Of a stretch of 64,000 bases of DNA, positions 1 to 64,000 are shown piece after piece; the first letter of the stretch is position 1; each line of letters starts with the position of its first letter. The notes under the pieces were generated by a model. It saw only the letters and a program-made list of their open reading frames with translations. It was not told the DNA's origin and did no database searches. The position numbers were made by a program, and so were the translations under genes. The stretch is from assembly GCA_017513245.1 (NCBI GenBank), contig JAFXGK010000022.1, positions 1-64,000 of the forward strand, read 5' to 3'. The DNA is from Clostridia bacterium. GTDB lineage: Bacteria > Bacillota > Clostridia > Oscillospirales > Acutalibacteraceae.

Positions 1-35
1 AACCGATAAATAAGAATTTGACGGAGGAGATTATT

Positions 36-425
36 ATGGACAATCGAGAAATCGTAATTCGTTTTTTTGATGAAGGTTATACCAATAAAAACTATGATTA
101 CATTATGCAGCATGTTTCGGAAGATTATTATGACCACAGTCCTGCAGGAGCACGAAGCAATAAAGCGGCAGTGGAAATTCTTAAAATCGTTGCCCAGCAG
201 TTTTCAGATTTAAAAATAACTGTCCTTGACGCTTTTTCACAAGGCAATATGGTAGCTACCCGTGTCCTTTACGAAGGCGTGCATACAGGCGAATGTATGG
301 GCATTGCCCCCACGGGTAAAAGAATATGTTTTGAAGCATTAGAAAACTTCAGATTAGAAGATGGAAAAATTGTCGAGTCTTGGGGCTATTGGCCTGATAA
401 GGAGATTGAACGAATACTTCGATAA
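36..425 (+). CDS. SnoaL-like ester cyclase family protein
   Basis: A 129-residue protein resembling the SnoaL-like polyketide cyclase/ester cyclase family (NTF2-like fold), small cytosolic proteins of mostly unknown substrate. The pattern seen is an N-terminal helix, a YYDHSP segment near residue 36, a mid-protein MVATRVLYEGVHTGE strand pair and a C-terminal DGKIVESWGYWP strand. The ATG at 36 is chosen over a TTG at 18 because GGAGGA lies 8 bases upstream. The gene is AT-richer than its neighbours and stands alone, followed directly by a structured repeat element (459-586) that also follows another lone gene at 33391. Its left context lies outside the window. The family call is fairly sure; the substrate is unknown. 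Confidence 0.75.
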   Translation: MDNREIVIRFFDEGYTNKNYDYIMQHVSEDYYDHSPAGARSNKAAVEILKIVAQQFSDLKITVLDAFSQGNMVATRVLYEGVHTGECMGIAPTGKRICFEALENFRLEDGKIVESWGYWPDKEIERILR

Positions 426-458
426 ATTCCAATTTATCGAATAGGTGATATTTGTTTA

Positions 459-586
459 GAAAAGGGTTTTAGGTTCTCCTAACAAGTGACATTTGGGGCG
501 CCTAAATGTCCTGCTTGTTACGGTATAAGACAAAATTAAAGGAAGCACGAAATTTCGTGCTTCCTTTTTTACTGTCCTTAAGAGTA
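459..586 (+). repeat. Structured non-coding element, copy 1
   Basis: This element shares flanks and architecture with 33823-33955. In order it holds a small hairpin TTAGG-TTCT-CCTAA (469-482), a long hairpin with outer stem TAACAAG/CTTGTTA (480-486 with 514-520) and inner stem GACATTT/AAATGTC (488-494 with 504-510), a conserved single-stranded stretch ACGGTATAAGACAAAA (520-535), a terminator-like hairpin (541-564) with T-run, and a conserved tail ACTGTCCTTAAGAGTA (571-586). The inner and terminator stems differ in sequence from copy 2 but keep pairing, whereas loops and flanks are conserved. It could be an RNA motif, a cassette-associated recombination site or a mobile-element end. Confidence 0.7.
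541..570 (+). terminator. Rho-independent terminator inside element copy 1
   Basis: A perfect 24-base palindrome (GGAAGCACGAAA with its complement, 541-564) is followed by six T. It would end the SnoaL-like transcript. It also faces the 3' end of the convergent FAD oxidoreductase gene and may act in both directions. Confidence 0.85.
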
Positions 587-611
587 TGCTTCATAACGGG
601 AGGTTTTATTT

Positions 612-1799
612 TTATACTATAAAGGTATCGTTTGGTACTTCGCGAACGCCAACGCCGTTCTTTACCGCATAGGCGGCGGCGCGGCCTGCGTTTTCGCCCA
701 TGGCGCAGCAGTTGCCGGTTACACGGTAGGAAGCCATTGCGGTGTGGGTTCCCGAAATGGTCTTGCCTGCTACCAAAAGTCCCTCTATTCCCTTCGGAAT
801 AAGACTGCGGTAAGGCACCTCGTACTCGGTTACGTCACAGCAAACCTGCTCCTGGTCGTTGCCGTGGATATCAACGTTAAAGGTTACCCTTGCAACGGCA
901 TCGGGGAAATGCGAGCCGTTCATAATATCCTCGGTATTTACGCAGTATTCGCCCTCGATTCGGCGAGATTCGCGAATGCCGAGAAGCGGAGCCGACTGAA
1001 CTAAATGCAAGCCCTCGAAATCGGGGTTGTGGTGCTTTAGCATCTCGAAGGTTTCAAGCATCTGACGGCGGCCCTCGATAACTGCGGCGGTGCGGTCAGC
1101 AGCCGAGAGGGGTTTTGCGTTCATATGGGTGAGCTGAACAACGCCGAAGCCCGAGCCGGGGGCAGGAATTAAATAAGGCACCTCAAACGGAGGCTCTTTT
1201 CCCTCGTTCGCATTTTTATAGGCTACACACAGCTCGTCATATATCATTTTACCGTCTTTATATTTCTCAGGGATACCGCTTACTATGTACATAAGGGTTA
1301 CCGACTGGCATTTGCCGTCCTTATCGCCTACACGGCAAACGGCGCCTGCATCGGCCGCCACAAGGGCATCACCCGAAGCATCAATAATCACCTTGGCATA
1401 GCACTCACTCTCGCCCTCAATATTCTTAAAGCGGACGCCCACTATGCGGTTACCTTCCATAACAGCACCCTCGTAGTGGGTGTCGTAAAGGAGGGTAACA
1501 CCTGCCTCGAGGCACTTGCGTTCAAGCATCTCCTTCATATATTCATATGTGAAACTGGCCTCCCAAAAGCCGCCCCATTGACCTTTTGATTTAAGTTCGT
1601 CAACGAGTTCTTTCATAAATCCTTTTTTGTTTTCAAAGTCAAAAATGGGATTAACAAATCCCGATGTCCACATTCCGCCAAGGCAATAGGTCTGCTCTAT
1701 GAGCAGCACCTTCATACCCTCACGGGCGGCGCAAACTGCGGCTGCGGCACCCGAAGGACCTCCGCCTACTACTATAACATCAAAATTCTTTTCAGTCAT
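612..1799 (-). CDS. FAD-dependent oxidoreductase
   Basis: A 395-residue flavoprotein of the FAD_oxidored (PF12831-like) group. The N-terminal dinucleotide-binding motif VVGGGPSGAAAA sits at residues 10-21, followed by an acidic residue at the end of the second strand (LLIEQ). A second FAD contact, VIIDASGDA, lies near residue 138, and LLVAGKTIS near residue 340 is the usual C-terminal FAD contact. The substrate is not evident. The ATG at 1799 has AAGGAG ten bases upstream. It is transcribed divergently from an AraC-family gene, with overlapping -10 boxes, so the AraC protein is its likely regulator. Confidence 0.85.
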   Translation of the reverse strand: MTEKNFDVIVVGGGPSGAAAAVCAAREGMKVLLIEQTYCLGGMWTSGFVNPIFDFENKKGFMKELVDELKSKGQWGGFWEASFTYEYMKEMLERKCLEAGVTLLYDTHYEGAVMEGNRIVGVRFKNIEGESECYAKVIIDASGDALVAADAGAVCRVGDKDGKCQSVTLMYIVSGIPEKYKDGKMIYDELCVAYKNANEGKEPPFEVPYLIPAPGSGFGVVQLTHMNAKPLSAADRTAAVIEGRRQMLETFEMLKHHNPDFEGLHLVQSAPLLGIRESRRIEGEYCVNTEDIMNGSHFPDAVARVTFNVDIHGNDQEQVCCDVTEYEVPYRSLIPKGIEGLLVAGKTISGTHTAMASYRVTGNCCAMGENAGRAAAYAVKNGVGVREVPNDTFIV

Positions 1800-1824
1800 T
1801 TTAAATCAACTCCTTGGAAAAGAC

Positions 1825-1852
1825 TTTACTTTTCCCAACTTAATGCTATAAT
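1825..1852 (+). promoter_or_regulatory. Sigma-A promoter of the AraC gene
   Basis: TTTACT (1825-1830), a 16-base spacer and TATAAT (1847-1852) lie about 50 bases before the AraC start at 1901. The -10 box is half of the palindrome CTATAATCATTATAG (1846-1860). Confidence 0.65.
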
Positions 1853-1853
1853 C

Positions 1854-1882
1854 ATTATAGAAAAAACTTAACGGTTTTGCAA
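1854..1882 (-). promoter_or_regulatory. Sigma-A promoter of the FAD oxidoreductase gene
   Basis: On the minus strand TTGCAA (1877-1882), a 17-base spacer and TATAAT (1854-1859) precede the oxidoreductase start at 1799. This -10 box abuts the -10 box of the divergent promoter, so a regulator or one polymerase bound here would affect both directions. Confidence 0.7.
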
Positions 1883-1900
1883 GACCTTTGGAGGGGTTTT

Positions 1901-2617
1901 ATGGAAAATCCTAAAATTAAACTCTATTTTCATTTCTCACACAAGGAACACTTCGTTTACGAGAGAGAAACCTACGACTGCTCGGTTTTGTTTATTAACG
2001 TTTCGGGCAGTTTCCAATATCGCATAAATAACTCCGCGCTCGCCACGGTAAACCCCGGAGAGATAGTTTACTGTCCCCCGTTTTGCTCCTTTTGGCGAAA
2101 GGTTTTATCCCCCGTTGAACTGCATATGATAAAATTCGACGGTGAACTGCCAAAAAGAACCTACACCATAAATTCACGCATACGCGAGGACCTTAATGCC
2201 GTTTCGCACATTCGTTTCTGGGACGCCACGGAAGACAATCCGCTTCTCATCCATTACCTGAGCGATATTTTTTATACGCTGGCGCTAAAACCTAATTCGG
2301 TTTCGGCCGCGCCGATAATCAGGTATATGAACGAAAACTACTGCAGTCCCATAGGTAACGCCGAGCTTTGCGAATTTTTACACTGCTCGGAGGTCAGTTT
2401 GATATCGCAGGTGCGTGCCCTTACGGGTAAAACTCCGCACCAGTACATAAACGAAAAACGCATTGAATACGCCAAGGAACTTTTGCTCTCGGCCGATAAC
2501 CCTATTGCCGAAATCTCGGCCTTTTGCGGATTTGAAGACCCGCTTTACTTCAGCAAGGCCTTTAAACGGCATACGGGAATGTCACCGAGCGGATTTAAAT
2601 CAAAATATAAGATATAA
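1901..2617 (+). CDS. AraC-family transcriptional regulator
   Basis: A 238-residue regulator. The N-terminal half (about 1-110) is a cupin-like ligand domain with a PGEIVYCPP turn. The C-terminal half (about 140-238) is the double helix-turn-helix domain, ending in the AraC signature FCGFEDPLYFSKAFKRHTG near residues 213-231. The ATG at 1901 is chosen over a TTG at 1877 because TTGGAGGGG lies just upstream. It is divergent from the FAD oxidoreductase gene at 1799. The inducer is unknown. Confidence 0.9.
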   Translation: MENPKIKLYFHFSHKEHFVYERETYDCSVLFINVSGSFQYRINNSALATVNPGEIVYCPPFCSFWRKVLSPVELHMIKFDGELPKRTYTINSRIREDLNAVSHIRFWDATEDNPLLIHYLSDIFYTLALKPNSVSAAPIIRYMNENYCSPIGNAELCEFLHCSEVSLISQVRALTGKTPHQYINEKRIEYAKELLLSADNPIAEISAFCGFEDPLYFSKAFKRHTGMSPSGFKSKYKI

Positions 2618-2625
2618 ATTAATTA

Positions 2626-2658
2626 ACACAGCGCCCCTGTTGGGACGCTGTGTTTTTT
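2626..2658 (+). terminator. Terminator after the AraC gene
   Basis: Stem ACACAGCG/CGCTGTGT with a further CCC/GGG pairing and a T-run at 2653-2658. It lies 9 bases after the AraC stop. Confidence 0.85.
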
Positions 2659-2662
2659 ATCG

Positions 2663-2700
2663 TCGGCAGGGCGGCGAGTGTTGAGCTCCGCCCTGTCGAG
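2663..2700 (-). terminator. GC-rich hairpin downstream of the GH-A gene
   Basis: A long stem (CGGCAGGGCGG with CCGCCCTGTCG) lies between the convergent AraC and GH-A genes. It has no T-run on the minus strand, so it may be a processing or protective hairpin rather than a true terminator. Confidence 0.4.
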
Positions 2701-2718
2701 AGAGGTAAAATATTTTAT

Positions 2719-4533
2719 TTAACCAAAGTTTTCGATGGTGGAATAAATTGTTAAGGAACCGCCGGGAACAGTATCGATAATGTTCTTGGTTACGTTCTCG
2801 AATGCCTTATCCGCGGTTATAACCTTGGCCGCCTGAGAAATCTCAATGTCGGAAGAAGAGTACTGATAGCGGTAAAGTGTTTCGCCGCCGATAGACTCTT
2901 CAAGACCTATGTTAACGGTTACGGCCTCGGTGTTCATATTAACAACAGCGAAGGACCAGCCACCCTCCTTGAACTCGAGAGCCGAGATATAAACGGAGGC
3001 AACGTCCTGAGACTGCTCTACGTTATAGGTGGTGCCGCCCTCGGTGCCGAAGTATCTGGAAAGCAGGCTGAGTGCATAGTATGCGGGATAGGGTGTTTCG
3101 GTGTTGTAGAGAGAGGGTATAACGCCGCCTATCTGCGTACCATACTTATACTCGCCGCCCGAACCATAATACTCAGACCAAGTCTGATCGAAGAACTGCC
3201 AGCAGGAAATTGCCGAAACGCCGGCATTGAATGCTGCCATCATCATGGTTGCGGTCTGCGGGCCCATCCAGGTATCGTCAAAGCTGTCGGTCATATAATG
3301 GTCACCGTCAACGTTGAACTCATCGAGCCAGAATTCCTTTACGTTCTTCAGGCCAAAGCCGTCAACCTTTTCCATAAAGCTCGAGTAGAGGCTGTAGTGA
3401 TACTCATACGGGTCGTCGGTCGGGTTCTGGGGATGCTTATTGTAGTGAGAAGAGTAGATATCGAATATTTCGTCGTATCCCTTGCTTCCCATAAACGCAG
3501 TAGCAAGACCAATCTGTCCCGAAGTGTTGGACTGGTTGGGGCCGATGAGGGTGCACTTATCGCGGAGACCTGCGGCCTTGAGAGCCTTATGAAGGGCTAA
3601 GAAGGTTTCCTTCTGGTAATCTACGAATGCGCCGGTCGGCGAACCGCCGTCTTCACGGGGCTCGTTGAAGATGAAGAAGTTGAATGCGTTGTCAACGCCG
3701 TGGGCTTCAAGAGCGCGTACGGTCTGAACGCCCCAGTCGGCGTAGCGACGGTTCTGCTCTTCATAATCGAGTTCCTCGAAATAGGTACCCCATCTGAGGA
3801 TAACCTTCGGGTTACCGTTTGCATCATAGGCGCGAGGCATAAGATACGGAACCTCGAGGAAGTAGTGGCTTGCGTTACCGCCTTCGATGAATGCGGGATA
3901 CTGCCAGCCTAAAACGAGGCATACCTGAATGCCATACTCGTCAGCCTTTTTGCAGAACTCGTAGAATCCGAGCATCTTTTCGCATTCCCAATCCCAGGGA
4001 TTGCTGTCATCGCCCGAATACATCCAGTCAGACTTAAACTGAACACGCATATGGGTGAAACCTGCATCCTTGTAGCGCTTAAACTCAAGGTCTATCATTT
4101 CGTCGGTATAGTCACGGTTGTTGGGGTCCATGCCCATAAACTCGGTTGCATGATAAACAGAGCTTGTAAGTCCGCGGAAGTTGGTGCAAAGCGGGTCGCT
4201 TCCATTGTAGACGTAGAGGTTGCAGATATCGGAACCGTCTATCTGACCCTCGGCAATAATTTCGTCATTGCCGGTATAGTCAAGGCCCAAAGTGATATCA
4301 TCGTTACCGTAGGGATTTTCATCCTTGTCGGTATCCTTATCGGGGGTCTTGTCGGTGTCGGTGTCGGTGTCGGCGTCGGTATCACCGTCGCCGCCACCGT
4401 TTACGTGAACTATTTGCTTTATGCTGTCCTTACCGTCCTCGCGGTAGAGCACAATGCCCGTAACTGCGGAGGTTGCGATAAGAAGAAGTGCGAGGGCTAT
4501 TGAGATTACGTTAATTAACTTTTTGTTTTTCAT
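2719..4533 (-). CDS. Membrane-anchored clan GH-A glycoside hydrolase
   Basis: A 604-residue exported enzyme. Residues 1-28 form an uncleaved-looking hydrophobic anchor. Residues 45-75 are an Asp/Thr/Lys linker of near-perfect DTDTDT and DKDTDKD repeats. The catalytic TIM barrel follows from about residue 90. The acid/base Glu is probably in FFIFNEPRE (near residue 290) and the nucleophile in FWLDEFNVD (near 403), as in GH5-like or GH39-like enzymes. A beta-sandwich tail ends near residue 600. The substrate is probably a plant beta-glycan. Its ATG overlaps the stop of the upstream giant gene (TAATG at 4531-4535), so translation is coupled. The exact GH family is uncertain. Confidence 0.8.
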   Translation of the reverse strand: MKNKKLINVISIALALLLIATSAVTGIVLYREDGKDSIKQIVHVNGGGDGDTDADTDTDTDKTPDKDTDKDENPYGNDDITLGLDYTGNDEIIAEGQIDGSDICNLYVYNGSDPLCTNFRGLTSSVYHATEFMGMDPNNRDYTDEMIDLEFKRYKDAGFTHMRVQFKSDWMYSGDDSNPWDWECEKMLGFYEFCKKADEYGIQVCLVLGWQYPAFIEGGNASHYFLEVPYLMPRAYDANGNPKVILRWGTYFEELDYEEQNRRYADWGVQTVRALEAHGVDNAFNFFIFNEPREDGGSPTGAFVDYQKETFLALHKALKAAGLRDKCTLIGPNQSNTSGQIGLATAFMGSKGYDEIFDIYSSHYNKHPQNPTDDPYEYHYSLYSSFMEKVDGFGLKNVKEFWLDEFNVDGDHYMTDSFDDTWMGPQTATMMMAAFNAGVSAISCWQFFDQTWSEYYGSGGEYKYGTQIGGVIPSLYNTETPYPAYYALSLLSRYFGTEGGTTYNVEQSQDVASVYISALEFKEGGWSFAVVNMNTEAVTVNIGLEESIGGETLYRYQYSSSDIEISQAAKVITADKAFENVTKNIIDTVPGGSLTIYSTIENFG

Positions 4534-7500
4534 TAGTCGCGCACTCCTTTCTTGCGATTAATTACAATTAAGACAATCACCGCTAATACTGCGATTACTC
4601 CTGCCAAGCCGAAGAGAATGTAAGGAATAGTGTTGTCGGCCTTCTTGCCGGGAACCTTTACCTTCTCGATAACGGTCGTACCCTCATCATCCTTGTCGGT
4701 GGGTTCTTCGTCGTCAGTGGGTTCTTCGTCTTCTATGTCGGCGCCCGTGTCGGCTGCGGCCTTCTTGGCACCGAACTGCTCAAGTGTAATTCCCGCCTCT
4801 GTGAGGGCTGCCTCATCGTTTGTGGAGCCCTTAATCGACCATTCACAATCAACAATGTATGCCTTATAGTAGCCATCATTGTCGGTTGCGGTCAGGTAGG
4901 AATATCCGGTTTCGGTATCGGTTATCTTAACGATACCGTCGGAAACTGCACGGTAGCTGAGCTCTATGACCTTACCGTCAAGACGGGTTACGGCAACACC
5001 CGAAAGTCTGCCGGTTCCCACGATGAGCTCACCGTAGAGAGTACGTATCGAGTGACCGCCGGGAGCAATGTACATATTGTAGGTGCCTTCCTTAATGCCG
5101 TCGATACGATACTTGTTTTCAACAACGTCGGCAGTGTAGGTAACGCCCTTACCCTCGAGAACAACCTTAGAGCCCTCGGGCAGACCGCGAAGCATTCCGA
5201 CAACGCTGTTTGTAACGTCGTTTTTACCCATATCTACTACGGGCAGTTCGTCCTTGCTGAGGCCTACGGAATCATCAAATGTGCACTCTGCAAAGGCGTG
5301 GTTGGTATTGAAGAGGGCTAAATAGTCAACGTCGAAGCTGCCTGCGGTACACTCGATTACGAGATACTCGGTCTCGATGCGGTTACCGTCGAAGGTGAAG
5401 CCGTCACGTGCCCATTTGCCGTCTGTATTAAGGTTAAGCGAAACTACGTTGCCTTCCTTATCGGTGAAGAGGCTCTTGCCGTCGGGCGTGTAGGAGAGAC
5501 CTACGGTACCCTTGGACTGTGCGTTACCGCGAACGTCTGCCGCGAAGGTGTAGTTTGCTTCCCAGGTGATATTGTAGTCGGTTCTGGTCTTTACCGGAAC
5601 GATTATCTTATCGCCTGCGTTAAGAGTAATATACTTGGAACCGAAGGATGCGTCGCCCGATTTTACGAAGGGAGCAAATGCTGCCTCGTTCTTTTCGAAG
5701 CTGTAGTCGCTGAAGTAGTTCTGCGAAAGGTCCTCGGTGTAGAGCTTATCGGCATCAGCGTTGTTGATGCTCGAGGTGCTCTCCTTAATTACGATATCGT
5801 CGAAGTAGATATCGCAGGTGGTTTCACCCTCAATACCGTTCACTACAAAGCTTACGCGGTTATAACCGGTCTTTATAATATTATCGGTAGTGAAGATGTA
5901 GCTGAACTTATGCCACTCGGTATCCTTAAGTTCGTATTCCTTTTCGGCTAAGGGGCTTACAACGTAAACCGGGTCGGAACGGTAGGCGGCAGTCATAAAC
6001 TTGGTGCCGGCCGTTGCTGCCTTTGCATAGAAGGAAACTTCATAGGTTTTACCTGCTTCAAGTTTTGCAGTTGCCCAGGGCTGAGAGAGCTCGTGAGATA
6101 CATACTCGGGCTTGTGCTTCATCAGTAACGACCAGTCGCCGGTTTTGGCTTCTGCGTTGCTGATTTCGTACCATTCGGGGTTCTTCTGATCCTTATGATC
6201 ACCGCCGAGAGTTGTACGGTAAGCGGCGTTGAAGATATCTCTGTATTCGAGTTCCTCAAAGCCGAGTTTGTGTGCTGCTGCGAGTTCGGTTGCAGGCTTG
6301 ATAACAACGTCGTCAACCATAAATTCAGCGCCGTTTAAGGACTGAAGAACTACGTTGTTCTGCGCGCGTGCGCCGTTTAAGAACGTTACCTCGTAGGTTT
6401 CCCAATCATTTGTAAGGGTTGCCTTATCAATTGCAGCGGTGCTGGCCAGGTCAACAAACTTGCCGCCGTCATAAAGCTTTTCGTATCCGCCTGCGGCAAC
6501 GCCGTAAAGCAGTTCAGCGCCTGCGGCCGACTTAGCCTTGAAGGAAAGGGTGTATGCGCGGGTCTTTTCAAGGTTTACACCGTTGAAGATTGTGCCGCTG
6601 GAAACACCTGCGTTATTACCGCCGTTAGCTGCGATGGTATATTCACCGTGCCAACCCTTATCGGTCTTTGTGGTGTTGCTGAAATCACCGTTTTCTACGG
6701 TGTCGGAGTAACGATTGCGCTCGATAACCTTCATATCGTCAACGTAGATGCCGTCAACGCCGCCGTAACGGGTATAGTTAAAGCCAACAAAAGCCTCGGT
6801 ACGGTTCTGGGAATTGAAGGTGTATTCAACCTTGCGCCAGGTCTTGCCGTCGCCGGGGAAGCCCATGCTTGCCATACCGGTATTCTGCGCAAGAATATCG
6901 GTGTGCTGGTTGCGAAGTGTTACGTTCTGGATGTTCTGCTTTGTAGTCTGATTTACGAAACCTTCGTACTCGGCACGATAACGGTGTGCTGCGGCCCACT
7001 CGAACTGAATAAACTCGCCGCCGTAGCACCAGAACGAAACGGTGTAATCGGTGTAGGGCTTGAGGTTGCGAACCAACAAAGTAGAGGTGCGGGAGTTGGC
7101 TACAATCTTTGCCATATAGTCACCGCTTACGGGGGTTATGCCGCCTGCGGCCTTGGTTACCTGATAGTTACAGAATGCAATGTTGGCAGTTTCGGTAGAG
7201 CCCGAGAAGATAAAGCCTTCAAACGCGCCGTTTTCGAAATCACCGTCAACAATCTTGTTTTCGGGTTCGATGTCGGGGCCTGCAAACTTTGCAATAACGT
7301 GCTGGGTCTTGTTAACCGAGAAGGTGTAGGGGTTGGCGGTAGAGAGAAGTACGGAAGAATCCATATAATCGTACCAGCCAAGGAAGGTGTTGCCGCTGTC
7401 GGGGGTTGCAGTTACGGTTACCTGAGTTCCCGAAAGAACGGCACCGCTTGCAGTAGTGTTAACGCTACCGCCCTGTGCTGCATAAACACCAAGGTTGTGC

Positions 7501-10500
7501 GACTCGAAGAGTGCGAAATCGTCGAAGTAGCATTCCTTTTCACCGGCCTGATATAACAGTTCAACCGTCATTTCAGTGTTGTTTCCGGTGTTGAACGGAA
7601 CGGAGATAAGTTCCCACTGGCCGCCGTTCGCAGTGCCGAAGCCTGCTCCTAAAACGGTGCCTGTGGTCTTGCCGATTAATTTTGCGCTCTCGAAGTAGCA
7701 GTTCTGAAGATTCTTATGTGTGCGAACCTGGAAGGTTAAGAAATAGTCGGTGTTTGCCTTAAGACCCGAAATAACGGTCGAGAAGGTGTTGCCTCTGTGG
7801 AGAGCACTGAGCATCTGCTCACCGTCATAGGCTGTGCCCTTATCGGTTACGGTTACATCGAAATCATAAAGGTCATGTAACTTCTGATTTACAGACCAAT
7901 CGCCGTTTTCACTTAAGGAAACGGAAGGCTTTGTGTTCTCATAGCCTGCATCGGGCCAGAGGTTGTTGATATTGAACTTTGCTTCGATATTATAGAAGCC
8001 GAATGCTGTGAAGGTGTAGTCCTCATCGGTGCTGAGGAGTGTATCGCCCTCGTACCAGCCGAGGAAGGTGTTGCGCTGATAGGGCTTTGCCGAAACGGTT
8101 ACGGAGGTGCCGCCCATTACGCTGAAGAACTTTTCGCTGGTGATATAACCACCGTAAACTCCGTTCTGATTTGCAACCGAGGCAGAAATCTTAAAGGGAA
8201 CTGCGGCTGCATCGAATAATACGAAATCATCGAAATAGAGGTTGGAGTTTGCCGAAGTGTACTTGATTTCAACGGTGAGCTTGGTGGCTGTGCCCGTCTC
8301 GGCCATAAGGTTAACCTTCTGCCACTGGCTGTTTGCCAGAACGGGGGTGTTCATTTCAGCTACGAGCTGACCACCTGCATAAACCTTAACGTATTCGAGG
8401 GCGGTTGCGCCATCGGTTACGCCCTTCCAATTGAAGGAAAGGAAATACTTGGTATTGGCTGCAACGTCAAGAACGGTGCTGATGGGAGCGTTAGGAGCGG
8501 TTACCATTATAGACTTGGTTCCCGTAGCAGCCTCGTTGCCGACAACGCTTGCAGCTGCCGATGCGGAGGTCGATGTCCAGTCAAGGCCGTTGCCGAGCAC
8601 GCTCTCACCGAGAGCGGTATTTTCATAGCTCGAATCAGTGAAGAGGTTATTTACTTCGAACTTTGCAGTAAGCGCTACGTCCTTACGGATGGTAAGGGTA
8701 ACGGTTTCGTCCTTGGTTACGAGGGTGCTGCCCTGGTACCAGCCGAGGAACTTATTGCCCGTGTAGGGTACTGCGGTGAAGGATCTTTCTTCGCCGCTGC
8801 TTATAGAATCAATTGCGTTTTCGCCGATTATGTAACCGCCGTAGATGCCGTTTGTCGGCTCAACCTCTGCCGTTGCGGAATAGAGGTTGTTATCCATAAT
8901 GAACTTAGCGGTATACTTTTCGTCGCTTATCTGCTTAACGCGTAAAACGGTATCGGAGGATACCTTTTGGTTGTTCGCGTCATACCAGCCGTCGAAAATG
9001 TAGCCGGTTTCGGTTTCTGCGAAGAAATCAACGTACATATCGGGATAATAGGGATTATCGGTATCTACGTGATTTGCAAATATATCGGCAGTTCCGCGAG
9101 GAGCATCGGTCTGGTATGCGGGCTCGTCGGTGCGGCAGGAGTAAACCTTGCCGTATTCGCCGGCCGTTACCGAAACGATATCCGAAACGCCGGTCTTTGC
9201 AACAGAGCACGACATATTGTCGATGAGGTAGCTGTTGGTCTGAGCATCGGCGGTGCCGAGGGTTAAGTGATGGAGTGCGGTTTCCTGCGGGGTGAAGATA
9301 ACGTAAACCTCAATCCACTTGTTAATGTCGGCGATGGCCGAGGTCATGGAATAATGCAGCTTACTGTCGGAGGTGTTATCGCCCCAGGCATAATTGTTCT
9401 GGTTGATACCCTCGGTGGATTCAAGCTGAATGTGGTAGGAATAAGGTAGGTTACCGTCCCACGATACGGCGCTGCCGTTTACAGCCTTGTCTACCGAAAG
9501 ATAGATGTAATCTTTTCCTGCGGTGTAGCTGTTGCCGAGAACTGCGTAGTTGAACTTCCAGATATAGGTCTTGCCTGCCTCAAGGTTTACGGGGATGTTA
9601 AGTAATCCCTTACGCTTGGCGGCGTGCTGATTCTGGTGGGGAGTTAACTGCAGAGCATTGTTTCCGTATTCGGGACCGCTGTTTTCGATAGCGGTAGGAA
9701 CTATGCTGTAGGTTCCCTTATAGGTCTTATCGTAATCGGTATAATCAGTGTATACCTGCGCGGTATTGTTGTTAACCTCGAAGTCACCGTCATAGATAAG
9801 GTTGTCGCTTGTGAACAACGCAACGTAGCCGAGGTGGCCTTCCTTGGGAATGGTAACGTCGTCGGTCTTGTGAACGTACGGAGTCTGTGTTCCGTCGAAC
9901 CAGCCGAGGAACTTGTTGCCGTAGTAGGCGTGGGCAGTATAGGTGCCGTCGCCGTTATCGGTTATCGCGCCGCCGCCTTCAGCCGAAAGCTGCTTTGCAA
10001 ACTTGGCGGTGTACTTCTCGCCGGTTGCAAGGAGGTATGCAGTAAGCTCGGTCGAAACGCACTGGTCGTTTTCATTGAACCAACCAACAAGCTCACAGCC
10101 TGCTGCGGGGGTTGCAACGTACTTTTCATAAATAGCGGGATAGAATACGTTTGCGGTGTCGCGGTTTGTGAATACGTTGGCCGAACCGCGAGCGCCTACG
10201 GTATAAACGTAGTAGTTATCATCCTTGCGGGGTGCGTTTGTTGCAATGCTGCCGCCCGAGGTTGCCGAAACGGTAGTTCTGTCGTTAGCGGTAGCTTCGG
10301 AGATGGAGAAATTATCGAGCACGAGGAAATCGGTGGTATCCCAATGTGTTCCGAAGTTGAAGCATGCAACGCCTTCGTCGCCGCCGCCCTGGAAGATGCT
10401 GGCATCCTCAAGCGGATTGAAGATGAAGTAAACTTCCTGCCAATAGGTAGCATCGGAGGTAGCGTTATCGTTTATGAACTTGGAAACGTACGCGTTTGCA

Positions 10501-11333
10501 TCGTGGCCAACGCTGCCGCCCCAGGACCAAGTGTTCTTAAACTTGCTGCTGGTTGTATCGTTGCCAATACCCTCACGCTGGGAATGGAAAGTCCACTTGA
10601 ATGTATTGTCAGTATCATCCCACTGAACTTTGCCGTTGCTGGCAAGGCCTGCAAGCGACATGTAAAGGGTATGATATGTATTGCTCTTAAAGTCTGCGAT
10701 ATCATCATCAAACTTATAGGAGAAACGAACGATATAATCGGTGTTCTTCTTAACGTTAAGCTTGAAGTGAACAAGACTCTTAACCTTGTTTACAACGCCG
10801 GTACCTGTTGTCTGGCTCGGGGTGAGCTTTAAGGCATAGTCGCCATAGCTAGCATCGGTTCTCTCAAGTCCCGAGGTTTCTACAATCGAGGTGGTGCCGT
10901 AGCAGTTTTCCTGCATCTTGGGCACGGACGGATTGTTAAAGTTGCTCATCAGGGTTGCATGATGAACAACAGCCTCAGCGTCGCCGTTATCGATAAGGTT
11001 TTTAATATCGAAAACAGCCTCGAGGGTGATGTCATCATCCGGGATGAAGGTGTAAGAAAGATTTTTGGATACGAGGGTTGCGCCTTCGTACCAGCCCTTA
11101 AAGCCGTTACCGTAGAACGGCGAGGCAGTTACGGTTGCACTCTCACCCTTTGCTATTTGCTGCTCTGCATCTGTCGTAACAGTTCCGCCGAGCAGTCCGT
11201 CTTGCGCTTTTACGGATGTTTCTACCGTGTATTGGTCGGCAGGCGTTGCACCCGAAGTGGTAAACTGCATACCAACCAACGAACAAGAAACAAGTAAAGC
11301 GAAAACTAAGAATAGCGCTAAATACTTTTTCAT
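4533..11333 (-). CDS. Giant CBM/InlB-repeat surface protein
   Basis: A 2266-residue exported protein. The start at 11333 (MKKYLALF) is chosen over 11378 because AAGGAG lies 11 bases upstream. The signal peptide ends near a Leu-Val-Ser-Cys that could be a lipobox. The body alternates jelly-roll CBM-like modules, each opening with a phrase such as NLIDNGDAE or NLIYDGDFE, with at least seven Listeria-Bacteroides (InlB-type) repeats carrying F-x-GWY near residues 78, 418, 476, 783, 865, 1093 and 1318. An acidic Glu/Asp/Pro/Thr linker near residue 2200 precedes a C-terminal membrane helix and RKK tail. No catalytic domain is visible. It is probably a glycan-binding adhesin that presents substrate to the co-translated hydrolase downstream. 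Confidence 0.85.
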   Translation of the reverse strand: MKKYLALFLVFALLVSCSLVGMQFTTSGATPADQYTVETSVKAQDGLLGGTVTTDAEQQIAKGESATVTASPFYGNGFKGWYEGATLVSKNLSYTFIPDDDITLEAVFDIKNLIDNGDAEAVVHHATLMSNFNNPSVPKMQENCYGTTSIVETSGLERTDASYGDYALKLTPSQTTGTGVVNKVKSLVHFKLNVKKNTDYIVRFSYKFDDDIADFKSNTYHTLYMSLAGLASNGKVQWDDTDNTFKWTFHSQREGIGNDTTSSKFKNTWSWGGSVGHDANAYVSKFINDNATSDATYWQEVYFIFNPLEDASIFQGGGDEGVACFNFGTHWDTTDFLVLDNFSISEATANDRTTVSATSGGSIATNAPRKDDNYYVYTVGARGSANVFTNRDTANVFYPAIYEKYVATPAAGCELVGWFNENDQCVSTELTAYLLATGEKYTAKFAKQLSAEGGGAITDNGDGTYTAHAYYGNKFLGWFDGTQTPYVHKTDDVTIPKEGHLGYVALFTSDNLIYDGDFEVNNNTAQVYTDYTDYDKTYKGTYSIVPTAIENSGPEYGNNALQLTPHQNQHAAKRKGLLNIPVNLEAGKTYIWKFNYAVLGNSYTAGKDYIYLSVDKAVNGSAVSWDGNLPYSYHIQLESTEGINQNNYAWGDNTSDSKLHYSMTSAIADINKWIEVYVIFTPQETALHHLTLGTADAQTNSYLIDNMSCSVAKTGVSDIVSVTAGEYGKVYSCRTDEPAYQTDAPRGTADIFANHVDTDNPYYPDMYVDFFAETETGYIFDGWYDANNQKVSSDTVLRVKQISDEKYTAKFIMDNNLYSATAEVEPTNGIYGGYIIGENAIDSISSGEERSFTAVPYTGNKFLGWYQGSTLVTKDETVTLTIRKDVALTAKFEVNNLFTDSSYENTALGESVLGNGLDWTSTSASAAASVVGNEAATGTKSIMVTAPNAPISTVLDVAANTKYFLSFNWKGVTDGATALEYVKVYAGGQLVAEMNTPVLANSQWQKVNLMAETGTATKLTVEIKYTSANSNLYFDDFVLFDAAAVPFKISASVANQNGVYGGYITSEKFFSVMGGTSVTVSAKPYQRNTFLGWYEGDTLLSTDEDYTFTAFGFYNIEAKFNINNLWPDAGYENTKPSVSLSENGDWSVNQKLHDLYDFDVTVTDKGTAYDGEQMLSALHRGNTFSTVISGLKANTDYFLTFQVRTHKNLQNCYFESAKLIGKTTGTVLGAGFGTANGGQWELISVPFNTGNNTEMTVELLYQAGEKECYFDDFALFESHNLGVYAAQGGSVNTTASGAVLSGTQVTVTATPDSGNTFLGWYDYMDSSVLLSTANPYTFSVNKTQHVIAKFAGPDIEPENKIVDGDFENGAFEGFIFSGSTETANIAFCNYQVTKAAGGITPVSGDYMAKIVANSRTSTLLVRNLKPYTDYTVSFWCYGGEFIQFEWAAAHRYRAEYEGFVNQTTKQNIQNVTLRNQHTDILAQNTGMASMGFPGDGKTWRKVEYTFNSQNRTEAFVGFNYTRYGGVDGIYVDDMKVIERNRYSDTVENGDFSNTTKTDKGWHGEYTIAANGGNNAGVSSGTIFNGVNLEKTRAYTLSFKAKSAAGAELLYGVAAGGYEKLYDGGKFVDLASTAAIDKATLTNDWETYEVTFLNGARAQNNVVLQSLNGAEFMVDDVVIKPATELAAAHKLGFEELEYRDIFNAAYRTTLGGDHKDQKNPEWYEISNAEAKTGDWSLLMKHKPEYVSHELSQPWATAKLEAGKTYEVSFYAKAATAGTKFMTAAYRSDPVYVVSPLAEKEYELKDTEWHKFSYIFTTDNIIKTGYNRVSFVVNGIEGETTCDIYFDDIVIKESTSSINNADADKLYTEDLSQNYFSDYSFEKNEAAFAPFVKSGDASFGSKYITLNAGDKIIVPVKTRTDYNITWEANYTFAADVRGNAQSKGTVGLSYTPDGKSLFTDKEGNVVSLNLNTDGKWARDGFTFDGNRIETEYLVIECTAGSFDVDYLALFNTNHAFAECTFDDSVGLSKDELPVVDMGKNDVTNSVVGMLRGLPEGSKVVLEGKGVTYTADVVENKYRIDGIKEGTYNMYIAPGGHSIRTLYGELIVGTGRLSGVAVTRLDGKVIELSYRAVSDGIVKITDTETGYSYLTATDNDGYYKAYIVDCEWSIKGSTNDEAALTEAGITLEQFGAKKAAADTGADIEDEEPTDDEEPTDKDDEGTTVIEKVKVPGKKADNTIPYILFGLAGVIAVLAVIVLIVINRKKGVRD

Positions 11334-11396
11334 GTCTGCATTCTCTCCTTCTTTGTTGAAAATATACAAAAATTGCATTTTTCCAGTCTTGTTTTT

Positions 11397-11425
11397 ATTA
11401 TAACTTTACCCGACGCATTTCACAA
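11397..11425 (-). promoter_or_regulatory. Promoter of the giant-protein/GH-A operon
   Basis: Minus-strand TTGTGA (11420-11425), a 17-base spacer and TATAAT (11397-11402) lie about 65 bases upstream of the start at 11333. Confidence 0.75.
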
Positions 11426-11582
11426 TGGAAAATATTAATAGTGATATGTAAAAAACTTAAGCCAAAACCGCTGAAAAGGGGCCTTTTCTTGTGAAAAACT
11501 TATCAGTTTCGTTTCTTTTTTGGAATTAAATGGATGAGGCGAAAAAAATTTTCAAAAAGATAAAACCGTTTGGCTTTAAAAA

Positions 11583-11632
11583 TCTCCTTTATTAACGTAA
11601 GGCAAAAGCCTAAAACGTTATTTTAAAGGAGA
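11583..11632 (+). promoter_or_regulatory. Hairpin that masks the Shine-Dalgarno sequence
   Basis: TCTCCTTT (11583-11590) pairs perfectly with AAAGGAGA (11625-11632), the ribosome binding site of the next gene. Inner pairings are TAACGT/ACGTTA (11593-11598 with 11615-11620) and AGGC/GCCT (11600-11603 with 11608-11611), closed by an AAAA loop. With the hairpin formed the start at 11640 would be poorly accessible. Such a shape suits a thermometer, metal-responsive or protein-controlled leader. Confidence 0.65.
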
Positions 11633-11639
11633 AAAAACT

Positions 11640-11933
11640 ATGTTAAACAATTCTTACTTTTTCATCACAGCGGCGGCATTCGCAATCATCGGCATCGCAT
11701 TCTTAGCCATCTTTATTGCGGTAATAACACTCATTATCAAATCGGCCAAAAACGGTGGCATTTCACTCGGCGGTATACAGGGGGTAACCGACAGCGAGGC
11801 AAGCCGATTAATGCACGAAAATTTTATGCGCGATCATACCATAGCCCACAACAACGCAATGCACGCTCACCATACCGCAGTAGACATGCATAATTCGGCC
11901 GTAAATATGCACAACCACATGATGCATATGTAA
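11640..11933 (+). CDS. Small membrane protein with His/Met-rich tail
   Basis: A 97-residue protein, not recognised as a named family. Residues 6-34 form one strong membrane helix. Residues 35-55 are a short polar linker. Residues 58-97 are extremely rich in His (11) and Met (10), spaced as HxxxxH, MHAHH, MHN and NMHNHMMHM. Such tails often bind copper, nickel or zinc, which here is inference. The ribosome binding site AAAGGAGA sits 7 bases before the ATG and is buried in a predicted hairpin. It is a single-gene unit with its own terminator. Confidence 0.8.
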   Translation: MLNNSYFFITAAAFAIIGIAFLAIFIAVITLIIKSAKNGGISLGGIQGVTDSEASRLMHENFMRDHTIAHNNAMHAHHTAVDMHNSAVNMHNHMMHM

Positions 11934-11943
11934 AACAAAAACA

Positions 11944-11983
11944 AAAAGGTGTATGGAGGTTTTCTTCCATACACCTTTTTTTA
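11944..11983 (+). terminator. Bidirectional terminator
   Basis: Stem AAGGTGTATGGA/TCCATACACCTT (11946-11957 with 11966-11977) with a T-run on the right and an A-run on the left. It can end both the plus-strand small gene and the minus-strand operon that stops at 12021. Confidence 0.9.
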
Positions 11984-12020
11984 ATTATAAAATCAATGCC
12001 GTTCTTCACGCAATCGAAAA

Positions 12021-12479
12021 TCAATAGGGCTTGGTGTAGCCCTTGTCGTACGATGACGTTGAAGACGACTGCGAGGACGATTCCTCCGAAGAAGTGGTTT
12101 CCTGCGGGACGCTTGAAGAAGCATTTTGAGACGAATCGGTTGAGGGCGCGGGCTTTGAAGAACCTTGAACCGATTGCTGAGAACTGTTGGCCGAAGACGT
12201 TTCATCGGGATTTTTGTCGGACGGGATGATAAGCTCGGGCGTAGCATCGCCTGCCAAATCTCCATCAGCCGAAGAATCCTTATCCGAAATTACATCATCG
12301 TAAACGGTTTCGGATGAAACATCGTCTTTATAATAAATTGAAACAGTTCCCGAAGAATTAGATTCTGTCGGTTTGTTATCCGCGCCGCCCTTTTTGCCGC
12401 ATGCGGACAAGGCCAATACGGCCAGGCAAAGCATTAAGAGGACTATAAGACTTTTAGAACAAAATAGCTTCTTAATCAT
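12021..12479 (-). CDS. Small Ser-rich lipoprotein
   Basis: A 152-residue lipoprotein. The signal peptide ends in LALSAC (lipobox, Cys at about residue 27), followed by GKKGG and a low-complexity Ser/Glu/Asp/Pro segment with no recognisable domain. The ATG at 12479 has GAGG six bases upstream and overlaps the last codons of the 44-residue peptide gene, indicating coupled translation. It is the last gene of the dockerin/cohesin operon. Its role is unknown; it could be a cell-surface tether or spacer. Confidence 0.75.
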   Translation of the reverse strand: MIKKLFCSKSLIVLLMLCLAVLALSACGKKGGADNKPTESNSSGTVSIYYKDDVSSETVYDDVISDKDSSADGDLAGDATPELIIPSDKNPDETSSANSSQQSVQGSSKPAPSTDSSQNASSSVPQETTSSEESSSQSSSTSSYDKGYTKPY

Positions 12480-12606
12480 TGAAATCCTCATTACCGCCAC
12501 CGCCGATATCTCCCAAATCGCCGGATGAAGCATTAAGGTCCATAACGTCGTATTTCGGCAGTACCCCTAATATCTCAAATTTCGGAGTTTCATATTCTGG
12601 TTTCAT
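12472..12606 (-). CDS. 44-residue acidic Gly-rich peptide
   Basis: A short gene with a good ribosome binding site (AAGGAG, 9 bases upstream). The peptide begins MKPEYETPKFEILGVLPKYD and ends in a Gly-rich acidic tail (DIGGGGNEDFND). It has no signal peptide. The KPEYETPKFEI opening recalls the short YxxPxxE peptides seen in many Clostridia, some of which resemble ribosomally made peptide precursors, but no modifying enzyme is nearby. It lies 19 bases after the cohesin gene and overlaps the start of the lipoprotein gene, so it is a real member of the operon. Function unknown. Confidence 0.65.
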   Translation of the reverse strand: MKPEYETPKFEILGVLPKYDVMDLNASSGDLGDIGGGGNEDFND

Positions 12607-12625
12607 ATCAATTAGCTCCTTCAAT

Positions 12626-13711
12626 TTATTTCACGTATGTCCAGTAATTAGCTGCAACAAACTCGAGCAAATCGAGCGCCTGCTGGCGTGTAACGCCGTT
12701 TTCAACATAATCCTTGATTTTGGCATAATCCTCTTTTTCGGTAGGATAGCTCTTAAGGATTTCTGCGGCGGCCAGTTTTGCAACACCTACAACCGAACAC
12801 GAGCTATAGCCATCGGTAACGCTTGCATTTGCATTTTTATTGTTGTTACTATAGTAGACCTTACCGTCTGCCACAAAATAAGCACGGGCCGAAACACGCG
12901 AGCCGATTGCATCAACGTTAGCGGCAATGCCGTTAAGGCTTGCATATATTTCACCATCGGGAAGCTCTAAATTCTCTCCTGTCTTTTTGGCAACGGCAAG
13001 ACCGTACTCCCGGTTTTCAATCATTTCATAGGTGAGCTCGCGGTCGCCCAATCTTTTGGTGTACATCATAAGCACGCCGTATTCGGTGATGTTGCTGTTT
13101 TCGGGAAGAGCAGAATCATCCAGCGTTGCAGCGAAGCGAAGATCCTGCTTATCGGCGGGAACGGGCTCTTCTTCTGTTCCCGTTTTAATAGCGGCGCCTA
13201 CAACGGTTGCCGCGTTGGGAACGGTATCGAGTTTTTCTTTGTTAACAACAGAAATATCGAGGGTATCGGTTCCTGCCTTATTGGAGGCAGTGGCGGTAAC
13301 CGTAAAGTCCGCCTCTGCTTCCGATAAAACGTTAAATTTTACAGTAAACCAGGTTGAACCTGTGTCGCCGTTTTTTAAATCGGCAAGGCCCACAAACTTG
13401 ATAGAACCGCTTGTTTCGGTGTTGAACGAGTCATCTATTTTGTTGCCATAGCCCACGAAAGCGCTCGAGAGAGCTATTGAGTCGATAGAAAAAGCAGTTG
13501 CATCATAGGAAATGGTTCCCTCTATTCCGCCAACCACGCTATTGGCATCGTTTAAAACAAGGTCGAGCTCATAATAATGGCCAACCGATGCCTGGCCATT
13601 ACCGGAAAGCTTTAATATAGGCTCAAGCTCGGAGGCCATTGCCAAAGATATAACACCGGAAAGCAATGTTAAGGCTATTAAAACAGCGAGTACTCTTTTA
13701 ATTTTTCTCAT
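12626..13711 (-). CDS. Secreted single-cohesin protein
   Basis: A 361-residue secreted protein. The signal peptide (1-26) ends in AMA. Residues 30-165 form a cohesin domain, with the typical YELDLVLNDA, VGGIEGTISYDATAF and WFTVKFNVL strands of the nine-strand jelly roll. A C-terminal domain (about 190-361) of the kind often attached to ruminococcal surface proteins follows. Its role is not known. There is no membrane anchor, SLH domain or sortase motif, so it is a soluble or non-covalently held scaffold element. It lies 20 bases downstream of a dockerin-bearing giant, its probable partner. Confidence 0.85.
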   Translation of the reverse strand: MRKIKRVLAVLIALTLLSGVISLAMASELEPILKLSGNGQASVGHYYELDLVLNDANSVVGGIEGTISYDATAFSIDSIALSSAFVGYGNKIDDSFNTETSGSIKFVGLADLKNGDTGSTWFTVKFNVLSEAEADFTVTATASNKAGTDTLDISVVNKEKLDTVPNAATVVGAAIKTGTEEEPVPADKQDLRFAATLDDSALPENSNITEYGVLMMYTKRLGDRELTYEMIENREYGLAVAKKTGENLELPDGEIYASLNGIAANVDAIGSRVSARAYFVADGKVYYSNNNKNANASVTDGYSSCSVVGVAKLAAAEILKSYPTEKEDYAKIKDYVENGVTRQQALDLLEFVAANYWTYVK

Positions 13712-13731
13712 TCTATTTTCCTCCTTTTATC

Positions 13732-16700
13732 TTACTTAACGGTTATCTTCATAACATGGCCCTTTCCGCTATCAAAAGCGGTGGACTCAACAACATACTG
13801 CGGAATTACGGTTTCGGTGCCATCCTTTTCGGTTGCCTTTACCTCACAATAAAAATCATCGTGGTAGTGGCCACAGAAGAGGCCCTTAATAACGTCCGCA
13901 TTCTGAGTTATGAGATTATAAACCTTGGTTGTTGTGGCATCTTTATTGGTGCGTACACCATCAAAGTTTTTGCCATTTGAATCCGTATTTGCGCTAAAGT
14001 CGTACACAATGCTGGAATCGTTGGTGTAGATAGGTCTAATCTCTTTATACTCGGGGTTGTTGGTTACGATGGGAACATGCTGGAATATAAGAATTATATA
14101 TCCGTTCTCTCTTGCCTTTTCGATATCGGCGGCAAGCTTTTCATACTGCTCCTCCGAATAGCGGCTAAGGGCGTTATCCATTTGGACAACCATAACCTTA
14201 TCCTTAATAACTCTTGACGTGTAGTAAGCGTCATGGCGCCAGTTTTCTTGAAGCGTGCTGTAGCGAGATTCTAACTGAACAGTTTCGCCCACTAAGCCCT
14301 GTGAACGCATCATCATATCATGATTTCCCAGAGTTATCATGGCAGAGGGATCTTTTCCCCAAAGGGTGTTTTTGATCTGCTCAATTCCGCCCCAAGTCAG
14401 GAAGCTTAAAATATCGCCGGTTATAACTGTTTGGTCATAGAAGTAGTTAGCATACTCCATACAAATAGAGGCGTTTCTAACACGCTTTGCCGGGTCCTTA
14501 GAGGGTTCTTTATCCCAAGTGCTCAAAACAGTGGGGTTGGCCTCGGCTATGTCACGGTCGTTTAATTCGGTGAAATGAACATCGGTAAGCTGAACAATTT
14601 CAACAATCTCGCCGTTGTTTTTGCCCGAATCAAACACAGCCTCACGAACTATAACATTGGTATCTCCCAATTCGTACATCCATGTGGTAAGGTCATCGCT
14701 CGAACCGGTGATGGTATGCTTTTCCTGCGAGAGATATGCATCGCGCTCGCTTGCGATTTCGTAGCCTAAAAGCTTGGTTCTGAGAACCTTGAAATCGTCG
14801 TTGTCGATAGCGCCGGAACGGTCAATATCGCTGCCGAGAACATAGCCGGATTCGGACTTTCTCGTTGCATATACGAGGTCGGCGATATTCTGAACGCCAT
14901 CGTTATTGGTATCGTATCTGTTAACGTATACAGGTGTTCCGATAAGCGCTTCATCAATCACCAAATCTTCGGTGATTGTGAATTCTACGTCATAGGTTGC
15001 GGCTTCGGTAAGGACACCATTTTTGAGCCAGCCATAGAATAATTCATGCTCGCCTACTGCTCGCTTGACGGATGCTGTAATAGTGTCGCCGTGAAGCGGT
15101 TCAACGGTGGAAACCGAAACGTAACGGCTTATAGCATCGTCAACCGATACGGTGTGATACGGCTCGATGATTATATCATCGATGTAAACAGGGCCTGCTC
15201 CACCGGATACGGTAATGGTGAGCTGCATATCCTCTGTGGGGGTAAGTTTGCAAAAACGCTCGTTCCAAATGCCCTTTGCAGTGCAGCCTGCATAGGTTGT
15301 ATCGCCAAGTGTGAAGTTTATGGTAGCAGACGTGCTTTCGGGCAATAAATACCAGAATGCAAGTCTATAATCCTGGCCTGCCTTTAAAACGTAAGAATAC
15401 GTGTAGGAGCTGCCGTAACCATCCATACGGATAGAATTATTGCCCCAGTGAACATATTCGTTGTTATAGCCATAGGTAGTGGGGGTATAGAATTCTGCAA
15501 TACCCTCCATTTTACCGTTCGACGGTGTTTCAAAGCCATAGGTCGCAGTGTCATCGGTAACCTTCACAAATACGGGTGTGAGTGTTACGTCCTCGGTAAT
15601 ACCCAGCATTACAAAGGTGCTGTTATGGGAAACGGTTTCGCCTGCGGCATTTATCCATTTATCGAAAACATATCCGCTATTTGCCTTTGCCGTGAACTTA
15701 ACCGGCTTTTCGGCAACTATCTTGCTATCGCTTGCAGAGGCGTTACCGTTTTGTGCGGCGCCAACCGAAACGGTAATCTTGCCTTCATCAGCGGTGGGCT
15801 CAACACAAATATCATCAATATAATATACAGCGCTATCGCCGCTGATAACAAGAGTGATTTCATCGCTATCTGCAGCTGTGGTTATCTCTGCGGTGCAGGT
15901 CTGCCATTCATCGGCGGCCGAAAGAGCAACCGTTTCTACAGTTGTTCCATTCAAGCCGATAGCAGCACTTACAGAAGCACTCTGTGTTTGTGCAATGTAT
16001 TTAAAGGAAACTGTATAGCTTGTGCCCGCAGCTAAATCTACCGGCAGAGCAATAACATCGCCCTGAGCATTTACGGAATATTTAATGCTCTTGTTTCCCG
16101 AATAAACGAACTTATAGGTAAATCCTTCAGTTTCGGGGGTGTACCATGCGGCATCATCTGATGTAATGATATTTTCATCCTCAAAATCAAATGCCGACTG
16201 CTGCTTTTCGAATACGGGCTTTAAGGTATATCCCGGCCAAGGATTGGTGGCAACGTAAGTTGCATCTTCCGATACAACATTGCCTGCCATATCGGTCCAA
16301 TGCTGCAAATCATAGCCAAAATCGCGGGTTGCGGTAAATGTAGCAACCTTCTTGCCCTCATCGTTTGTAGTGATGTTAACCTCACCGGTTCCGCCAACAA
16401 CACCGTCGTTTATAACGGTTATTACGGGAACAATGGAGATATCATCAAGGTAAACATCGGCCTCTGCGGCATTCAAGTTTATAGCAAGAGCGCCTTCTTT
16501 ATCGGTAGTAACGGTTTCGGTATATTGCTTCCACTCGCCGTTGCCCACTAAAGCATTTCCGTTTACAGAGCCTACAGAAGTGCCGTTATCGGCTTTATAC
16601 CAAAAAGATATATCATAGGTTCTGCCGGCTATTAAATTATAATCTTCAACAAGCCATTCAGCGGCATTAGCGCCTGCGGCATGGAGGCGAGAAGCGGATC

Positions 16701-19023
16701 CTTCATGGATATTTTCAGCATTCTCGGTATAGGAAGTGCCACCGATTCCTGTGGCGGAATCGCCTTCCTCAAAGCCTGTATTAAAGCCTTCATAATTATG
16801 GGGGGTAAGCTCCATGGGAGCCTTTCCGCCAATAGCGGATATCTCATAAAGGCGCATACGCGTCTCGTTTCCGCTAAGGAAAACTACACGCAGGCCAACA
16901 TAACGGCCAACCGGCTTGGAACCGCCGGCGAAAACTACCGAAGCATCGTGGTTCTCATTTGCTGAGAAAAGCTCATTTATATCGTATGTGGCAACAAGGT
17001 TTGCGGCATCGTAAAGAGTATCCTTATCGTGCGAAACATAATATTCAATACCTGTTTCATATCCACCTTGCTGACCAACAACAAACTTATCTATTACGGC
17101 AGTGTAGCCAATATCATATGTGAGGCAGGTTTTGCCGGTGATTACACTTGTAAGGTCTATTTTAGAGTTTACAACACCATCAGTTAGCGAGGTGTCCCAA
17201 CCCGATTCGCCTGCAGACGAACCGGTTAGTTCAGCAGTAAGACCGTGCAAAAGGTTTGTGTCCGCAAAAGAGGTAACGTTTCTTGTGCTGTAAAGCGCAT
17301 AAGACGCGGGCTCTGTAACCTCGCCGTAGGCCGCGATTTCAGCTATACGGAAGTTTCTGGTTTCGCTGTTCATACCATAAGTGTCCGTTAGCTTTATTGC
17401 GATATACGAACCAACCTTAGGAACGGCAAAATGAACATACTGGCTACGGTAAGACCCACTAATGTCGGTCGAACCATCATAGGTATATGCCAAATTGTTT
17501 TCATTTAAAATATCGTTGGTGCTGTTGCCTACATACACCTCATAGCTCGAGTTTTGCGCGGCAGCTCTGTTATAAAGCTCGAAGCCGTCAACCCTTGCGG
17601 TGCCGCCAAGGTCATAAACCAGCAAAATATAATCCTTATCATAACCGTAAAGGTCGCAGTGCTTTGTGGCAAGAACGGTTCCGTCGTTAAGATAGGGCCA
17701 ATTGTTACCGGCAGTGTAGTTATAGGTTTTAGCAGATGTAGATTTTGAAAGTTTAACAGTCGGTTCTTTGCCCTTTAAAAGGTTGTTTGCAGAGGAAATA
17801 CGAGCCTCAACAGTATTGCGGTCACTGTTGTAGGTTTCGGTATCGAGTTCTTTACCATCGATGAATATTTCAGCAATTCTTATTCCCCACGGAACAGACT
17901 CGCTGTTGGTTGTATCATCGAAATAAATACCGAAGAATTTACCCGTCTTACGATTAGCGTTGAAATAGTATTCCTGCACCTGTTCGGTACTTGCTGCGCC
18001 ATCCCAAGAGTAAATCATGTTTTCTTCGGAATAAAGATTATCGGCATCGTTGCCAACATAAATCTTATAAGTTGCTCTGTAATTTGCGTTGGATTGATAC
18101 ATTCTAAAGGCGCTGATTTCGGTTTCGGCACGCAGCGCAAAGGTTATAGACGGGTTTTCGATGGTATTCGAAATATAACTCTCTGTGAGAGGGTCGCCAT
18201 CATAGTATCCCGAAGCTTTAGCGGCATTATATTTGTCCATGCCGGTGTACGCATGAAGCGAAGCATGCTTAAGCAGGTTATCATTGCTTATAGATTGGTA
18301 GTTATAATATTTCTGGTCGTATGTTTTAAGCGTAAGTGCCATACCTGCAACATCTTGGTTGGTATGGGTTCCGTTAGCATAAATTTCGGCAACGCGAACT
18401 GCGCGGTTTGCCGTTGCAATAACACCCTTGCTATCCATACATTCGGTGAACTTAATTCCGATTATAGAACCCTGGGGCAGCGCGCCGTTTGCATCGGCGG
18501 TAAACTGAACGTACTGACCCATAGAGGATGTGTAACCCTCGGCGGTACCATCAAACACGTATACAGGTGTGCCGGTATACAGCGTGGCATAGTCGTTGCC
18601 AACGTAAACCTCGTAGCTGTTTCGGAGATTTGCATTCTTAAGAATCAAGCCAAACTCGGTAAGGTTATAGATATCGTCCAGCTGGAAGGTAGTATAGGAA
18701 TAAAGACCGGTATACGGATAAAACTCGTTCCACACTCCGTCCGTTGCGTTTTTAAAAGAGGGGCACGCATCCCATTTATTGCTGCTGTAATTATAGTTAT
18801 AAGGAACAGCGCCGTAAAGAATACCCTTACTGCTTTCCAGCAGTTTATCAATCGATGCTTGATTGCTTTTAAGGGTTGTTACGTCCTCTCTATAGCCCTC
18901 TTTTTCGGAAAAACTCCATGCCAATGCAGTGTCGTTGTTCATAATCGGAACAGCAACAAGCATAAGACAAACCGAAAGAGTTAAGGCCAAAAGTTTTTTA
19001 AGTTTCAAGTTTTCGCGCAACAT
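13732..19023 (-). CDS. Dockerin-bearing discoidin/CBM metallophosphoesterase
   Basis: A 1763-residue exported protein. The ATG at 19023 is favoured over a GTG at 19029 by AGGAAG spacing. After the signal peptide come about four discoidin-type (F5/8C) modules (roughly 50-770), each with phrases such as YEVYVGND, then CBM-like modules interleaved with GWY-type repeats (about 770-1360). A type I dockerin follows near 1368-1432 with two calcium loops, DTNNDGVQN and DIDRSGAID. A C-terminal metallophosphoesterase (about 1470-1763) carries QLTDVHF, TGDILS, LGNHD, FQHVP and GHYHDD. All metal ligands seem present. It heads the operon with the cohesin gene. The phosphoester substrate is unknown. Confidence 0.85.
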   Translation of the reverse strand: MLRENLKLKKLLALTLSVCLMLVAVPIMNNDTALAWSFSEKEGYREDVTTLKSNQASIDKLLESSKGILYGAVPYNYNYSSNKWDACPSFKNATDGVWNEFYPYTGLYSYTTFQLDDIYNLTEFGLILKNANLRNSYEVYVGNDYATLYTGTPVYVFDGTAEGYTSSMGQYVQFTADANGALPQGSIIGIKFTECMDSKGVIATANRAVRVAEIYANGTHTNQDVAGMALTLKTYDQKYYNYQSISNDNLLKHASLHAYTGMDKYNAAKASGYYDGDPLTESYISNTIENPSITFALRAETEISAFRMYQSNANYRATYKIYVGNDADNLYSEENMIYSWDGAASTEQVQEYYFNANRKTGKFFGIYFDDTTNSESVPWGIRIAEIFIDGKELDTETYNSDRNTVEARISSANNLLKGKEPTVKLSKSTSAKTYNYTAGNNWPYLNDGTVLATKHCDLYGYDKDYILLVYDLGGTARVDGFELYNRAAAQNSSYEVYVGNSTNDILNENNLAYTYDGSTDISGSYRSQYVHFAVPKVGSYIAIKLTDTYGMNSETRNFRIAEIAAYGEVTEPASYALYSTRNVTSFADTNLLHGLTAELTGSSAGESGWDTSLTDGVVNSKIDLTSVITGKTCLTYDIGYTAVIDKFVVGQQGGYETGIEYYVSHDKDTLYDAANLVATYDINELFSANENHDASVVFAGGSKPVGRYVGLRVVFLSGNETRMRLYEISAIGGKAPMELTPHNYEGFNTGFEEGDSATGIGGTSYTENAENIHEGSASRLHAAGANAAEWLVEDYNLIAGRTYDISFWYKADNGTSVGSVNGNALVGNGEWKQYTETVTTDKEGALAINLNAAEADVYLDDISIVPVITVINDGVVGGTGEVNITTNDEGKKVATFTATRDFGYDLQHWTDMAGNVVSEDATYVATNPWPGYTLKPVFEKQQSAFDFEDENIITSDDAAWYTPETEGFTYKFVYSGNKSIKYSVNAQGDVIALPVDLAAGTSYTVSFKYIAQTQSASVSAAIGLNGTTVETVALSAADEWQTCTAEITTAADSDEITLVISGDSAVYYIDDICVEPTADEGKITVSVGAAQNGNASASDSKIVAEKPVKFTAKANSGYVFDKWINAAGETVSHNSTFVMLGITEDVTLTPVFVKVTDDTATYGFETPSNGKMEGIAEFYTPTTYGYNNEYVHWGNNSIRMDGYGSSYTYSYVLKAGQDYRLAFWYLLPESTSATINFTLGDTTYAGCTAKGIWNERFCKLTPTEDMQLTITVSGGAGPVYIDDIIIEPYHTVSVDDAISRYVSVSTVEPLHGDTITASVKRAVGEHELFYGWLKNGVLTEAATYDVEFTITEDLVIDEALIGTPVYVNRYDTNNDGVQNIADLVYATRKSESGYVLGSDIDRSGAIDNDDFKVLRTKLLGYEIASERDAYLSQEKHTITGSSDDLTTWMYELGDTNVIVREAVFDSGKNNGEIVEIVQLTDVHFTELNDRDIAEANPTVLSTWDKEPSKDPAKRVRNASICMEYANYFYDQTVITGDILSFLTWGGIEQIKNTLWGKDPSAMITLGNHDMMMRSQGLVGETVQLESRYSTLQENWRHDAYYTSRVIKDKVMVVQMDNALSRYSEEQYEKLAADIEKARENGYIILIFQHVPIVTNNPEYKEIRPIYTNDSSIVYDFSANTDSNGKNFDGVRTNKDATTTKVYNLITQNADVIKGLFCGHYHDDFYCEVKATEKDGTETVIPQYVVESTAFDSGKGHVMKITVK

Positions 19024-19047
19024 TATCACTTCCTAAGTTTTAATTCG

Positions 19048-19060
19048 TTAAAGCGTTAAA
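19048..19060 (-). promoter_or_regulatory. Candidate operator shared with 27941-27953
   Basis: The 13-mer TTTAACGCTTTAA (minus strand) lies just downstream of the -10 box of this operon. The identical 13-mer, in opposite orientation, lies in the leader of the ABC transporter operon. The shape resembles LacI-family operators, but no such regulator is in the window. Confidence 0.4.
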
Positions 19061-19074
19061 CTTATACACAATGT

Positions 19075-19104
19075 ATTATAGCATTAAATCAAAAATACCG
19101 TCAA
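19075..19104 (-). promoter_or_regulatory. Promoter of the dockerin/cohesin operon
   Basis: Minus-strand TTGACG (19099-19104), an 18-base spacer and TATAAT (19075-19080) lie about 52 bases before the ATG at 19023. Confidence 0.75.
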
Positions 19105-19187
19105 GAAAAAACTGTTGTTTTTCCACCGTATACAAAAAGAGGTAAAAAAACAGCATATAAATTGAATGTACAGCACATCCGAAGCCA

Positions 19188-19215
19188 TTTTTAACAAATT
19201 ATCTTTTGTTAAAAA
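19188..19215. repeat. AT-rich inverted repeat in a divergent intergenic region
   Basis: TTTTTAACAAA (19188-19198) and TTTGTTAAAAA (19205-19215) form an 11-base inverted repeat with a 6-base loop, between the dockerin operon and the phosphatase gene. It may be a regulator site or an AT-rich hairpin. The rest of the 19105-19290 gap shows only weak promoter-like boxes. Confidence 0.4.
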
Positions 19216-19290
19216 ATATACTGCAAAAGCCTGATATAAAAAACTATATACTATTTCCCCGCGGTGTGTTACAATTAAAGCGGTGATTTG

Positions 19291-19740
19291 ATGATAAAAA
19301 TTATGTTTGTCTGCCACGGCAATATTTGCCGAAGTCCTATGGCGGAATTTATATTTAAGAAAATGGTGTCCGATGCGGGCCGCGAGGACGAGTTTTACGT
19401 TGCGTCATCGGCCACAAGCACCGAAGAAATTTGGAACGGCATCGGCAACCCCGTTTATCCCCCTGCGCGGGAAGAACTGCTGCGACACGGTATTGACCCT
19501 CGCGGCAAGCGCGCCGTACAGTTAAAGCGGGACGACCTTGAAAAATACGACCTTTTCGTGTGTATGGACCGCAACAATATCCGCGGTGCGGCAAGGATTT
19601 TGGGCAGCGACGATAAACTTTGTCTGCTTAAGGACTTTACCGACGGCGGCAACGTCAGTGATCCCTGGTACAGCGGCGACTTTGTTACGGCTTATAACGA
19701 TATTTACGAAGGCTGTAAGGCCTTGCTCGAAAAATACTAA
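19291..19740 (+). CDS. Low molecular weight protein-tyrosine phosphatase
   Basis: A 149-residue cytosolic phosphatase. The P-loop CHGNICRS (catalytic Cys8, Arg14) is at the N-terminus. The general acid Asp is probably in VSDPWYSGDF near residue 130. Length is typical of the family, which acts on phosphotyrosine or arginine-phosphate. The ATG at 19291 is preferred over a TTG one codon upstream. It lies 20 bases before dgoK and is likely co-transcribed with it, although no functional link is obvious. Confidence 0.92.
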   Translation: MIKIMFVCHGNICRSPMAEFIFKKMVSDAGREDEFYVASSATSTEEIWNGIGNPVYPPAREELLRHGIDPRGKRAVQLKRDDLEKYDLFVCMDRNNIRGAARILGSDDKLCLLKDFTDGGNVSDPWYSGDFVTAYNDIYEGCKALLEKY

Positions 19741-19760
19741 CCCGATTGCGAGGAGTTACG

Positions 19761-20684
19761 ATGGCAAACTATATAGTCATTGACGGCGGCACCACCACCA
19801 CGCGAATAGGCCTCGCCGTTGACGGAAAGATTATTGATAAGATTAAAATCCCCCTCGGAGCCCGGGCTAATATGGAAAAACCCGGCACACTTGAAGCAGA
19901 GGTAAAAAACGCTGTAAACCAACTGCAGGGCAGGCACTCGGTCACGCCCGAATGTATACTCGCCGCAGGAATGATAACCAGCGAATTCGGACTTTTCTGT
20001 CTTCCTCATATTGAAGCGCCTGCAGGGATTGACGAGTTGGCGGCCGCAACCAAAACGGTAACGCTACATAATGTGTCTTCCCTTCCCTTTTATTTCGTGC
20101 CGGGAGTTAAAACACTCGGCCGACTTGAAGAAAGCGATATGATGCGCGGCGAGGAATGTGAGGTTTTCGGCCTTTACGATATAAACGGCGACGGCATATA
20201 CGTGCTGCCCGGCTCGCACTCGAAAATCATACGGATAGCAGGCGGTAAAATCACCGATTTTCGCACTCTGCTTACGGGTGAAATGGTGGCTTCGCTCTGT
20301 GGCGGCACAATACTTCGCGATGCGGTAAAGCTTTCGTCCTCGCTCGAAGAGAGCTATCTGCTCGGCGGCTACCGCTACTGTCGCGAGCACGGCATAAACG
20401 AGGCGCTCTTTAAGGTTAGAATTCTTAAAAATCTAATGTCGGCATCGGCTGACGAGGTTTATTCCTTCTTCCTCGGTGCGGTCTTGGAGGGCGAAATCAA
20501 GAATATTCTCACCTACCCCGACGCCCGTATTTTCGTTGCGGGAAAGGCTGAACTTCGCCACGCGACGGCGGTTATCTTAAAGGCCGAGGGCAAGACCGCC
20601 ACCGAGCTTGATGACGACGCGGTAGACGGCAGCACCTTCCTTGGTATGATAAAAATATTCGAAAACAAAAAAAGCAATAATTAG
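19761..20684 (+). CDS. dgoK: 2-dehydro-3-deoxygalactonokinase
   Basis: A 307-residue cytosolic kinase of the DgoK family, which phosphorylates 2-keto-3-deoxygalactonate in the DeLey-Doudoroff galactonate pathway. The N-terminal phosphate-binding IDGGTTTTRIGL (residues 7-18), the AAGMITSEFG segment and the LPGSHSK motif near residue 156 are all characteristic. The ATG at 19761 has AGGAG five bases upstream. The usual partner aldolase (KDPGal aldolase) and galactonate dehydratase are not in the window. Confidence 0.85.
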   Translation: MANYIVIDGGTTTTRIGLAVDGKIIDKIKIPLGARANMEKPGTLEAEVKNAVNQLQGRHSVTPECILAAGMITSEFGLFCLPHIEAPAGIDELAAATKTVTLHNVSSLPFYFVPGVKTLGRLEESDMMRGEECEVFGLYDINGDGIYVLPGSHSKIIRIAGGKITDFRTLLTGEMVASLCGGTILRDAVKLSSSLEESYLLGGYRYCREHGINEALFKVRILKNLMSASADEVYSFFLGAVLEGEIKNILTYPDARIFVAGKAELRHATAVILKAEGKTATELDDDAVDGSTFLGMIKIFENKKSNN

Positions 20685-20703
20685 GGGCAGCGCTCTTAAG
20701 AAC

Positions 20704-20737
20704 AAAAAAGATGCACGAAAAACTCGTGCATCTTTTA
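20704..20737. terminator. Bidirectional terminator
   Basis: Stem AAAGATGCACGA/TCGTGCATCTTT flanked by A- and T-runs, between the convergent dgoK and TIM-barrel genes. Confidence 0.9.
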
Positions 20738-20752
20738 ATTTAAAGCTTTGGT

Positions 20753-21613
20753 TTATAAACGTTCAAACATATCGGCAAGTTTTTTCGCGCTTTCACTAAG
20801 CTTTACTACACCACTGAAAACGTTATCTTCATTATAATCCTTCAAAAACGTGTCGGCCTCTAAAGTAAAATAGCCTTTATAGTTGATTTCCTTAAGAGCC
20901 CTTACGATAGCATCAAAATCGATGCTCATTGAAAAGGGAATTTGGTGGCTGTCGTGCCAACGATCGTTATCATGAATATGCAGAGCTTGAAGGCGGTGAC
21001 CCAGCGTTTTTATCATATTAACGGCTCCGTCGCCCGAACCACGCATCTCGGCATGGCCTAAATCAAGACACGCAACAAGAAAATCGCTGCCGACAACGTC
21101 AATATGTTTTTTGAAATCTTCGCCTGTTGCGCATGCGGCAAAGGAGGATTCATCTTTGGTTTTATCCCAGTTCCACATATTTTCTGTGGCAATTTTAACG
21201 CCATAGCTCTTCGCAAAGGGCAGCAGTTCGGCATACATTTCGGCGTTTTGCTCTGCGGTTTTGTTGTTATCGGGATGGATAATACAAATTTCACCGCCCG
21301 CCTCTGCGGTACATTCAATGGCTCGCTTTAAACACGAGCGAACTTCAGGCACGTGAACAGGAAAAGGAGCGTGTGACTGATTGCATACAATACCGTTGTC
21401 GAGACCTATTTTTTTGAGCTTTCTTGCAAATTCAAGGTAATGAATCCCATTCAGCTGATTGGAGGCTTCTAACGGCAGCGGAGCCTCTTTGCTTCCGCGC
21501 ATATCGAACATTGAAAAATCCCAAGCGTCGAACCCTGCCTTTGCGCAGAGCTCTACCGCCTTTTCCATACCGACTTTTTTTGCTATTGAATTAATTTCAG
21601 TCGATGTTTTCAT
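20753..21613 (-). CDS. Sugar phosphate isomerase/epimerase, TIM barrel
   Basis: A 286-residue protein of the AP-endonuclease-2/xylose-isomerase-like TIM barrel superfamily. Expected metal-site residues are visible in IHPDNNK, IATENMW, CLDLGHAE, LHIHDND and FTLEAD. Substrates of this family are ketoses, inositols or tagatose-type sugars and cannot be told from sequence. The start at 21613 is preferred over 21643 because AGGGGGA lies just upstream. It stands alone between two terminators. Confidence 0.85.
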   Translation of the reverse strand: MKTSTEINSIAKKVGMEKAVELCAKAGFDAWDFSMFDMRGSKEAPLPLEASNQLNGIHYLEFARKLKKIGLDNGIVCNQSHAPFPVHVPEVRSCLKRAIECTAEAGGEICIIHPDNNKTAEQNAEMYAELLPFAKSYGVKIATENMWNWDKTKDESSFAACATGEDFKKHIDVVGSDFLVACLDLGHAEMRGSGDGAVNMIKTLGHRLQALHIHDNDRWHDSHQIPFSMSIDFDAIVRALKEINYKGYFTLEADTFLKDYNEDNVFSGVVKLSESAKKLADMFERL

Positions 21614-21700
21614 TGAAAATCCCCCCTGTAAGCTTAGCTGCAACCGCCTTTATCTAACCGCATTATAGCATTTTCTTCGGTTTTCAGTCAAGCGAAAATA

Positions 21701-21730
21701 AAATCCCCTCGGAGCAACCGAGGGGATTAA
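21701..21730 (-). terminator. Terminator of the proline operon
   Basis: Stem AATCCCCTCGG/CCGAGGGGATT around AGCAA. On the minus strand it is followed by TTTTATTTTCGC. It lies about 80 bases after the proC stop. Confidence 0.85.
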
Positions 21731-21811
21731 TTATTTGATTAGATGTGGGCCTCTTAACGAAATCCGCCCAATTACAAAGCAGCCGATAAAAAAATCTTTA
21801 AGTCTTGCTTT

Positions 21812-22606
21812 TTATTGTTTTCCAAGCTCCTTGGTTCGTTTAAAAGACTTGGCAACAGCGGCCGAAATTATACCCGAAAGGTCGTCGTCCTCAAGTGAGC
21901 GAACCCCCTCGATTGTGCTGCCGCCGGGACTGCATACCGCATCGATAAGTTCCCTCGGAGTTTTGTCGCTCTGCATAAGGTTAAGCGCCGAGCCAAATAC
22001 GGTTTGGGCCGCGAAGGTAAGCGCTTTATCATCAGCAAGTCCGCATTCGGCTCCGCCGTCGGCCAACGCCTTTATAAACATATACACAAATGCAGGTCCG
22101 CAACCCGAAACTACTGTCGCGGCATCGATAAGTTCCTCTTTTATTTCGTCGAGTTTGCCCGAAGCCGACATAAACTCACAAAATACGGTTTTATCGGATT
22201 CGGTTACCAAACCATTTCCGCAGTAGACTATCATTCCTTCGCCCACCGCCACGGGAGTATTGGGCATTATGCGGATAACGGGAGCAGTTCCTACCGCCTC
22301 GCTCACCCGGTCGGACGGCACTCCTGCCGCCATCGAAACCAGCACAAAGCGGTCTTCTCTTTCCGAGAGAACGGGGGCAATATCGGCGAGTAAGGGGAAT
22401 AGCACCTGCGGCTTTACACCCAAAAATATATAGTCGCATTCGCGGCAGATTTCCTCATTCGATGAGATATTTGCCGAAAGTTTTTTTGCCAAGGCATCGC
22501 GTTTTTCGATGTCGTTATCGGCAAGGAAAATATCGTTTTGCTGCTTTGCGGCGGCCGAAGCCAAGGCTCCGCCCATATTTCCGCAGCCGATAAATCCTAT
22601 TTTCAT
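21812..22606 (-). CDS. proC: Pyrroline-5-carboxylate reductase
   Basis: A 264-residue enzyme that reduces pyrroline-5-carboxylate to proline with NAD(P)H. The Rossmann motif FIGCGNMGGA is at residues 4-13, and the conserved C-terminal signature CSPGGSTIEGVRSLE is present. Length is normal. It follows proA directly. A GTG at 22615 that overlaps the proA stop is an alternative start to the ATG at 22606. It is the last gene of proB-proA-proC. Confidence 0.95.
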   Translation of the reverse strand: MKIGFIGCGNMGGALASAAAKQQNDIFLADNDIEKRDALAKKLSANISSNEEICRECDYIFLGVKPQVLFPLLADIAPVLSEREDRFVLVSMAAGVPSDRVSEAVGTAPVIRIMPNTPVAVGEGMIVYCGNGLVTESDKTVFCEFMSASGKLDEIKEELIDAATVVSGCGPAFVYMFIKALADGGAECGLADDKALTFAAQTVFGSALNLMQSDKTPRELIDAVCSPGGSTIEGVRSLEDDDLSGIISAAVAKSFKRTKELGKQ

Positions 22607-22614
22607 TTTTATCA

Positions 22615-23871
22615 CTACCTTATTTGTCCGTTTCCGTTTATAACGTATTTATACGAGGTCAGCTCGCACAGCCCCATCGGGCCGCGGGCGTGAAGCTTTT
22701 GGGTTGAGATTCCCATTTCGCACCCGAGGCCGAACTCGCCGCCGTCGGTAAAACGAGTAGATGCGTTAACGTATACGGCTGCGCTGTCAACACGCGAGGT
22801 AAAACGTTCGGCGTTTTCTTTGTTTTCGGTTACGATACATTCGCTGTGGCCTGTGGAGTGTGCGGCGATGTGGGCGATTGCCTCATCGACGCTGTCCACC
22901 ACGCGCACCGCGAGAATATAATCGAGAAATTCGGTATCAAAATCACGGTCACCCGCCGTCGTGCCGTCGATAATCGCTACGGCGCGCGTATCAAGGCGAA
23001 GTTCTACGGGGGTAAGACCGGCCTTCTTGCGGTCATCCACCAGAACACGCTTAACTTCAGGCAATACACCGTCGGCTACCGCCTTGTGTATAAGCATTAC
23101 CTCAGCCGCGTTGCAAACCGAGGGACGGCTGGTTTTTGCGTTGTTTATAATGTTTACTGCCTTTTCCTTATCGGCAAACTCGTCAATATAAACGTGGCAG
23201 ATTCCGGTGCCCGTTTCGATGCAGGGCACCTTCGCATTCTCAACGCAGGAGCGAATAAGTCCTGCGCCGCCGCGGGGAATAAGCATATCGACAAGTCCGC
23301 GAGCCGTCATAAGTGCGTTTGCGCTGTCACGCGAGGTATCCTCAACCAGATTTATTACGTCTTCGGGCATACCTGCAGCCGCAACACCCTCGCGAAGGGC
23401 GGTTGCTATGGCTTTATTAGAATTTATGGCCTCTTTTCCGCCACGCAGAACGCATACGTTGCCGCTCTTTATAGAGAGGGCTGCGGCATCGCTCGTTACG
23501 TTAGGGCGGCTTTCGTATATCATCGCAAGCACACCGAGCGGAATCGATATTTTAGTTATTTCTATACCGTTTTCGCGTGTGACGAAATCGAGTTTTCTTC
23601 CCAGCGGGTCGGGCAGGCGCGTAACCTCAACCACGGCGTCGGCCATGGCGCCGATTCGCTCCTTCGTGAGGCGAAGTCGATCCTTCATTACCTCGCTGAT
23701 TTTACCGTCGGCATTGGCCAAATCAATATCGTTTGCGGCAAGTATTTGATCGGTATTTGCACGCAAAGCCTCGGCCATCGCAAGGAGAGCCCGATTGCGC
23801 GTATCATTATCGGTTGTGGCGAGAAAAGCCTTGTGCACTACGGCCTTTTCAAGCAGTTCTTTAACTGTCAT
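22615..23871 (-). CDS. proA: Gamma-glutamyl phosphate reductase
   Basis: A 418-residue enzyme of the aldehyde dehydrogenase superfamily, converting glutamyl-5-phosphate to the semialdehyde. The catalytic Cys is in RPSVCNAAEV near residue 255. PRGGAGLI and GPMGLCELTSYKY are family signatures. Length is typical. It lies 3 bases after proB and overlaps or abuts proC, so the three form one transcript. Confidence 0.96.
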   Translation of the reverse strand: MTVKELLEKAVVHKAFLATTDNDTRNRALLAMAEALRANTDQILAANDIDLANADGKISEVMKDRLRLTKERIGAMADAVVEVTRLPDPLGRKLDFVTRENGIEITKISIPLGVLAMIYESRPNVTSDAAALSIKSGNVCVLRGGKEAINSNKAIATALREGVAAAGMPEDVINLVEDTSRDSANALMTARGLVDMLIPRGGAGLIRSCVENAKVPCIETGTGICHVYIDEFADKEKAVNIINNAKTSRPSVCNAAEVMLIHKAVADGVLPEVKRVLVDDRKKAGLTPVELRLDTRAVAIIDGTTAGDRDFDTEFLDYILAVRVVDSVDEAIAHIAAHSTGHSECIVTENKENAERFTSRVDSAAVYVNASTRFTDGGEFGLGCEMGISTQKLHARGPMGLCELTSYKYVINGNGQIR

Positions 23872-23874
23872 AAA

Positions 23875-24642
23875 CTATCCCTTCTTGTGAAAGCGTGTGC
23901 CAACGGGCTTGCCGTCGGCTATGTCGTAAAGAAGATACGGGTCGTTACCCGAGGCTATTATCATATCGGTGCCGTTCTCCATACAGAGTGTTGCGGCCGA
24001 AAGCTTGGTATGCATTCCGCCCGTTCCGAGCGAGGAACCTGCACCGCCTGCGAGGGCGATTATATCGTCGGTTATCTCGGTTACGTCGGCAATCAGCGTC
24101 GCGGTCGGGTCGGTCTTGGGGTCGGCGGTGAAGAGGCCGTCGATATCCGACAAAATTACGAGCAAATCTGCGCGAGTGCTTACGGCAACGATGGCGCCGA
24201 GGGTATCGTTATCGCCCACTGCAATTTCATCGGTAGCCACCGTATCGTTTTCGTTGATAATCGGCAGCGCACCCATCTCAAGCAGTCGGTTTACCGTATT
24301 ATTGAAGTTTTGATGGCGCTCTTCGTTTTGAAGGTCGCTACCTGTTATGAGTATTTGTCCTATTACGTGACCGTACTCGGAAAACAGCTTATCGTAGGTG
24401 TACATCAGTTCGCACTGACCTACAGCGGCCGCCGCCTGCTTGCCTGCCATATCCTTCGGTCTTTCGCGAAGGGAGAGTTTACCTACGCCCATTCCGATTG
24501 CGCCCGAGGACACGAGTATTACCTCGTTGCCTGCGTTTTTCAGGTCACTTAACACCTTACATATACTCTCTACGTGACGAATGTTGAGGTTGCCTGTGGC
24601 ATGAGTCAACGTAGAGGTTCCGATTTTTACAACAATTCTCAT
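23875..24642 (-). CDS. proB: Glutamate 5-kinase, short form
   Basis: A 255-residue amino acid kinase that makes glutamyl-5-phosphate, the first step of proline synthesis. VKIGTSTLT, VSSGAIGMG, INENDTVA and SDIDGLFTADP are all present. The C-terminal PUA domain found in the roughly 370-residue enterobacterial form is absent, as in several other short-form ProB enzymes. It is the first gene of proB-proA-proC. Confidence 0.95.
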   Translation of the reverse strand: MRIVVKIGTSTLTHATGNLNIRHVESICKVLSDLKNAGNEVILVSSGAIGMGVGKLSLRERPKDMAGKQAAAAVGQCELMYTYDKLFSEYGHVIGQILITGSDLQNEERHQNFNNTVNRLLEMGALPIINENDTVATDEIAVGDNDTLGAIVAVSTRADLLVILSDIDGLFTADPKTDPTATLIADVTEITDDIIALAGGAGSSLGTGGMHTKLSAATLCMENGTDMIIASGNDPYLLYDIADGKPVGTRFHKKG

Positions 24643-24708
24643 ATTTTTACCCTCCGAATCGGGTTTTCTTTAAGTATAACACAAATTTCTTCAAACACAA
24701 TAAAAATC

Positions 24709-24739
24709 ATTCAAGGGCACCGCATATAAACGGTGCCCT
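24709..24739 (-). terminator. Terminator of the ABC transporter operon
   Basis: Stem AGGGCACCG/CGGTGCCCT (24714-24722 with 24731-24739). The minus-strand T-run (GATTTTTATTG) is interrupted, while the plus side has six T. Confidence 0.7.
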
Positions 24740-24744
24740 GTTTT

Positions 24745-25905
24745 TTAGGAAAGCAGCATACGGTCGTTTGCAAACTGACCGCTCGATGCCTTGCTGAAGA
24801 GCGCCATAAGGTCGGCTACCTCCAACTTTTTCTTTTCTTCTCCCGAGGCTTCATAGATTATTTTACCCTCGTGCATCATTATAAGACGGTTGCCGAGGCG
24901 GATAGCATCTCGCATATTGTGGGTAATCATAATGGTTGTGAGCTTAGATTCCTCTACAATACGCTCGGTGATGTCAAGCACCTTGGCGGCAGTCTTGGGG
25001 TCGAGTGCGGCGGTGTGCTCGTCGAGCAGTAAAAGCTTCGGCTTGTTCATAGCAGCCATAAGCAGCGTAATTGCCTGACGCTGACCGCCCGAAAGCAGAC
25101 CAACCTTGGTAGAAAGACGGTCCTCAAGGCCGAGGTCGAGGGTTGCAAGCAGGTCGCGGTACATAACGCGGTCGGCATCGTTTATTGCCCACTGAATGCC
25201 GCGCGAACGACCGCGGCGAACAGCGATAGCCATATTTTCCTCTATCCACATATCGGCAGCAGTACCGGTCATGGGGTCCTGAAAAACACGGCCGATAAAC
25301 TTTGCGCGCTTGTGCTCGGGCAGCTTGGTGATATCCTCGCCGTCGATGATTATATTACCCTCATCAACCGGGAAGGTGCCTGCTATGGCGTTGAGCATGG
25401 TAGATTTGCCTGCGCCGTTACCTCCGATAACCGTTACGAAATCGCCCTTTTCGAGGGTGAGAGAAAGTCCGTTTAAGGCTACCTTTTCGTTAACGGTGTT
25501 GGCATTAAACACCTTTACTACATCCTTAATTTCCAAAGAGCCCGATTCTCTGTTGCCGGTGCCCTTCTCAGAATCGAAGGAGTTGAAATCCTTCTGCATT
25601 AAGCACATGGGAATTATAGAAAGACCCACGAGCGATAAAACGAAGAACATAGGTCCGTTGCTCGAGGAATAACGGCGGTTTTCGGTAAAATACCAACCTA
25701 CGTCGTTACCCCTGCTATACCACCAATAAAGGGCGTAAAAAGGAATAAGAAGAATACATAAAAGTTCACCTATTGCGCCGCTTTTTTTGTTGATAGCGCG
25801 GGTATTTGATACCAGCACATACATCCAATATATACCATATATGCCTACGGTTACTATTGTAAGCAGTAAGGATATGCCTACCTTTTTCTTTTTAAATTCA
25901 ATCAT
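24745..25905 (-). CDS. ABC transporter ATPase with N-terminal DUF4234-like membrane domain
   Basis: A 386-residue fusion. Residues 1-100 hold membrane segments with the GIYGIYWMYV pattern typical of DUF4234 proteins. A short linker leads to a complete ABC ATPase from about residue 123: Walker A GGNGAGKST (151-159), signature LLSGGQRQ, Walker B LLLLDEH, and an H-loop with ITHNM. The ATPase resembles the TrpZ/LptB-like subunits paired with BMP/ABC_sub_bind systems. It is the third gene after the binding protein and permease. Such ATPases are normally soluble, so the membrane domain is unusual. It may regulate or anchor the ATPase. Confidence 0.85.
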   Translation of the reverse strand: MIEFKKKKVGISLLLTIVTVGIYGIYWMYVLVSNTRAINKKSGAIGELLCILLIPFYALYWWYSRGNDVGWYFTENRRYSSSNGPMFFVLSLVGLSIIPMCLMQKDFNSFDSEKGTGNRESGSLEIKDVVKVFNANTVNEKVALNGLSLTLEKGDFVTVIGGNGAGKSTMLNAIAGTFPVDEGNIIIDGEDITKLPEHKRAKFIGRVFQDPMTGTAADMWIEENMAIAVRRGRSRGIQWAINDADRVMYRDLLATLDLGLEDRLSTKVGLLSGGQRQAITLLMAAMNKPKLLLLDEHTAALDPKTAAKVLDITERIVEESKLTTIMITHNMRDAIRLGNRLIMMHEGKIIYEASGEEKKKLEVADLMALFSKASSGQFANDRMLLS

Positions 25906-25945
25906 AGTAATATCTCGTTTCTTTCAGTTTAGTTTCGGGACACCT

Positions 25946-26851
25946 TTATGCCGCCTTTTTCACACCCTTGCGCACCTTGGTGAAATACTTTTTCTTCATA
26001 TACGGTACGGCGAGGAAGATTGCAACCACCAATGCCGACAGCATCTTGAGCAGGTCGGTATCGAGGCCGAGGAAGATAACGGTTTGATAAACTATGTAGT
26101 AAATAATTCCGCCTATAAGTACGCCGAGCAGACGAACAATAAAGTTCTGGCCCATATGGGACACAACAGCCTCGCCTATAATTACGGCGGCAAGGCCTAT
26201 AACGATGGCTCCGCGACCGTCGTTAATATCGGCTTTGCCCGAATACTGCGCAAGCAACGCACCCGAGAAAGCAACGATACCGTTAGATATTGCAAGACCG
26301 ACAACCTTATTGAGGTTGGTATTTATGCCCTGCGCACGTGACATTTTTTCATTACAGCCCGTAGCACGGACGGCTATACCGTAGCGGGTTCCGAAGAACC
26401 AGTAAAGCACGGCAACAAGAACCACGCAGATAAGGAAAAGATACACAAGAGCCTCATATTTGCGAAGCTGTGTAATAAGCACGTTAAAGCTGCGAGCCGG
26501 CAGAGCCTGATTGGCTTTGCCCATAATTTTAAGGTTTATAGACCAAAGCATAAGTTGGGTTAAAATGCCCGCAAGGATAGCAGGAATTCCCATAACGGTG
26601 TGGAAAAATCCCGTTACAAGGCCCGTAAGCATACCTGCGATTATCGCAACCAGCATAGCAGGCCAAACGTTCCAGCCCGAAGCCATAAGCACGGCGCAAA
26701 CCGACATACCGGTTACAATTGAGCCGTCAACCGTCAGGTCGGCGACGTCGAGTATTTTATAAGTGATGTATACACCTATAGCCATAATGCCCCAGATCAT
26801 ACCCTGAGCGGCAGCACCCGGCATTGCATTAAGCCAATTCATAAAATCCAT
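25946..26851 (-). CDS. ABC transporter permease
   Basis: A 301-residue integral membrane permease of the branched-chain-type family (LivH/TrpY-like), with about eight or nine hydrophobic segments and the LDVADLTVDGSI stretch near residue 33. The ATG at 26851 is chosen because AGGAG lies 7 bases upstream. It forms the transmembrane channel for the binding protein encoded upstream and the ATPase downstream. Confidence 0.88.
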   Translation of the reverse strand: MDFMNWLNAMPGAAAQGMIWGIMAIGVYITYKILDVADLTVDGSIVTGMSVCAVLMASGWNVWPAMLVAIIAGMLTGLVTGFFHTVMGIPAILAGILTQLMLWSINLKIMGKANQALPARSFNVLITQLRKYEALVYLFLICVVLVAVLYWFFGTRYGIAVRATGCNEKMSRAQGINTNLNKVVGLAISNGIVAFSGALLAQYSGKADINDGRGAIVIGLAAVIIGEAVVSHMGQNFIVRLLGVLIGGIIYYIVYQTVIFLGLDTDLLKMLSALVVAIFLAVPYMKKKYFTKVRKGVKKAA

Positions 26852-26949
26852 ATTTTTTCTCCTACTTATAATAATAGCAAATGTGCCGCGGCACAAAAAC
26901 GTGGCGGCACATTATATTTTACTATTTTTGAAGACAAAGTCAACCCAAA

Positions 26950-27909
26950 TTATTCGAGTGCCTCATAGCCTTCGGGAATTTCGATTCCGAGGTCCTCACA
27001 GATAGCCTTATTGTACTTCTTAACCGGTGCGTTATCATATTCGATAGCCATTTCTTCAATTTTTGCTTCGCCCTTTAAGATCTTTGCGGCCATCTCGCCT
27101 GTTACGCGGCCAAGCTGCTCATAGCTGATGGAAAGCGTTGCAATTCCGCAGCCCTTGCAGATTCCTGCCTCGCCGGCAATGATCGGAACCTTCTTGGGGG
27201 AAACAACGTTGTTGATGGTAGCAGCACAAGATGCGGCAGTGTTATCGGTCGGGATATAGAGCGCATCGCAAGCGGCTGCAGCTGCCTCGGCAACCTGAGC
27301 AACGTCGGACGAATCGGCAAATTTGAAATCCTTAACGGTAAGGCCCTTACCTTCGAGGTATTCCTTAACCACCTTTACCTGGTATGCAGAGTTTGCTTCA
27401 CCGGAAGAATAAAGCAGACCGACAGTCTTGGCATCGGGAATGAGATCGATAATCATCTGAGCCTGCTCGGTTAAAGGAGCGAGGTCAGAGGTACCCGAAA
27501 CGTTGGAACCAACTACGCCCTTGAAATTGTCAATCTTGAGCGCTACGCCGTATTCGGTAACCGAGGTGCCGAGAATCGGAATCTCTTCGGTTGCATTATA
27601 GGCAGCCTGCAGGGCAGGTGTTGCATTGGCCATTATAAGGTCAACCTTTTTTGCTACGAAATCGTTTACGATGGTAACGCAGGTATCGGTATTATTTGCT
27701 GCGTTCTGCTCGATAAATTCAACGTTATCCTCACCGAGTTCTTCAACTAAAGCATCCTTGAAGCCCTTGGTTGCGGCGTCGAGAGCGTCGTGCGTTACAA
27801 GCTGGCAAATACCAACGGTATACTTTCCGTCATCAGCGGTTTCTCCGCAACCTGCGAAACAGAGTGTGAAAAGCGCCAAACAGAGCACTATTGCGAGTAA
27901 TTTTTTCAT
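26950..27909 (-). CDS. ABC transporter substrate-binding lipoprotein
   Basis: A 319-residue lipoprotein of the ABC_sub_bind family (PF04392-like, TrpX-related). The lipobox CFAGC places Cys at residue 20. The body has the two-lobe type I fold, with IMANATPALQAA, GTSVTEYG, DSSDVAQVAEAA and IAGEAGICKG segments. Family members bind aromatic amino acids or other small ligands, so tryptophan/tyrosine uptake is possible but not proven here. First gene of the operon, behind a strong promoter. Confidence 0.88.
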   Translation of the reverse strand: MKKLLAIVLCLALFTLCFAGCGETADDGKYTVGICQLVTHDALDAATKGFKDALVEELGEDNVEFIEQNAANNTDTCVTIVNDFVAKKVDLIMANATPALQAAYNATEEIPILGTSVTEYGVALKIDNFKGVVGSNVSGTSDLAPLTEQAQMIIDLIPDAKTVGLLYSSGEANSAYQVKVVKEYLEGKGLTVKDFKFADSSDVAQVAEAAAAACDALYIPTDNTAASCAATINNVVSPKKVPIIAGEAGICKGCGIATLSISYEQLGRVTGEMAAKILKGEAKIEEMAIEYDNAPVKKYNKAICEDLGIEIPEGYEALE

Positions 27910-27944
27910 TTTCTTTTCCTCCTGTGGGAACCGGTTTTGCTTTA

Positions 27945-27958
27945 ACGCTTTAAAGCGT
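27945..27958. promoter_or_regulatory. Palindromic operator candidate
   Basis: The perfect 14-base palindrome ACGCTTTAAAGCGT lies between the -10 box and the ribosome binding site of the ABC operon. It overlaps the 13-mer TTTAACGCTTTAA (27941-27953) shared with the dockerin operon leader. A bound repressor here would block transcription. Confidence 0.5.
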
Positions 27959-27978
27959 CGGCTCGTTAAAGTAATTAC

Positions 27979-28006
27979 ATTATAGCACCATTATTCTATT
28001 TGTCAA
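27979..28006 (-). promoter_or_regulatory. Promoter of the ABC transporter operon
   Basis: Minus-strand TTGACA (28001-28006), a 16-base spacer and TATAAT (27979-27984): both hexamers match the consensus exactly. The start codon is about 70 bases downstream. Confidence 0.85.
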
Positions 28007-28014
28007 GTACTTTT

Positions 28015-28803
28015 TTAAAAAATATTACTCGCGGTAAAATCGGCGCCGTTTTTGTACTCCGTGGGGGTGGTTCCTATTATATATAGGAAGTTGCGGTTAA
28101 AGGAACGAATTGAATCAAATCCGCAGGCGTAGGCTATGTCACTTATACCCATATCGGTCGATAACAACATTCGGCAGGCCTCAAGCACGCGAAGATAATT
28201 TATATAGTACCTAAAAGGCAGGCCCACCTTTTCTTCAAATATGTGCGACAGCCGCGACGGGCTTATATGCAGATCTTTTGAAAGAATGGAGAGGGTAAGC
28301 GGTTCGCGGTAATTGAGCAGGCAATAATCCAGTATTCGCTTTACGGTGCCCCCTACCGTGCCATCAGCTATTTCGGTATGAGGCAGCGTTTCGGCAAGCA
28401 CCGCCGTCATCACGCCCGAAAAGAGATCTATGTTCTTTTCTCCGCTTCTCGACAGAAGCCCGAGCATGGTTTTTACCTCTCTTGACATTTTGCGTGCAGG
28501 CACAAACGGATTTTGCGGTCGCTTGGTGGTAAAAAGGCTGCCAAACTTCGGCACGGCCTCACACGGGAAGATAGCGCAAAAGTATTTCCCCTCGTTGCAG
28601 CCTGAATAGCTGTGAACGCAGTTTGGAAACACAATGAGCATATCTCCCGGAGAAAGGGTATATTCGGTGCCGTCCACACGCGCAGTGGTGCTTCCCTCCC
28701 ACACGTAGACCATCTCGATATGAGAATGCAGGTGCGGCGGGAAGGCCAGGTTTTTTGTTAGATTGCTTCTATATTGCGAATGGAGCTGAACAAAATTACT
28801 CAT
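28015..28803 (-). CDS. AraC-family regulator with cupin domain
   Basis: A 262-residue regulator. The N-terminal cupin (about 15-100) has HSHIEMVYVWEG and SPGDMLIVFPNCVHSY metal/sugar-pocket motifs. The C-terminal AraC domain (about 160-255) includes the DIAYACGFDSIRSFNRNF signature. The start has AGGTGA upstream. It is divergent from the GH3 beta-glucosidase gene, with a 21-base-spaced direct repeat between them. It is the likely local activator for the GH3 and perhaps the GH78-like gene. Confidence 0.9.
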   Translation of the reverse strand: MSNFVQLHSQYRSNLTKNLAFPPHLHSHIEMVYVWEGSTTARVDGTEYTLSPGDMLIVFPNCVHSYSGCNEGKYFCAIFPCEAVPKFGSLFTTKRPQNPFVPARKMSREVKTMLGLLSRSGEKNIDLFSGVMTAVLAETLPHTEIADGTVGGTVKRILDYCLLNYREPLTLSILSKDLHISPSRLSHIFEEKVGLPFRYYINYLRVLEACRMLLSTDMGISDIAYACGFDSIRSFNRNFLYIIGTTPTEYKNGADFTASNIF

Positions 28804-28822
28804 ATTTCACCTCTTCAGCAGA

Positions 28823-28850
28823 TTTTGGCCACTAATCGTCTGTTTTTGGC
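28823..28850. promoter_or_regulatory. Direct repeats, possible AraC-type binding site
   Basis: TTTTGGC occurs at 28823-28829 and again at 28844-28850, a 21-base period equal to two helical turns, as expected for an AraC-family dimer. It sits between the divergent regulator and GH3 genes. Confidence 0.4.
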
Positions 28851-28900
28851 TTGAATTATAGCATAAAATATCCTAAAATGCAAGGTAAGGAGATGATTTT

Positions 28901-31162
28901 ATGAGCAGATATAATCGCATGAATACCTTTCCCCCGCTAAGTCAGACAGTTTTAACCGCAAGCGCCGAGCACAAGCGTCTTTCACGCTGGGCTGCGGCTC
29001 AGGGTGCGGTTTTACTTAAAAATGAAGATAACATCCTGCCCTTGGCCAAGGGCAGAACGGTTTCTCTTTTCGGTCGCGCCTGCATTGACTACCAGAAGGG
29101 CGGTCAGGGCAGCGGCGAGGTTTGGAGCTATCATATTACCACCCTTTTTGAGGCCTTTACCGAAAAAATGCGTGAGGGCAAGGTGAATATGCTGACCTAT
29201 CCCGGCCATTTTTACGGTCATAAGGTTATTTACGAAAAGGTAACCGATGAGCCCGAGATTCCCGAGTTTATGGTGAACGACGTTGTCGGTGCCGACGGTG
29301 TTGCAATTATTATGATAGGCCGCACCTCCACCGAAGGACGCGACCGCACCGCCGAGAAGGGTGACTTCTACCTCACCGACGCCGAAAAAGCACTCGTTGA
29401 TGCCGTTTGCGCCAAGACCGATAACGTAGTTGTCGTACTCAACGTTGGCGGTATGATTGACACCTCCTGGATAACCGATAACCCCCGTATTAAGGGCGCA
29501 CTGCTTGCATGGCAGGGCGGTATTGACGGTTGCGGCGCTATAGCCGACCTGCTCTGCGGCGATGAGACACCCAGCGGCAAGCTTTGCGACACCTTTGCAC
29601 GCGAGTTTACCGATTATCCTTCGGCCGAGCATTTTAACGATTCGGATGATTACCTTAAATATTACGAGGACGTTTACGTAGGCTACCGCTATTTCGAAAC
29701 GGTACCCGGCGCCGCCGAAAAGGTTTGCTACCCCTTCGGTTTCGGTCTGTCGTATACCACGTTTGAGATGAGCGACGTAAAAGCCGAGCAAAACGGTGAC
29801 GATATAACCGTAAGCGTTAAAGTTACCAACACGGGTGACTATGCAGGTCGTGAGGTTGCTCAGGTTTATTACAGCGCTCCGCAGGGCGTGCTCGGCAAGC
29901 CGCGCTATGAGCTTGCCGCCTTCCGCAAGACCAAAAAACTCGCGCCCGGTGAGAGCGAGGTTCTTTCTATGACCTATCCCGCCGAACAGATGGCAAGCTA
30001 CGACGACCTCGGCAAGCTAAAGGCCTCGGCCTACCTGCTCGAAAAGGGGGACTATAAGGTGTTTGTCGGCAACTCGGTCCGCAATCTCACCGATACGGGC
30101 TTTGCCTATGAGGTTAAAGAGGATTTCCGCGTGGTTGAGCAGCTCTCGGCCCGTTGCCGTCCGCAAAATCTTGAACAGCGTATGCTGTCCGACGGCAGCT
30201 TTGAAGAGATGCCCTCCTTCCCGCTAAACCGTCCCCACGATAAACAGCCCGATTTCACCTATAAGCCGACCGACAAGCCTTATACCCTGCTTGACGTTTA
30301 TGAGGGTCGCTGTGAACTCGACGACTTTATCTGCCAGATGACCGACGACGAGCTTATCTACATCACGGGCGGTCACGAGGGTAAGAGCTTTTCAGATACC
30401 AGCGGCATGGGCGGCATTGACCGACTCGGAATTCCGCTTTCCAACACAAGCGACGGACCTGCAGGAGTTCGTTTCCGCACCGGTCTCGGTATGTGTGCTA
30501 CAAGCTGGCCCTGCGCAACGCTCGTTGCCTGCAGCTGGGACCTTGAGGTTGCAAAGACCGTAGCCCTCGGCGGCGCACGCGAGATGGATGAAAACAACCT
30601 CAACATCTGGCTCACTCCCGCTATCAACATCCACCGCAATCCCCTCTGCGGTCGAAACTTCGAATACCTTTCCGAAGATCCGTTGCTGGCAGGTAAAATT
30701 GCCGCAGAAGAGGTTCGCACCATGCAGTCGCTCGGAATTGCCTGCTCTGTAAAGCACTTCGCCTGCAACAACAAGGAAACCAACCGCAACAAATCCGATT
30801 CGATTATCTCCGAGCGTGCGCTCCGCGAGATTTACTTAAAGGCTTTCGAGATTGTTGTAAAAGAGGCCGACCCCTGGACCATTATGACCTCCTACAACAA
30901 GCTTAACGGCATCTACACCTCGGCCAACTACGAACTTATAACCGGCATTCTCCGCGGTGAATGGGGCTATAAGGGTATGATAACCACCGACTGGGTTACC
31001 CTCGCCGTTCCCGAAGAGGAACTCATTGCAGGTAACGACATAAAGATGCCCAACCGCGATAACGCCGTTATCAAGGCCGCTCTCAACGAGGGCAGACTTA
31101 CCCGCGGCGACGTTGCCGTTTGCGCAAAGAGAATTCTTAAAATGATTCTTAAATGTATGTAA
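28901..31162 (+). CDS. GH3 beta-glucosidase with permuted domain order
   Basis: A 753-residue GH3 enzyme in reversed order. The alpha/beta sandwich domain is first (about 30-265, with GQGSGEV and the acid/base Glu in STEGRDR near residue 145). A fibronectin-III-like domain follows (about 290-410). The catalytic barrel is last (about 465-750), with DGPAGVRFR, NLNIWLTPAINIHR, VKHFACNN and the nucleophile Asp in ITTDW near residue 698. Most GH3 enzymes have the barrel first. No signal peptide, so it is cytosolic and acts on imported oligosaccharides. The ATG has AAGGAG upstream. Confidence 0.9.
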   Translation: MSRYNRMNTFPPLSQTVLTASAEHKRLSRWAAAQGAVLLKNEDNILPLAKGRTVSLFGRACIDYQKGGQGSGEVWSYHITTLFEAFTEKMREGKVNMLTYPGHFYGHKVIYEKVTDEPEIPEFMVNDVVGADGVAIIMIGRTSTEGRDRTAEKGDFYLTDAEKALVDAVCAKTDNVVVVLNVGGMIDTSWITDNPRIKGALLAWQGGIDGCGAIADLLCGDETPSGKLCDTFAREFTDYPSAEHFNDSDDYLKYYEDVYVGYRYFETVPGAAEKVCYPFGFGLSYTTFEMSDVKAEQNGDDITVSVKVTNTGDYAGREVAQVYYSAPQGVLGKPRYELAAFRKTKKLAPGESEVLSMTYPAEQMASYDDLGKLKASAYLLEKGDYKVFVGNSVRNLTDTGFAYEVKEDFRVVEQLSARCRPQNLEQRMLSDGSFEEMPSFPLNRPHDKQPDFTYKPTDKPYTLLDVYEGRCELDDFICQMTDDELIYITGGHEGKSFSDTSGMGGIDRLGIPLSNTSDGPAGVRFRTGLGMCATSWPCATLVACSWDLEVAKTVALGGAREMDENNLNIWLTPAINIHRNPLCGRNFEYLSEDPLLAGKIAAEEVRTMQSLGIACSVKHFACNNKETNRNKSDSIISERALREIYLKAFEIVVKEADPWTIMTSYNKLNGIYTSANYELITGILRGEWGYKGMITTDWVTLAVPEEELIAGNDIKMPNRDNAVIKAALNEGRLTRGDVAVCAKRILKMILKCM

Positions 31163-31164
31163 AA

Positions 31165-31190
31165 TAAAAGCGGGCTTTTGCCCGCTTTTA
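31165..31190 (+). terminator. Terminator after the GH3 gene
   Basis: Stem TAAAAGCGGGC/GCCCGCTTTTA, directly after the stop codon. Confidence 0.85.
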
Positions 31191-31254
31191 TTGTTGCAAT
31201 ATTAACATATTTGTGTTATATAGTAGGTAAGAAAAAAAGAAATGAGAAAGTGTT

Positions 31255-33123
31255 ATGTTGTTTTCAAAAGCAAAATGGATATGGATAAACGACTCACCAA
31301 AGCCCGACGAATACGCCGTATTCGAAGAGGAGTTTGAGTTTTCAGGTGACAAAATCGTTTTCACAGTTTCTGCCGAAACCGATTACGTATTATACGTAAA
31401 CGGTGTTCTCGCGGGTTTTGCGCAGTTCCCAAATTACCCCGACACCAAGTATTTTGACGAGCTTGATATAACGCCGCTTTGCAAAAAAACAAAAAACCGC
31501 TTTACGCTAACCGTTCGCCACGAGGGCGCAAGGTCGCTTACCCACATTCCAAACGGCGCAGGTGTTATCTTCTCGCTTGATACCGGCAAAAAGAACCTGA
31601 CCTACAGCAGCGCCCAAACCAAGGGCGGCTATGACAACCGCTACGTTCAGCACGAGGCTCGTCCCATTACCATGCAGATTGGTTTTGCCTCGCATATGCG
31701 GGTCGGCGGTTACTGCTGTGATATGAACTGCGTAGAGGTTACACATTCCTACAATCTCGTTCCCCGCCCCGTTCTTAAAACCGAGGCACAAACTAAGGTA
31801 AATGCGGTGCTCATCGACCGCGAAAAGCACCTTTACGATTTGGGCCGTGAGACAGCGGGATATTTGTTCGTTAAAATTCGCAGTCTTCGTCCTTCAACCG
31901 TTACGGTTGCCTATGGTCAGCACATTGCCGACGGCGCCGTTCGCCAAAAGATAGGCGGACGCGATTTTTCGCTAAGCTTTGACACCGCCGAGGGCGTCTG
32001 CGAATTCACACAATATTTCATCAGAATTTCGGGACGATATCTGCAGGCCTTTTTACCCGAGGGCTGCGAGATTATCGAACTTGGAATTTTGCCCTATCTT
32101 TATCCCGTAAACGAAAAGCCTTTTGAGCTTAAAAACGAGCTCGACCAAAAGATTTACGATACCTGCGTTCGCACTATGCGCCTTTGTATGAACCATCATT
32201 ACGAGGACACACCCTGGCGCGAGCAGGCGCTGTTCCTTTTGGACGCACGCAATCAAATGCTTTGCGGATACTACGCCTTTGGCGAAGAAAGATTTGCCCG
32301 CGCAAACCTTGAATTCGTTGCAAAGAGTCTGCGTGAGGACGGATTTTTGGAGCTTACCTGTCCCTCTGTCGGCGCCGCACCCATCCCGTTTTTCTCGGCA
32401 ATGTATCCGGTTGCGGTTTACGAATATATTGAGCACACCGGTGACCGAGATGTTTTGACAGCAACCATGCCCGCTATGCTCAAAATTATGGAATCCCTTC
32501 GTGCACGTATTGAAGAAAACGGTCTTATCCGTTCTCTCCCTGCTCCGTTTTGGAACTTTTTCGAATGGGGAGAGGGCTCGGCAGGCAAAATACCCGGCTC
32601 ACCGAACTACGTTTATGAGGATTGCTTCCACTTGGTTTTAAATTGCGCCTTTGTTTTTGCGGGAAGAAAATTTCTAAAACTTTGTGAAATGGCAGGAATT
32701 AACTTTGAGTTTGATTTCGATGCCATGGCAAAGGTTATTGAGAAAAACTTCTTAAACCCCGAAACCGGCTCGTTTATTTTAAGAAGTGACCGACCCGAGC
32801 TTTACTCGCAACTCGGAAATTCTTTTGCGTTGCTTATCGGACTCGGCGATAGCCGAACCGCCGAGGCAATAAAAAACGACAAAAGTTTGGAAGAGACCTC
32901 GCTTTCGATGCTAACCTATAAATATGATGCGTTGCTCGCGGCGGACCGCGGCAACCGCGACTATATTTTAGATGAAATTCGTTCGCTTTACGGATATATG
33001 CTCGATAAGGGCGCTACGAGCTTTTGGGAAACCATAAAGGGCGAAGCCGATTTTTCCGGCGCAGGCAGCCTCTGCCACGGCTGGAGCGCGCTCCCGATTT
33101 ATTATTATCATCTTTTTAAATAA
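31255..33123 (+). CDS. GH78-like alpha-L-rhamnosidase
   Basis: A 622-residue protein resembling GH78 alpha-L-rhamnosidases. An N-terminal beta-sandwich (about 1-120, beginning AKWIWI with a YVLYVNG strand) and a second beta domain (about 120-290) precede an (alpha/alpha)6 barrel. The barrel has the acidic cluster EDTPWREQALFLLDARNQ near residue 321 and the late GATSFWETI and CHGWSALPIYY motifs. It is shorter than many GH78 enzymes and has no signal peptide, so it is cytosolic. It sits just downstream of the GH3 gene but behind a terminator, with its own likely promoter in 31196-31254. Confidence 0.8.
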   Translation: MLFSKAKWIWINDSPKPDEYAVFEEEFEFSGDKIVFTVSAETDYVLYVNGVLAGFAQFPNYPDTKYFDELDITPLCKKTKNRFTLTVRHEGARSLTHIPNGAGVIFSLDTGKKNLTYSSAQTKGGYDNRYVQHEARPITMQIGFASHMRVGGYCCDMNCVEVTHSYNLVPRPVLKTEAQTKVNAVLIDREKHLYDLGRETAGYLFVKIRSLRPSTVTVAYGQHIADGAVRQKIGGRDFSLSFDTAEGVCEFTQYFIRISGRYLQAFLPEGCEIIELGILPYLYPVNEKPFELKNELDQKIYDTCVRTMRLCMNHHYEDTPWREQALFLLDARNQMLCGYYAFGEERFARANLEFVAKSLREDGFLELTCPSVGAAPIPFFSAMYPVAVYEYIEHTGDRDVLTATMPAMLKIMESLRARIEENGLIRSLPAPFWNFFEWGEGSAGKIPGSPNYVYEDCFHLVLNCAFVFAGRKFLKLCEMAGINFEFDFDAMAKVIEKNFLNPETGSFILRSDRPELYSQLGNSFALLIGLGDSRTAEAIKNDKSLEETSLSMLTYKYDALLAADRGNRDYILDEIRSLYGYMLDKGATSFWETIKGEADFSGAGSLCHGWSALPIYYYHLFK

Positions 33124-33139
33124 AAAAGGCTGAGGATTA

Positions 33140-33172
33140 GGGGTTGTATCCGTAAGGATACAACCCCAGTTT
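33140..33172 (+). terminator. Terminator after the GH78-like gene
   Basis: Stem GGGGTTGTATCC/GGATACAACCCC with GTAA loop (33140-33167), followed by AGTTTTATT. Confidence 0.85.
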
Positions 33173-33347
33173 TATTCGCCTTCCGGCGAGTTGTATTGCT
33201 ATGCAGTTGTATTTGGACTAAGGTCCAAGTGATATTGCCTTCGGCAGTTTATTGGCGAATAAAATATCACTGAAACCGAAAGGTTTCAATATCACTTTTG
33301 ATTTATCAAAAATACCACTGTGAGACCCGTCTCACAATATCACTTGA
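33170..33347. repeat. Array of short hairpins with GTGATATT spacers
   Basis: The gap before the DMP19-like gene is packed with small hairpins: CGCC-TTC-GGCG, TGGAC-TAA-GTCCA-like, GCC-TTC-GGC, GAAACC-GAAA-GGTTTC and GTGAGAC-CC-GTCTCAC. They are separated by AAGTGATATT or its complement AATATCACTT (33229, 33264, 33287 and 33335 regions). An outer inverted repeat TTTATTCGCC/GGCGAATAAA (33171-33180 with 33254-33263) encloses the left half. This recalls REP/BIME-like or MITE-like palindromic DNA. It contains no convincing gene. Confidence 0.6.
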
Positions 33348-33390
33348 AAATTAAATTAAAAATTTATATAATAAGCGCAGAGGTGATTTT

Positions 33391-33795
33391 ATGAGTTTGT
33401 TTGATTTCTTTAAGAAAAAGAAGGTTGAATTAACAGAAGAACAGTTAAAATGGAATAAAATGTGGGAGCTGTGGACTGAGGAAAAAGTGGCTTCCCCGTA
33501 TGCAGAACTTATGACATATCAAAGTGAAATCAACAATGGTGGACATGACCAGTATTTCTCCAATGTTGAAAATACAGGTGACTTACAAAAAGAACTATCT
33601 ACTTTAGAAACAATTTTATCTGCAAAGTTAAAAGCAAACTTAAAAAAAGCACACAAGGCATATCTTGTTTTGGAAGAAAAAGAGGACGATGAAAAGGCGG
33701 AAGAAACATTAGAACAATGTGATGATGTGTTCTATGAAAACGAGGAAGAAATTAATCGTTTGCTTGAAGAATATGCTTGTAAAATAGAATTGTGA
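33391..33795 (+). CDS. DMP19/DUF4375-like acidic protein
   Basis: A 134-residue, strongly acidic protein. The stretch INNGGHDQYFSN (about 51-62) is the hallmark of the DMP19/DUF4375 family. One studied member, from Neisseria, mimics DNA and titrates a repressor; whether this one does is unknown. Residues 85-125 are rich in Glu and Asp. The ATG has AGAGGTGA upstream. The gene is clearly AT-richer than its neighbours and lies between a hairpin array and copy 2 of the structured element, which suggests acquisition. Confidence 0.75.
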   Translation: MSLFDFFKKKKVELTEEQLKWNKMWELWTEEKVASPYAELMTYQSEINNGGHDQYFSNVENTGDLQKELSTLETILSAKLKANLKKAHKAYLVLEEKEDDEKAEETLEQCDDVFYENEEEINRLLEEYACKIEL

Positions 33796-33822
33796 TTTAA
33801 CCCGCTGTTCACTTAGCAAGGT

Positions 33823-33955
33823 TGAAAGGGGTTTAGGTTTTCCTAACAAGTGAAAAATGTGCCGTACATTTTCCCTGCTTGTTACGGTATGAGACAAAAA
33901 ATTAAGAGCTGTGTAGAAAATTTCTACACAGCTCTTTTACTGTCCTTTAGAGTAC
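33823..33955 (+). repeat. Structured non-coding element, copy 2
   Basis: This second copy of the element at 459-586 has hairpin TTAGG-TTTT-CCTAA (33833-33846), outer stem TAACAAG/CTTGTTA (33844-33850 with 33878-33884), inner stem AAAATGT/ACATTTT (33854-33860 with 33866-33872), conserved ACGGTATGAGACAAAAA (33884-33900), a terminator hairpin (33904-33936) and tail ACTGTCCTTTAGAGTA (33939-33954). The inner stem uses the complementary order to copy 1. Its right end abuts the 3' end of a convergent gene at 33961. Confidence 0.7.
33904..33940 (+). terminator. Terminator inside element copy 2
   Basis: Stem AAGAGCTGTGTAGAAA/TTTCTACACAGCTCTT with a single A in the loop and a TT extension. It is perfect over 16 pairs and also faces the convergent membrane protein gene. 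Confidence 0.85.
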
Positions 33956-33960
33956 AACTC

Positions 33961-34767
33961 TTATTCCTCAGCCTTTATTCTTTTCTTATAGGGTATATTT
34001 GCAAAAACCAAAAGTATTACGGCAAGCACGACCATTGTAACCAGCAGCGAATAAATTATTCCGGTTGCGAGTGCGTACATCGACGGACTCGTGATACCAA
34101 GGCTTGCTATATTTCTGAATATGAGCATATACGCAGGGAAAATAATAAGCATAATTCCTGCGCTTGATACAGCTATACGGAAGAATATTTCCTTGCCCAC
34201 CTTTGCCGTAACGAAAAGCAGTCCCGCCGCGCCGAGGGCGGCTACCGAAAAGACTATCCACACAGCAGGGCTGAGCATAGACGATATCTTACCGCCGAAT
34301 TTTATAAACGCGGAGTTAACTAAGCGCTTATATTCGTCAGCGCAGTGTGTAACGAGGCGATCGATATTTTCTTCGGTGCTGTCCTCGCCCGCCTCAACCT
34401 TTATTTCCTTCTCTTCGGCATAGTCAAGAACGTACTGTTTCATTTGTTCTTTAAAGGAATCAAGATTGACGCTCTCACCGCCGAAGGCCGCGTTCACGGT
34501 TGCGTTTATGTCACGCGAGAGTTGCCCTCTATCCAATTTATCATTGAAAAAATCCTGCGGCAGTCCGCCGGGGATTGCATAGCCTTCAAGCTCTGCGAGC
34601 ACTTCTTCCGTCACCTTTTTATCGTAGCTTTTGCCCGTAAGAAGCGAAAAATAGGGTTTTGAAAACACTATTCCCACCGTGAGCGCAATTATCGCAAGGG
34701 CCAGCAAAACCGCAGACGCAAAGGCAATAATCGCGGCTAATGCTTTTTTAAAAACTTCACTTTTCAT
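33961..34767 (-). CDS. Polytopic membrane protein of the sortase cluster
   Basis: A 268-residue protein of no recognised family. An N-terminal membrane helix (about 10-35) is followed by an extracytoplasmic helical domain (about 38-165, containing a Glu/Lys-rich stretch) and three more membrane helices (about 168-190, 195-220, 232-258), then a Lys-rich tail. It lies 10 bases after the sortase gene and is probably co-transcribed. It may assist presentation of the sortase substrate. Function unknown. Confidence 0.65.
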   Translation of the reverse strand: MKSEVFKKALAAIIAFASAVLLALAIIALTVGIVFSKPYFSLLTGKSYDKKVTEEVLAELEGYAIPGGLPQDFFNDKLDRGQLSRDINATVNAAFGGESVNLDSFKEQMKQYVLDYAEEKEIKVEAGEDSTEENIDRLVTHCADEYKRLVNSAFIKFGGKISSMLSPAVWIVFSVAALGAAGLLFVTAKVGKEIFFRIAVSSAGIMLIIFPAYMLIFRNIASLGITSPSMYALATGIIYSLLVTMVVLAVILLVFANIPYKKRIKAEE

Positions 34768-34776
34768 CTGTTTTTC

Positions 34777-35433
34777 CTATTCGTTATAAAGAATTTTAGG
34801 ACCCGATACATACTTGGCTCCCACGCAGAAGCGGTAACGGGTAATTCCCAAGGCGTCAAACGGGTAGCAGGTATAAAGCTCCAGATTTTCGTGGTCGGCA
34901 TCGAGGTTATACCAGCTGCTGTCGTTAGCCTTTTCGATGGTCACCGAGCCTACTTCGTATACATAGTTACCATAGTTTGTATCGATTTCGATTTTATCGC
35001 CTACCTCAACCTCGCCGAGTGTGTGCAGGTAGGTATTATTATGCCCCGAAATAAGCACGGTAGTTCCGCTTCCGATAAACATTGTACCTATGTACTGGCA
35101 CACGCCCTTTTTCAGCAATTTATCGTTATCGCCGTAGTAAAGAGGCGCCTTAATATCGGCCGACTCTATGCGAAGTTCACCATAACAGTCGCCGTATTTC
35201 GGAAAGGTCATAACGCTCGACGGCACCGTGTCGGTATAACCGTCAAGACGGTTAAGCATAAGCTCCTGCGACTGGTATTCCTTTCCGCCTGTTATTAAGT
35301 CCCACATTCCGTCAACGGTAGACAGAATAGAACCAAATGCCAAATAAATCAGCAAATATCCCGTTAAAGCAAAGGCTAACGGCGCAATAACTCGCGCCGT
35401 TAGCCACTTTAAACCTTTGATTTTAATTTGCAC
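34777..35433 (-). CDS. Sortase family transpeptidase
   Basis: A 218-residue membrane-bound sortase. One N-terminal helix (about 13-38) anchors it. The catalytic domain (about 80-210) has His131 in VLISGHNNTYL, Cys189 in LELYTCYPF and Arg199 in TRYRF, the complete triad. It joins C-terminal sorting signals of surface proteins to the wall or to each other. It lies between a small secreted protein ending in a KTTG-type signal and a membrane protein, forming a three-gene unit. The class is uncertain; the TCYPF context suits class D- or C-like enzymes. Confidence 0.9.
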   Translation of the reverse strand: MQIKIKGLKWLTARVIAPLAFALTGYLLIYLAFGSILSTVDGMWDLITGGKEYQSQELMLNRLDGYTDTVPSSVMTFPKYGDCYGELRIESADIKAPLYYGDNDKLLKKGVCQYIGTMFIGSGTTVLISGHNNTYLHTLGEVEVGDKIEIDTNYGNYVYEVGSVTIEKANDSSWYNLDADHENLELYTCYPFDALGITRYRFCVGAKYVSGPKILYNE

Positions 35434-35436
35434 GGC

Positions 35437-36033
35437 TTAGAAAAGTCTTGCCTTTTTTGCTGCGCCGAGAGCGCCTACTACTACGAGAGCAAAGCCTGCG
35501 CAAACAGCGATAAGAGCGGTGTAGTTGAACTCAGCACCGGTGGTCTTGATGATAGCGTCGTCATCAAATACGGTTGCGCCTGCAGCGTTGGTAATAACAA
35601 CGTGCTCACCGTCGAATACGAGGGTAAGTCCTACAACCTTACAAGCCTTCTGGCCCTTATCGAGGATAGCCTTACGGGTTGCGGTCGGGAAATGAACGAA
35701 ATCTACGGTGTCGCCCTTAAGATAGGAAGCGTCAGCCGAAAGGGTTTCCTTAACGAGAGCTTCGCCTTCCTTAACGAAAGCGATGATAGCATCAGCGTCA
35801 GCAGGGGTGATGTCACCCTCGGTGCTTGCAAAGAAAGCCTTTGCCTGATTTACATAGTTGGTGGGAATCTTAAAGGTGAAATCCTTGCCGCCTACCTTGT
35901 AGGTTTCCTTAGAGCCAAGGAAGTCAACAACCTTCTGCTCGTTGGCACCGAATGTGCCTGCTGCAGAAGCAGAGAATGCGAAAACAGAAACGATTAAAAG
36001 CGCTGCGAAAAGTACTGCGAAAAACTTTTTCAT
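35437..36033 (-). CDS. Small surface protein with KTTG-type sorting signal
   Basis: A 198-residue secreted protein, not a recognised family. The signal peptide ends near SASA (residue 25). The body (25-160) is a small alpha/beta domain. The C-terminus has IKTTGAEF (KTTG at 163-166), a hydrophobic helix and KKARLF, the layout of a sortase sorting signal with KTTG in place of LPXTG. The ATG at 36033 is preferred over a TTG at 36042. The gene ends 4 bases from the sortase gene, its likely partner. Confidence 0.75.
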   Translation of the reverse strand: MKKFFAVLFAALLIVSVFAFSASAAGTFGANEQKVVDFLGSKETYKVGGKDFTFKIPTNYVNQAKAFFASTEGDITPADADAIIAFVKEGEALVKETLSADASYLKGDTVDFVHFPTATRKAILDKGQKACKVVGLTLVFDGEHVVITNAAGATVFDDDAIIKTTGAEFNYTALIAVCAGFALVVVGALGAAKKARLF

Positions 36034-36068
36034 AATATTCAACCTCTCTTTGAGTATATGTTTTTATT

Positions 36069-36097
36069 AGTATAACACACCTGCGCCCAAATGTAAA
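36069..36097 (-). promoter_or_regulatory. Promoter of the sortase cluster
   Basis: Minus-strand TTTACA (36092-36097), a 17-base spacer and TATACT (36069-36074), about 35 bases before the ATG at 36033. Confidence 0.7.
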
Positions 36098-36218
36098 CTA
36101 TATTTTTTAAGAAGTAATAAAATAAAATTATTTTTCTTTTCGGTAAAATTACTCTTCTATTCTGTAGTATTATTTGGTATAATAAGTAAAATGGATGATT
36201 GTTTGGAGGCTGACTGCA

Positions 36219-36983
36219 TTGAATATAAACATTGACGGTCTGGACATTCACTATATCGACGAGGGCGAGGGTCCGGTTTGCCTGTTTTTACACGGCTGGG
36301 GCTCTTCGTGCGACGCCTACCGCGGAGTTATCACTGCAATAAAGGGCAACTACCGCTGTATCGCCATTGATTTTCCGGGATTTGGCAAAAGCCAAATAAT
36401 GGATGCTCCTTGGGGACTTGACGACTACACCTCCTTAGTAAAGAAGTTTTGCTCGGCGCTCGAGCTTGGTGACCCGATTATCTTCGGTCATTCACACGGC
36501 GGCCGCGTTGCACTGAAAATTGCGGCAGAAAAAATTCTCCGCCCTCAGAAAATGGTGCTTTTTGATGCGGCAGGTCTTATTCCCAAAAAGAGCCTTAAAA
36601 CCCGTGTTCGCGCCCGAAGTTTTAAGATAATTAAGGGTTTTTGCACCCTGCCGGGACTCAAAAAGCCCTGCGCAGGTCTATTGGAACGCGCGAGAAACTA
36701 CTATGGCTCGGCCGATTATAACGCGGCTCCGCCCGTGCTCCGTCAGACGCTCGTATCCCTCGTTAACACCGACCTTCGCGATATTTTAGAGAAAATCGAG
36801 GCATCGACTCTGCTTATCTGGGGAGAAAACGATACCGCCACTCCCCTGGCCGATGCTAAAATAATTGAAAGCAAAATCAAAGACTGCGGTCTTTACGTTA
36901 TAGAAAACGCAGGTCACTGGTCGTTTGTTGAGTACCCGGGCATTGCAGTCGCCGCAGTAAAAAGTTTTTTAGGGGTTAGATAA
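36219..36983 (+). CDS. Alpha/beta hydrolase
   Basis: A 254-residue cytosolic hydrolase. The oxyanion segment LFLHGWGSS is near residue 26, the nucleophile elbow GHSHGG near 85, the acid Asp near IWGENDTATP, and the His in ENAGHWSFVE. The start is probably TTG at 36219, because GGAGG lies 9 bases upstream and the ATG at 36195 has no ribosome binding site. A TATAAT at 36178-36183 is a likely -10 box. Its stop overlaps the next start (TAATG), so it is coupled to the MurF-like gene. Substrate unknown. Confidence 0.85.
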   Translation: MNINIDGLDIHYIDEGEGPVCLFLHGWGSSCDAYRGVITAIKGNYRCIAIDFPGFGKSQIMDAPWGLDDYTSLVKKFCSALELGDPIIFGHSHGGRVALKIAAEKILRPQKMVLFDAAGLIPKKSLKTRVRARSFKIIKGFCTLPGLKKPCAGLLERARNYYGSADYNAAPPVLRQTLVSLVNTDLRDILEKIEASTLLIWGENDTATPLADAKIIESKIKDCGLYVIENAGHWSFVEYPGIAVAAVKSFLGVR

Positions 36984-38605
36984 TGGAGTATTTAATTTTT
37001 AAGGCAGTTTTCGCCTTAATACTTGCTATATGCGCAACGGTAGGCGTTACCCGCCAGTTCCAGATGCTGCAGCAAAATTCATATTTTGCCTCCCGCTATT
37101 TCGGTTGGCTGAAGCTAAACCGCCCGTTTTCTTTCGGCCGCGTGTTTTCGCTTTTGTTGGGCGGCGGCGTTATAGCGTCGTGCATTCTTTTTGAGCGCTC
37201 CTTCGGTGACGCCGACCACAGCCGCTATGTAACGGCAATTATTCTCGGCAGTGTGTTTACCGTTTTATCACTTTTAGCCGCTTATGCATGCGCCGCGGCG
37301 CCGATAAAACAAAACCGCCGCTCGATAAAGCCGCTGGTCTGTACCGCAAGGGTAAAACGTATGTACGTGACAGCGGCCGTGCTTTGTCTTACGCTTGGCG
37401 CAGCTTCGTTAGTTGAGGGCGCGGCAGGACTCGTCTTCCTTGCCGTTCTTCTTATCCTCTGCTTCCTGCCTTGGACGCTTACTTTTATTGTTCTCGGTAT
37501 AACTAAGCCCATAGAAAAGCTTATTGCAAAAAAATATATAAACGAGGCAAAGCGTATACTCAAAAACCGCCCCTCGCTTACCACGGTTGGCGTTACGGGC
37601 AGCTACGGCAAAACGGGTACTAAGTTTATTTTAAAAGGTCTGCTTGAAGAGGGCCTTAACGTTACCGCAACACCCGGCAGCTTTAATACCCCGATGGGTG
37701 TCGTTCGCACCGTGCGCGAGCATCTTCGCCCCGAGACCGAGGTCTTCATCTGTGAGATGGGCGCCAAGAAAAAGGGTGATATTAAGGAAATTTGCGATAT
37801 TGCCGCGCCGCAGATAGGCGTTATTACCTCGGTTGGGCCCCAGCACCTTGATACCTTCGGCAGTGTAGAAACGGTGGCCGATACCAAGTTCGAGCTGGCC
37901 GACAGTGCAAACGAAGTATTTTTAAACTACGACAATGAGATAATACGCGCTCGCGGAGCAAAATATAACACCACCTCCTACGGCACCACGCCCGACTGCG
38001 ACGTATACGCCGAGGATATTTCATACGGTAGTTTCGGCGCCGATTTCGCGGTTGTTTGCGATGACGAACGAATTCCGATTTCAACCCGTCTGCTCGGCAA
38101 GCATAACGTGCTTAACATTACCGCAGGCGTAGCCGTCGCAAAGCGACTCGGTCTTTCGAGTAAGGCAATTTCCTATGCCGTTTCGCGACTCTCGCCCACC
38201 GAGCACCGACTCGAGCTTAAAAACTTTATAAACGGCTCGCTTATGATAGACGACGCCTATAACGCAAATCCCGAAGGCTCGGTTGAGGCGGTTAACGTGC
38301 TCGGTAGTTTTGACGGCCGCAAAAAAATCTTGGTTACTCCGGGTCTTGTCGAGTTAGGCGACAAGGAATATGAATATAATTATAATTTAGGTCTTGCGGC
38401 GGCAGAAAAATGCGATATAATTATACTTGTCGGACAAAATCGCTCCATCCCCTTAAGGGATGCCATAAACACGACCGATTTTAATAAGGATAATATTTTT
38501 GTCGTTTCCTCGTTTGCCGAGGCAATGGAAAGGTTGCGCGTGTTAACCGATAAAAACACCGTTACCCTCATTGAAAACGACCTGCCCGACAACTATTTAA
38601 ACTAA
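36983..38605 (+). CDS. MurF-like Mur ligase with membrane N-terminus
   Basis: A 540-residue protein. Residues 1-180 contain about five membrane helices in place of the usual MurF N-terminal substrate domain. From about residue 197 it is a Mur ligase: P-loop GVTGSYGKTGTK (about 203-214), EMGAKKKGDI, and VGPQHLDTFGS, then the C-terminal domain with IDDAYNANPEG, the motif typical of MurF. MurF adds D-Ala-D-Ala to UDP-MurNAc-tripeptide. It is followed by ddl, which makes that dipeptide, supporting the role. The membrane domain suggests it acts at the inner membrane face near MraY. A paralogous ligase role cannot be excluded. Confidence 0.85.
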   Translation: MEYLIFKAVFALILAICATVGVTRQFQMLQQNSYFASRYFGWLKLNRPFSFGRVFSLLLGGGVIASCILFERSFGDADHSRYVTAIILGSVFTVLSLLAAYACAAAPIKQNRRSIKPLVCTARVKRMYVTAAVLCLTLGAASLVEGAAGLVFLAVLLILCFLPWTLTFIVLGITKPIEKLIAKKYINEAKRILKNRPSLTTVGVTGSYGKTGTKFILKGLLEEGLNVTATPGSFNTPMGVVRTVREHLRPETEVFICEMGAKKKGDIKEICDIAAPQIGVITSVGPQHLDTFGSVETVADTKFELADSANEVFLNYDNEIIRARGAKYNTTSYGTTPDCDVYAEDISYGSFGADFAVVCDDERIPISTRLLGKHNVLNITAGVAVAKRLGLSSKAISYAVSRLSPTEHRLELKNFINGSLMIDDAYNANPEGSVEAVNVLGSFDGRKKILVTPGLVELGDKEYEYNYNLGLAAAEKCDIIILVGQNRSIPLRDAINTTDFNKDNIFVVSSFAEAMERLRVLTDKNTVTLIENDLPDNYLN

Positions 38606-38623
38606 CCCTCAGGAGGGATATAT

Positions 38624-39814
38624 ATGTCAATTAACGTTGCGGTATTTTTCGGCTGCTGCTCGGTTGAGCACGAGGTTTCAATCATCTCGGCCGTTCAGGC
38701 TATGCACAGTTTTGACCGTGAGAAGTATAATATTATTCCCGTTTACGTAACCAAAGAAGGCGTTATGACCACGGGTGACGAACTTTTTGACATTGAAAAC
38801 TATAAGGATTTACCCGCGCTCTTAAAAAAGCTGCGCGCCGTTACCCTCGTTCGTGAGGGCGGAGAGGTTGTTATGAAGGGCTTTTCGATGTTCGCGAAGG
38901 CTACACGTATCGACGTTGCCTTCCCCATCGTTCACGGCACCAACTGCGAGGACGGCACCGTTCAGGGCCTTTTCGAATTTTTGCGCCTGCCTTACGTTGG
39001 CTGCGATATCATTTCGTCGGCCGTCGGTATGGATAAGGTTATTTTTAAAGACGTTTTAGCTTCGGCCGGACTTCCCGTTCTTCCCTGCGTCAGTTTTTAT
39101 TCGCGCGAATATTTTGAAGACCGCGAAGCACTTTTATCGAAAATCGAAAAAGAAATCGGCCTGCCCGCTATCGTAAAGCCTGCCAACCTCGGCTCGAGCG
39201 TTGGCATTACCAAGGTTAACACACCTGAGGAACTCATCGACGCGATTACTCTCGCCGCCACCTTTGCAGACAAGATTCTCGTTGAACGCGCCATAGTCGG
39301 CCTTCGCGAGATTAACTGCTCGGTGCTCGGCGACTACGATGAATGCATCGCCTCCTGCTGTGAGGAGCCCATCGCCCACGACGCTATACTATCCTTCGAG
39401 GATAAGTATCTTTCGGGCGGCGGCAAAAAAAGCGGCGGCAGCAAGGGTATGCAGTCGCTCTCGCGTATTATTCCGGCCGAAATCTCGGAGGATAAGACCG
39501 AAGAAATCCGTCGTCTTGCCTGCCGCGTTATTAAGGCCATAGGCGGCGCAGGAATTGCGCGAATCGACTTTATGCTCGACACCGCCGACGGCGACAAGGT
39601 GTACGTTAACGAAATCAACACCATCCCCGGCTCGCTCGCTTTCTACCTTTGGGAAAAGAGCGATATCAGTTATAAGGAACTGCTCTCACGCGCCGTTGAC
39701 CTTGCCTTTAAACGCGCAAGAAAGCAGAAAAATTTAAACTTTACCTTTGAATCCAACATTCTCTCGGGCGTAAAGCTTGGCGGAACCAAGGGCGCGAAGG
39801 GATCTAAAATGTAA
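38624..39814 (+). CDS. ddl: D-alanine--D-alanine ligase
   Basis: A 396-residue ATP-grasp ligase that makes D-Ala-D-Ala. VEHEVS (N-terminal catalytic Glu), NLGSSVG (glycine loop) and INTIPGSLAFYLW (metal and substrate site) are intact. The omega-loop region has FEDKYLSGGGKKSGGSKG, which includes a Gly/Lys/Ser-rich insertion not usual in Ddl. The C-terminal 28 residues are an extra basic Gly-rich tail. The ATG has AGGAGG upstream. It is the third gene of the hydrolase-MurF-ddl operon. Confidence 0.92.
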   Translation: MSINVAVFFGCCSVEHEVSIISAVQAMHSFDREKYNIIPVYVTKEGVMTTGDELFDIENYKDLPALLKKLRAVTLVREGGEVVMKGFSMFAKATRIDVAFPIVHGTNCEDGTVQGLFEFLRLPYVGCDIISSAVGMDKVIFKDVLASAGLPVLPCVSFYSREYFEDREALLSKIEKEIGLPAIVKPANLGSSVGITKVNTPEELIDAITLAATFADKILVERAIVGLREINCSVLGDYDECIASCCEEPIAHDAILSFEDKYLSGGGKKSGGSKGMQSLSRIIPAEISEDKTEEIRRLACRVIKAIGGAGIARIDFMLDTADGDKVYVNEINTIPGSLAFYLWEKSDISYKELLSRAVDLAFKRARKQKNLNFTFESNILSGVKLGGTKGAKGSKM

Positions 39815-39815
39815 C

Positions 39816-39852
39816 AAAAAAGTCCTTAGTCTTGCGACTAAGGACTTTTTTT
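39816..39852. terminator. Bidirectional terminator
   Basis: Stem AAGTCCTTAGTC/GACTAAGGACTT with TTGC loop and long A- and T-runs, between the convergent ddl and ECF S-component genes. Confidence 0.9.
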
Positions 39853-40369
39853 ATTTAATTTTTTGCATTACCCTATTAAGCGGATAGAAAAGGAGTGCGG
39901 TAGTAAGTATATTACTTATGCAGTGAATAACGTCAAAACCGAGGCCTGACGCTATCCAACTGACACCAAAGCCGACTCCGCCTATAAAGAAATTCGGGAT
40001 ACTCGAAAGCACGCCGAAAAGAATGCCGAAAATACCCGCGATTACCGTATAGATTGCAGGACTGCCGAATCGGCGCACAGCGCAAATCACAAGCACGAGT
40101 ATCGCCCACACGTATAGATAGGATATCATCCAAACGCCGGTAGGATACAAAAGCAGTTGCGCCGCCACGAAGGTATACACCGACCAAAGGGCCTTAAGTC
40201 CTACGTTGTGGGTTAGCAGTATTATAAGCACCGTTACGAGTTCGATATTCGGTAATGCAGCCAGCACCTCTTTAGACACAATAAACAGCGCCGCAAAGAG
40301 AGATAACAGTATTATTTCGCGAAGGGTCGTTTTAGCCCTTTGTGTAGGTCGCTTCAAATCGGTCTCCAT
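39851..40369 (-). CDS. ECF transporter S component, probably for cobalamin
   Basis: A 172-residue membrane protein with about six helices, the size and pattern of ECF transporter substrate-binding (S) subunits. It lies downstream of a cobalamin riboswitch and a DUF4430 gene, so vitamin B12 or a precursor is the probable substrate. The ATG at 40369 overlaps the DUF4430 gene by 38 bases and has no clear ribosome binding site. A TTG at 40357 with GGAG upstream is an alternative start. The shared energising module (EcfA/A'/T) is not in the window. Confidence 0.8.
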   Translation of the reverse strand: METDLKRPTQRAKTTLREIILLSLFAALFIVSKEVLAALPNIELVTVLIILLTHNVGLKALWSVYTFVAAQLLLYPTGVWMISYLYVWAILVLVICAVRRFGSPAIYTVIAGIFGILFGVLSSIPNFFIGGVGFGVSWIASGLGFDVIHCISNILTTALLFYPLNRVMQKIK

Positions 40370-40730
40370 CCTCTATTATGAGTTCGTTCATACCTTTTGT
40401 GGTCATAAGGCCATCCTCGGTTATGCACCACCAGGCATTATCGTTTGCCCATACCGCCTCAACGCCGTCGATTACGGTGTAGAAGCCTGCCTTATACTCG
40501 GCCTCGGTGATAAGCTTTTCTTCCAACAGTGCATCAGCGAGGTACTCGGCATCGGTGGAAATTTCGTACGCCTTTTGTTCCCCGTTTTCATACACTACGG
40601 TGAAGGTTATGTCCTTGTTGCCCGTCGCCGCTTGGTCAGACAGCAGGTTCGGCACTAAGACTGCCGCGGCTATAAGCAGCAAAAGCACGGCCGCAAGAAT
40701 GCTAAACAGTATAATTTTCTTTTTTTGCAT
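40332..40730 (-). CDS. Membrane-anchored DUF4430 protein
   Basis: A 132-residue extracytoplasmic protein. One N-terminal helix (about 5-30) anchors it. The rest (40-130) is a DUF4430 domain, related to the C-terminal domain of transcobalamin and intrinsic factor, with WWCITEDG in the expected place. It probably captures cobalamin and hands it to the S component encoded directly downstream. Expression is under a cobalamin riboswitch. Confidence 0.85.
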   Translation of the reverse strand: MQKKKIILFSILAAVLLLLIAAAVLVPNLLSDQAATGNKDITFTVVYENGEQKAYEISTDAEYLADALLEEKLITEAEYKAGFYTVIDGVEAVWANDNAWWCITEDGLMTTKGMNELIIEDGDRFEATYTKG

Positions 40731-40849
40731 TAAAAAAACTCCCTTTTATCTTACTTGACAAAGTTTCGATACAAAGAGAGAATCAGAAGTAAACCCCATC
40801 GCTCTGACCAACGAACGAGGTTCCCTTGGTGACCGTCAAGAACTCGTGA

Positions 40850-41005
40850 CACTCTGCACCGAAAGTTATAGGTAAGTCTTCCGACTGGGGGCTCAAGCGA
40901 ATAACGCAGCCTTCCCGCAAAAGCAGTGGCACACAGCGTTTTCTTGCCCGTCACGGCGACGAGTTCGTCGGGGAATTACACCCCGTTCCTTATTAAGTCT
41001 TGTAA
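40850..41005 (-). ncRNA. Cobalamin riboswitch
   Basis: The minus-strand RNA carries cobalamin riboswitch landmarks in order: AAGGAACGGGGTGTAATTCC near the 5' end, GCCACTG, GCGGGAAGGC, and the B12-box-like CCAGTCGGAAGACTTACC near 40873-40890. A further paired region between 40750 and 40850 is a likely expression platform before the DUF4430 start. It should lower expression of the B12 capture and uptake genes when cobalamin is plentiful. Confidence 0.88.
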
Positions 41006-41073
41006 AAAGACGCCTATAGCATTTATTAATTTGTCAATGTGATTATAGCACCGAGCGCGATTATTGTCAAATT

Positions 41074-41107
41074 AAAAGAGCCCGAAACTGCGTTTCGGGC
41101 TCTTTTT
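41074..41107 (-). terminator. Terminator after the SGNH genes
   Basis: Stem AAAAGAGCCCGAAAC/GTTTCGGGCTCTTTT (approximate), with T-runs on both sides. It ends the minus-strand SGNH transcript. Confidence 0.88.
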
Positions 41108-41746
41108 TTAAAGTTCTTCCAAGAACTTAACTATCATATCGGCTAATCTTGCGTGTCCGCGGATATTCGGATGAAGTCCGTCGGGCATAAACTGCTCGCG
41201 GTGCTGAGCGAGCTGCGGCTGAATTCCGCTTTCTGCCCAAACGTCAAGCACGGGAAGAGAAAACTCCTCTGCCATCTCGAGCAGGACTCTTCTATATTCG
41301 GCAAGCGGTGCGCCGGGCACGCGGAAGAGATTTTCCCCGTGGCGATGGAACGGAGTTATAACCACAACGGGACAGTTGGGGAACATCTCAACAACCTTAT
41401 AAAAAAGGCTGTAAACAGCTCCGTAGAAGGTGTCGATTGTGCGGTCGGTAGGATTGCCTATCCTCTCACAATGGCCGAAATCGTTGGTTCCGCCGAAAAT
41501 AACAACCAAATCAGCGTCTCTGTCCATTTGATCGGCGCGGTAGTTGAAGTCAACGCGCTCCGACCACGTGAGCTTTACAATCGAGGTGCCGCCCTTGCCG
41601 TAGTTGCGGCAAATGGCGCCGGTTTTTTCGGCAACCAGGCTAATAAAAGCATACTCCATCTGGAGAACACCGTCGGGTTCGGGAACGCCTACACCCGCAG
41701 TAATGCTATCGCCCAAAAAGTTAATTTTTTTACCCTTGAGTTCCAT
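41108..41746 (-). CDS. SGNH/GDSL hydrolase
   Basis: A 212-residue SGNH-fold esterase. Block I is LGDSITAG (Ser nucleophile near residue 13), block II Gly in GKGGTS, block III GGTNDF, block V DGLHPN (Asp and His). There is no signal peptide. It is a tandem paralogue of the next gene, from which it is separated by 10 bases. Likely substrates are acetylated sugars or lipids. Confidence 0.88.
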   Translation of the reverse strand: MELKGKKINFLGDSITAGVGVPEPDGVLQMEYAFISLVAEKTGAICRNYGKGGTSIVKLTWSERVDFNYRADQMDRDADLVVIFGGTNDFGHCERIGNPTDRTIDTFYGAVYSLFYKVVEMFPNCPVVVITPFHRHGENLFRVPGAPLAEYRRVLLEMAEEFSLPVLDVWAESGIQPQLAQHREQFMPDGLHPNIRGHARLADMIVKFLEEL

Positions 41747-41756
41747 AACGTTCTCC

Positions 41757-42410
41757 TTAAAGTGCCTTTAAGAATTTCATTAACTTATCGGCAATAATTG
41801 CGTGGCCTTTATCGTTGGGATGAAGGCCGTCGGGCATATAGGTTTCGCGCATTACGGGAATTTTGGGCTGAATTCCGCTCACCTTATAAAGGTCGAGCAT
41901 CGGCAGCGAGTAATATTCCGCTACGTTACGAAGCATATCAACATATGCCTTTAAAACGCCGTAGGGAGCCTGCTTATTATCACCGCGAGGATTATCCTCG
42001 TTCCAACGATGAAGAGGAGTAAGCACTACTATTCTGCTGTCGGGATATTTTTCAATCAGTTTAAGGTAAAGTTCGTGAAGTCCGCCATAATACGTATCGG
42101 CCGTGCGGTCGGAGAACATACCGAGGCTTGCATCGCCGTGGCCGAAGTCATTGGTGCCGCCGAATACAACGACAATGTCTGCATCGGGGTCCATCTCTTC
42201 AACGCGGGAAGAAAAATAAAGGTCGTAACGAGCGTTTTCAGAGGGGGTCTTTTGCTTGGCTATACGTGTACCGCCGATACCGTAGTTGCGGCAAGCGGCG
42301 CCGGTTTTTTCGGCAAATACCGAAACAAAACACTTATCGGGGCTGCTGGCTCCGACACCTTCTGTTATACTGTCACCTAAAAAATTTATTTTTTTACCTT
42401 TGAGTTCCAT
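41757..42410 (-). CDS. SGNH/GDSL hydrolase, tandem paralogue
   Basis: A 217-residue SGNH hydrolase that begins with the same eleven residues as its neighbour (MELKGKKINFL). Blocks I (LGDSITEG), II (GIGGTR), III (GGTNDF) and V (DGLHPN) are present. The body has diverged from the copy at 41108. The duplicates are transcribed together. No export signal is visible, so an intracellular deacetylase of imported glycans is a fair guess. Confidence 0.88.
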   Translation of the reverse strand: MELKGKKINFLGDSITEGVGASSPDKCFVSVFAEKTGAACRNYGIGGTRIAKQKTPSENARYDLYFSSRVEEMDPDADIVVVFGGTNDFGHGDASLGMFSDRTADTYYGGLHELYLKLIEKYPDSRIVVLTPLHRWNEDNPRGDNKQAPYGVLKAYVDMLRNVAEYYSLPMLDLYKVSGIQPKIPVMRETYMPDGLHPNDKGHAIIADKLMKFLKAL

Positions 42411-42484
42411 AAAAAATCCTCCCTTGCGGTTATGCCGTTATTATACTATCATAGCGCCACAAAAACAACACTATTATTTTACTT

Positions 42485-43786
42485 TTACCGCAAAATTTTG
42501 ACTACTTGCGGAATTGTATCGGGTTTTTCATCGCCGATTTTTATCGCCTCGCGGTATTTATCGGCCGCAGCCGAAAGGCTCTGCTCATTGCAGGTGTAGA
42601 GTGTGCAGAGGATGTCGCCCTCTTCTATTTTGTCGCCCGTTTTCGCATAGAGCATTATACCTGCGCTGTGGTCGATACCGTCATCCTTTTTAAGACGACC
42701 GCCGCCGAGAATCACTACCGCAGTGCCTATCATTTCGGCATCCATTTTTGTTATAAAACCGCCGCGGTCGGCCTTGATTTCCAGCGAATACGCGGCCTTC
42801 GGGAAGAGCGATACGTCACTAAGCCAATCGGAGTTTCCGCCCTGGGCAGAAATCCACTGCTTCATTTTTTCAAACGCCGCTTTGCTTTCTATAGCGTCCA
42901 CAACCTGCCGTTTCGCCTCATCGGGCGAGAGCGAAAGCGAAAGTGCCGCCATCTCGGTTGCCAGTGCAACGCAGGTTTCGTAAAGGTCGCCCTTCACTTC
43001 GCCGCGAAGCACCCCTGCCGCCTCGATAACCTCAAGTGAATTACCGACAGCCGAGCCTAATGGTCTATCCATATTGGTGATAAGGGCCGATACGTTGCGG
43101 CCGCATCTTTTGCCGATATCTACCATCTTGCGAGCCAGCGTTTCGGCGTCGGCTTCGCTCTTCATAAAAGCGCCGCTGCCCATCTTAACGTCGAGCACTA
43201 TGTTTTTGGCGCCTGCGGCCAATTTCTTGCTCATAATACTCGACGTAATAAGCGGAATGCTGTCAACCGTTGCGGTTACGTCACGGAGAGCATAAAGCAT
43301 TTTGTCGGCGGGTGTGAGGTTTCCGCCCTGCGCTGTTACGGCAATGCCGATTTCCTCGGTTTGAGATATAAAACGGTCGCCCGAAAGCGAGGTGCAAAAG
43401 CCCTCTATTGATTCGAGCTTGTCGGCGGTGCCACCCGTGTGACCCAGTCCTCTGCCCGTCATTTTAGCAACCTTTGCGCCCAGTGAGGCGAGAACCGGAG
43501 TTATAACGAGGGTGGTTTTATCGCCCACACCGCCGGTGCTGTGTTTATCGACCGAAAGGTCACCGAAGCAGGAAAGGTCAACCGTATCTCCCGAGTGTGC
43601 CATAGCGTCGGTGAGGATTGCTGTTTCCTCGTCGGTCATACCGCGAAAGAATATCGCCATTAAAAGGGCCGATACCTGATAGTCGGGAATTTCGCCGGCC
43701 ACGTAGCCCTTTATGAATTCGCGAATTTCTGCTTCACAGAGCGCATATCCGTCGCGTTTTTTCTTTATAATATCGTACATTCTCAT
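42485..43786 (-). CDS. pdp: Pyrimidine-nucleoside phosphorylase
   Basis: A 433-residue enzyme of the thymidine/pyrimidine-nucleoside phosphorylase family, splitting uridine or thymidine with phosphate. The phosphate-binding KHSTGGVGDK near residue 80 and TGRGLGHTGGT near 110 are signature motifs. AGGTGA lies 6 bases before the ATG, which overlaps the cdd stop by four bases (ATGA). Last gene of deoC-deoD-deoB-cdd-pdp. Confidence 0.94.
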   Translation of the reverse strand: MRMYDIIKKKRDGYALCEAEIREFIKGYVAGEIPDYQVSALLMAIFFRGMTDEETAILTDAMAHSGDTVDLSCFGDLSVDKHSTGGVGDKTTLVITPVLASLGAKVAKMTGRGLGHTGGTADKLESIEGFCTSLSGDRFISQTEEIGIAVTAQGGNLTPADKMLYALRDVTATVDSIPLITSSIMSKKLAAGAKNIVLDVKMGSGAFMKSEADAETLARKMVDIGKRCGRNVSALITNMDRPLGSAVGNSLEVIEAAGVLRGEVKGDLYETCVALATEMAALSLSLSPDEAKRQVVDAIESKAAFEKMKQWISAQGGNSDWLSDVSLFPKAAYSLEIKADRGGFITKMDAEMIGTAVVILGGGRLKKDDGIDHSAGIMLYAKTGDKIEEGDILCTLYTCNEQSLSAAADKYREAIKIGDEKPDTIPQVVKILR

Positions 43787-44184
43787 AGCGTATCACCTTT
43801 TACGTTTTCGGGGGTGAAAGCATGCGGTAATAGCTCACATAGGGTGTATTCGCGGTAGCCCTCGGGCGTTACGCAGAGGACTGAAAAGTCGGCACTGCAG
43901 AACTCTGCCATAACCTGGCGGCATACTCCGCAGGGCGGAAAAACATCGCCCTCGCCTGCTACGGCTATCATCGAAAACTCGCGTTTTCCGTCGGTTATTG
44001 CCGCAGAAAAAGCACTGCGCTCGGCACAGATTGTCGGCGAATAGGCGGCGTTTTCAATATTAACGCCGGTATATACGTTGCCGTCGGCACACAGCAGTGC
44101 TGCACCCACACGGCAGGAAGAATAGGGCGAATAGGAATTTTCTCTAGCCCTTTTCGCAATCTCACAAAGTTCGTTTTTTTGCAT
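43783..44184 (-). CDS. cdd: Cytidine deaminase
   Basis: A 133-residue zinc enzyme converting cytidine to uridine. The zinc-site motifs TICAERSA (Cys and catalytic Glu) and PPCGVCRQ (two Cys) match the tetrameric type. It lies between deoB and pdp and overlaps pdp by four bases. Confidence 0.95.
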   Translation of the reverse strand: MQKNELCEIAKRARENSYSPYSSCRVGAALLCADGNVYTGVNIENAAYSPTICAERSAFSAAITDGKREFSMIAVAGEGDVFPPCGVCRQVMAEFCSADFSVLCVTPEGYREYTLCELLPHAFTPENVKGDTL

Positions 44185-44188
44185 AATA

Positions 44189-45352
44189 TCAACCCTTATA
44201 TATTTCTTTTAAAAGGCTCTCGCCATCGCCCTCATACGGCACCGAAAGATACTCGGCCACCGTAGCCGCGATGCAGGAAAACCCCTCGCGCGTGCCGAGA
44301 TTTCCGGGGATAATTTTTTCGCCTATTACGATAAGCGGCACGTATTCACGGGTGTGGTCGGTGCTGCCGTCGCCGGGGTCACAGCCGTGGTCGGCGGTGA
44401 TTATAAGCATATCGTCCTGGCGCATACCCGCTATAAATTTTGGCAAAAAAGAATCAAAATCCGCAAATGCCTTTGCGTAGCCGTCTATATCCTCGCGGTG
44501 ACCGTAGGACGAATCAAAATCCACGAGATTTACAAACGTAAGTCCCTCACTTTCACGCGAAAGCGATAAAAGCGCCTTTTCCATACCGTCATTATTAGAC
44601 TCGGTATAGACGTATTCGCTTATTCCCTGCCCTGCGAAGATATCGTTTATCTTGCCTATGGCAAAAACCGAAAGTCCTGCCTCGGTTATATAGTCGAGCA
44701 GGGTTTTACCCTGCGGCGGAAGAGAATAATCGTGGCGGTTTTTGGTACGGTAAAATTTTTGGGGAACGCCGTCAAACGGTCGGGCTATTACTCTACCTAC
44801 CGCGTGCTCGCCCGTTAGTATTTCGCGGGCCGTCTTACAGATTTTATAAAGCTCGTCAAGGGGCACAATCCCTTCGTGTGCCGCGATTTGAAAAACGCTG
44901 TCGGCCGAGGTGTATACTATAAGGTCGCCCGTTTTTATATGCTCTTCGCCGTAGTCACGGATAACATCGGTTCCCGAGTAGGGCTTGTTGCAAAGCACTC
45001 CCCTGCCTACGGCCTTAGAAAATCGGGCAAGCAGTTCTCTCGGAAAACCGTTTGGATAGGTAGGAAGCGGACGCTCCGACACGAGGCCTGCAATTTCCCA
45101 GTGGCCGACGGTGGTGTCCTTTCCGTTCGATTTTTCCCCGAGTCTTGCAACGGCAGCCGAGAGTTCGCCGCTACCGAGATACGAAAGCCCGTCAATGCAC
45201 GAAAGCCCGAATTTTTTCATATTGTCGGCCGAAAAGCAATCGCTTTGGCTTATGCGCTTTAAGGTATCGGCGCCGCTATCGCCAAATCGGGCGGCGTCGG
45301 GCATTGCGCCTATGCCGCAGGAATCGAGCACGAATATAAATACTCTTTTCAT
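44189..45352 (-). CDS. deoB: Phosphopentomutase
   Basis: A 387-residue enzyme that interconverts (deoxy)ribose-1- and -5-phosphate. The start at 45352 (MKRVFIFVLDSCGIG) is favoured because its ATG overlaps the deoD stop (ATGA). Metal-site motifs FVLDSCGIGAMPD, TADHGCDPG and STDHTREYVPL, typical of the alkaline phosphatase superfamily, are present. It links DeoD and Pdp products to DeoC. Confidence 0.96.
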   Translation of the reverse strand: MKRVFIFVLDSCGIGAMPDAARFGDSGADTLKRISQSDCFSADNMKKFGLSCIDGLSYLGSGELSAAVARLGEKSNGKDTTVGHWEIAGLVSERPLPTYPNGFPRELLARFSKAVGRGVLCNKPYSGTDVIRDYGEEHIKTGDLIVYTSADSVFQIAAHEGIVPLDELYKICKTAREILTGEHAVGRVIARPFDGVPQKFYRTKNRHDYSLPPQGKTLLDYITEAGLSVFAIGKINDIFAGQGISEYVYTESNNDGMEKALLSLSRESEGLTFVNLVDFDSSYGHREDIDGYAKAFADFDSFLPKFIAGMRQDDMLIITADHGCDPGDGSTDHTREYVPLIVIGEKIIPGNLGTREGFSCIAATVAEYLSVPYEGDGESLLKEIYKG

Positions 45353-46071
45353 CGGTTCAGTTCCACACAAAGATCAAGCGCCAATTCCATCATTTCGGTG
45401 AAGGAGGTTTGCCTTTCCTCGGCGGTGGTGGACTCACCCGTCAGCAGATGGTCCGACACGGTGCAGATAGCAAGCGCATTCTTGCCGCTGCGAGCCGCGT
45501 TCATATAAAGGGCCGCCGCCTCCATCTCCACCGCTAAAACACCCATTTTATTCCAAGCGGGTGTGGGGTCTGTATCGTTATAGAAGGTATCGCTCGAAAG
45601 CAGATTTCCCACGTGGATGGATAGATTTTTACCTTTAGCAAGGGACACGCATTTTTCAAGCAACGAATAACTTGCGATGGGGGCGTAGGTGCCGGGCAAA
45701 TTATACTGCGATGCGTAATTACTGTTGGTGCAGGCGGCCTGGCCGATTACTATATCACGCACCTTGATTTTCTCGCTCATGGCGCCGGCCGAGCCTACGC
45801 GGATGATATTCTCTACTCCGAAGAAATTATAAAGCTCGTAGGAATAGATGCCTATAGAAGGCATACCCATTCCGCTTGCCATAACCGATACAGGCACACC
45901 CTTATATTCACCGGTATAGCCCTGAATTCCGCGGACGTCGTTTACAAGGCGCGCATTCTTAAGATAGGTTTCGGCAATGAATTTTGCGCGAAGAGGGTCG
46001 CCCGGCATAAGCACGGTTTTAGCAAAATCTTCGGGGGTTGCATTTATATGGGGAGTTGGATATAAAGCCAT
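45349..46071 (-). CDS. deoD: Purine-nucleoside phosphorylase
   Basis: A 240-residue enzyme of the hexameric DeoD type. MPGDPLRAKFIAE, GIGMPSIGIYSYEL and SDHLLTGE are family motifs. The ATG at 46071 is chosen over 46101 because AAGGAG lies 6 bases upstream. It cleaves purine nucleosides with phosphate. Third-from-last overlaps with its neighbours show coupling. Confidence 0.95.
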   Translation of the reverse strand: MALYPTPHINATPEDFAKTVLMPGDPLRAKFIAETYLKNARLVNDVRGIQGYTGEYKGVPVSVMASGMGMPSIGIYSYELYNFFGVENIIRVGSAGAMSEKIKVRDIVIGQAACTNSNYASQYNLPGTYAPIASYSLLEKCVSLAKGKNLSIHVGNLLSSDTFYNDTDPTPAWNKMGVLAVEMEAAALYMNAARSGKNALAICTVSDHLLTGESTTAEERQTSFTEMMELALDLCVELNR

Positions 46072-46081
46072 AATTTTCTCC

Positions 46082-46750
46082 TTAATAACCGATTCCTTCA
46101 TCGGTGTTTTTAATTATTTTGACAATGCGGCTGGTGCCGAGTCGTGTTGCGCCGAGTGCTAAGAAATCCTCCGCGTCCGAGAGCGAGGATATTCCGCCCG
46201 CGGCCTTGATTTTAACTCCGGGTGCTACGTGCTTTGCGAAGAGGGCAATATCCTCTCGCGTGGCGCCGCCCGTGGAAAAACCGGTAGAGGTTTTAATAAA
46301 ATCGGCGCCCGACTGCGACACTATTTCGCACATCTTTATTTTTTCCTCGTCGGTCAGCAGGCAGGTTTCGATTATTACCTTTAATATCTTGTCGCCGCAG
46401 GCCTTTTTAATCTCGCAAATTTCATTCAGCAGATAATCATAGTCGCCTGCTTTCAGCGCGCCCACGTTTATTACCATATCGATTTCATCGGCTCCGTTTT
46501 TTACGGCATTGAGAGTTTCATAAACCTTTACGGCTGTGGTGCTGTAGCCGTTTGGAAAGCCGATAACGGTACAGATTTTAAGCCTCTCGCCAACGTACTC
46601 CTTCGCAGCCTTTACAAAGCAGGCAGGAATACACACGCTGGCAGTTTCGTATTTTATGCCGTCATCGCAGATGAGCTTAATATCTTCCCACGTCGCAGAC
46701 TGGGACAATAAAGTGTGGTCAACGCACGATAAAATCTTTTTTATATCCAT
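46082..46750 (-). CDS. deoC: Deoxyribose-phosphate aldolase
   Basis: A 222-residue TIM-barrel aldolase that splits deoxyribose-5-phosphate to acetaldehyde and glyceraldehyde-3-phosphate. The Schiff-base Lys is in [10 protein letters not shown] near residue 152; CTVIGFPNG is also diagnostic. AGGAG lies upstream of the ATG. First gene of the salvage operon. Confidence 0.96.
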
Positions 46751-46778
46751 AGTTTTTCTCCTATCATTTTCTATATTT

Positions 46779-46807
46779 ACAGTACCATATTTACTTTATG
46801 TTTTCAA
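46779..46807 (-). promoter_or_regulatory. Promoter of the deo operon
   Basis: Minus-strand TTGAAA (46802-46807), a 17-base spacer and TACTGT (46779-46784), upstream of deoC. It is back to back with the GH2 promoter. Confidence 0.55.
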
Positions 46808-46811
46808 GGCC

Positions 46812-46840
46812 TTGATTTTTAAATAAAATTATGCTAAATA
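46812..46840 (+). promoter_or_regulatory. Promoter of the GH2 gene
   Basis: TTGATT (46812-46817), a 17-base spacer and TAAATA (46835-46840), with GGGGG at 46851-46855 before the ATG at 46863. Confidence 0.6.
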
Positions 46841-46862
46841 TAAATTAAAAGGGGGCATAAAT

Positions 46863-49187
46863 ATGGAATTTTTCGAGAGAAAAGAATGTCTTGACGGTGT
46901 TTGGCGACTTTACATTGAAGAAAACGCCAAATGCAAGGATTGGGAGAACCAAGACGGCGCCTTTACGGAGCAGTTTTTAAAGAGCAAGGGACTTCACGCT
47001 ATCGAGGGCACGGTACCCGGCAATTTTGAGCTTGATATGCAAAAGGCAGGGCTCTTGTGCGACCTTTTTTACGACACTGATATCTTAAAGGCCCGCTACC
47101 TCGAAAACCGACACCTTTGGTACGTTTGTAATTTTAATTTCGAAGGTGAGCCGTGCGAGCGCGATTTTCTTAAATTCTGCGGTGTGGACACCGATGCCAC
47201 CTACTACCTGAACGGTGAGTATATTGATCACACCTGCAATATGTTTATTGAGCACGATATTGATATATGCGATGCTCTCAAAGTGGGCGAAAACGAGCTT
47301 CTCGTTCACATTTCGCCCTCGGCTATCGTAAGCCGCGAGTATAAAACGGGAGCAGGCATCACTACGGGCCTTCGCTACCATTACGGCGCCTTGGCACTTC
47401 GCAAGGCCGCAAGCACCTTCGGCTGGGATATTATGCCGCGAATTCTGTCGGGCGGTATTTGGAGAAGTGTTTATCTCTGTCGCCGCAAGAAGGAATGCAT
47501 TAACTCGGTTTATATGTATACCCCCGATAAAAACAACCCTGCAGGTCAGCTTTTATATTTCGATACCACGATTGAGGGCGATCATTCGGTTGACTATTCG
47601 ATTCACGTTACGGGCAACTGCGGCGATTCGTTTTTCGAGGCGCGCGAAACCCTTTGGCATACCGAAGCGAGAATTTATATCCCCGTTCCCAACGTTAAAC
47701 TTTGGTGGCCGAAAAATATGGGAGAGCAAAACCTTTATACCGTTACCGTAAGGCTTATGCACGGAAGCGAGGTTTGCGATGAATATTCCTTCCGCCAAGG
47801 CATTAGATATTTCGAGCTTAAAAAGACTGATTATATCGACGAAAACGGCGAGGGCGATTTCCACTTTGAGGTAAACGGAAAGTATCTCTTTATTATGGGC
47901 ACCAACTGGGTGCCGCTGGATGCTTTCCACTCGCGCGACCGCGAGCGTCTTCCTATGGCGCTTGAGTTGCTCGGAGAGAGCGGCTGTAACGCCGTGCGCC
48001 TTTGGGGCGGAAACGTTTATCCCGACTCGGAATTTTACGATTACTGCGACCAAAACGGAATTGTTGTTTGGCAAGATTTCGGAATGGGCTGCGCAACCTA
48101 TCCGCAGGACGAGCGATTTGCCGGTTTGCTGACCAATGAGGTTATCTCTGTTGCCAAAAAATACCGTCAGCATCCTTCGCTTATGCTTTGGTCGGGCGAT
48201 AACGAAATCGACGTATTCCATAAGGGTCATCGCGACCCCAATAAGAACCGCCTGACACGCGAGGTTATTCCGAGAGCCCTTGAACGCGAAGACCCGCTTC
48301 GCATTTATCTGCCCTCTTCTCCTTATATTTCGCAAAAGGCTTACGACAATAAAATGACTCATCGCCTGCCCGAAGAGCATCTTTGGGGACCGCGCAAATA
48401 TTATAAGCAGGATTATTATAAGAACTCTATTGCAAAGTTTGCCAGCGAAATGGGATACCACGGTTGTGCGTCGCCCGAATCGATAAAGCGCTTTATAGCG
48501 CCCGAAAATCTCTGGCCCGCAACGCCTAACGATGCCTGGGTACTGCACGCTACGTCACCCGAGACCGACGAGGGCGCTCCCTTCGCTTACAGAATTAAAC
48601 TTATGCACGAACAGCTTGATATTCTCTTCGGCGGCTCCGTGCCCGACGACCTTTATGATTTTGCGCTTGCAAGTCAGATAAGCCAGGCAGAGGCACTTAA
48701 GTACTTTATCGAGCGTTTCCGCGCCGACAAGGGCGACAAACACGGCATTATTTGGTGGAATCTGCTCGACGGTTGGCCGCAGTTTTCGGATGCCGTGGTT
48801 GACTACTACGGCGTAAAGAAGCTCGCTTTCCCCACCATTCAGCGTGTGCAAAACCCGATTTCCATATTCTGCGGTGAGCCTGAGGACGGCGCTGTTATGC
48901 TCTACGCAGGAAACGAAACACAAGACAGAAAATTTGTTTCCTTCAAGGTGTATGACGTATCATCCGACACTGTACTCTTTGAGGGCGAGGGCAATGTTGA
49001 AGCCAACTGCACCGCCGAGATAAGACGGCTGCGTCTGCCGAGGGCAAAGGGTATGCTGCTCTTTGAGTACACCGCGGACGGAAAAAGTTTTAAAAACCAT
49101 TACCTTTACGGCGAGGCTCCGTTTGATTATCACGACGTTGTTGAACTTTACGAAAAAGCCGGAATACTTGAAATAGAAGGCTTTTAA
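46863..49187 (+). CDS. GH2 beta-mannosidase-like hydrolase
   Basis: A 774-residue enzyme with the GH2 order: sugar-binding sandwich (about 1-190), immunoglobulin-like domain (about 200-315), TIM barrel (about 320-640) and a C-terminal beta domain. The acid/base Glu is probably in MLWSGDNEID near residue 445 and the nucleophile in ASEMGYHG near 528, a layout closest to beta-mannosidases. No signal peptide; it is cytosolic. Substrate assignment is inference. Confidence 0.85.
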   Translation: MEFFERKECLDGVWRLYIEENAKCKDWENQDGAFTEQFLKSKGLHAIEGTVPGNFELDMQKAGLLCDLFYDTDILKARYLENRHLWYVCNFNFEGEPCERDFLKFCGVDTDATYYLNGEYIDHTCNMFIEHDIDICDALKVGENELLVHISPSAIVSREYKTGAGITTGLRYHYGALALRKAASTFGWDIMPRILSGGIWRSVYLCRRKKECINSVYMYTPDKNNPAGQLLYFDTTIEGDHSVDYSIHVTGNCGDSFFEARETLWHTEARIYIPVPNVKLWWPKNMGEQNLYTVTVRLMHGSEVCDEYSFRQGIRYFELKKTDYIDENGEGDFHFEVNGKYLFIMGTNWVPLDAFHSRDRERLPMALELLGESGCNAVRLWGGNVYPDSEFYDYCDQNGIVVWQDFGMGCATYPQDERFAGLLTNEVISVAKKYRQHPSLMLWSGDNEIDVFHKGHRDPNKNRLTREVIPRALEREDPLRIYLPSSPYISQKAYDNKMTHRLPEEHLWGPRKYYKQDYYKNSIAKFASEMGYHGCASPESIKRFIAPENLWPATPNDAWVLHATSPETDEGAPFAYRIKLMHEQLDILFGGSVPDDLYDFALASQISQAEALKYFIERFRADKGDKHGIIWWNLLDGWPQFSDAVVDYYGVKKLAFPTIQRVQNPISIFCGEPEDGAVMLYAGNETQDRKFVSFKVYDVSSDTVLFEGEGNVEANCTAEIRRLRLPRAKGMLLFEYTADGKSFKNHYLYGEAPFDYHDVVELYEKAGILEIEGF

Positions 49188-49192
49188 ATTAG

Positions 49193-49228
49193 AAAACACC
49201 CTGAGGTTTCCCTCAGGGTGCTTTTTTT
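49193..49228. terminator. Bidirectional terminator
   Basis: Stem CACCCTGAGG/CCTCAGGGTG with TTTC loop and a T-run (49222-49228), between the GH2 gene and the convergent adhesin gene. Confidence 0.9.
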
Positions 49229-49231
49229 AAT

Positions 49232-52200
49232 TTAGTTCTCTACTTTTCTCTTTTTGCGAAGAGCAGTGGTGCCTAAAACGCCGCCGCTTACGAATAAGAG
49301 CGCAAGCCAGAGATTAATGTTGTTGCTGTCGCCCGTCTGCGGAATTTCCGGAACTACGGGCGGTGCGGGAGGAGTATAGGTGTTGACAAATGCGATACCC
49401 TCTACCGGGGCGGTATCGAGTTCGTACTTGTAAACGAGAATGTACTCGCCCTCGCCGTTGTCGGTTGCCGCTACGGTAACCTTGTATTCCTTAGCGTCAT
49501 AGGTTACGTTTGCGGCATTGCCTGCCTTTTCCTTAACGTAGAATACGTGTTCGCCCTCGGCGGTGATTGCAACGGAACTGAACTGTACGCTGCCGTCAGC
49601 CTTGTTCTTTACGGTTTCGAGCAGGGTCTTGTTAGCATCGTAGAGCTCGAACTCGAACTCGCCGTCGGCGAGAACGCGGCCGTTTAAGGTCTTCTTAGCG
49701 GTAATCTCTGCCGCTGCGGGAGCAACCTCGTAGATGTTTTCAAATACGAGGGTTTCCGCAAACTTGTCGGCGGGTACGATTACGCCACCCACCTTAACCG
49801 ATGCGTTAAGAATGCCGTCGTTATCGGTATCGTCAGATACGGTAACCTCAACCTCATAAACCTCGGTCGAATAGGTTACGCCGCCTGCGGTTCCTACCTT
49901 TTCGGTCAGGGTGTACCTATAAACACCAACGGCAGAATAGGAAAGTTCATACTTAAAGGTGGCTGCCTTATCCACGCTGGCGTCATTGCCTGCGGTGGCG
50001 GGAACGGTCTTACCGTCCTCGAGCAGTTCGAACTCGAATTCGGCCTGTGCGAACTCGCGGCCATCCATAACCTTAGTGCCCAAAAGTTCAACCTTTACGT
50101 CGGCCGGATCGTATACGTTTTCGAAATTAAAGCGAGTGCTGTCCTCTTCACCCGTAGCGGTTATTATCTTGGCCGATACGGTACCATCCAGATTATCGGT
50201 TACCTTAACCTTAACGGTGTAAACGGCATCGTCGTAGGTCATGCCCTTAAGCGGGGTTGCAGGAACGATTTCGCGAACCTCGTAATTGAATTCGCGGCCT
50301 GCGTCGGTCGGGTCGAAATCAAGGGTTAGCTGAGCGCTTCCGCCTGCGGTTTCGGCCACGTCAACCTCTGCGCCGGTGGTTGCATCGTATATGCCGAAGC
50401 GATAGCCGTCGCGGCCGAGGCCTGCGTTTACATTATCCGTAACAAGCTTATTGATCTCAACGGTTACCGAGTCACCCTCGACGGGTGCGTAGCTGTTTTC
50501 GAATACGAGAGTATCGGCAAAATCAGCGGCATCGGTTTCTACTCCGTCAATCTTAACAACGTGGTTTAAGACACCGTCGTTATCGCTGTCGTCGGATACT
50601 ATAATTTCGATATCGTAAGACTTGCCCGAATAGGTAACTCCCTTTGCGCTGCCGCGCTTTTCGGTAAGGGTATAACCGTAGGTTCCCACCTTATCGAACG
50701 TTAATTTTTCGAAGGTGAATGTGGCAGTCTTATTGGAGGGTGCGGCGTTACCTACGGTAACGGGAACGTTTTCGCCGTCACGGAGAAGTTCGAAGGTGAA
50801 TTCATTTGCCGCAAAATCGCGACCGGTCATCTCCTTGGTGCCCGTGAGAACAACCTCTACGTCGGCGGGATCGTAAATGTTTTCAAAGCCAAGGGTTACG
50901 CCCTCTAAATTGCCGTTGTTTGTTACTACCACGGCCGAAACCGTGCCGTCAAGATTGTCGACAATCTTGATAACAACCTTTTGTGCGGCATCGTCGTAAT
51001 CCATACCGTTTTCCTTCTCATCGGGAACGATTTCGCGAATTTCAAAGGTGTATTCGCGGCCTGCATCGGCTGCCGGGAAGGTCAGGTCGATTGCGGTATG
51101 ACCGTTTGCATCGGTGGGGGCCGAAGTTACGATAGGTGTTGTGCCGCCCTCAGCGAAGAGGCCGAAAACGAAACCTTCGCGGCTGTGGCCGGTGCCAACC
51201 CTGTCGGTAACAGTCTTATCAATGGTTATGATAAGCTCGTCACCGTGGACGGGTGCGTATACGTTCTCGAAATCGGCGGTAACGGTATATAACTCGTTCA
51301 TCAGGCCAACGCCTGTGCCGAGGCCGGGAATGATATCCTCTATTTCAAGTCGGCCGTCCATAGTAGCATCGGCTACTCTTACGGTGAAATAGTGATAAAC
51401 TTCGTCATAAGTGATGCCGCCTGCAGGATTTGCAGGTACCTCTTCGATAACGCGGAAGCGATAATCGCCCACCTCTTCGAAAGAGAAGCCCGAAAGATCG
51501 GAGTCGTCTAAGAACGAGAAGGTGTAGCTCTGGTTGGCGGCGGTTACGGTACGTGCGTCACCAACGTTTACCCAGTTTGCGCCTTCGAGCATCTGAAGTC
51601 TTATGTTAAAGCTATCATTTGCAAGCCAGCCTCTGCCCGAAAGGGCTTTGGTTCCCGTAACCTTTATTCCGTCGGCGCGAACCTCTAAAGGCTCATACTC
51701 ATTAACGAAATGAACGGGCACAACTGCGGTTGCAGTGTTGGGCAGGGTTACCTGAATGTTGTTGTTTACCGGAGTATAGCCGTTGGGAATATTTATTTCG
51801 TTTATAACGTAGGTTGCGCCGGGGGTTAATCCCGAAAGGACCCTAGTTTCGCTGGCCTTAATTGTAAAGGTCTGCTTATTGCCGGGGTCTGCGGCGTTGT
51901 ACCACTCGAAATCGTAGGTCTGATTTTCGTTGTAGGTTATGGCCTCGTCGTGAACTATTTCCTTACTTACAACTATAGTTCCGTCATTAACAACGCGGGT
52001 GTTGGTGAAGACGGCCTCACTGAAGCCATCAGCGGGAACGAGTGTGGCGGTTGTGCCGTTTTGCAGCACGCCGTCTACGTAGAGCGAAGCGACCTTATAA
52101 TCGCCGTTTATCAGCTCGGAAACAGTATAGGTGTCGGTATCTAGAAGATAGAACGATTCGCCCGCCTTAATGCTTACTGTTATTTCGCCGCCGATTATAA

Positions 52201-54985
52201 TCGCCTCGCGTTTGGTAAGGGTTCCGTCGGCTGATTCAAAATAACAGGGAATTCTGCCATAGGAATTGCTGCCCATATTCAGAGCAAACTCATAGTAATT
52301 GTCGGTGCCATAGAGGGTGTCGTCGATTTCCTTGGTAAGCTTGATGCCGTGGGGAATATCCATATAAAGCACGCCGTTGTTGCCGTGGAGTGAGCCTATA
52401 TAGAAGCCGTCACTATTGGGGATTTGCTCAACAACGGGATACTGAGAATACGGAAGCGAGCCCGTTACGTTGTTCTGCTTTGGATCGTTATACGGCTCAA
52501 GAACACGGTGAACGGTGCCTGCAGGAACGTCCCACGTGCCGTCGGTATTCTGATTGGCGGCTGTGAGAACGCCTATAGTGGCGTCGGACATTGCCTCGTA
52601 TTCTTTTACTATCTGGGTACCGCGGAAAATGACGTATTCGCGGTAGTATTCGTTGCCGTCGCCTGCTGTGGGCATAGCGCCTTTATACTTTTCGTATACC
52701 GGAGTCGCACCCGCGGCGGCGGTGTTAATAAATACGGGGGTTTCCTCGGAATAATAGTAGCGCTCGTTCTGTACGGAGGGCTCATAGAAAACTATTGTAT
52801 CCTCGGTGGTGGGGAAATGCTCGTGGTTGACGTTGCCGTTAAACCAGTTGGTGTAGAAATAATATCTGCCGTCATCCGCTTTGCCGTCACCGTCGCTGTC
52901 AACAATATGAGCGGCAGGGTCGGTTACCTTATCTACTACGTTAACGGGGGTGATATCGTCGTTAAGACCAACCTCGAACAAAAGACGGATAGGCTCGGCT
53001 GCAACGTATTCGATATCAGCCTCGGTTGCCTCGTTTATGGTTTCTGCGTTGATGGTGATGTTGTAGGATACAACCGGAACCAAGGATGCAGGAACCTTCC
53101 AGATTACCGATACGTTGTTATCGGCTATGCGGGTATGCACCTGGGTGGAAATATACATAAGGTCGGTAGCGGCGTGTTCGCTTGTAACCTCACCGAGCAT
53201 ACCGTAGGAGCGGTTAATATAGGTGGCCTTTATTCCGCCGATTTCGGGGATATCCGCGGCGGTGTGGCCCTCATGCCAGTGGCCCATAAAGTTGCCGTTA
53301 TCATCGGCATACCAACCGATATAGTTGGACCATGTGCCATCGTCGAAGGAACGCAGCTGGCCGGCGTTATAAGCGCTGTTGATAAGGTCGCGTGCAACCT
53401 GAACATCGGTAATACCTATACGCTGCATAACCGACCACACAACGTTATCGCCCTTGTCAGTCGGGGTACCGTCCGGATTTTTCAGTTCAAAACTATCCTC
53501 ACGGAAAGCAGTGGCTAAGCGCTCGCCGGTGAAGAGGGTGTTGCCTATTACAATACCCTTGATATCCTTAACGTCCATGTAGTGGCCGATATCATCGTGG
53601 AATTCTACAAAGCCGTCGTGGTCATGGTTGTCGCCCTCTACGAGGGTGGGATAATAAAGCGACTGAATAATTATCTGATTAACGATATCGCCGAAAGCGG
53701 TGATAAGGCCTGCCGCATTGCTTGCAGCGAAGGGACGGGTTACGTAATTTTTCTGTTCGGTCGAAGTGATTTCAGAGAGCTTCGAAACGGCAACCTGATC
53801 GGGGTATCTGCCGCTCTCGATATCAACTAAAAGGTTGGAACCCTGTGCGGTTTCAACGTAATCAGCCCAGAGATCATCGGTGTTTTCGTGCTGTTCGGGG
53901 TTAAGAACGGCACTGTCAAGGCTCTGATTGTTTGCGCCGAGTCCCAGTGTGTAGAAAAGCGGAGTAGCGCCTGCATAGTGGTCGTCAACGGTCTTAACTA
54001 CGTATGCGGCAGTGAGCTGGTTAACGAAATCAACCGCACTCTTTAATGCAGTATCGTTAATGGAGCCGCCGTCGCCAAGGTTAGAGGTGCCGAGGCCGAC
54101 GGTGTTGCGGCCGTTATTTTGGCCTGCGAAGTTGGTGGTTGCGGTGGTGGGCTCGCCGTCCGACATCAGAACGAATATCGGGGTACGGGCGGTGCCTGCC
54201 TGCAGCTCGCCATCGGGAATTACGGTATCGGTAACGGCTAAGAATTCCTCCATCGCCATATAAACACCGTTCTGAATATAGGTGCCGCCGACAACGTTCT
54301 TGCTGCGAACGGTAACGGAATTATTGTTGCCGTCGCGAACGCCGCTGTTGATGGAAATAGAACTCTGGCCGTTATTGGTAAGGTAGGTTCCGCTCTGGTG
54401 TGTGTAGCGGTCGAGCGGGAGCAGTACCGACGCGGTATTGCCGCCGGAATTTCCAAAGTTGGAGCTGCCCGAATAGAGAACAACACCTACGCGGTTGTGC
54501 TTATTAAGTCCTAAAAGGCGGTCAATTGCATCGTTGGCCGAGGTTACAAGGTCATCAACGTAGCCGCTTGTCGCCATCGAACCCGAAACGTCAAGAACAA
54601 GCATGGTATCGGTGGGCGTATAGGAGTAGCCGACAATCGACTTGTTGGATGCCAACGCCGACAGCGCAACTATAAAGTTATTGTTGCTGTCAAACATGGT
54701 AAGGCCTGCCGCCTGACCGTTTACGTCAACAAGGTTCGAAAAACTCGATGCGTCCGCAAATACCGATTTGTCGGTCCAGATGCGACCTGCCTGAGTTGTA
54801 TCGTCGGACGGGAAAAGAGCAGTCCAAGAATTATAGGTAGAGGGGTCTACCGCCTTGCCGCCCAGCTTCAGTCTGTTTGTCGTGGCGGCAGACGCAGAAA
54901 ACGAAAACGCCGGCACCGACATAAGAACGATAGTAAGCGCAAGTATTATGGATAATACTTTTGTAAGTTTGCTTGTGTATTTCAT
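49232..54985 (-). CDS. VWA/isopeptide-domain wall-anchored adhesin
   Basis: A 1917-residue surface protein. The signal peptide ends near SASA. A von Willebrand A domain (about 125-430) has the MIDAS motif DVSGS at 132-136. After a long stalk, from about residue 1000 come alternating SpaA-like and Spy0128/FctA-like pilin modules. A two-module block of about 220 residues occurs twice, each with VTLTGTK-type Lys and YTLTEK-type Glu that could form isopeptide bonds. The C-terminus has IPQTG, a helix and RKKRK, a sortase signal. The ATG at 54985 has AAAGGAAA upstream. It resembles pilus-tip adhesins. No pilin backbone gene is adjacent. Confidence 0.88.
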   Translation of the reverse strand: MKYTSKLTKVLSIILALTIVLMSVPAFSFSASAATTNRLKLGGKAVDPSTYNSWTALFPSDDTTQAGRIWTDKSVFADASSFSNLVDVNGQAAGLTMFDSNNNFIVALSALASNKSIVGYSYTPTDTMLVLDVSGSMATSGYVDDLVTSANDAIDRLLGLNKHNRVGVVLYSGSSNFGNSGGNTASVLLPLDRYTHQSGTYLTNNGQSSISINSGVRDGNNNSVTVRSKNVVGGTYIQNGVYMAMEEFLAVTDTVIPDGELQAGTARTPIFVLMSDGEPTTATTNFAGQNNGRNTVGLGTSNLGDGGSINDTALKSAVDFVNQLTAAYVVKTVDDHYAGATPLFYTLGLGANNQSLDSAVLNPEQHENTDDLWADYVETAQGSNLLVDIESGRYPDQVAVSKLSEITSTEQKNYVTRPFAASNAAGLITAFGDIVNQIIIQSLYYPTLVEGDNHDHDGFVEFHDDIGHYMDVKDIKGIVIGNTLFTGERLATAFREDSFELKNPDGTPTDKGDNVVWSVMQRIGITDVQVARDLINSAYNAGQLRSFDDGTWSNYIGWYADDNGNFMGHWHEGHTAADIPEIGGIKATYINRSYGMLGEVTSEHAATDLMYISTQVHTRIADNNVSVIWKVPASLVPVVSYNITINAETINEATEADIEYVAAEPIRLLFEVGLNDDITPVNVVDKVTDPAAHIVDSDGDGKADDGRYYFYTNWFNGNVNHEHFPTTEDTIVFYEPSVQNERYYYSEETPVFINTAAAGATPVYEKYKGAMPTAGDGNEYYREYVIFRGTQIVKEYEAMSDATIGVLTAANQNTDGTWDVPAGTVHRVLEPYNDPKQNNVTGSLPYSQYPVVEQIPNSDGFYIGSLHGNNGVLYMDIPHGIKLTKEIDDTLYGTDNYYEFALNMGSNSYGRIPCYFESADGTLTKREAIIIGGEITVSIKAGESFYLLDTDTYTVSELINGDYKVASLYVDGVLQNGTTATLVPADGFSEAVFTNTRVVNDGTIVVSKEIVHDEAITYNENQTYDFEWYNAADPGNKQTFTIKASETRVLSGLTPGATYVINEINIPNGYTPVNNNIQVTLPNTATAVVPVHFVNEYEPLEVRADGIKVTGTKALSGRGWLANDSFNIRLQMLEGANWVNVGDARTVTAANQSYTFSFLDDSDLSGFSFEEVGDYRFRVIEEVPANPAGGITYDEVYHYFTVRVADATMDGRLEIEDIIPGLGTGVGLMNELYTVTADFENVYAPVHGDELIITIDKTVTDRVGTGHSREGFVFGLFAEGGTTPIVTSAPTDANGHTAIDLTFPAADAGREYTFEIREIVPDEKENGMDYDDAAQKVVIKIVDNLDGTVSAVVVTNNGNLEGVTLGFENIYDPADVEVVLTGTKEMTGRDFAANEFTFELLRDGENVPVTVGNAAPSNKTATFTFEKLTFDKVGTYGYTLTEKRGSAKGVTYSGKSYDIEIIVSDDSDNDGVLNHVVKIDGVETDAADFADTLVFENSYAPVEGDSVTVEINKLVTDNVNAGLGRDGYRFGIYDATTGAEVDVAETAGGSAQLTLDFDPTDAGREFNYEVREIVPATPLKGMTYDDAVYTVKVKVTDNLDGTVSAKIITATGEEDSTRFNFENVYDPADVKVELLGTKVMDGREFAQAEFEFELLEDGKTVPATAGNDASVDKAATFKYELSYSAVGVYRYTLTEKVGTAGGVTYSTEVYEVEVTVSDDTDNDGILNASVKVGGVIVPADKFAETLVFENIYEVAPAAAEITAKKTLNGRVLADGEFEFELYDANKTLLETVKNKADGSVQFSSVAITAEGEHVFYVKEKAGNAANVTYDAKEYKVTVAATDNGEGEYILVYKYELDTAPVEGIAFVNTYTPPAPPVVPEIPQTGDSNNINLWLALLFVSGGVLGTTALRKKRKVEN

Positions 54986-55034
54986 AAACAATTTCCTTTC
55001 TTCGCACAGGCGAGATAGTTGTTATATTATAAAC

Positions 55035-55727
55035 TTAGTTTCGGCCTTTTTTTAGGTCCTTAAAGGTTTGTTCGTTGGTTTTCGCAACAAATTTCTTAAA
55101 ATCGCGCAACACACGGTGACCTATCTTCTTATAGTCCATCGCGAGCACTTTTTCGATTTTCGCCTTGCGAATGTCCTCCGGCACACAGTATATGCTTAAG
55201 ATAGCGTTTAAAGCACCCGATATTCTCGCTTCGAGTGAAACCGAATCATCGGTTGTCATAAGCGTTGCATACTCGATGCCCGAAACGATTATTTCAGCTT
55301 CCGCAAACTGCTCGTCATCCCAATCGGGACAGTATGATCGGAATACCGTGCCGGCACGGGCGGCATCGTTTTTGCGAATTATATCAAGACAGATGGGGCT
55401 TGAGTAGGTTGCGAGATAAAATTCCCTCGCAATTTCGTCCTCCTCACACATAACGGCCATCGATGAAAGCTCCAGACAGACCGCCATAACCGAGCTCAGT
55501 CCCTCATCGGCTTCCTCCTCCATCATCTTCCACTGGAAATCGCACAGCATTTCAACGAGCTCTGCAAGCAGATGCTCCTTTGTTGGGAAATAGTAGGTAA
55601 GATTTCCCGTGCTGAGCTCAAGTTCCTCACAGATGGCTCGCGGCGTTGTGGCCGAATAGCCTTTTTCTAATATTTGTTTTGTGGCAAGCTGAATTATTTC
55701 GTATTTAGTGGTGTTTACACGCGCCAA
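55035..55727 (-). CDS. TetR-family regulator
   Basis: A 230-residue regulator. The N-terminal helix-turn-helix (about 8-52) has IIQLATKQILEKGYSATT and LSTGNLTYYFPTKEHLL, standard for TetR proteins. The C-terminal ligand domain is long. The TTG at 55727 is chosen because GGAGG lies 7 bases upstream; an in-frame ATG at 55757 would place the ribosome binding site inside the gene. It lies 49 bases before the adhesin gene in the same direction and behind a promoter crowded with ATTAGGA repeats, so it probably controls itself and perhaps the adhesin. Confidence 0.85.
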   Translation of the reverse strand: MARVNTTKYEIIQLATKQILEKGYSATTPRAICEELELSTGNLTYYFPTKEHLLAELVEMLCDFQWKMMEEEADEGLSSVMAVCLELSSMAVMCEEDEIAREFYLATYSSPICLDIIRKNDAARAGTVFRSYCPDWDDEQFAEAEIIVSGIEYATLMTTDDSVSLEARISGALNAILSIYCVPEDIRKAKIEKVLAMDYKKIGHRVLRDFKKFVAKTNEQTFKDLKKGRN

Positions 55728-55777
55728 AACGGCACCTCCGGAAAAATAATTTGTCAAAAAAATTGGATTTATGCTAA

Positions 55778-55795
55778 ATTAGGACAAATCCTAAT
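55778..55795. promoter_or_regulatory. Inverted repeat operator of the TetR gene
   Basis: ATTAGGA-CAAA-TCCTAAT is a perfect 7-base inverted repeat placed just downstream of the TetR promoter. Further half sites TCCTA(A/T)T at 55805-55811 and 55822-55828 overlap the -10 box and the spacer. Confidence 0.65.
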
Positions 55796-55808
55796 TTGTA
55801 CTAATCCT

Positions 55809-55837
55809 ATTTTAGCACGCGTCCTAATTTTTGTCAA
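55809..55837 (-). promoter_or_regulatory. Promoter of the TetR gene
   Basis: Minus-strand TTGACA (55832-55837), a 17-base spacer and TAAAAT (55809-55814), overlapping ATTAGGA half sites. Confidence 0.75.
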
Positions 55838-55868
55838 TATATTTGGAAAATTTTTTTAAAAAATAAAA

Positions 55869-55896
55869 GACCCGATAGGTTTTATCCTATCGGGTC
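55869..55896 (-). terminator. Terminator of the OPT/PqqD-like operon
   Basis: Stem GACCCGATAGG/CCTATCGGGTC followed on the minus strand by TTTTATTTTTT. Confidence 0.9.
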
Positions 55897-55901
55897 GATT
55901 A

Positions 55902-56249
55902 TTATTCTTTCCACTTAATAAATCTATAGCTTTCGAGAATTTGGAAGAACTTTGCCAGGCGCTCATAAAGCGGATGTGCAGCCTCACCAAAATGCTCTTC
56001 AACCAGCGGAGCTATAGCGAAGATTGAACGCTCGCCGTCAATCTGCAGCCAAACAAAACTGCCGTTTTCATCAAGATGAACGTATGAAATTTTAGGCTTT
56101 TTAAAAAGCAGTTGGGCGAACCTGTTAAACACGCCTTTATTTTCTATCTCGAGGGTTACTATTCCCTTTTCGTCGGTCGAGAAGCCTATCTTCTCACTGC
56201 GAACGGGAACCTTTTCGAGATAGTTTGGCGGCAGCGGCTTATTCTTCAT
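55902..56249 (-). CDS. PqqD-like small protein
   Basis: A 115-residue protein of the PqqD-like fold. FNRFAQLLFKKPKISYVHLDENG and VWLQIDG match the winged-helix pattern, and the rest follows PqqD-like peptide-chaperone proteins (VEEHFGEAAHPLYERLAKFFQIL). PqqD proteins bring precursor peptides to radical SAM enzymes, but none is nearby. Its ATG lies within the last codons of the OPT transporter gene (11-base overlap), so the two are translated together. Role unknown. Confidence 0.75.
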   Translation of the reverse strand: MKNKPLPPNYLEKVPVRSEKIGFSTDEKGIVTLEIENKGVFNRFAQLLFKKPKISYVHLDENGSFVWLQIDGERSIFAIAPLVEEHFGEAAHPLYERLAKFFQILESYRFIKWKE

Positions 56250-58179
56250 CTGCTGCTACCTCGGCAAGGTTTTTACGCTTTTTAAATACCGAGAACTTAA
56301 GAACGGTAAAGATAATGATTGCGAAGAGAACGAGTGCGGCGATAGTGGAGACCACCGGAGAAAGGCCGAGCAGACCGCTGATATCGATTGCCTCGCCAAC
56401 GCCGAATACGGCCAGCACTGCAAGCAAAATACCTACAAGTCCCTCACCTGCAATCATACCGGAGCAGAAGAGGATACCGTCATTAGTGATGGCCTGCTTC
56501 TCTTCCTTGCTGCGACGGAGTTTATCAACGAAAAGACGGATAAGACCGCCAACCATGATGCAAGCGTTGAGGTGAACGGGCAGGTAGATACCGATTGCGA
56601 AGGGCAGTACCGGAATGCCGATAAGCTCTACAACGATAGCGATAAATACGCCGGTAAATACGAGAGCCCAGGGCAGGTTTCCGCTGGTAACGCCCTCGAT
56701 AATGGTCTTCATAAGGTTGGCCTGCGGTGCTGCGAGCTCAGGTGAGCCGAAGCCCCAAGCTTTATCAAGCAGGTAGAGAGTTCCGCCGATGGCGAACGCT
56801 GCGGCAACAACACCCATGATTTCGCCGTACTGCTGCTTCTTGGGAGTTGCACCAAGAAGGAAGCCTGTCTTGAGGTCCTGCGAGGTGTCACCTGCGATAG
56901 CGGCAACGATGCAGATGATGGAACCGATGGCGATTGCGCTGCGCATAACCTCGGCAACCGGAACGTCAGAGCCGCTTGTAAACTTAAGGATAAGGGTTGC
57001 AATAAGGAGTGTGGCAATTGCCATACCCGAAACGGGGTTGTTACTGCTGCCTACGATACCAACCATACGAGAAGAAACGGTAGCAAAGAAGAAGCCGAAG
57101 ATAACAACGATAACTGCGCCAAGCAGCGACACGGGAATAGAAGGAACGAGCCAAACGGCAAGGGTCAGAATTCCGATAACGATAAGAATTATCTTCATGC
57201 TGATGTCCTGCGCGGTACGCTCCTTGCCGCCGCCGAGACCGCCCGACATGCCCTTGAGGGCATCACGGAAGGTACGAACGATAAGCGGAAGCGACTTAAT
57301 AAGGCTGATAATTCCGCCTGCCGCAAGTGCGCCTGCGCCGATGTACTTAATATATGAGCCCCAAATGCCGTATGCGCCGTCAGCCGCAAAAATATTTGCG
57401 ATGGTGTCGGTGCCGGGGTACATAGTAGCATCACCGCCAAAGAGAACGATAAGCGGGATGAGTACAAGCCAACTCAAAACGCCGCCGGCAAACATATAAG
57501 AAGAAATGCGCGGACCGCAGATATAACCAACCGACATAACGGCAGGATAAATCTGAGTTCCGATTTCGCCGGCATAGCCCTTAACGCGGAAGGCAATCTC
57601 GCCGGGAACGGCCTTAAGACCGTCGATTATGAACTTAAAGAGAGCTGCAAAGCCCATACCTGCGAAAACGGTAGAAGCGTTTGCGCCGCCCTTTTCACCC
57701 GCAAGCAGAACCTCTGCGCAGGCCGCGCCTTCGGGATAAGGCAGTGTGCCGTGCTCGCGAACGATGAGCGCATTGCGAAGCGGAACCATAAAGAATACGC
57801 CGAGAAGACCGCCGATAAGAGCGATAGACGTAATCTCGAGGATGTCAGGCTTGTCCATAATGCCTTCCTTTGCCCAGAGGAAAAGAGCCGGCATTGTGAA
57901 AATAGCGCCCGCTGCAAGCGACTCACCGGCCGAACCGATAGTCTGAACCAGGTTGCTTTCGAGGATGGAGTTCTTGCGCATGATTACGCGAATAACGCCC
58001 ATTGCTATAACGGCGGCAGGGATAGAGGCCGAAACCGTCATACCAACTCGAAGGCCTAAGTATGCGTTTGCTGCGCCGAATACTACTGCTAAGATGATAC
58101 CCATAATGATAGAGGTTACGGTAAGCTCAGGGGTTACCCTCTCGGCAGGAATATAAGGCTTGAATTCCTTGTTTTCCAT
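56239..58179 (-). CDS. OPT family oligopeptide transporter
   Basis: A 646-residue membrane protein with about 16 helices, of the oligopeptide transporter (OPT) family, which imports peptides or metal chelates with protons. Characteristic segments are NAYLGLRVGMTVSASIPAAV near the N-terminus and LPYPEGAACAEVL. It is co-translated with the PqqD-like gene. Whether the substrate is a peptide is inference. Confidence 0.92.
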   Translation of the reverse strand: MENKEFKPYIPAERVTPELTVTSIIMGIILAVVFGAANAYLGLRVGMTVSASIPAAVIAMGVIRVIMRKNSILESNLVQTIGSAGESLAAGAIFTMPALFLWAKEGIMDKPDILEITSIALIGGLLGVFFMVPLRNALIVREHGTLPYPEGAACAEVLLAGEKGGANASTVFAGMGFAALFKFIIDGLKAVPGEIAFRVKGYAGEIGTQIYPAVMSVGYICGPRISSYMFAGGVLSWLVLIPLIVLFGGDATMYPGTDTIANIFAADGAYGIWGSYIKYIGAGALAAGGIISLIKSLPLIVRTFRDALKGMSGGLGGGKERTAQDISMKIILIVIGILTLAVWLVPSIPVSLLGAVIVVIFGFFFATVSSRMVGIVGSSNNPVSGMAIATLLIATLILKFTSGSDVPVAEVMRSAIAIGSIICIVAAIAGDTSQDLKTGFLLGATPKKQQYGEIMGVVAAAFAIGGTLYLLDKAWGFGSPELAAPQANLMKTIIEGVTSGNLPWALVFTGVFIAIVVELIGIPVLPFAIGIYLPVHLNACIMVGGLIRLFVDKLRRSKEEKQAITNDGILFCSGMIAGEGLVGILLAVLAVFGVGEAIDISGLLGLSPVVSTIAALVLFAIIIFTVLKFSVFKKRKNLAEVAADEE

Positions 58180-58211
58180 AGGATTTTCTCCAATCTAATT
58201 TTATCCTTTTA

Positions 58212-58240
58212 ATTTTACCATAAAACGCGCTGTGTTTCAA
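58212..58240 (-). promoter_or_regulatory. Promoter of the OPT gene
   Basis: Minus-strand TTGAAA (58235-58240), a 17-base spacer and TAAAAT (58212-58217), about 33 bases before the ATG at 58179. Confidence 0.6.
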
Positions 58241-58252
58241 CAAAAGAATTGT

Positions 58253-59263
58253 TTAAAACAGCTCGTTATGGATAATTCCCGCGATTTCCGCAAAGGCGTT
58301 TGCGTCATAGGTCGAGGGTCCGGGCGCGTTGGTGAGAATTACTAGGATGTAGGGCGAGCCCTCTTTCCAAACGATTCCGGCATCGGTATACGATTTCCAA
58401 TCGCCGCCGCTGTTGTGACCCTGCTTGTGGGAATAATTAACGTTTAACGACTGGGTCGAATAGTTGCCTGCCGTTCCCGTGCAGCTATCGTAAAGGAACT
58501 TGGCGTATTCGCCGCCCTTTTGGAAATAGTTATATATCTCGCGCCAGGCAACGGCCAGCTCGCGCGCACGGGTTTTAAGGCTCCAAACGGTCGGACTTAT
58601 CTGCAACGAGTCGCAGCCGAGCGAGGATATCCACTCGTTATAGCCGTCGCGGCCGAAATAATCAACCGACATTAAATAACCCACGTTGTCGCTGATCGAC
58701 ATACTCTTGCCGAGCAACGTCCGCATATCGAAGACCGTGCCGTAGGGCGAATACTGCATATCCCCCGTACCCGGCTCATAGTGCTTTGATTCATAGGTCA
58801 TTTTGGTGGATAGATTTGCAACGCCCTTTTCCATCTGACGGCAGCAGTAAAGGGTATAGGGTGCCTTTACCGCGCAGGCGCAGAAAATCTTCGCCCTTGT
58901 GTTATAGCCGAGAGCCTTGCGGCCGTCGAGCGAATAGGCCACAACCGAAACCTTGCGGTCATAGCCGTCGAGCGCGGCTTCAAGTCGGGAAAGCGCGTCG
59001 CCATACTGCTCACCGGTGAGGTCGCCCATTGCGATTACCTCGCGGTCACGCGTCGGCATCTTGGCCAATAAATCGCCATAAGTTTCGCTTACGTCAACGT
59101 CGGGCACCGACGGTGTCGGCTCGGACGAGGCAGGCTCCGACGGGGCGCTTGATACGTCTGTTATTTCGCTTGGAACGGGCGTACTGCTTATATTGTCGGC
59201 CGCGCCGCCGCAGCCCATAAGCAACACCGCCACTAAAAGAAGTGCTGTAATGATTTTCGCATT
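58253..59263 (-). CDS. Class A beta-lactamase-like lipoprotein with Cys for Ser
   Basis: A 336-residue lipoprotein. The lipobox LLMGC places Cys at about residue 18, followed by a Ser/Pro/Glu linker (about 24-60). The body follows class A beta-lactamase layout: a CAVK at 130-133 where SxxK is expected, SDN at 191-193 and KQG at 280-282 in place of KTG. The spacing (61 and 89 residues) suits the family. The nucleophile Ser is thus Cys, read from TGC. The GTG at 59263 is chosen because AGGGGA lies upstream. It may be a non-hydrolytic peptidoglycan-binding protein, a thiol hydrolase or an inactive relative. Confidence 0.8.
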   Translation of the reverse strand, partial: NAKIITALLLVAVLLMGCGGAADNISSTPVPSEITDVSSAPSEPASSEPTPSVPDVDVSETYGDLLAKMPTRDREVIAMGDLTGEQYGDALSRLEAALDGYDRKVSVVAYSLDGRKALGYNTRAKIFCACAVKAPYTLYCCRQMEKGVANLSTKMTYESKHYEPGTGDMQYSPYGTVFDMRTLLGKSMSISDNVGYLMSVDYFGRDGYNEWISSLGCDSLQISPTVWSLKTRARELAVAWREIYNYFQKGGEYAKFLYDSCTGTAGNYSTQSLNVNYSHKQGHNSGGDWKSYTDAGIVWKEGSPYILVILTNAPGPSTYDANAFAEIAGIIHNELF

Positions 59264-59325
59264 CACGATTATCACTCCCCTTTTCACTTTCTACTATTGT
59301 ACCATTAAACCGCCGATAACACAAG

Positions 59326-59364
59326 AAAAACCACCCCAAAGCATCGCAAGGGGTGGTTTTTTAA
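59326..59364. terminator. Bidirectional terminator
   Basis: Stem AAACCACCCC/GGGGTGGTTT around AAAGCATCGCAA, with A- and T-runs. It ends the NSS symporter transcript. Confidence 0.9.
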
Positions 59365-59377
59365 TTTATATTATTAC

Positions 59378-60775
59378 CTAAAACCAGCTTTTGACCTCGC
59401 CCCAAAGGGTGAAATCATCGGCAAACGGGAAGGTAAATATGCCTACGAAGAAGATTGCAAGAATAACAAGCGGCAGAACGTAGGTCATGTAGGGACGCAT
59501 CCAGCGAGCAAGCTTGAGTCCCTTACCTGCGTTGGCCTCGGCAATGAAATTATCAAAGCCCCAGCCACGCTTGCTTACCGAGAAGATAACGTAGCAAGCG
59601 GCACCAAGCGGCAACAAGCAGTAGGATACGAGGAAGTCCTCAAGGTCGAGCACCGACGAGCCGGTGTTGAAGGGAACGAAATCGGACCAGAGGTTGAAGC
59701 CGAGTGCGCAGGGAACCGAAAGGATAAGCACTGCCACACCGCAGATAAGGCAGGCCTTAACGCGCGACCAATTTGTAAGCTCGCGAACGCAGGCGAGAAT
59801 ATTCTCGAAAACTGCGAGGATGGTGGAAAATGCTGCAAACAGCATAAACATAAAGAAGAGCGAGCCCCACCAGCGGCCGAAGGACATATTGTTAAACACC
59901 TTGGCCATCGAAACGAACAGAAGGCTCGGACCTGCGCCGGGCTCAACGTTAAAGGTAAAGCAAGCCGGGAAAATAATAAGACCTGCCACAACTGCAACGA
60001 AGGTATCAAGGCCTAAAATGTTAAGCGATTCGCCAACCAGCGAGCGCTCTTTTCCTATGTAGCTGCCGAAAATGGCCATCGAACCTATACCAAGGCTTAA
60101 GGTGAAGAATGCCTGATTCATGGCGGCAACCACAACGCTGCCGGTAATTTTTGAAAGGTCGGGCTTTAAATAGAAGGTAAGACCCTCCTTTGCGCCGGGC
60201 AAAGTAAAGCTGTTTATAGCCAGTATTATCATAAGAGCCAAAAGCGCCACCATCATATACTTGGTTACACGCTCAACGCCCTTCTGCAGGCCAAACGAAA
60301 GAATAAGGAATCCGAGCACAACGATTACTGCCATAAAGCCTACCGTAACGCCGGAGCTTGAAAGCATCCCGCCGAACTGCGCAACCGAGGCTTCGTCGGT
60401 AATTCCGGTCATCTTTCCCGAAAGGAAGGATACGAAATAGTAAAGAATCCAGCCCGTAACCGACGTATAGAACATCATGAGCAGGAAGTTTGCAACCAGC
60501 GCCGCATATCCGTGCAGGTGCCACTTCTGACCGGGCTTTTCAAGCTTTTGATAAAGCTTTACGGGGCTTGCCTGACTGGCGCGGCCGAGCGAAAACTCAA
60601 CCACCATAACGGGCAGACCTAAAACAAGAAGAAACAAAAGATAAATAAGCACGAAGGCACCGCCGCCGTACTGACCCGCCATCCACGGGAATTTCCAGAC
60701 GTTGCCTACGCCGATAGCGCAGCCTGCGCTGAGCAATATGAAGCCGAGTCGGCTTCCGAGACGTTCTCTCTGCAT
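59378..60775 (-). CDS. Neurotransmitter:sodium symporter family transporter
   Basis: A 465-residue membrane protein of the NSS/SNF family (LeuT-like), with about 12 helices. The first helix has AIGVGNVWKFPW, the unwound ion- and substrate-binding segment. Bacterial members import amino acids with sodium. The ATG has GAGGAG upstream. It is flanked by terminators, hence a single-gene unit. Confidence 0.93.
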   Translation of the reverse strand: MQRERLGSRLGFILLSAGCAIGVGNVWKFPWMAGQYGGGAFVLIYLLFLLVLGLPVMVVEFSLGRASQASPVKLYQKLEKPGQKWHLHGYAALVANFLLMMFYTSVTGWILYYFVSFLSGKMTGITDEASVAQFGGMLSSSGVTVGFMAVIVVLGFLILSFGLQKGVERVTKYMMVALLALMIILAINSFTLPGAKEGLTFYLKPDLSKITGSVVVAAMNQAFFTLSLGIGSMAIFGSYIGKERSLVGESLNILGLDTFVAVVAGLIIFPACFTFNVEPGAGPSLLFVSMAKVFNNMSFGRWWGSLFFMFMLFAAFSTILAVFENILACVRELTNWSRVKACLICGVAVLILSVPCALGFNLWSDFVPFNTGSSVLDLEDFLVSYCLLPLGAACYVIFSVSKRGWGFDNFIAEANAGKGLKLARWMRPYMTYVLPLVILAIFFVGIFTFPFADDFTLWGEVKSWF

Positions 60776-60892
60776 AAAAAATACTCCTCAAACTAAAATA
60801 GCGTTTTATAAGAATGGCAAGAGAAACACTCTCCCCCACCTTCTTCCAGAAAATTATACCATAGTTTTTCATTTAAAGCAATAAAAAGAAAA

Positions 60893-60916
60893 ACCCACCC
60901 GAGGGGATAGGTTTAA
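60893..60916 (-). terminator. Weak terminator after the GT2 gene
   Basis: An imperfect stem AAACCcAcCCC/GGGaTaGGTTT with T-rich sequence on the minus side (TTTTTCTTTTTAT). Confidence 0.55.
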
Positions 60917-60918
60917 TT

Positions 60919-62385
60919 TTAACTAATATCTTCAATTTTAATCTTGCTCGTGTGTGGAATAGGCTTCCAACTTACCTTTATAAAAATTGCTATCAGCTTT
61001 GTATATTTATCGATAATATCAAACGTCGGCCAAGTAAAACAAAAAAACGCTTTTTTCCATAATGGAATTTTCTTTATCCTTCGGCGTTCTATTATAAATA
61101 TGTATATGGCCGTCACTATGTTTTTAAAATACACGCTTATTCGGTAAATTAACCTTGCGCAAACGGTACACAACATCGATATTCCCATAGCGCCTAGCCC
61201 GCCGTCGGACGACAGACGCACGTCGCCGAAAATACCTCTTAAAATCAGTGCTATATTATTTGTGCCGCCGAACAGCCGCATATCAACGCCCGACGAATAT
61301 CGCATACACGCCGCCAACAAGACAGAAACCAGCAGCCATTTCAAGGGATAAACTATCGCAAACGGCGTTAACTGCATAAGGGTGTCAAACGAGGCAAATC
61401 GATGCCGCAGCGACTCCAGTATCCTTCCAAAAAGGGTCCTTTCTTTTTCTTCGGCCCTACCCCATCGCGTTTTTATGTATGCCTTGCCTAGAAAAATATT
61501 TAGAAAAAGATATCCTCCCGACTCCATAAACGCCTGCAAGTGTCCTTTCGACCAGCGAAGGCGCTGCCTTAACGCTATTTTTAGGCTGACCGGCTGTTCG
61601 TCATAAAATACCGCAGAATCTTGATAGGTTATTTGATAACCCTGCGCCACCGCGTCGGCCGTGAGCGCTCGGTCCTCGGTGAGCGACGTATATTTCCAAC
61701 CATCCTTCACAATTTCGTTTGAAAACAAAAAGCCCGTACCCTGAATATTGGTAGCAAGGCGAAAAACCGATCTCGCTCTATGATTATGGCGCACCGAACG
61801 TAGCCAGTGCAGCGCGTAGGTTGAAGCTATCCAATTTTCATCAAAGTTTTTGGAATTGCGATATGAGGTTATGATTTTGGCACCACTGTCAAAAGCATCG
61901 TTCATTTTAGCCACGTAATCGCGCGAAAGCAGATTGTCAGCATCAAAAACAAAATATCCCTCAAAGCTTAATCGGCCGTAATCCTCACCTATTCTCTCAA
62001 GTAAAAACTGCAACGCATATCCCTTTGTGCGGTGCGCGTCATCAAATCGCTCGTAGCAAATCGCGCCGTGCTCCCTCGCTGTTTGTGCAGTTTTATCGGT
62101 GCAGTTGTCTGCCACAACGAAAACCGTCAATTTATCACGCGGATAGTCCTGCTGCTTGATGCTCGATAGCAGATTGCCTATTACCGCTTCTTCGTTTCTT
62201 GCAGCAATCAGCACGGCATATTTATGCGGCTTGCGTGCGGGCAAAAATTTTCTCGTAAAAAATATTCCCACCAGCCTGTATATGCCCCTATATGCCACCA
62301 AAGACGCTGCCAAAGCGCTTATAGCAACGCTTATTTTTTGAGCATCCCCAAACAGCGAACCAAAAAATTCTATTATTTCTTGCAT
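60919..62385 (-). CDS. Processive family 2 glycosyltransferase
   Basis: A 488-residue membrane glycosyltransferase like hyaluronan, chitin or cellulose synthases. An N-terminal membrane helix (about 17-45) is followed by the GT-A domain with AARNEEAVI, VFDADN (metal Asp), TEDRALTADA (base) and QRLRWSKG (QxxRW product gate). Three or more C-terminal helices follow. It would make an exported polysaccharide or a glycolipid. The promoter overlaps a XRE operator and the divergent XRE gene. No other polysaccharide genes are nearby. Confidence 0.88.
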   Translation of the reverse strand: MQEIIEFFGSLFGDAQKISVAISALAASLVAYRGIYRLVGIFFTRKFLPARKPHKYAVLIAARNEEAVIGNLLSSIKQQDYPRDKLTVFVVADNCTDKTAQTAREHGAICYERFDDAHRTKGYALQFLLERIGEDYGRLSFEGYFVFDADNLLSRDYVAKMNDAFDSGAKIITSYRNSKNFDENWIASTYALHWLRSVRHNHRARSVFRLATNIQGTGFLFSNEIVKDGWKYTSLTEDRALTADAVAQGYQITYQDSAVFYDEQPVSLKIALRQRLRWSKGHLQAFMESGGYLFLNIFLGKAYIKTRWGRAEEKERTLFGRILESLRHRFASFDTLMQLTPFAIVYPLKWLLVSVLLAACMRYSSGVDMRLFGGTNNIALILRGIFGDVRLSSDGGLGAMGISMLCTVCARLIYRISVYFKNIVTAIYIFIIERRRIKKIPLWKKAFFCFTWPTFDIIDKYTKLIAIFIKVSWKPIPHTSKIKIEDIS

Positions 62386-62398
62386 TTTCCACCTCTAA

Positions 62399-62417
62399 AT
62401 ATCCCGTATTGGGATAT
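62399..62417. promoter_or_regulatory. Inverted repeat operator between GT2 and XRE genes
   Basis: ATATCCC-GTATT-GGGATAT is a perfect 7-base inverted repeat immediately downstream of the GT2 -10 box. A further half site ATATGGGATA (62431-62440) lies in the promoter spacer. Confidence 0.65.
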
Positions 62418-62421
62418 TTAT

Positions 62422-62450
62422 ATTATACCGATATGGGATAATGATGTCAA
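62422..62450 (-). promoter_or_regulatory. Promoter of the GT2 gene
   Basis: Minus-strand TTGACA (62445-62450), a 17-base spacer and TATAAT (62422-62427). Both hexamers are perfect. The -35 box lies within the first codons of the divergent XRE gene. Confidence 0.8.
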
Positions 62451-62668
62451 GAGATGATGAAATGCGGTTAAAAGAGATACGAAAGTCAAAGGGAATATCT
62501 CAGCTTAAATTAGCGCTTGACCTTAACACAAATCAAAACACCATAAGCCGATACGAAACCGGCGAACGTGAGCCGGGAATAAACGAGCTTATAAAAATCG
62601 CTGATTATTTCGGCGTTTCAGTTGACTACCTATTAGAGCGCACCAATAATCCTAATATGCAAAAATAA
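62441..62668 (+). CDS. XRE-family regulator
   Basis: A 75-residue DNA-binding protein. An HTH of the lambda-repressor type spans about 8-65: MRLKEIRKSKGISQLKLALD, QNTISRYETGEREPGINELI and the DYFGVSVDYLL end are typical. The ATG at 62441 or 62462 could be the start; neither has a strong ribosome binding site. It is divergent from the GT2 gene and probably represses it and itself by binding the GGGATA repeats. The size is that of a stand-alone HTH with no ligand domain. Confidence 0.85.
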   Translation: MMSRDDEMRLKEIRKSKGISQLKLALDLNTNQNTISRYETGEREPGINELIKIADYFGVSVDYLLERTNNPNMQK

Positions 62669-62712
62669 ATTACTTTCACAGTAGCATAGACTTGAAACTT
62701 GTCTAATACGGC

Positions 62713-62749
62713 ATAAAGAAAAACCACCCTGATGGGTGGTTTTCTTTAT
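62713..62749. terminator. Terminator after the XRE gene
   Basis: Stem AAAGAAAACCACCC/GGGTGGTTTTCTTT around TGAT (approximate), usable in both directions. The rest of 62750-62815 shows nothing further. Confidence 0.85.
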
Positions 62750-62815
62750 GGGACCGACACTCAAAATGGAACCGGTCTAAAAACTTGGTTTTCTAAAAAC
62801 TATACAATACAAACA

Positions 62816-63142
62816 TCAATTCCTTTTATTGAAACACAAAAATATTAACGACAAGACGGCCGAAACAAATACTGGTAAAATCCAATATAAAATTTCGGGA
62901 AGCGAAAGTAGTAAAACTGGAATCGACAATACAAAGCCAAAAATAGTCACAAATATGGCGATTTTATTAGAAAAAGTCTTTTGAAATAAAATAACCATAT
63001 AGCAAGCAAATTGTATTACAAAAGGAAGAACCCAAAAGATCGCAAAATTTCTTGCAATCCCAAATTCTATAATAGAAGATATACAGAGTGCCAGCTCCGC
63101 TAAATATGTCAACGACGAAACAGCTGCAACAACTTTTCTCAT
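62816..63142 (-). CDS. Small hypothetical membrane protein
   Basis: A 108-residue protein with about four membrane helices (roughly 5-26, 34-53, 60-80, 82-103) and no recognised family. It is AT-richer than its neighbours. AAGGTGGTG lies upstream of the ATG. It sits between the XRE gene and the rRNA operon. Function unknown. Confidence 0.65.
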   Translation of the reverse strand: MRKVVAAVSSLTYLAELALCISSIIEFGIARNFAIFWVLPFVIQFACYMVILFQKTFSNKIAIFVTIFGFVLSIPVLLLSLPEILYWILPVFVSAVLSLIFLCFNKRN

Positions 63143-63189
63143 ATTATCACCACCTTAGGAGTTCATTATAGCATATCATCAATAGCTAT

Positions 63190-63225
63190 TCAACTCGAAC
63201 CTGTGCACCGCGAGCGGTGTCGCGG
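63190..63225 (-). other. tRNA-Asn 3'-half-like fragment
   Basis: The minus strand here reads CGCGGTGCACAGGTTCGAG and then diverges. It matches the variable and T-arm region of the intact tRNA-Asn at 63293-63368 (CGCGGTGTCACAGGTTCGAG) with one base missing. The rest of the gene is absent. It could be a scar of recombination or duplication at the tRNA gene. Confidence 0.5.
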
Positions 63226-63254
63226 TTTGAGCCCACGGGAAAGAAAATATAAAA

Positions 63255-63290
63255 AATCAGCAGACACCTTAATAGGTATCTGCTATTTCT
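63255..63290 (-). terminator. Terminator of the rRNA operon
   Basis: Minus-strand stem AGCAGATACCT/AGGTGTCTGCT (63275-63285 with 63260-63270, one wobble) around ATTA, followed by GATTTTTTAT. It ends the operon after tRNA-Asn. Confidence 0.85.
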
Positions 63291-63292
63291 AT

Positions 63293-63368
63293 GGCGCCTC
63301 AAACAGGGCTCGAACCTGTGACACCGCGGTTAACAGCCGCGTGCTCTACCGACTGAGCTATTGAGGCA
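63293..63368 (-). tRNA. tRNA-Asn (GTT)
   Basis: A 76-base tRNA with an encoded CCA. The anticodon is GTT in CTGTTAACC, with normal D and T arms (GGTTCGAGC). Last gene of the rRNA operon, downstream of 5S. Confidence 0.96.
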
Positions 63369-63416
63369 AATATGCGTTTGCCGACTTAAGGGTATCCTTA
63401 AATCGGCAAACTTCTG

Positions 63417-63532
<116 letters not shown>

Positions 63533-63604
63533 CTTGTGGTTGAGCTTTCGCTCTTCCGTATATAAAACAGTTTGCACTGCTTTATGTCTGGCTTTTCCGC
63601 CGGA

Positions 63605-63680
63605 TGGTGACCCGTACGAGATTCGAACTCGTGTTGCCGGCGTGAGAGGCCGGAGTCTTAGGCCGCTTGACCAACGGGCC
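63605..63680 (-). tRNA. tRNA-Glu (CTC)
   Basis: A 76-base tRNA with encoded CCA and anticodon CTC in the loop CTCTCAC, reading GAG codons. It lies between 23S and 5S. Confidence 0.93.
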
Positions 63681-63740
63681 ATATATCTTAACGCACTTTC
63701 GTACGGTTAAGGCGTTTTTGTGCACCATAGAGATGCACAT

Positions 63741-63816
63741 TGGTGCACCATCAGGGACTCGAACCCGGGACACCCTGATTAAGAGTCAGGTGCTCTACCA
63801 ACTGAGCTAATGGTGC
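63741..63816 (-). tRNA. tRNA-Lys (CTT)
   Basis: A 76-base tRNA with encoded CCA and anticodon CTT in the loop CTCTTAA, reading AAG. It lies just downstream of 23S and before tRNA-Glu and 5S. Confidence 0.94.
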
Positions 63817-63870
63817 GAGTAGATATCACACCCTGAAAACTAAACAAAGATGCTGCAAAGGATCATTTAT

Positions 63871-64000
63871 AGGTCAAGCCCTCGGTCTATTAGTACTGCC
63901 TAGCTGAACGTGTCACCACGCTTACACATGCAGCCTATCAACCCGGTAGTCTTCCGGGGACCTTACTAGCTTATGCTATGGGATATCTTATCTTGAGGTT
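63871..64000 (-). rRNA. rrl: 23S ribosomal RNA, 3' end (partial)
   Basis: On the minus strand the sequence GTTGATAGGCTGCATGTGTA and GTACTAATAGACCGAGGGCT are the conserved last part of 23S rRNA. The 3' end is near 63871; the gene continues past the window edge. Confidence 0.95.

Follow-up and report, generated by a model that had tools for sequence, protein, structure and literature searches.

Structured tails behind lone genes in gut Clostridia as probable transfer origins of miniature mobilizable satellites

Comparison with described mobile elements

IMEs, iOriT elements, CIMEs and multi-targeting large serine recombinases (LSRs) with DUF4368 are already known. According to the accessible text of the sources, IMEs, with Tn4451 among them, spread by pirating conjugation (PMC5704250), iOriT elements are IMEs with an origin of transfer (oriT) but no relaxase (PMC11389934), and CIMEs have retained their att sites while the genes for integration and transfer were lost (PMC5704250). 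In the same way, multi-targeting LSRs are described as carrying DUF4368 and as acting on attB sites that contain a core dinucleotide and are rich in A/T at their ends (PMC10083194, PMC13137831). Here we analyzed a stretch of 64,000 nucleotides from a Clostridia bacterium (the window), in which a preliminary description had pointed out two copies of a structured tail (459..586 and 33823-33955), each behind a lone gene. Both copies are real and have the features described. In our reading they are very probably the oriT part of cassette-like, miniature mobilizable satellites, which would borrow both integrase and relaxase.

The units resemble each of the known systems in part. As far as the accessible text of PMC11389934 defines iOriT elements, the units belong to them: they are integrated in the chromosome, their predicted oriT matches that of a helper, and they are without relaxase or mating-pair genes. 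However, they are also without an integrase, and the cargo is usually just one gene, drawn from many unrelated ones. In complete elements, copy 2 for example, nothing but the cargo gene is encoded, whereas an IME in the strict sense has an integrase of its own. They share with CIMEs, as these are outlined in the accessible part of PMC5704250, the retained ends, with cores that match in 32/34 arm-selected elements, and the absence of an integrase; they differ in that oriT is retained and that near-identical units occur at unrelated sites, not immobile in tandem beside an ICE or IME. In fact, copy 2 and copy 3 stand alone between host genes. Tn4451/Tn5397-like IMEs are similar to the candidate helper L206 in having a DUF4368 LSR, a TnpW-like protein and a relaxase with oriT, but not to the units of the window, which have no LSR or relaxase and occupy terminator loops. 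The core dinucleotide of TnpX and TndX is GA, whereas window-type units have TA, AA/TT or AT.

Integron gene cassettes also combine one gene, which varies from cassette to cassette, with a standard dispersal site. In the units, however, this site is an oriT, serine-recombinase half-sites form the ends, and movement should take place between cells. MITEs and mobile insertion cassettes are likewise non-autonomous, with inverted ends, a passenger gene and a recombinase acting in trans; the units differ from them in the enzyme (LSR, not DDE), in the terminator-loop target and in the oriT that they carry. Multi-targeting LSRs such as Cp36 share the DUF4368 clade, many attB sites, a variable core dinucleotide and A/T-enriched ends (PMC10083194, PMC13137831). 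The word 'terminator' is used 0 times in the main text of these two papers, and their accessible parts do not mention satellites using LSR ends. In the open-access literature searched, we found no description of single-gene satellites with an oriT and LSR ends in terminators, which are apparently new. The occurrence of unrelated single genes of gut Clostridia in such units suggests an unrecognized route for spreading genes between cells. If this is right, a set of seemingly isolated accessory genes on the chromosomes of gut Clostridia would be conjugation-ready satellites, and the spread of lone genes without visible mobility genes would be explained. The signature of LE/RE ends, 2-bp core, split terminator and oriT would make the satellites countable, helper-satellite pairs could be tested, and the multi-targeting LSR clade, which is of interest for genome engineering, would have members using bidirectional terminators as natural landing sites.

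The tail as a predicted origin of transfer

In the own genome, CTTGTTACGGTATRAGAC occurs three times, in the two copies of the window and at G000:C47:78832 on the minus strand, against 0 occurrences of a reversed control pattern. The earlier observation that the stems differ in sequence between the copies and still pair was confirmed: the inner stem is paired at 9/9 positions in copy 1 (GACATTTGG/CTAAATGTC) and at 8/9 in copy 2 (GAAAAATGT/ACATTTTCC). The shared blocks that had been listed are also real, with one correction, in that ACTGTCCTTWAGAGTA lies outside the stem-loop unit, belonging instead to a larger element as its right end (Table 1). The left end of copy 2 (33138-33139) had been missed. 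Copy 1 has no left end: the window starts at contig base 1, inside the element. Each copy follows a single gene and has a convergent neighbor, as described, and Pfam assigned the two genes to SnoaL (copy 1) and DMP19 (copy 2).

Table 1. Features of the two copies in the window
Feature	Position	Strand	Remarks
Copy 1 element	1..594	+	SnoaL cargo, oriT and right end; left part lost at contig start
Copy 1 cargo, SnoaL-like	36..425	+	Pfam SnoaL, 7e-26
Copy 1 oriT (predicted)	469..531	+	hairpin TTAGG/CCTAA 469-482; inverted repeat 488-496/502-510
Copy 1 oriT nick region (putative)	CTG 511-513; conserved CTTGTTACGGTATAAGAC 514-531	+	
Copy 1 terminator hairpin, between oriT and right end	541..570	+	by eye
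Copy 1 right end	572..594	+	RE 572-592; core AT 593-594 (core by eye); host terminator arm next
Copy 2 host terminator, left arm GGCTGAGGA	33128..33136	+	sister genome G070 has this terminator intact
Copy 2 complete element, cores included	33138..33963	+	826 bp, LE-RE; missing at the same intergenic place in G070
Copy 2 left end	33138..33167	+	core TA 33138-33139; terminator-like hairpin 33140-33167
Copy 2 LE hairpin array, ATATCACT-spaced	33168..33345	+	repeat matches in G000 and relatives
Promoter-like site upstream of DMP19-like gene	33344-33372		11/12 matches; 2 sites found, 2.9 expected
Copy 2 cargo, DMP19-like	33391..33795	+	Pfam DMP19, 5.8e-12
Copy 2 oriT (predicted)	33833..33895	+	hairpin 33833-33846; inverted repeat 33852-33860/33866-33874
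Copy 2 oriT nick region (putative)	CTG 33875-33877; CTTGTTACGGTATGAGAC 33878-33895	+	
Copy 2 terminator hairpin, oriT to right end	33904..33936	.	scored on - strand, 15 pairs
Copy 2 right end	33940..33963	+	RE 33940-33960; core TA 33962-33963
Copy 2 host terminator, right arm TCCTCAGCC	33965..33973	+	

The motif was also present in other genomes, with at most one mismatch in 24/200 genomes of the same family (1 match for the reversed control) and exactly in 84 stretches of a genome contig collection. Most of these stretches were from MAGs of Clostridia/Oscillospiraceae, and many motif-bearing MAGs were named after ruminant gut samples. Viral contigs gave one exact match, L118, which by eye had no inverted repeat and was treated as chance. 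A 51-base oriT query gave no match in the plasmid or phage record collections. After removal of duplicates 108 distinct contexts remained, four of which (L118, L043, L064, L089) were deemed chance and excluded before the stem analyses. Among named records, real copies are confined to MAGs or uncultured assemblies. Contigs often begin or end inside units (window position 1, many MAG contig ends), as expected of community-wide repeats, and because contigs break there, assemblies will undercount the units.

We read the tail as an oriT because it recurs beside relaxase genes. The predicted oriT consists of an inverted repeat followed by CTG|CTTGTTACGGTATRAGAC, and the same layout is found elsewhere beside mobC and relaxase genes. 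The repeat lies directly 5' of a CCTG|C-like putative nick site with relaxase and NikA genes adjoining, which is the layout of a MOBP-type oriT. MOBP relaxases nick at the consensus CCTG|C, and we propose by analogy that copy 1 would be nicked between 513 and 514. At the other loci, the oriT core adjoins a NikA-like gene and a relaxase that both run away from it, with the tail upstream of and antisense to mobC. In tblastn searches with the L206 proteins, a relaxase was found near 11/35 contexts without element ends (the 35 include the four chance matches); it lay at most 0.5 kb from the motif in ten of them and 1.4 kb away, with NikA between, in the eleventh. One further context without ends, L111, had NikA only. 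For the contexts with ends (73), the same searches covered up to 3.5 kb on each side and found 0 relaxases. A different case is L068, where a single 743-aa frame upstream of the oriT is a relaxase at its beginning and a serine recombinase thereafter, apparently as a natural fusion or at the joint of a deletion.

Furthermore, the stem covaries. In 76 distinct copies with 24 distinct right arms, on average 8.2/9 positions of the 9-bp repeat are paired, compared with 6.2 for arms combined across sequences that differ in the right arm; contexts without CTG before CTTGTT, duplicates and contexts near a locus end had been left out of this set. As single-stranded DNA, all three sequences examined folded more stably than their shuffles, with z of -3.5 for copy 1, -2.3 for copy 2 and -5.6 for the L206 oriT. 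Stems were poor in L015, L025, L088 and L095, which may be chance or truncated. A structured RNA, which the preliminary description had also considered, could be regulatory or terminator-associated and be carried by unrelated genes. A stable fold with a covarying stem would suit such an RNA, but the inverted repeat of an oriT would covary equally, neither copy matched an Rfam family at gathering score, and at relaxase loci the tail is also found, there on the strand opposite to mobC and upstream of it; we find this explanation most improbable. Many copies behind different genes have a palindrome like TTCGATAAATTCCAATTTATCGAA and about 20 nt of common sequence before the oriT (421-460 in the window), and a similar palindrome lies between two genes of L121 (about 960-985), a unit without an oriT match. 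Such a palindrome could mark the cargo junction.

Ends, cores and host terminators

Each copy is part of a small element composed of an end, a passenger gene, the oriT and an end. A conserved end, reading outward, was found near the tail in 73/108 contexts. It was a right end (RE, consensus CTGTCCTTWAGAGTACRACYC) in 55 and a left end (LE), which is a GTTGTAYCCGTAAGGATACAAC hairpin followed by a hairpin array, in 18. Two-ended elements have the layouts LE-RE, RE-LE (gene and tail reversed) and RE-RE, with gene and tail in either orientation between the ends. Arm-matched satellites range from 304 bp (L162, the ends and an oriT-like core) to 3.4 kb (L155). The own genome has five RE matches at up to 3 mismatches, and three of these belong to three elements with an exact oriT core. 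Four terminator-like sites were found in the copy 2 region against 0.7 expected, and those at 33140-33167 and 33904-33936 are among them. The LE hairpin array (33168-33345) recurs at many further places in these genomes, many of them in G259, and the outer hairpins differ in two solo array copies (L243, L244); it may belong to a distinct repeat family, recruited by the elements. About 600 bp of the LE half are common to L018, L028, L052, L086 and L090. In one subfamily a second gene near the LE (L054:3577-3975) encodes a 23S rRNA-intervening-sequence (four-helix bundle) protein, PF05635.

These ends bear on the likeness to integron attC sites that the preliminary description had seen in the tail. 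Integron-like cassettes with the tail as an attC-type site would explain one gene per tail and a hairpin with conserved flanks. However, an attC site is recombined by IntI at R' and R'' boxes inside the tail, whereas the recombination points here lie at the LE and RE cores, outside the tail; gene and tail occur in both orientations between the ends, and the tail recurs beside relaxase genes. The ends are of the serine-recombinase type and lie in a host terminator, and the tail, as a predicted oriT, can hardly be an attC site.

The satellites sit in the loop of bidirectional host terminators. Beyond the two ends, a single inverted repeat bordered by A and T runs contributes one arm on each side. 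In 24 elements chosen regardless of their flanks, the stem arms match at 7/8 positions or more in 22 (the other two have no matching arms), compared with 32/552 mismatched pairs. This stem-zone test was used instead of a 10-nt arm test including the A-run, which was too lax, 27/552 mismatched pairs reaching 10/10. An A-run was found at 81/87 distinct RE flanks but at only about 13% of random places. Empty sites were found for 3/3 elements tested, in one sister genome each: copy 2 in G070, L157 in G075 and L158 in G186. In each of them the flanks are adjacent in an intact hairpin terminator, folding with z between -4.3 and -5.3, and the center of the loop is TA in G070 and G186 but not in G075. 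Other genus-mates were uninformative, as G183 gave no match and G259 and G318 one flank each.

When the ends were compared position by position, one dinucleotide offset stood out. This 2-bp core, read on the element strand, is equal at both ends in 32/34 elements, against a mean of 20.4 and a maximum of 28 in 10,000 shuffles; the sample was selected for matching arms (9/10), L120, L125 and a second L053 pairing having been removed as duplicates, and the lax arm test admits a few poor-stem elements such as L106. The cores disagree in L020 and L159. The core is TA in 26/34 elements. Read inward from the RE, it is TT in L018, L086 and L108 and AT in L052, L090 and L107, and the sites differ; the cargo of L107 lies beyond the stretch examined.

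IS630/mariner elements duplicate a 2-bp TA target. MITE-like elements or mobile insertion cassettes moved by a DDE transposase of this kind, with the oriT present by accident, would have short inverted ends, and an identity of 2 bp with 26/34 cores being TA is formally equal to a target duplication. However, non-TA cores kept by lineage at different sites are not expected of duplication and fit the core of a serine recombinase better. The RE is also the terminus of LSR elements (see below). The oriT within two-ended elements weighs little here, since most loci were fetched by the oriT motif. On this evidence we regard a DDE origin as very unlikely.

Helper elements, passenger genes and movement

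Sequence comparison identifies the ends as the terminus of elements predicted to encode a DUF4368, TnpX/TndX-like LSR. The starting point was a search for RE sites in 20 oriT-bearing genomes, which led to G042:C98, where the LSR coding frame ends about 55 bp inside a perfect RE. In the family, 22/398 genomes have an LSR at E <= 1e-160. In 6/6 LSRs with at least 76% identity, a hairpin comes next, then the RE of the cargo elements (0-2 mismatches) and then a T-rich stretch. More distant LSRs mostly have other sequences with a TCCTTA-like motif at the corresponding place (by eye). The six closest helper LSR elements have TT as core in five cases and TC in one (by eye), whereas cargo elements mostly have TA.

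The LSR proteins of L206 and L163 have the Resolvase, Recombinase, zinc ribbon and DUF4368 domains that characterize a DUF4368 LSR. L206 is the only assembled element uniting the RE with a matching oriT, and its order is an actin-like protein, oriT (1 mismatch), NikA (PF21983), relaxase (PF03432), ParB, a TnpW-like protein (PF14202), LSR and RE; a terminator arm was searched for at its left end and not found. Another LSR element, the 19-kb L205, ends in an RE on either side (1 and 3 mismatches) and lies between the same arms. Its genes include a DMP19-like one, of the Pfam family of the copy 2 cargo, and a second frame is similar by eye. L205 had no oriT match at up to 5 mismatches, and its relaxase is of a different type, MobA/MobL. 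In G073:C90, an oriT match (L013) and an LSR of 52% identity (L169) are about 4.5 kb apart, without a cargo-type RE.

The preliminary description had raised the question whether each copy follows a different gene, and nearly every time it does. The 57 nearest passenger ORFs fall into 50 BLASTP clusters, an upper bound, since ORF choice was mechanical and a few short ones may not be genes. The cargo ORF was taken as the longest ORF of at least 60 aa ending at most 450 nt upstream, and was collected for 57/73 contexts. A Pfam scan of 40 cargos gave 22 with a match above the cut-off; families include SnoaL, DMP19, aldo/keto reductase, ion channel, BspA-type LRR, GNAT, PAP2, ABC2 permease, methyltransferase, DUF1275, GH30, radical SAM, VanW-like, HAD, alpha/beta hydrolase, SLOG, pyridoxamine phosphate oxidase-like and alpha-L-fucosidase. 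For example, copy 3 (L003) has an aldo/keto reductase in reverse orientation. L155 and L156 are 3.4-kb RE-RE units with type I restriction-modification methylase and specificity genes, and L154, outside the arm-matched set, holds an AraC regulator, an ADP-ribosylglycohydrolase and a GNAT gene in 4.8 kb between two REs. A unit of the own genome with a diverged oriT (L122:1672-2970, contig C9) has a gene with DUF4379 repeats and a weak MTES_1575 endonuclease match. No recombinase was found among the 40 scanned cargos except the C-terminus of a tyrosine integrase in L076, cut by the contig end. This integrase was rejected as the mover, since it was met only once, as a truncated passenger, whereas the RE is repeatedly adjoined by LSRs.

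The same units were found at different sites and in different species. L018/L086 (92.8% identity) and L052/L090 (90.2%) are the same units in unrelated terminators of different genomes. Over 1,315 bp, the VanW units of L053 (G186) and L158 (G075) share 95.7% identity, while the flanking host DNA of the two genomes has 72-75% identity. Diverse cargo, the repeated layout, the same cargo at different sites and identity across species point to recent movement. The idea of a cassette-like mobile unit of gene and structured tail, put forward in the preliminary description, is upheld: the tail follows different genes, occurs in other genomes, has a covarying stem and has empty sites for 3/3 elements, and none of the outcomes named there as contrary (always the same gene, absence elsewhere, no covariation) was seen.

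Alternatively, the units could be decayed IMEs (CIMEs), that is, LSR elements stripped of integrase and transfer genes and now immobile. Their ends and oriT are indeed those of LSR elements, some oriT copies are degenerate (L128, by eye), and the own genome (91.5% complete) is without close helper genes, having no PF03432 relaxase and a best LSR match of only 34% identity. However, decay would have to account for 50 clusters among 57 cargo ORFs, for a layout repeated down to the ends and oriT-like core of the 304-bp L162, for the L018/L086 and L052/L090 pairs, and for a unit more alike across species than the host DNA around it. We consider decay improbable, though it is the rival with the most in its favor.

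As mobilizable satellites, the units would depend on enzymes acting in trans for excision and transfer. Each is bounded by a pair of recombinase half-sites, either LE with RE or two REs, and holds the predicted oriT and, as a rule, one passenger gene followed by a terminator belonging to it; the complete elements read encode neither a recombinase nor a relaxase. A helper related to L206 or L205 would supply the DUF4368 LSR that excises the unit as a circle. The relaxase and NikA of an L206-type helper would nick the matching oriT, and the nicked circle could leave via the channel of some conjugative element. The LSR would then insert the circle by exchange at the 2-bp core in the loop of a bidirectional intrinsic terminator. 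Insertion would split this terminator, but both ends of copy 2 bring terminator-like hairpins, which may replace it, so the cost should be small. Tentatively, we would go one step further and see here a cassette economy run by conjugation, in which a standard carrier of half-sites and oriT captures, reassorts and delivers single genes across species into terminator loops, with both enzymes provided in trans by IMEs. Since the usual TA core is a palindrome and one end can stand in for the other (LE-RE, RE-LE and RE-RE forms, with cargo in either orientation), carriers could exchange genes; insertion in the loop would be nearly free of cost, and the entry of a gene with oriT between the ends would be a new mechanism of capture.

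Two further features were recognized in the window, a cobalamin riboswitch at 40854-41032 and an rRNA/tRNA cluster at its end (63295-64000).
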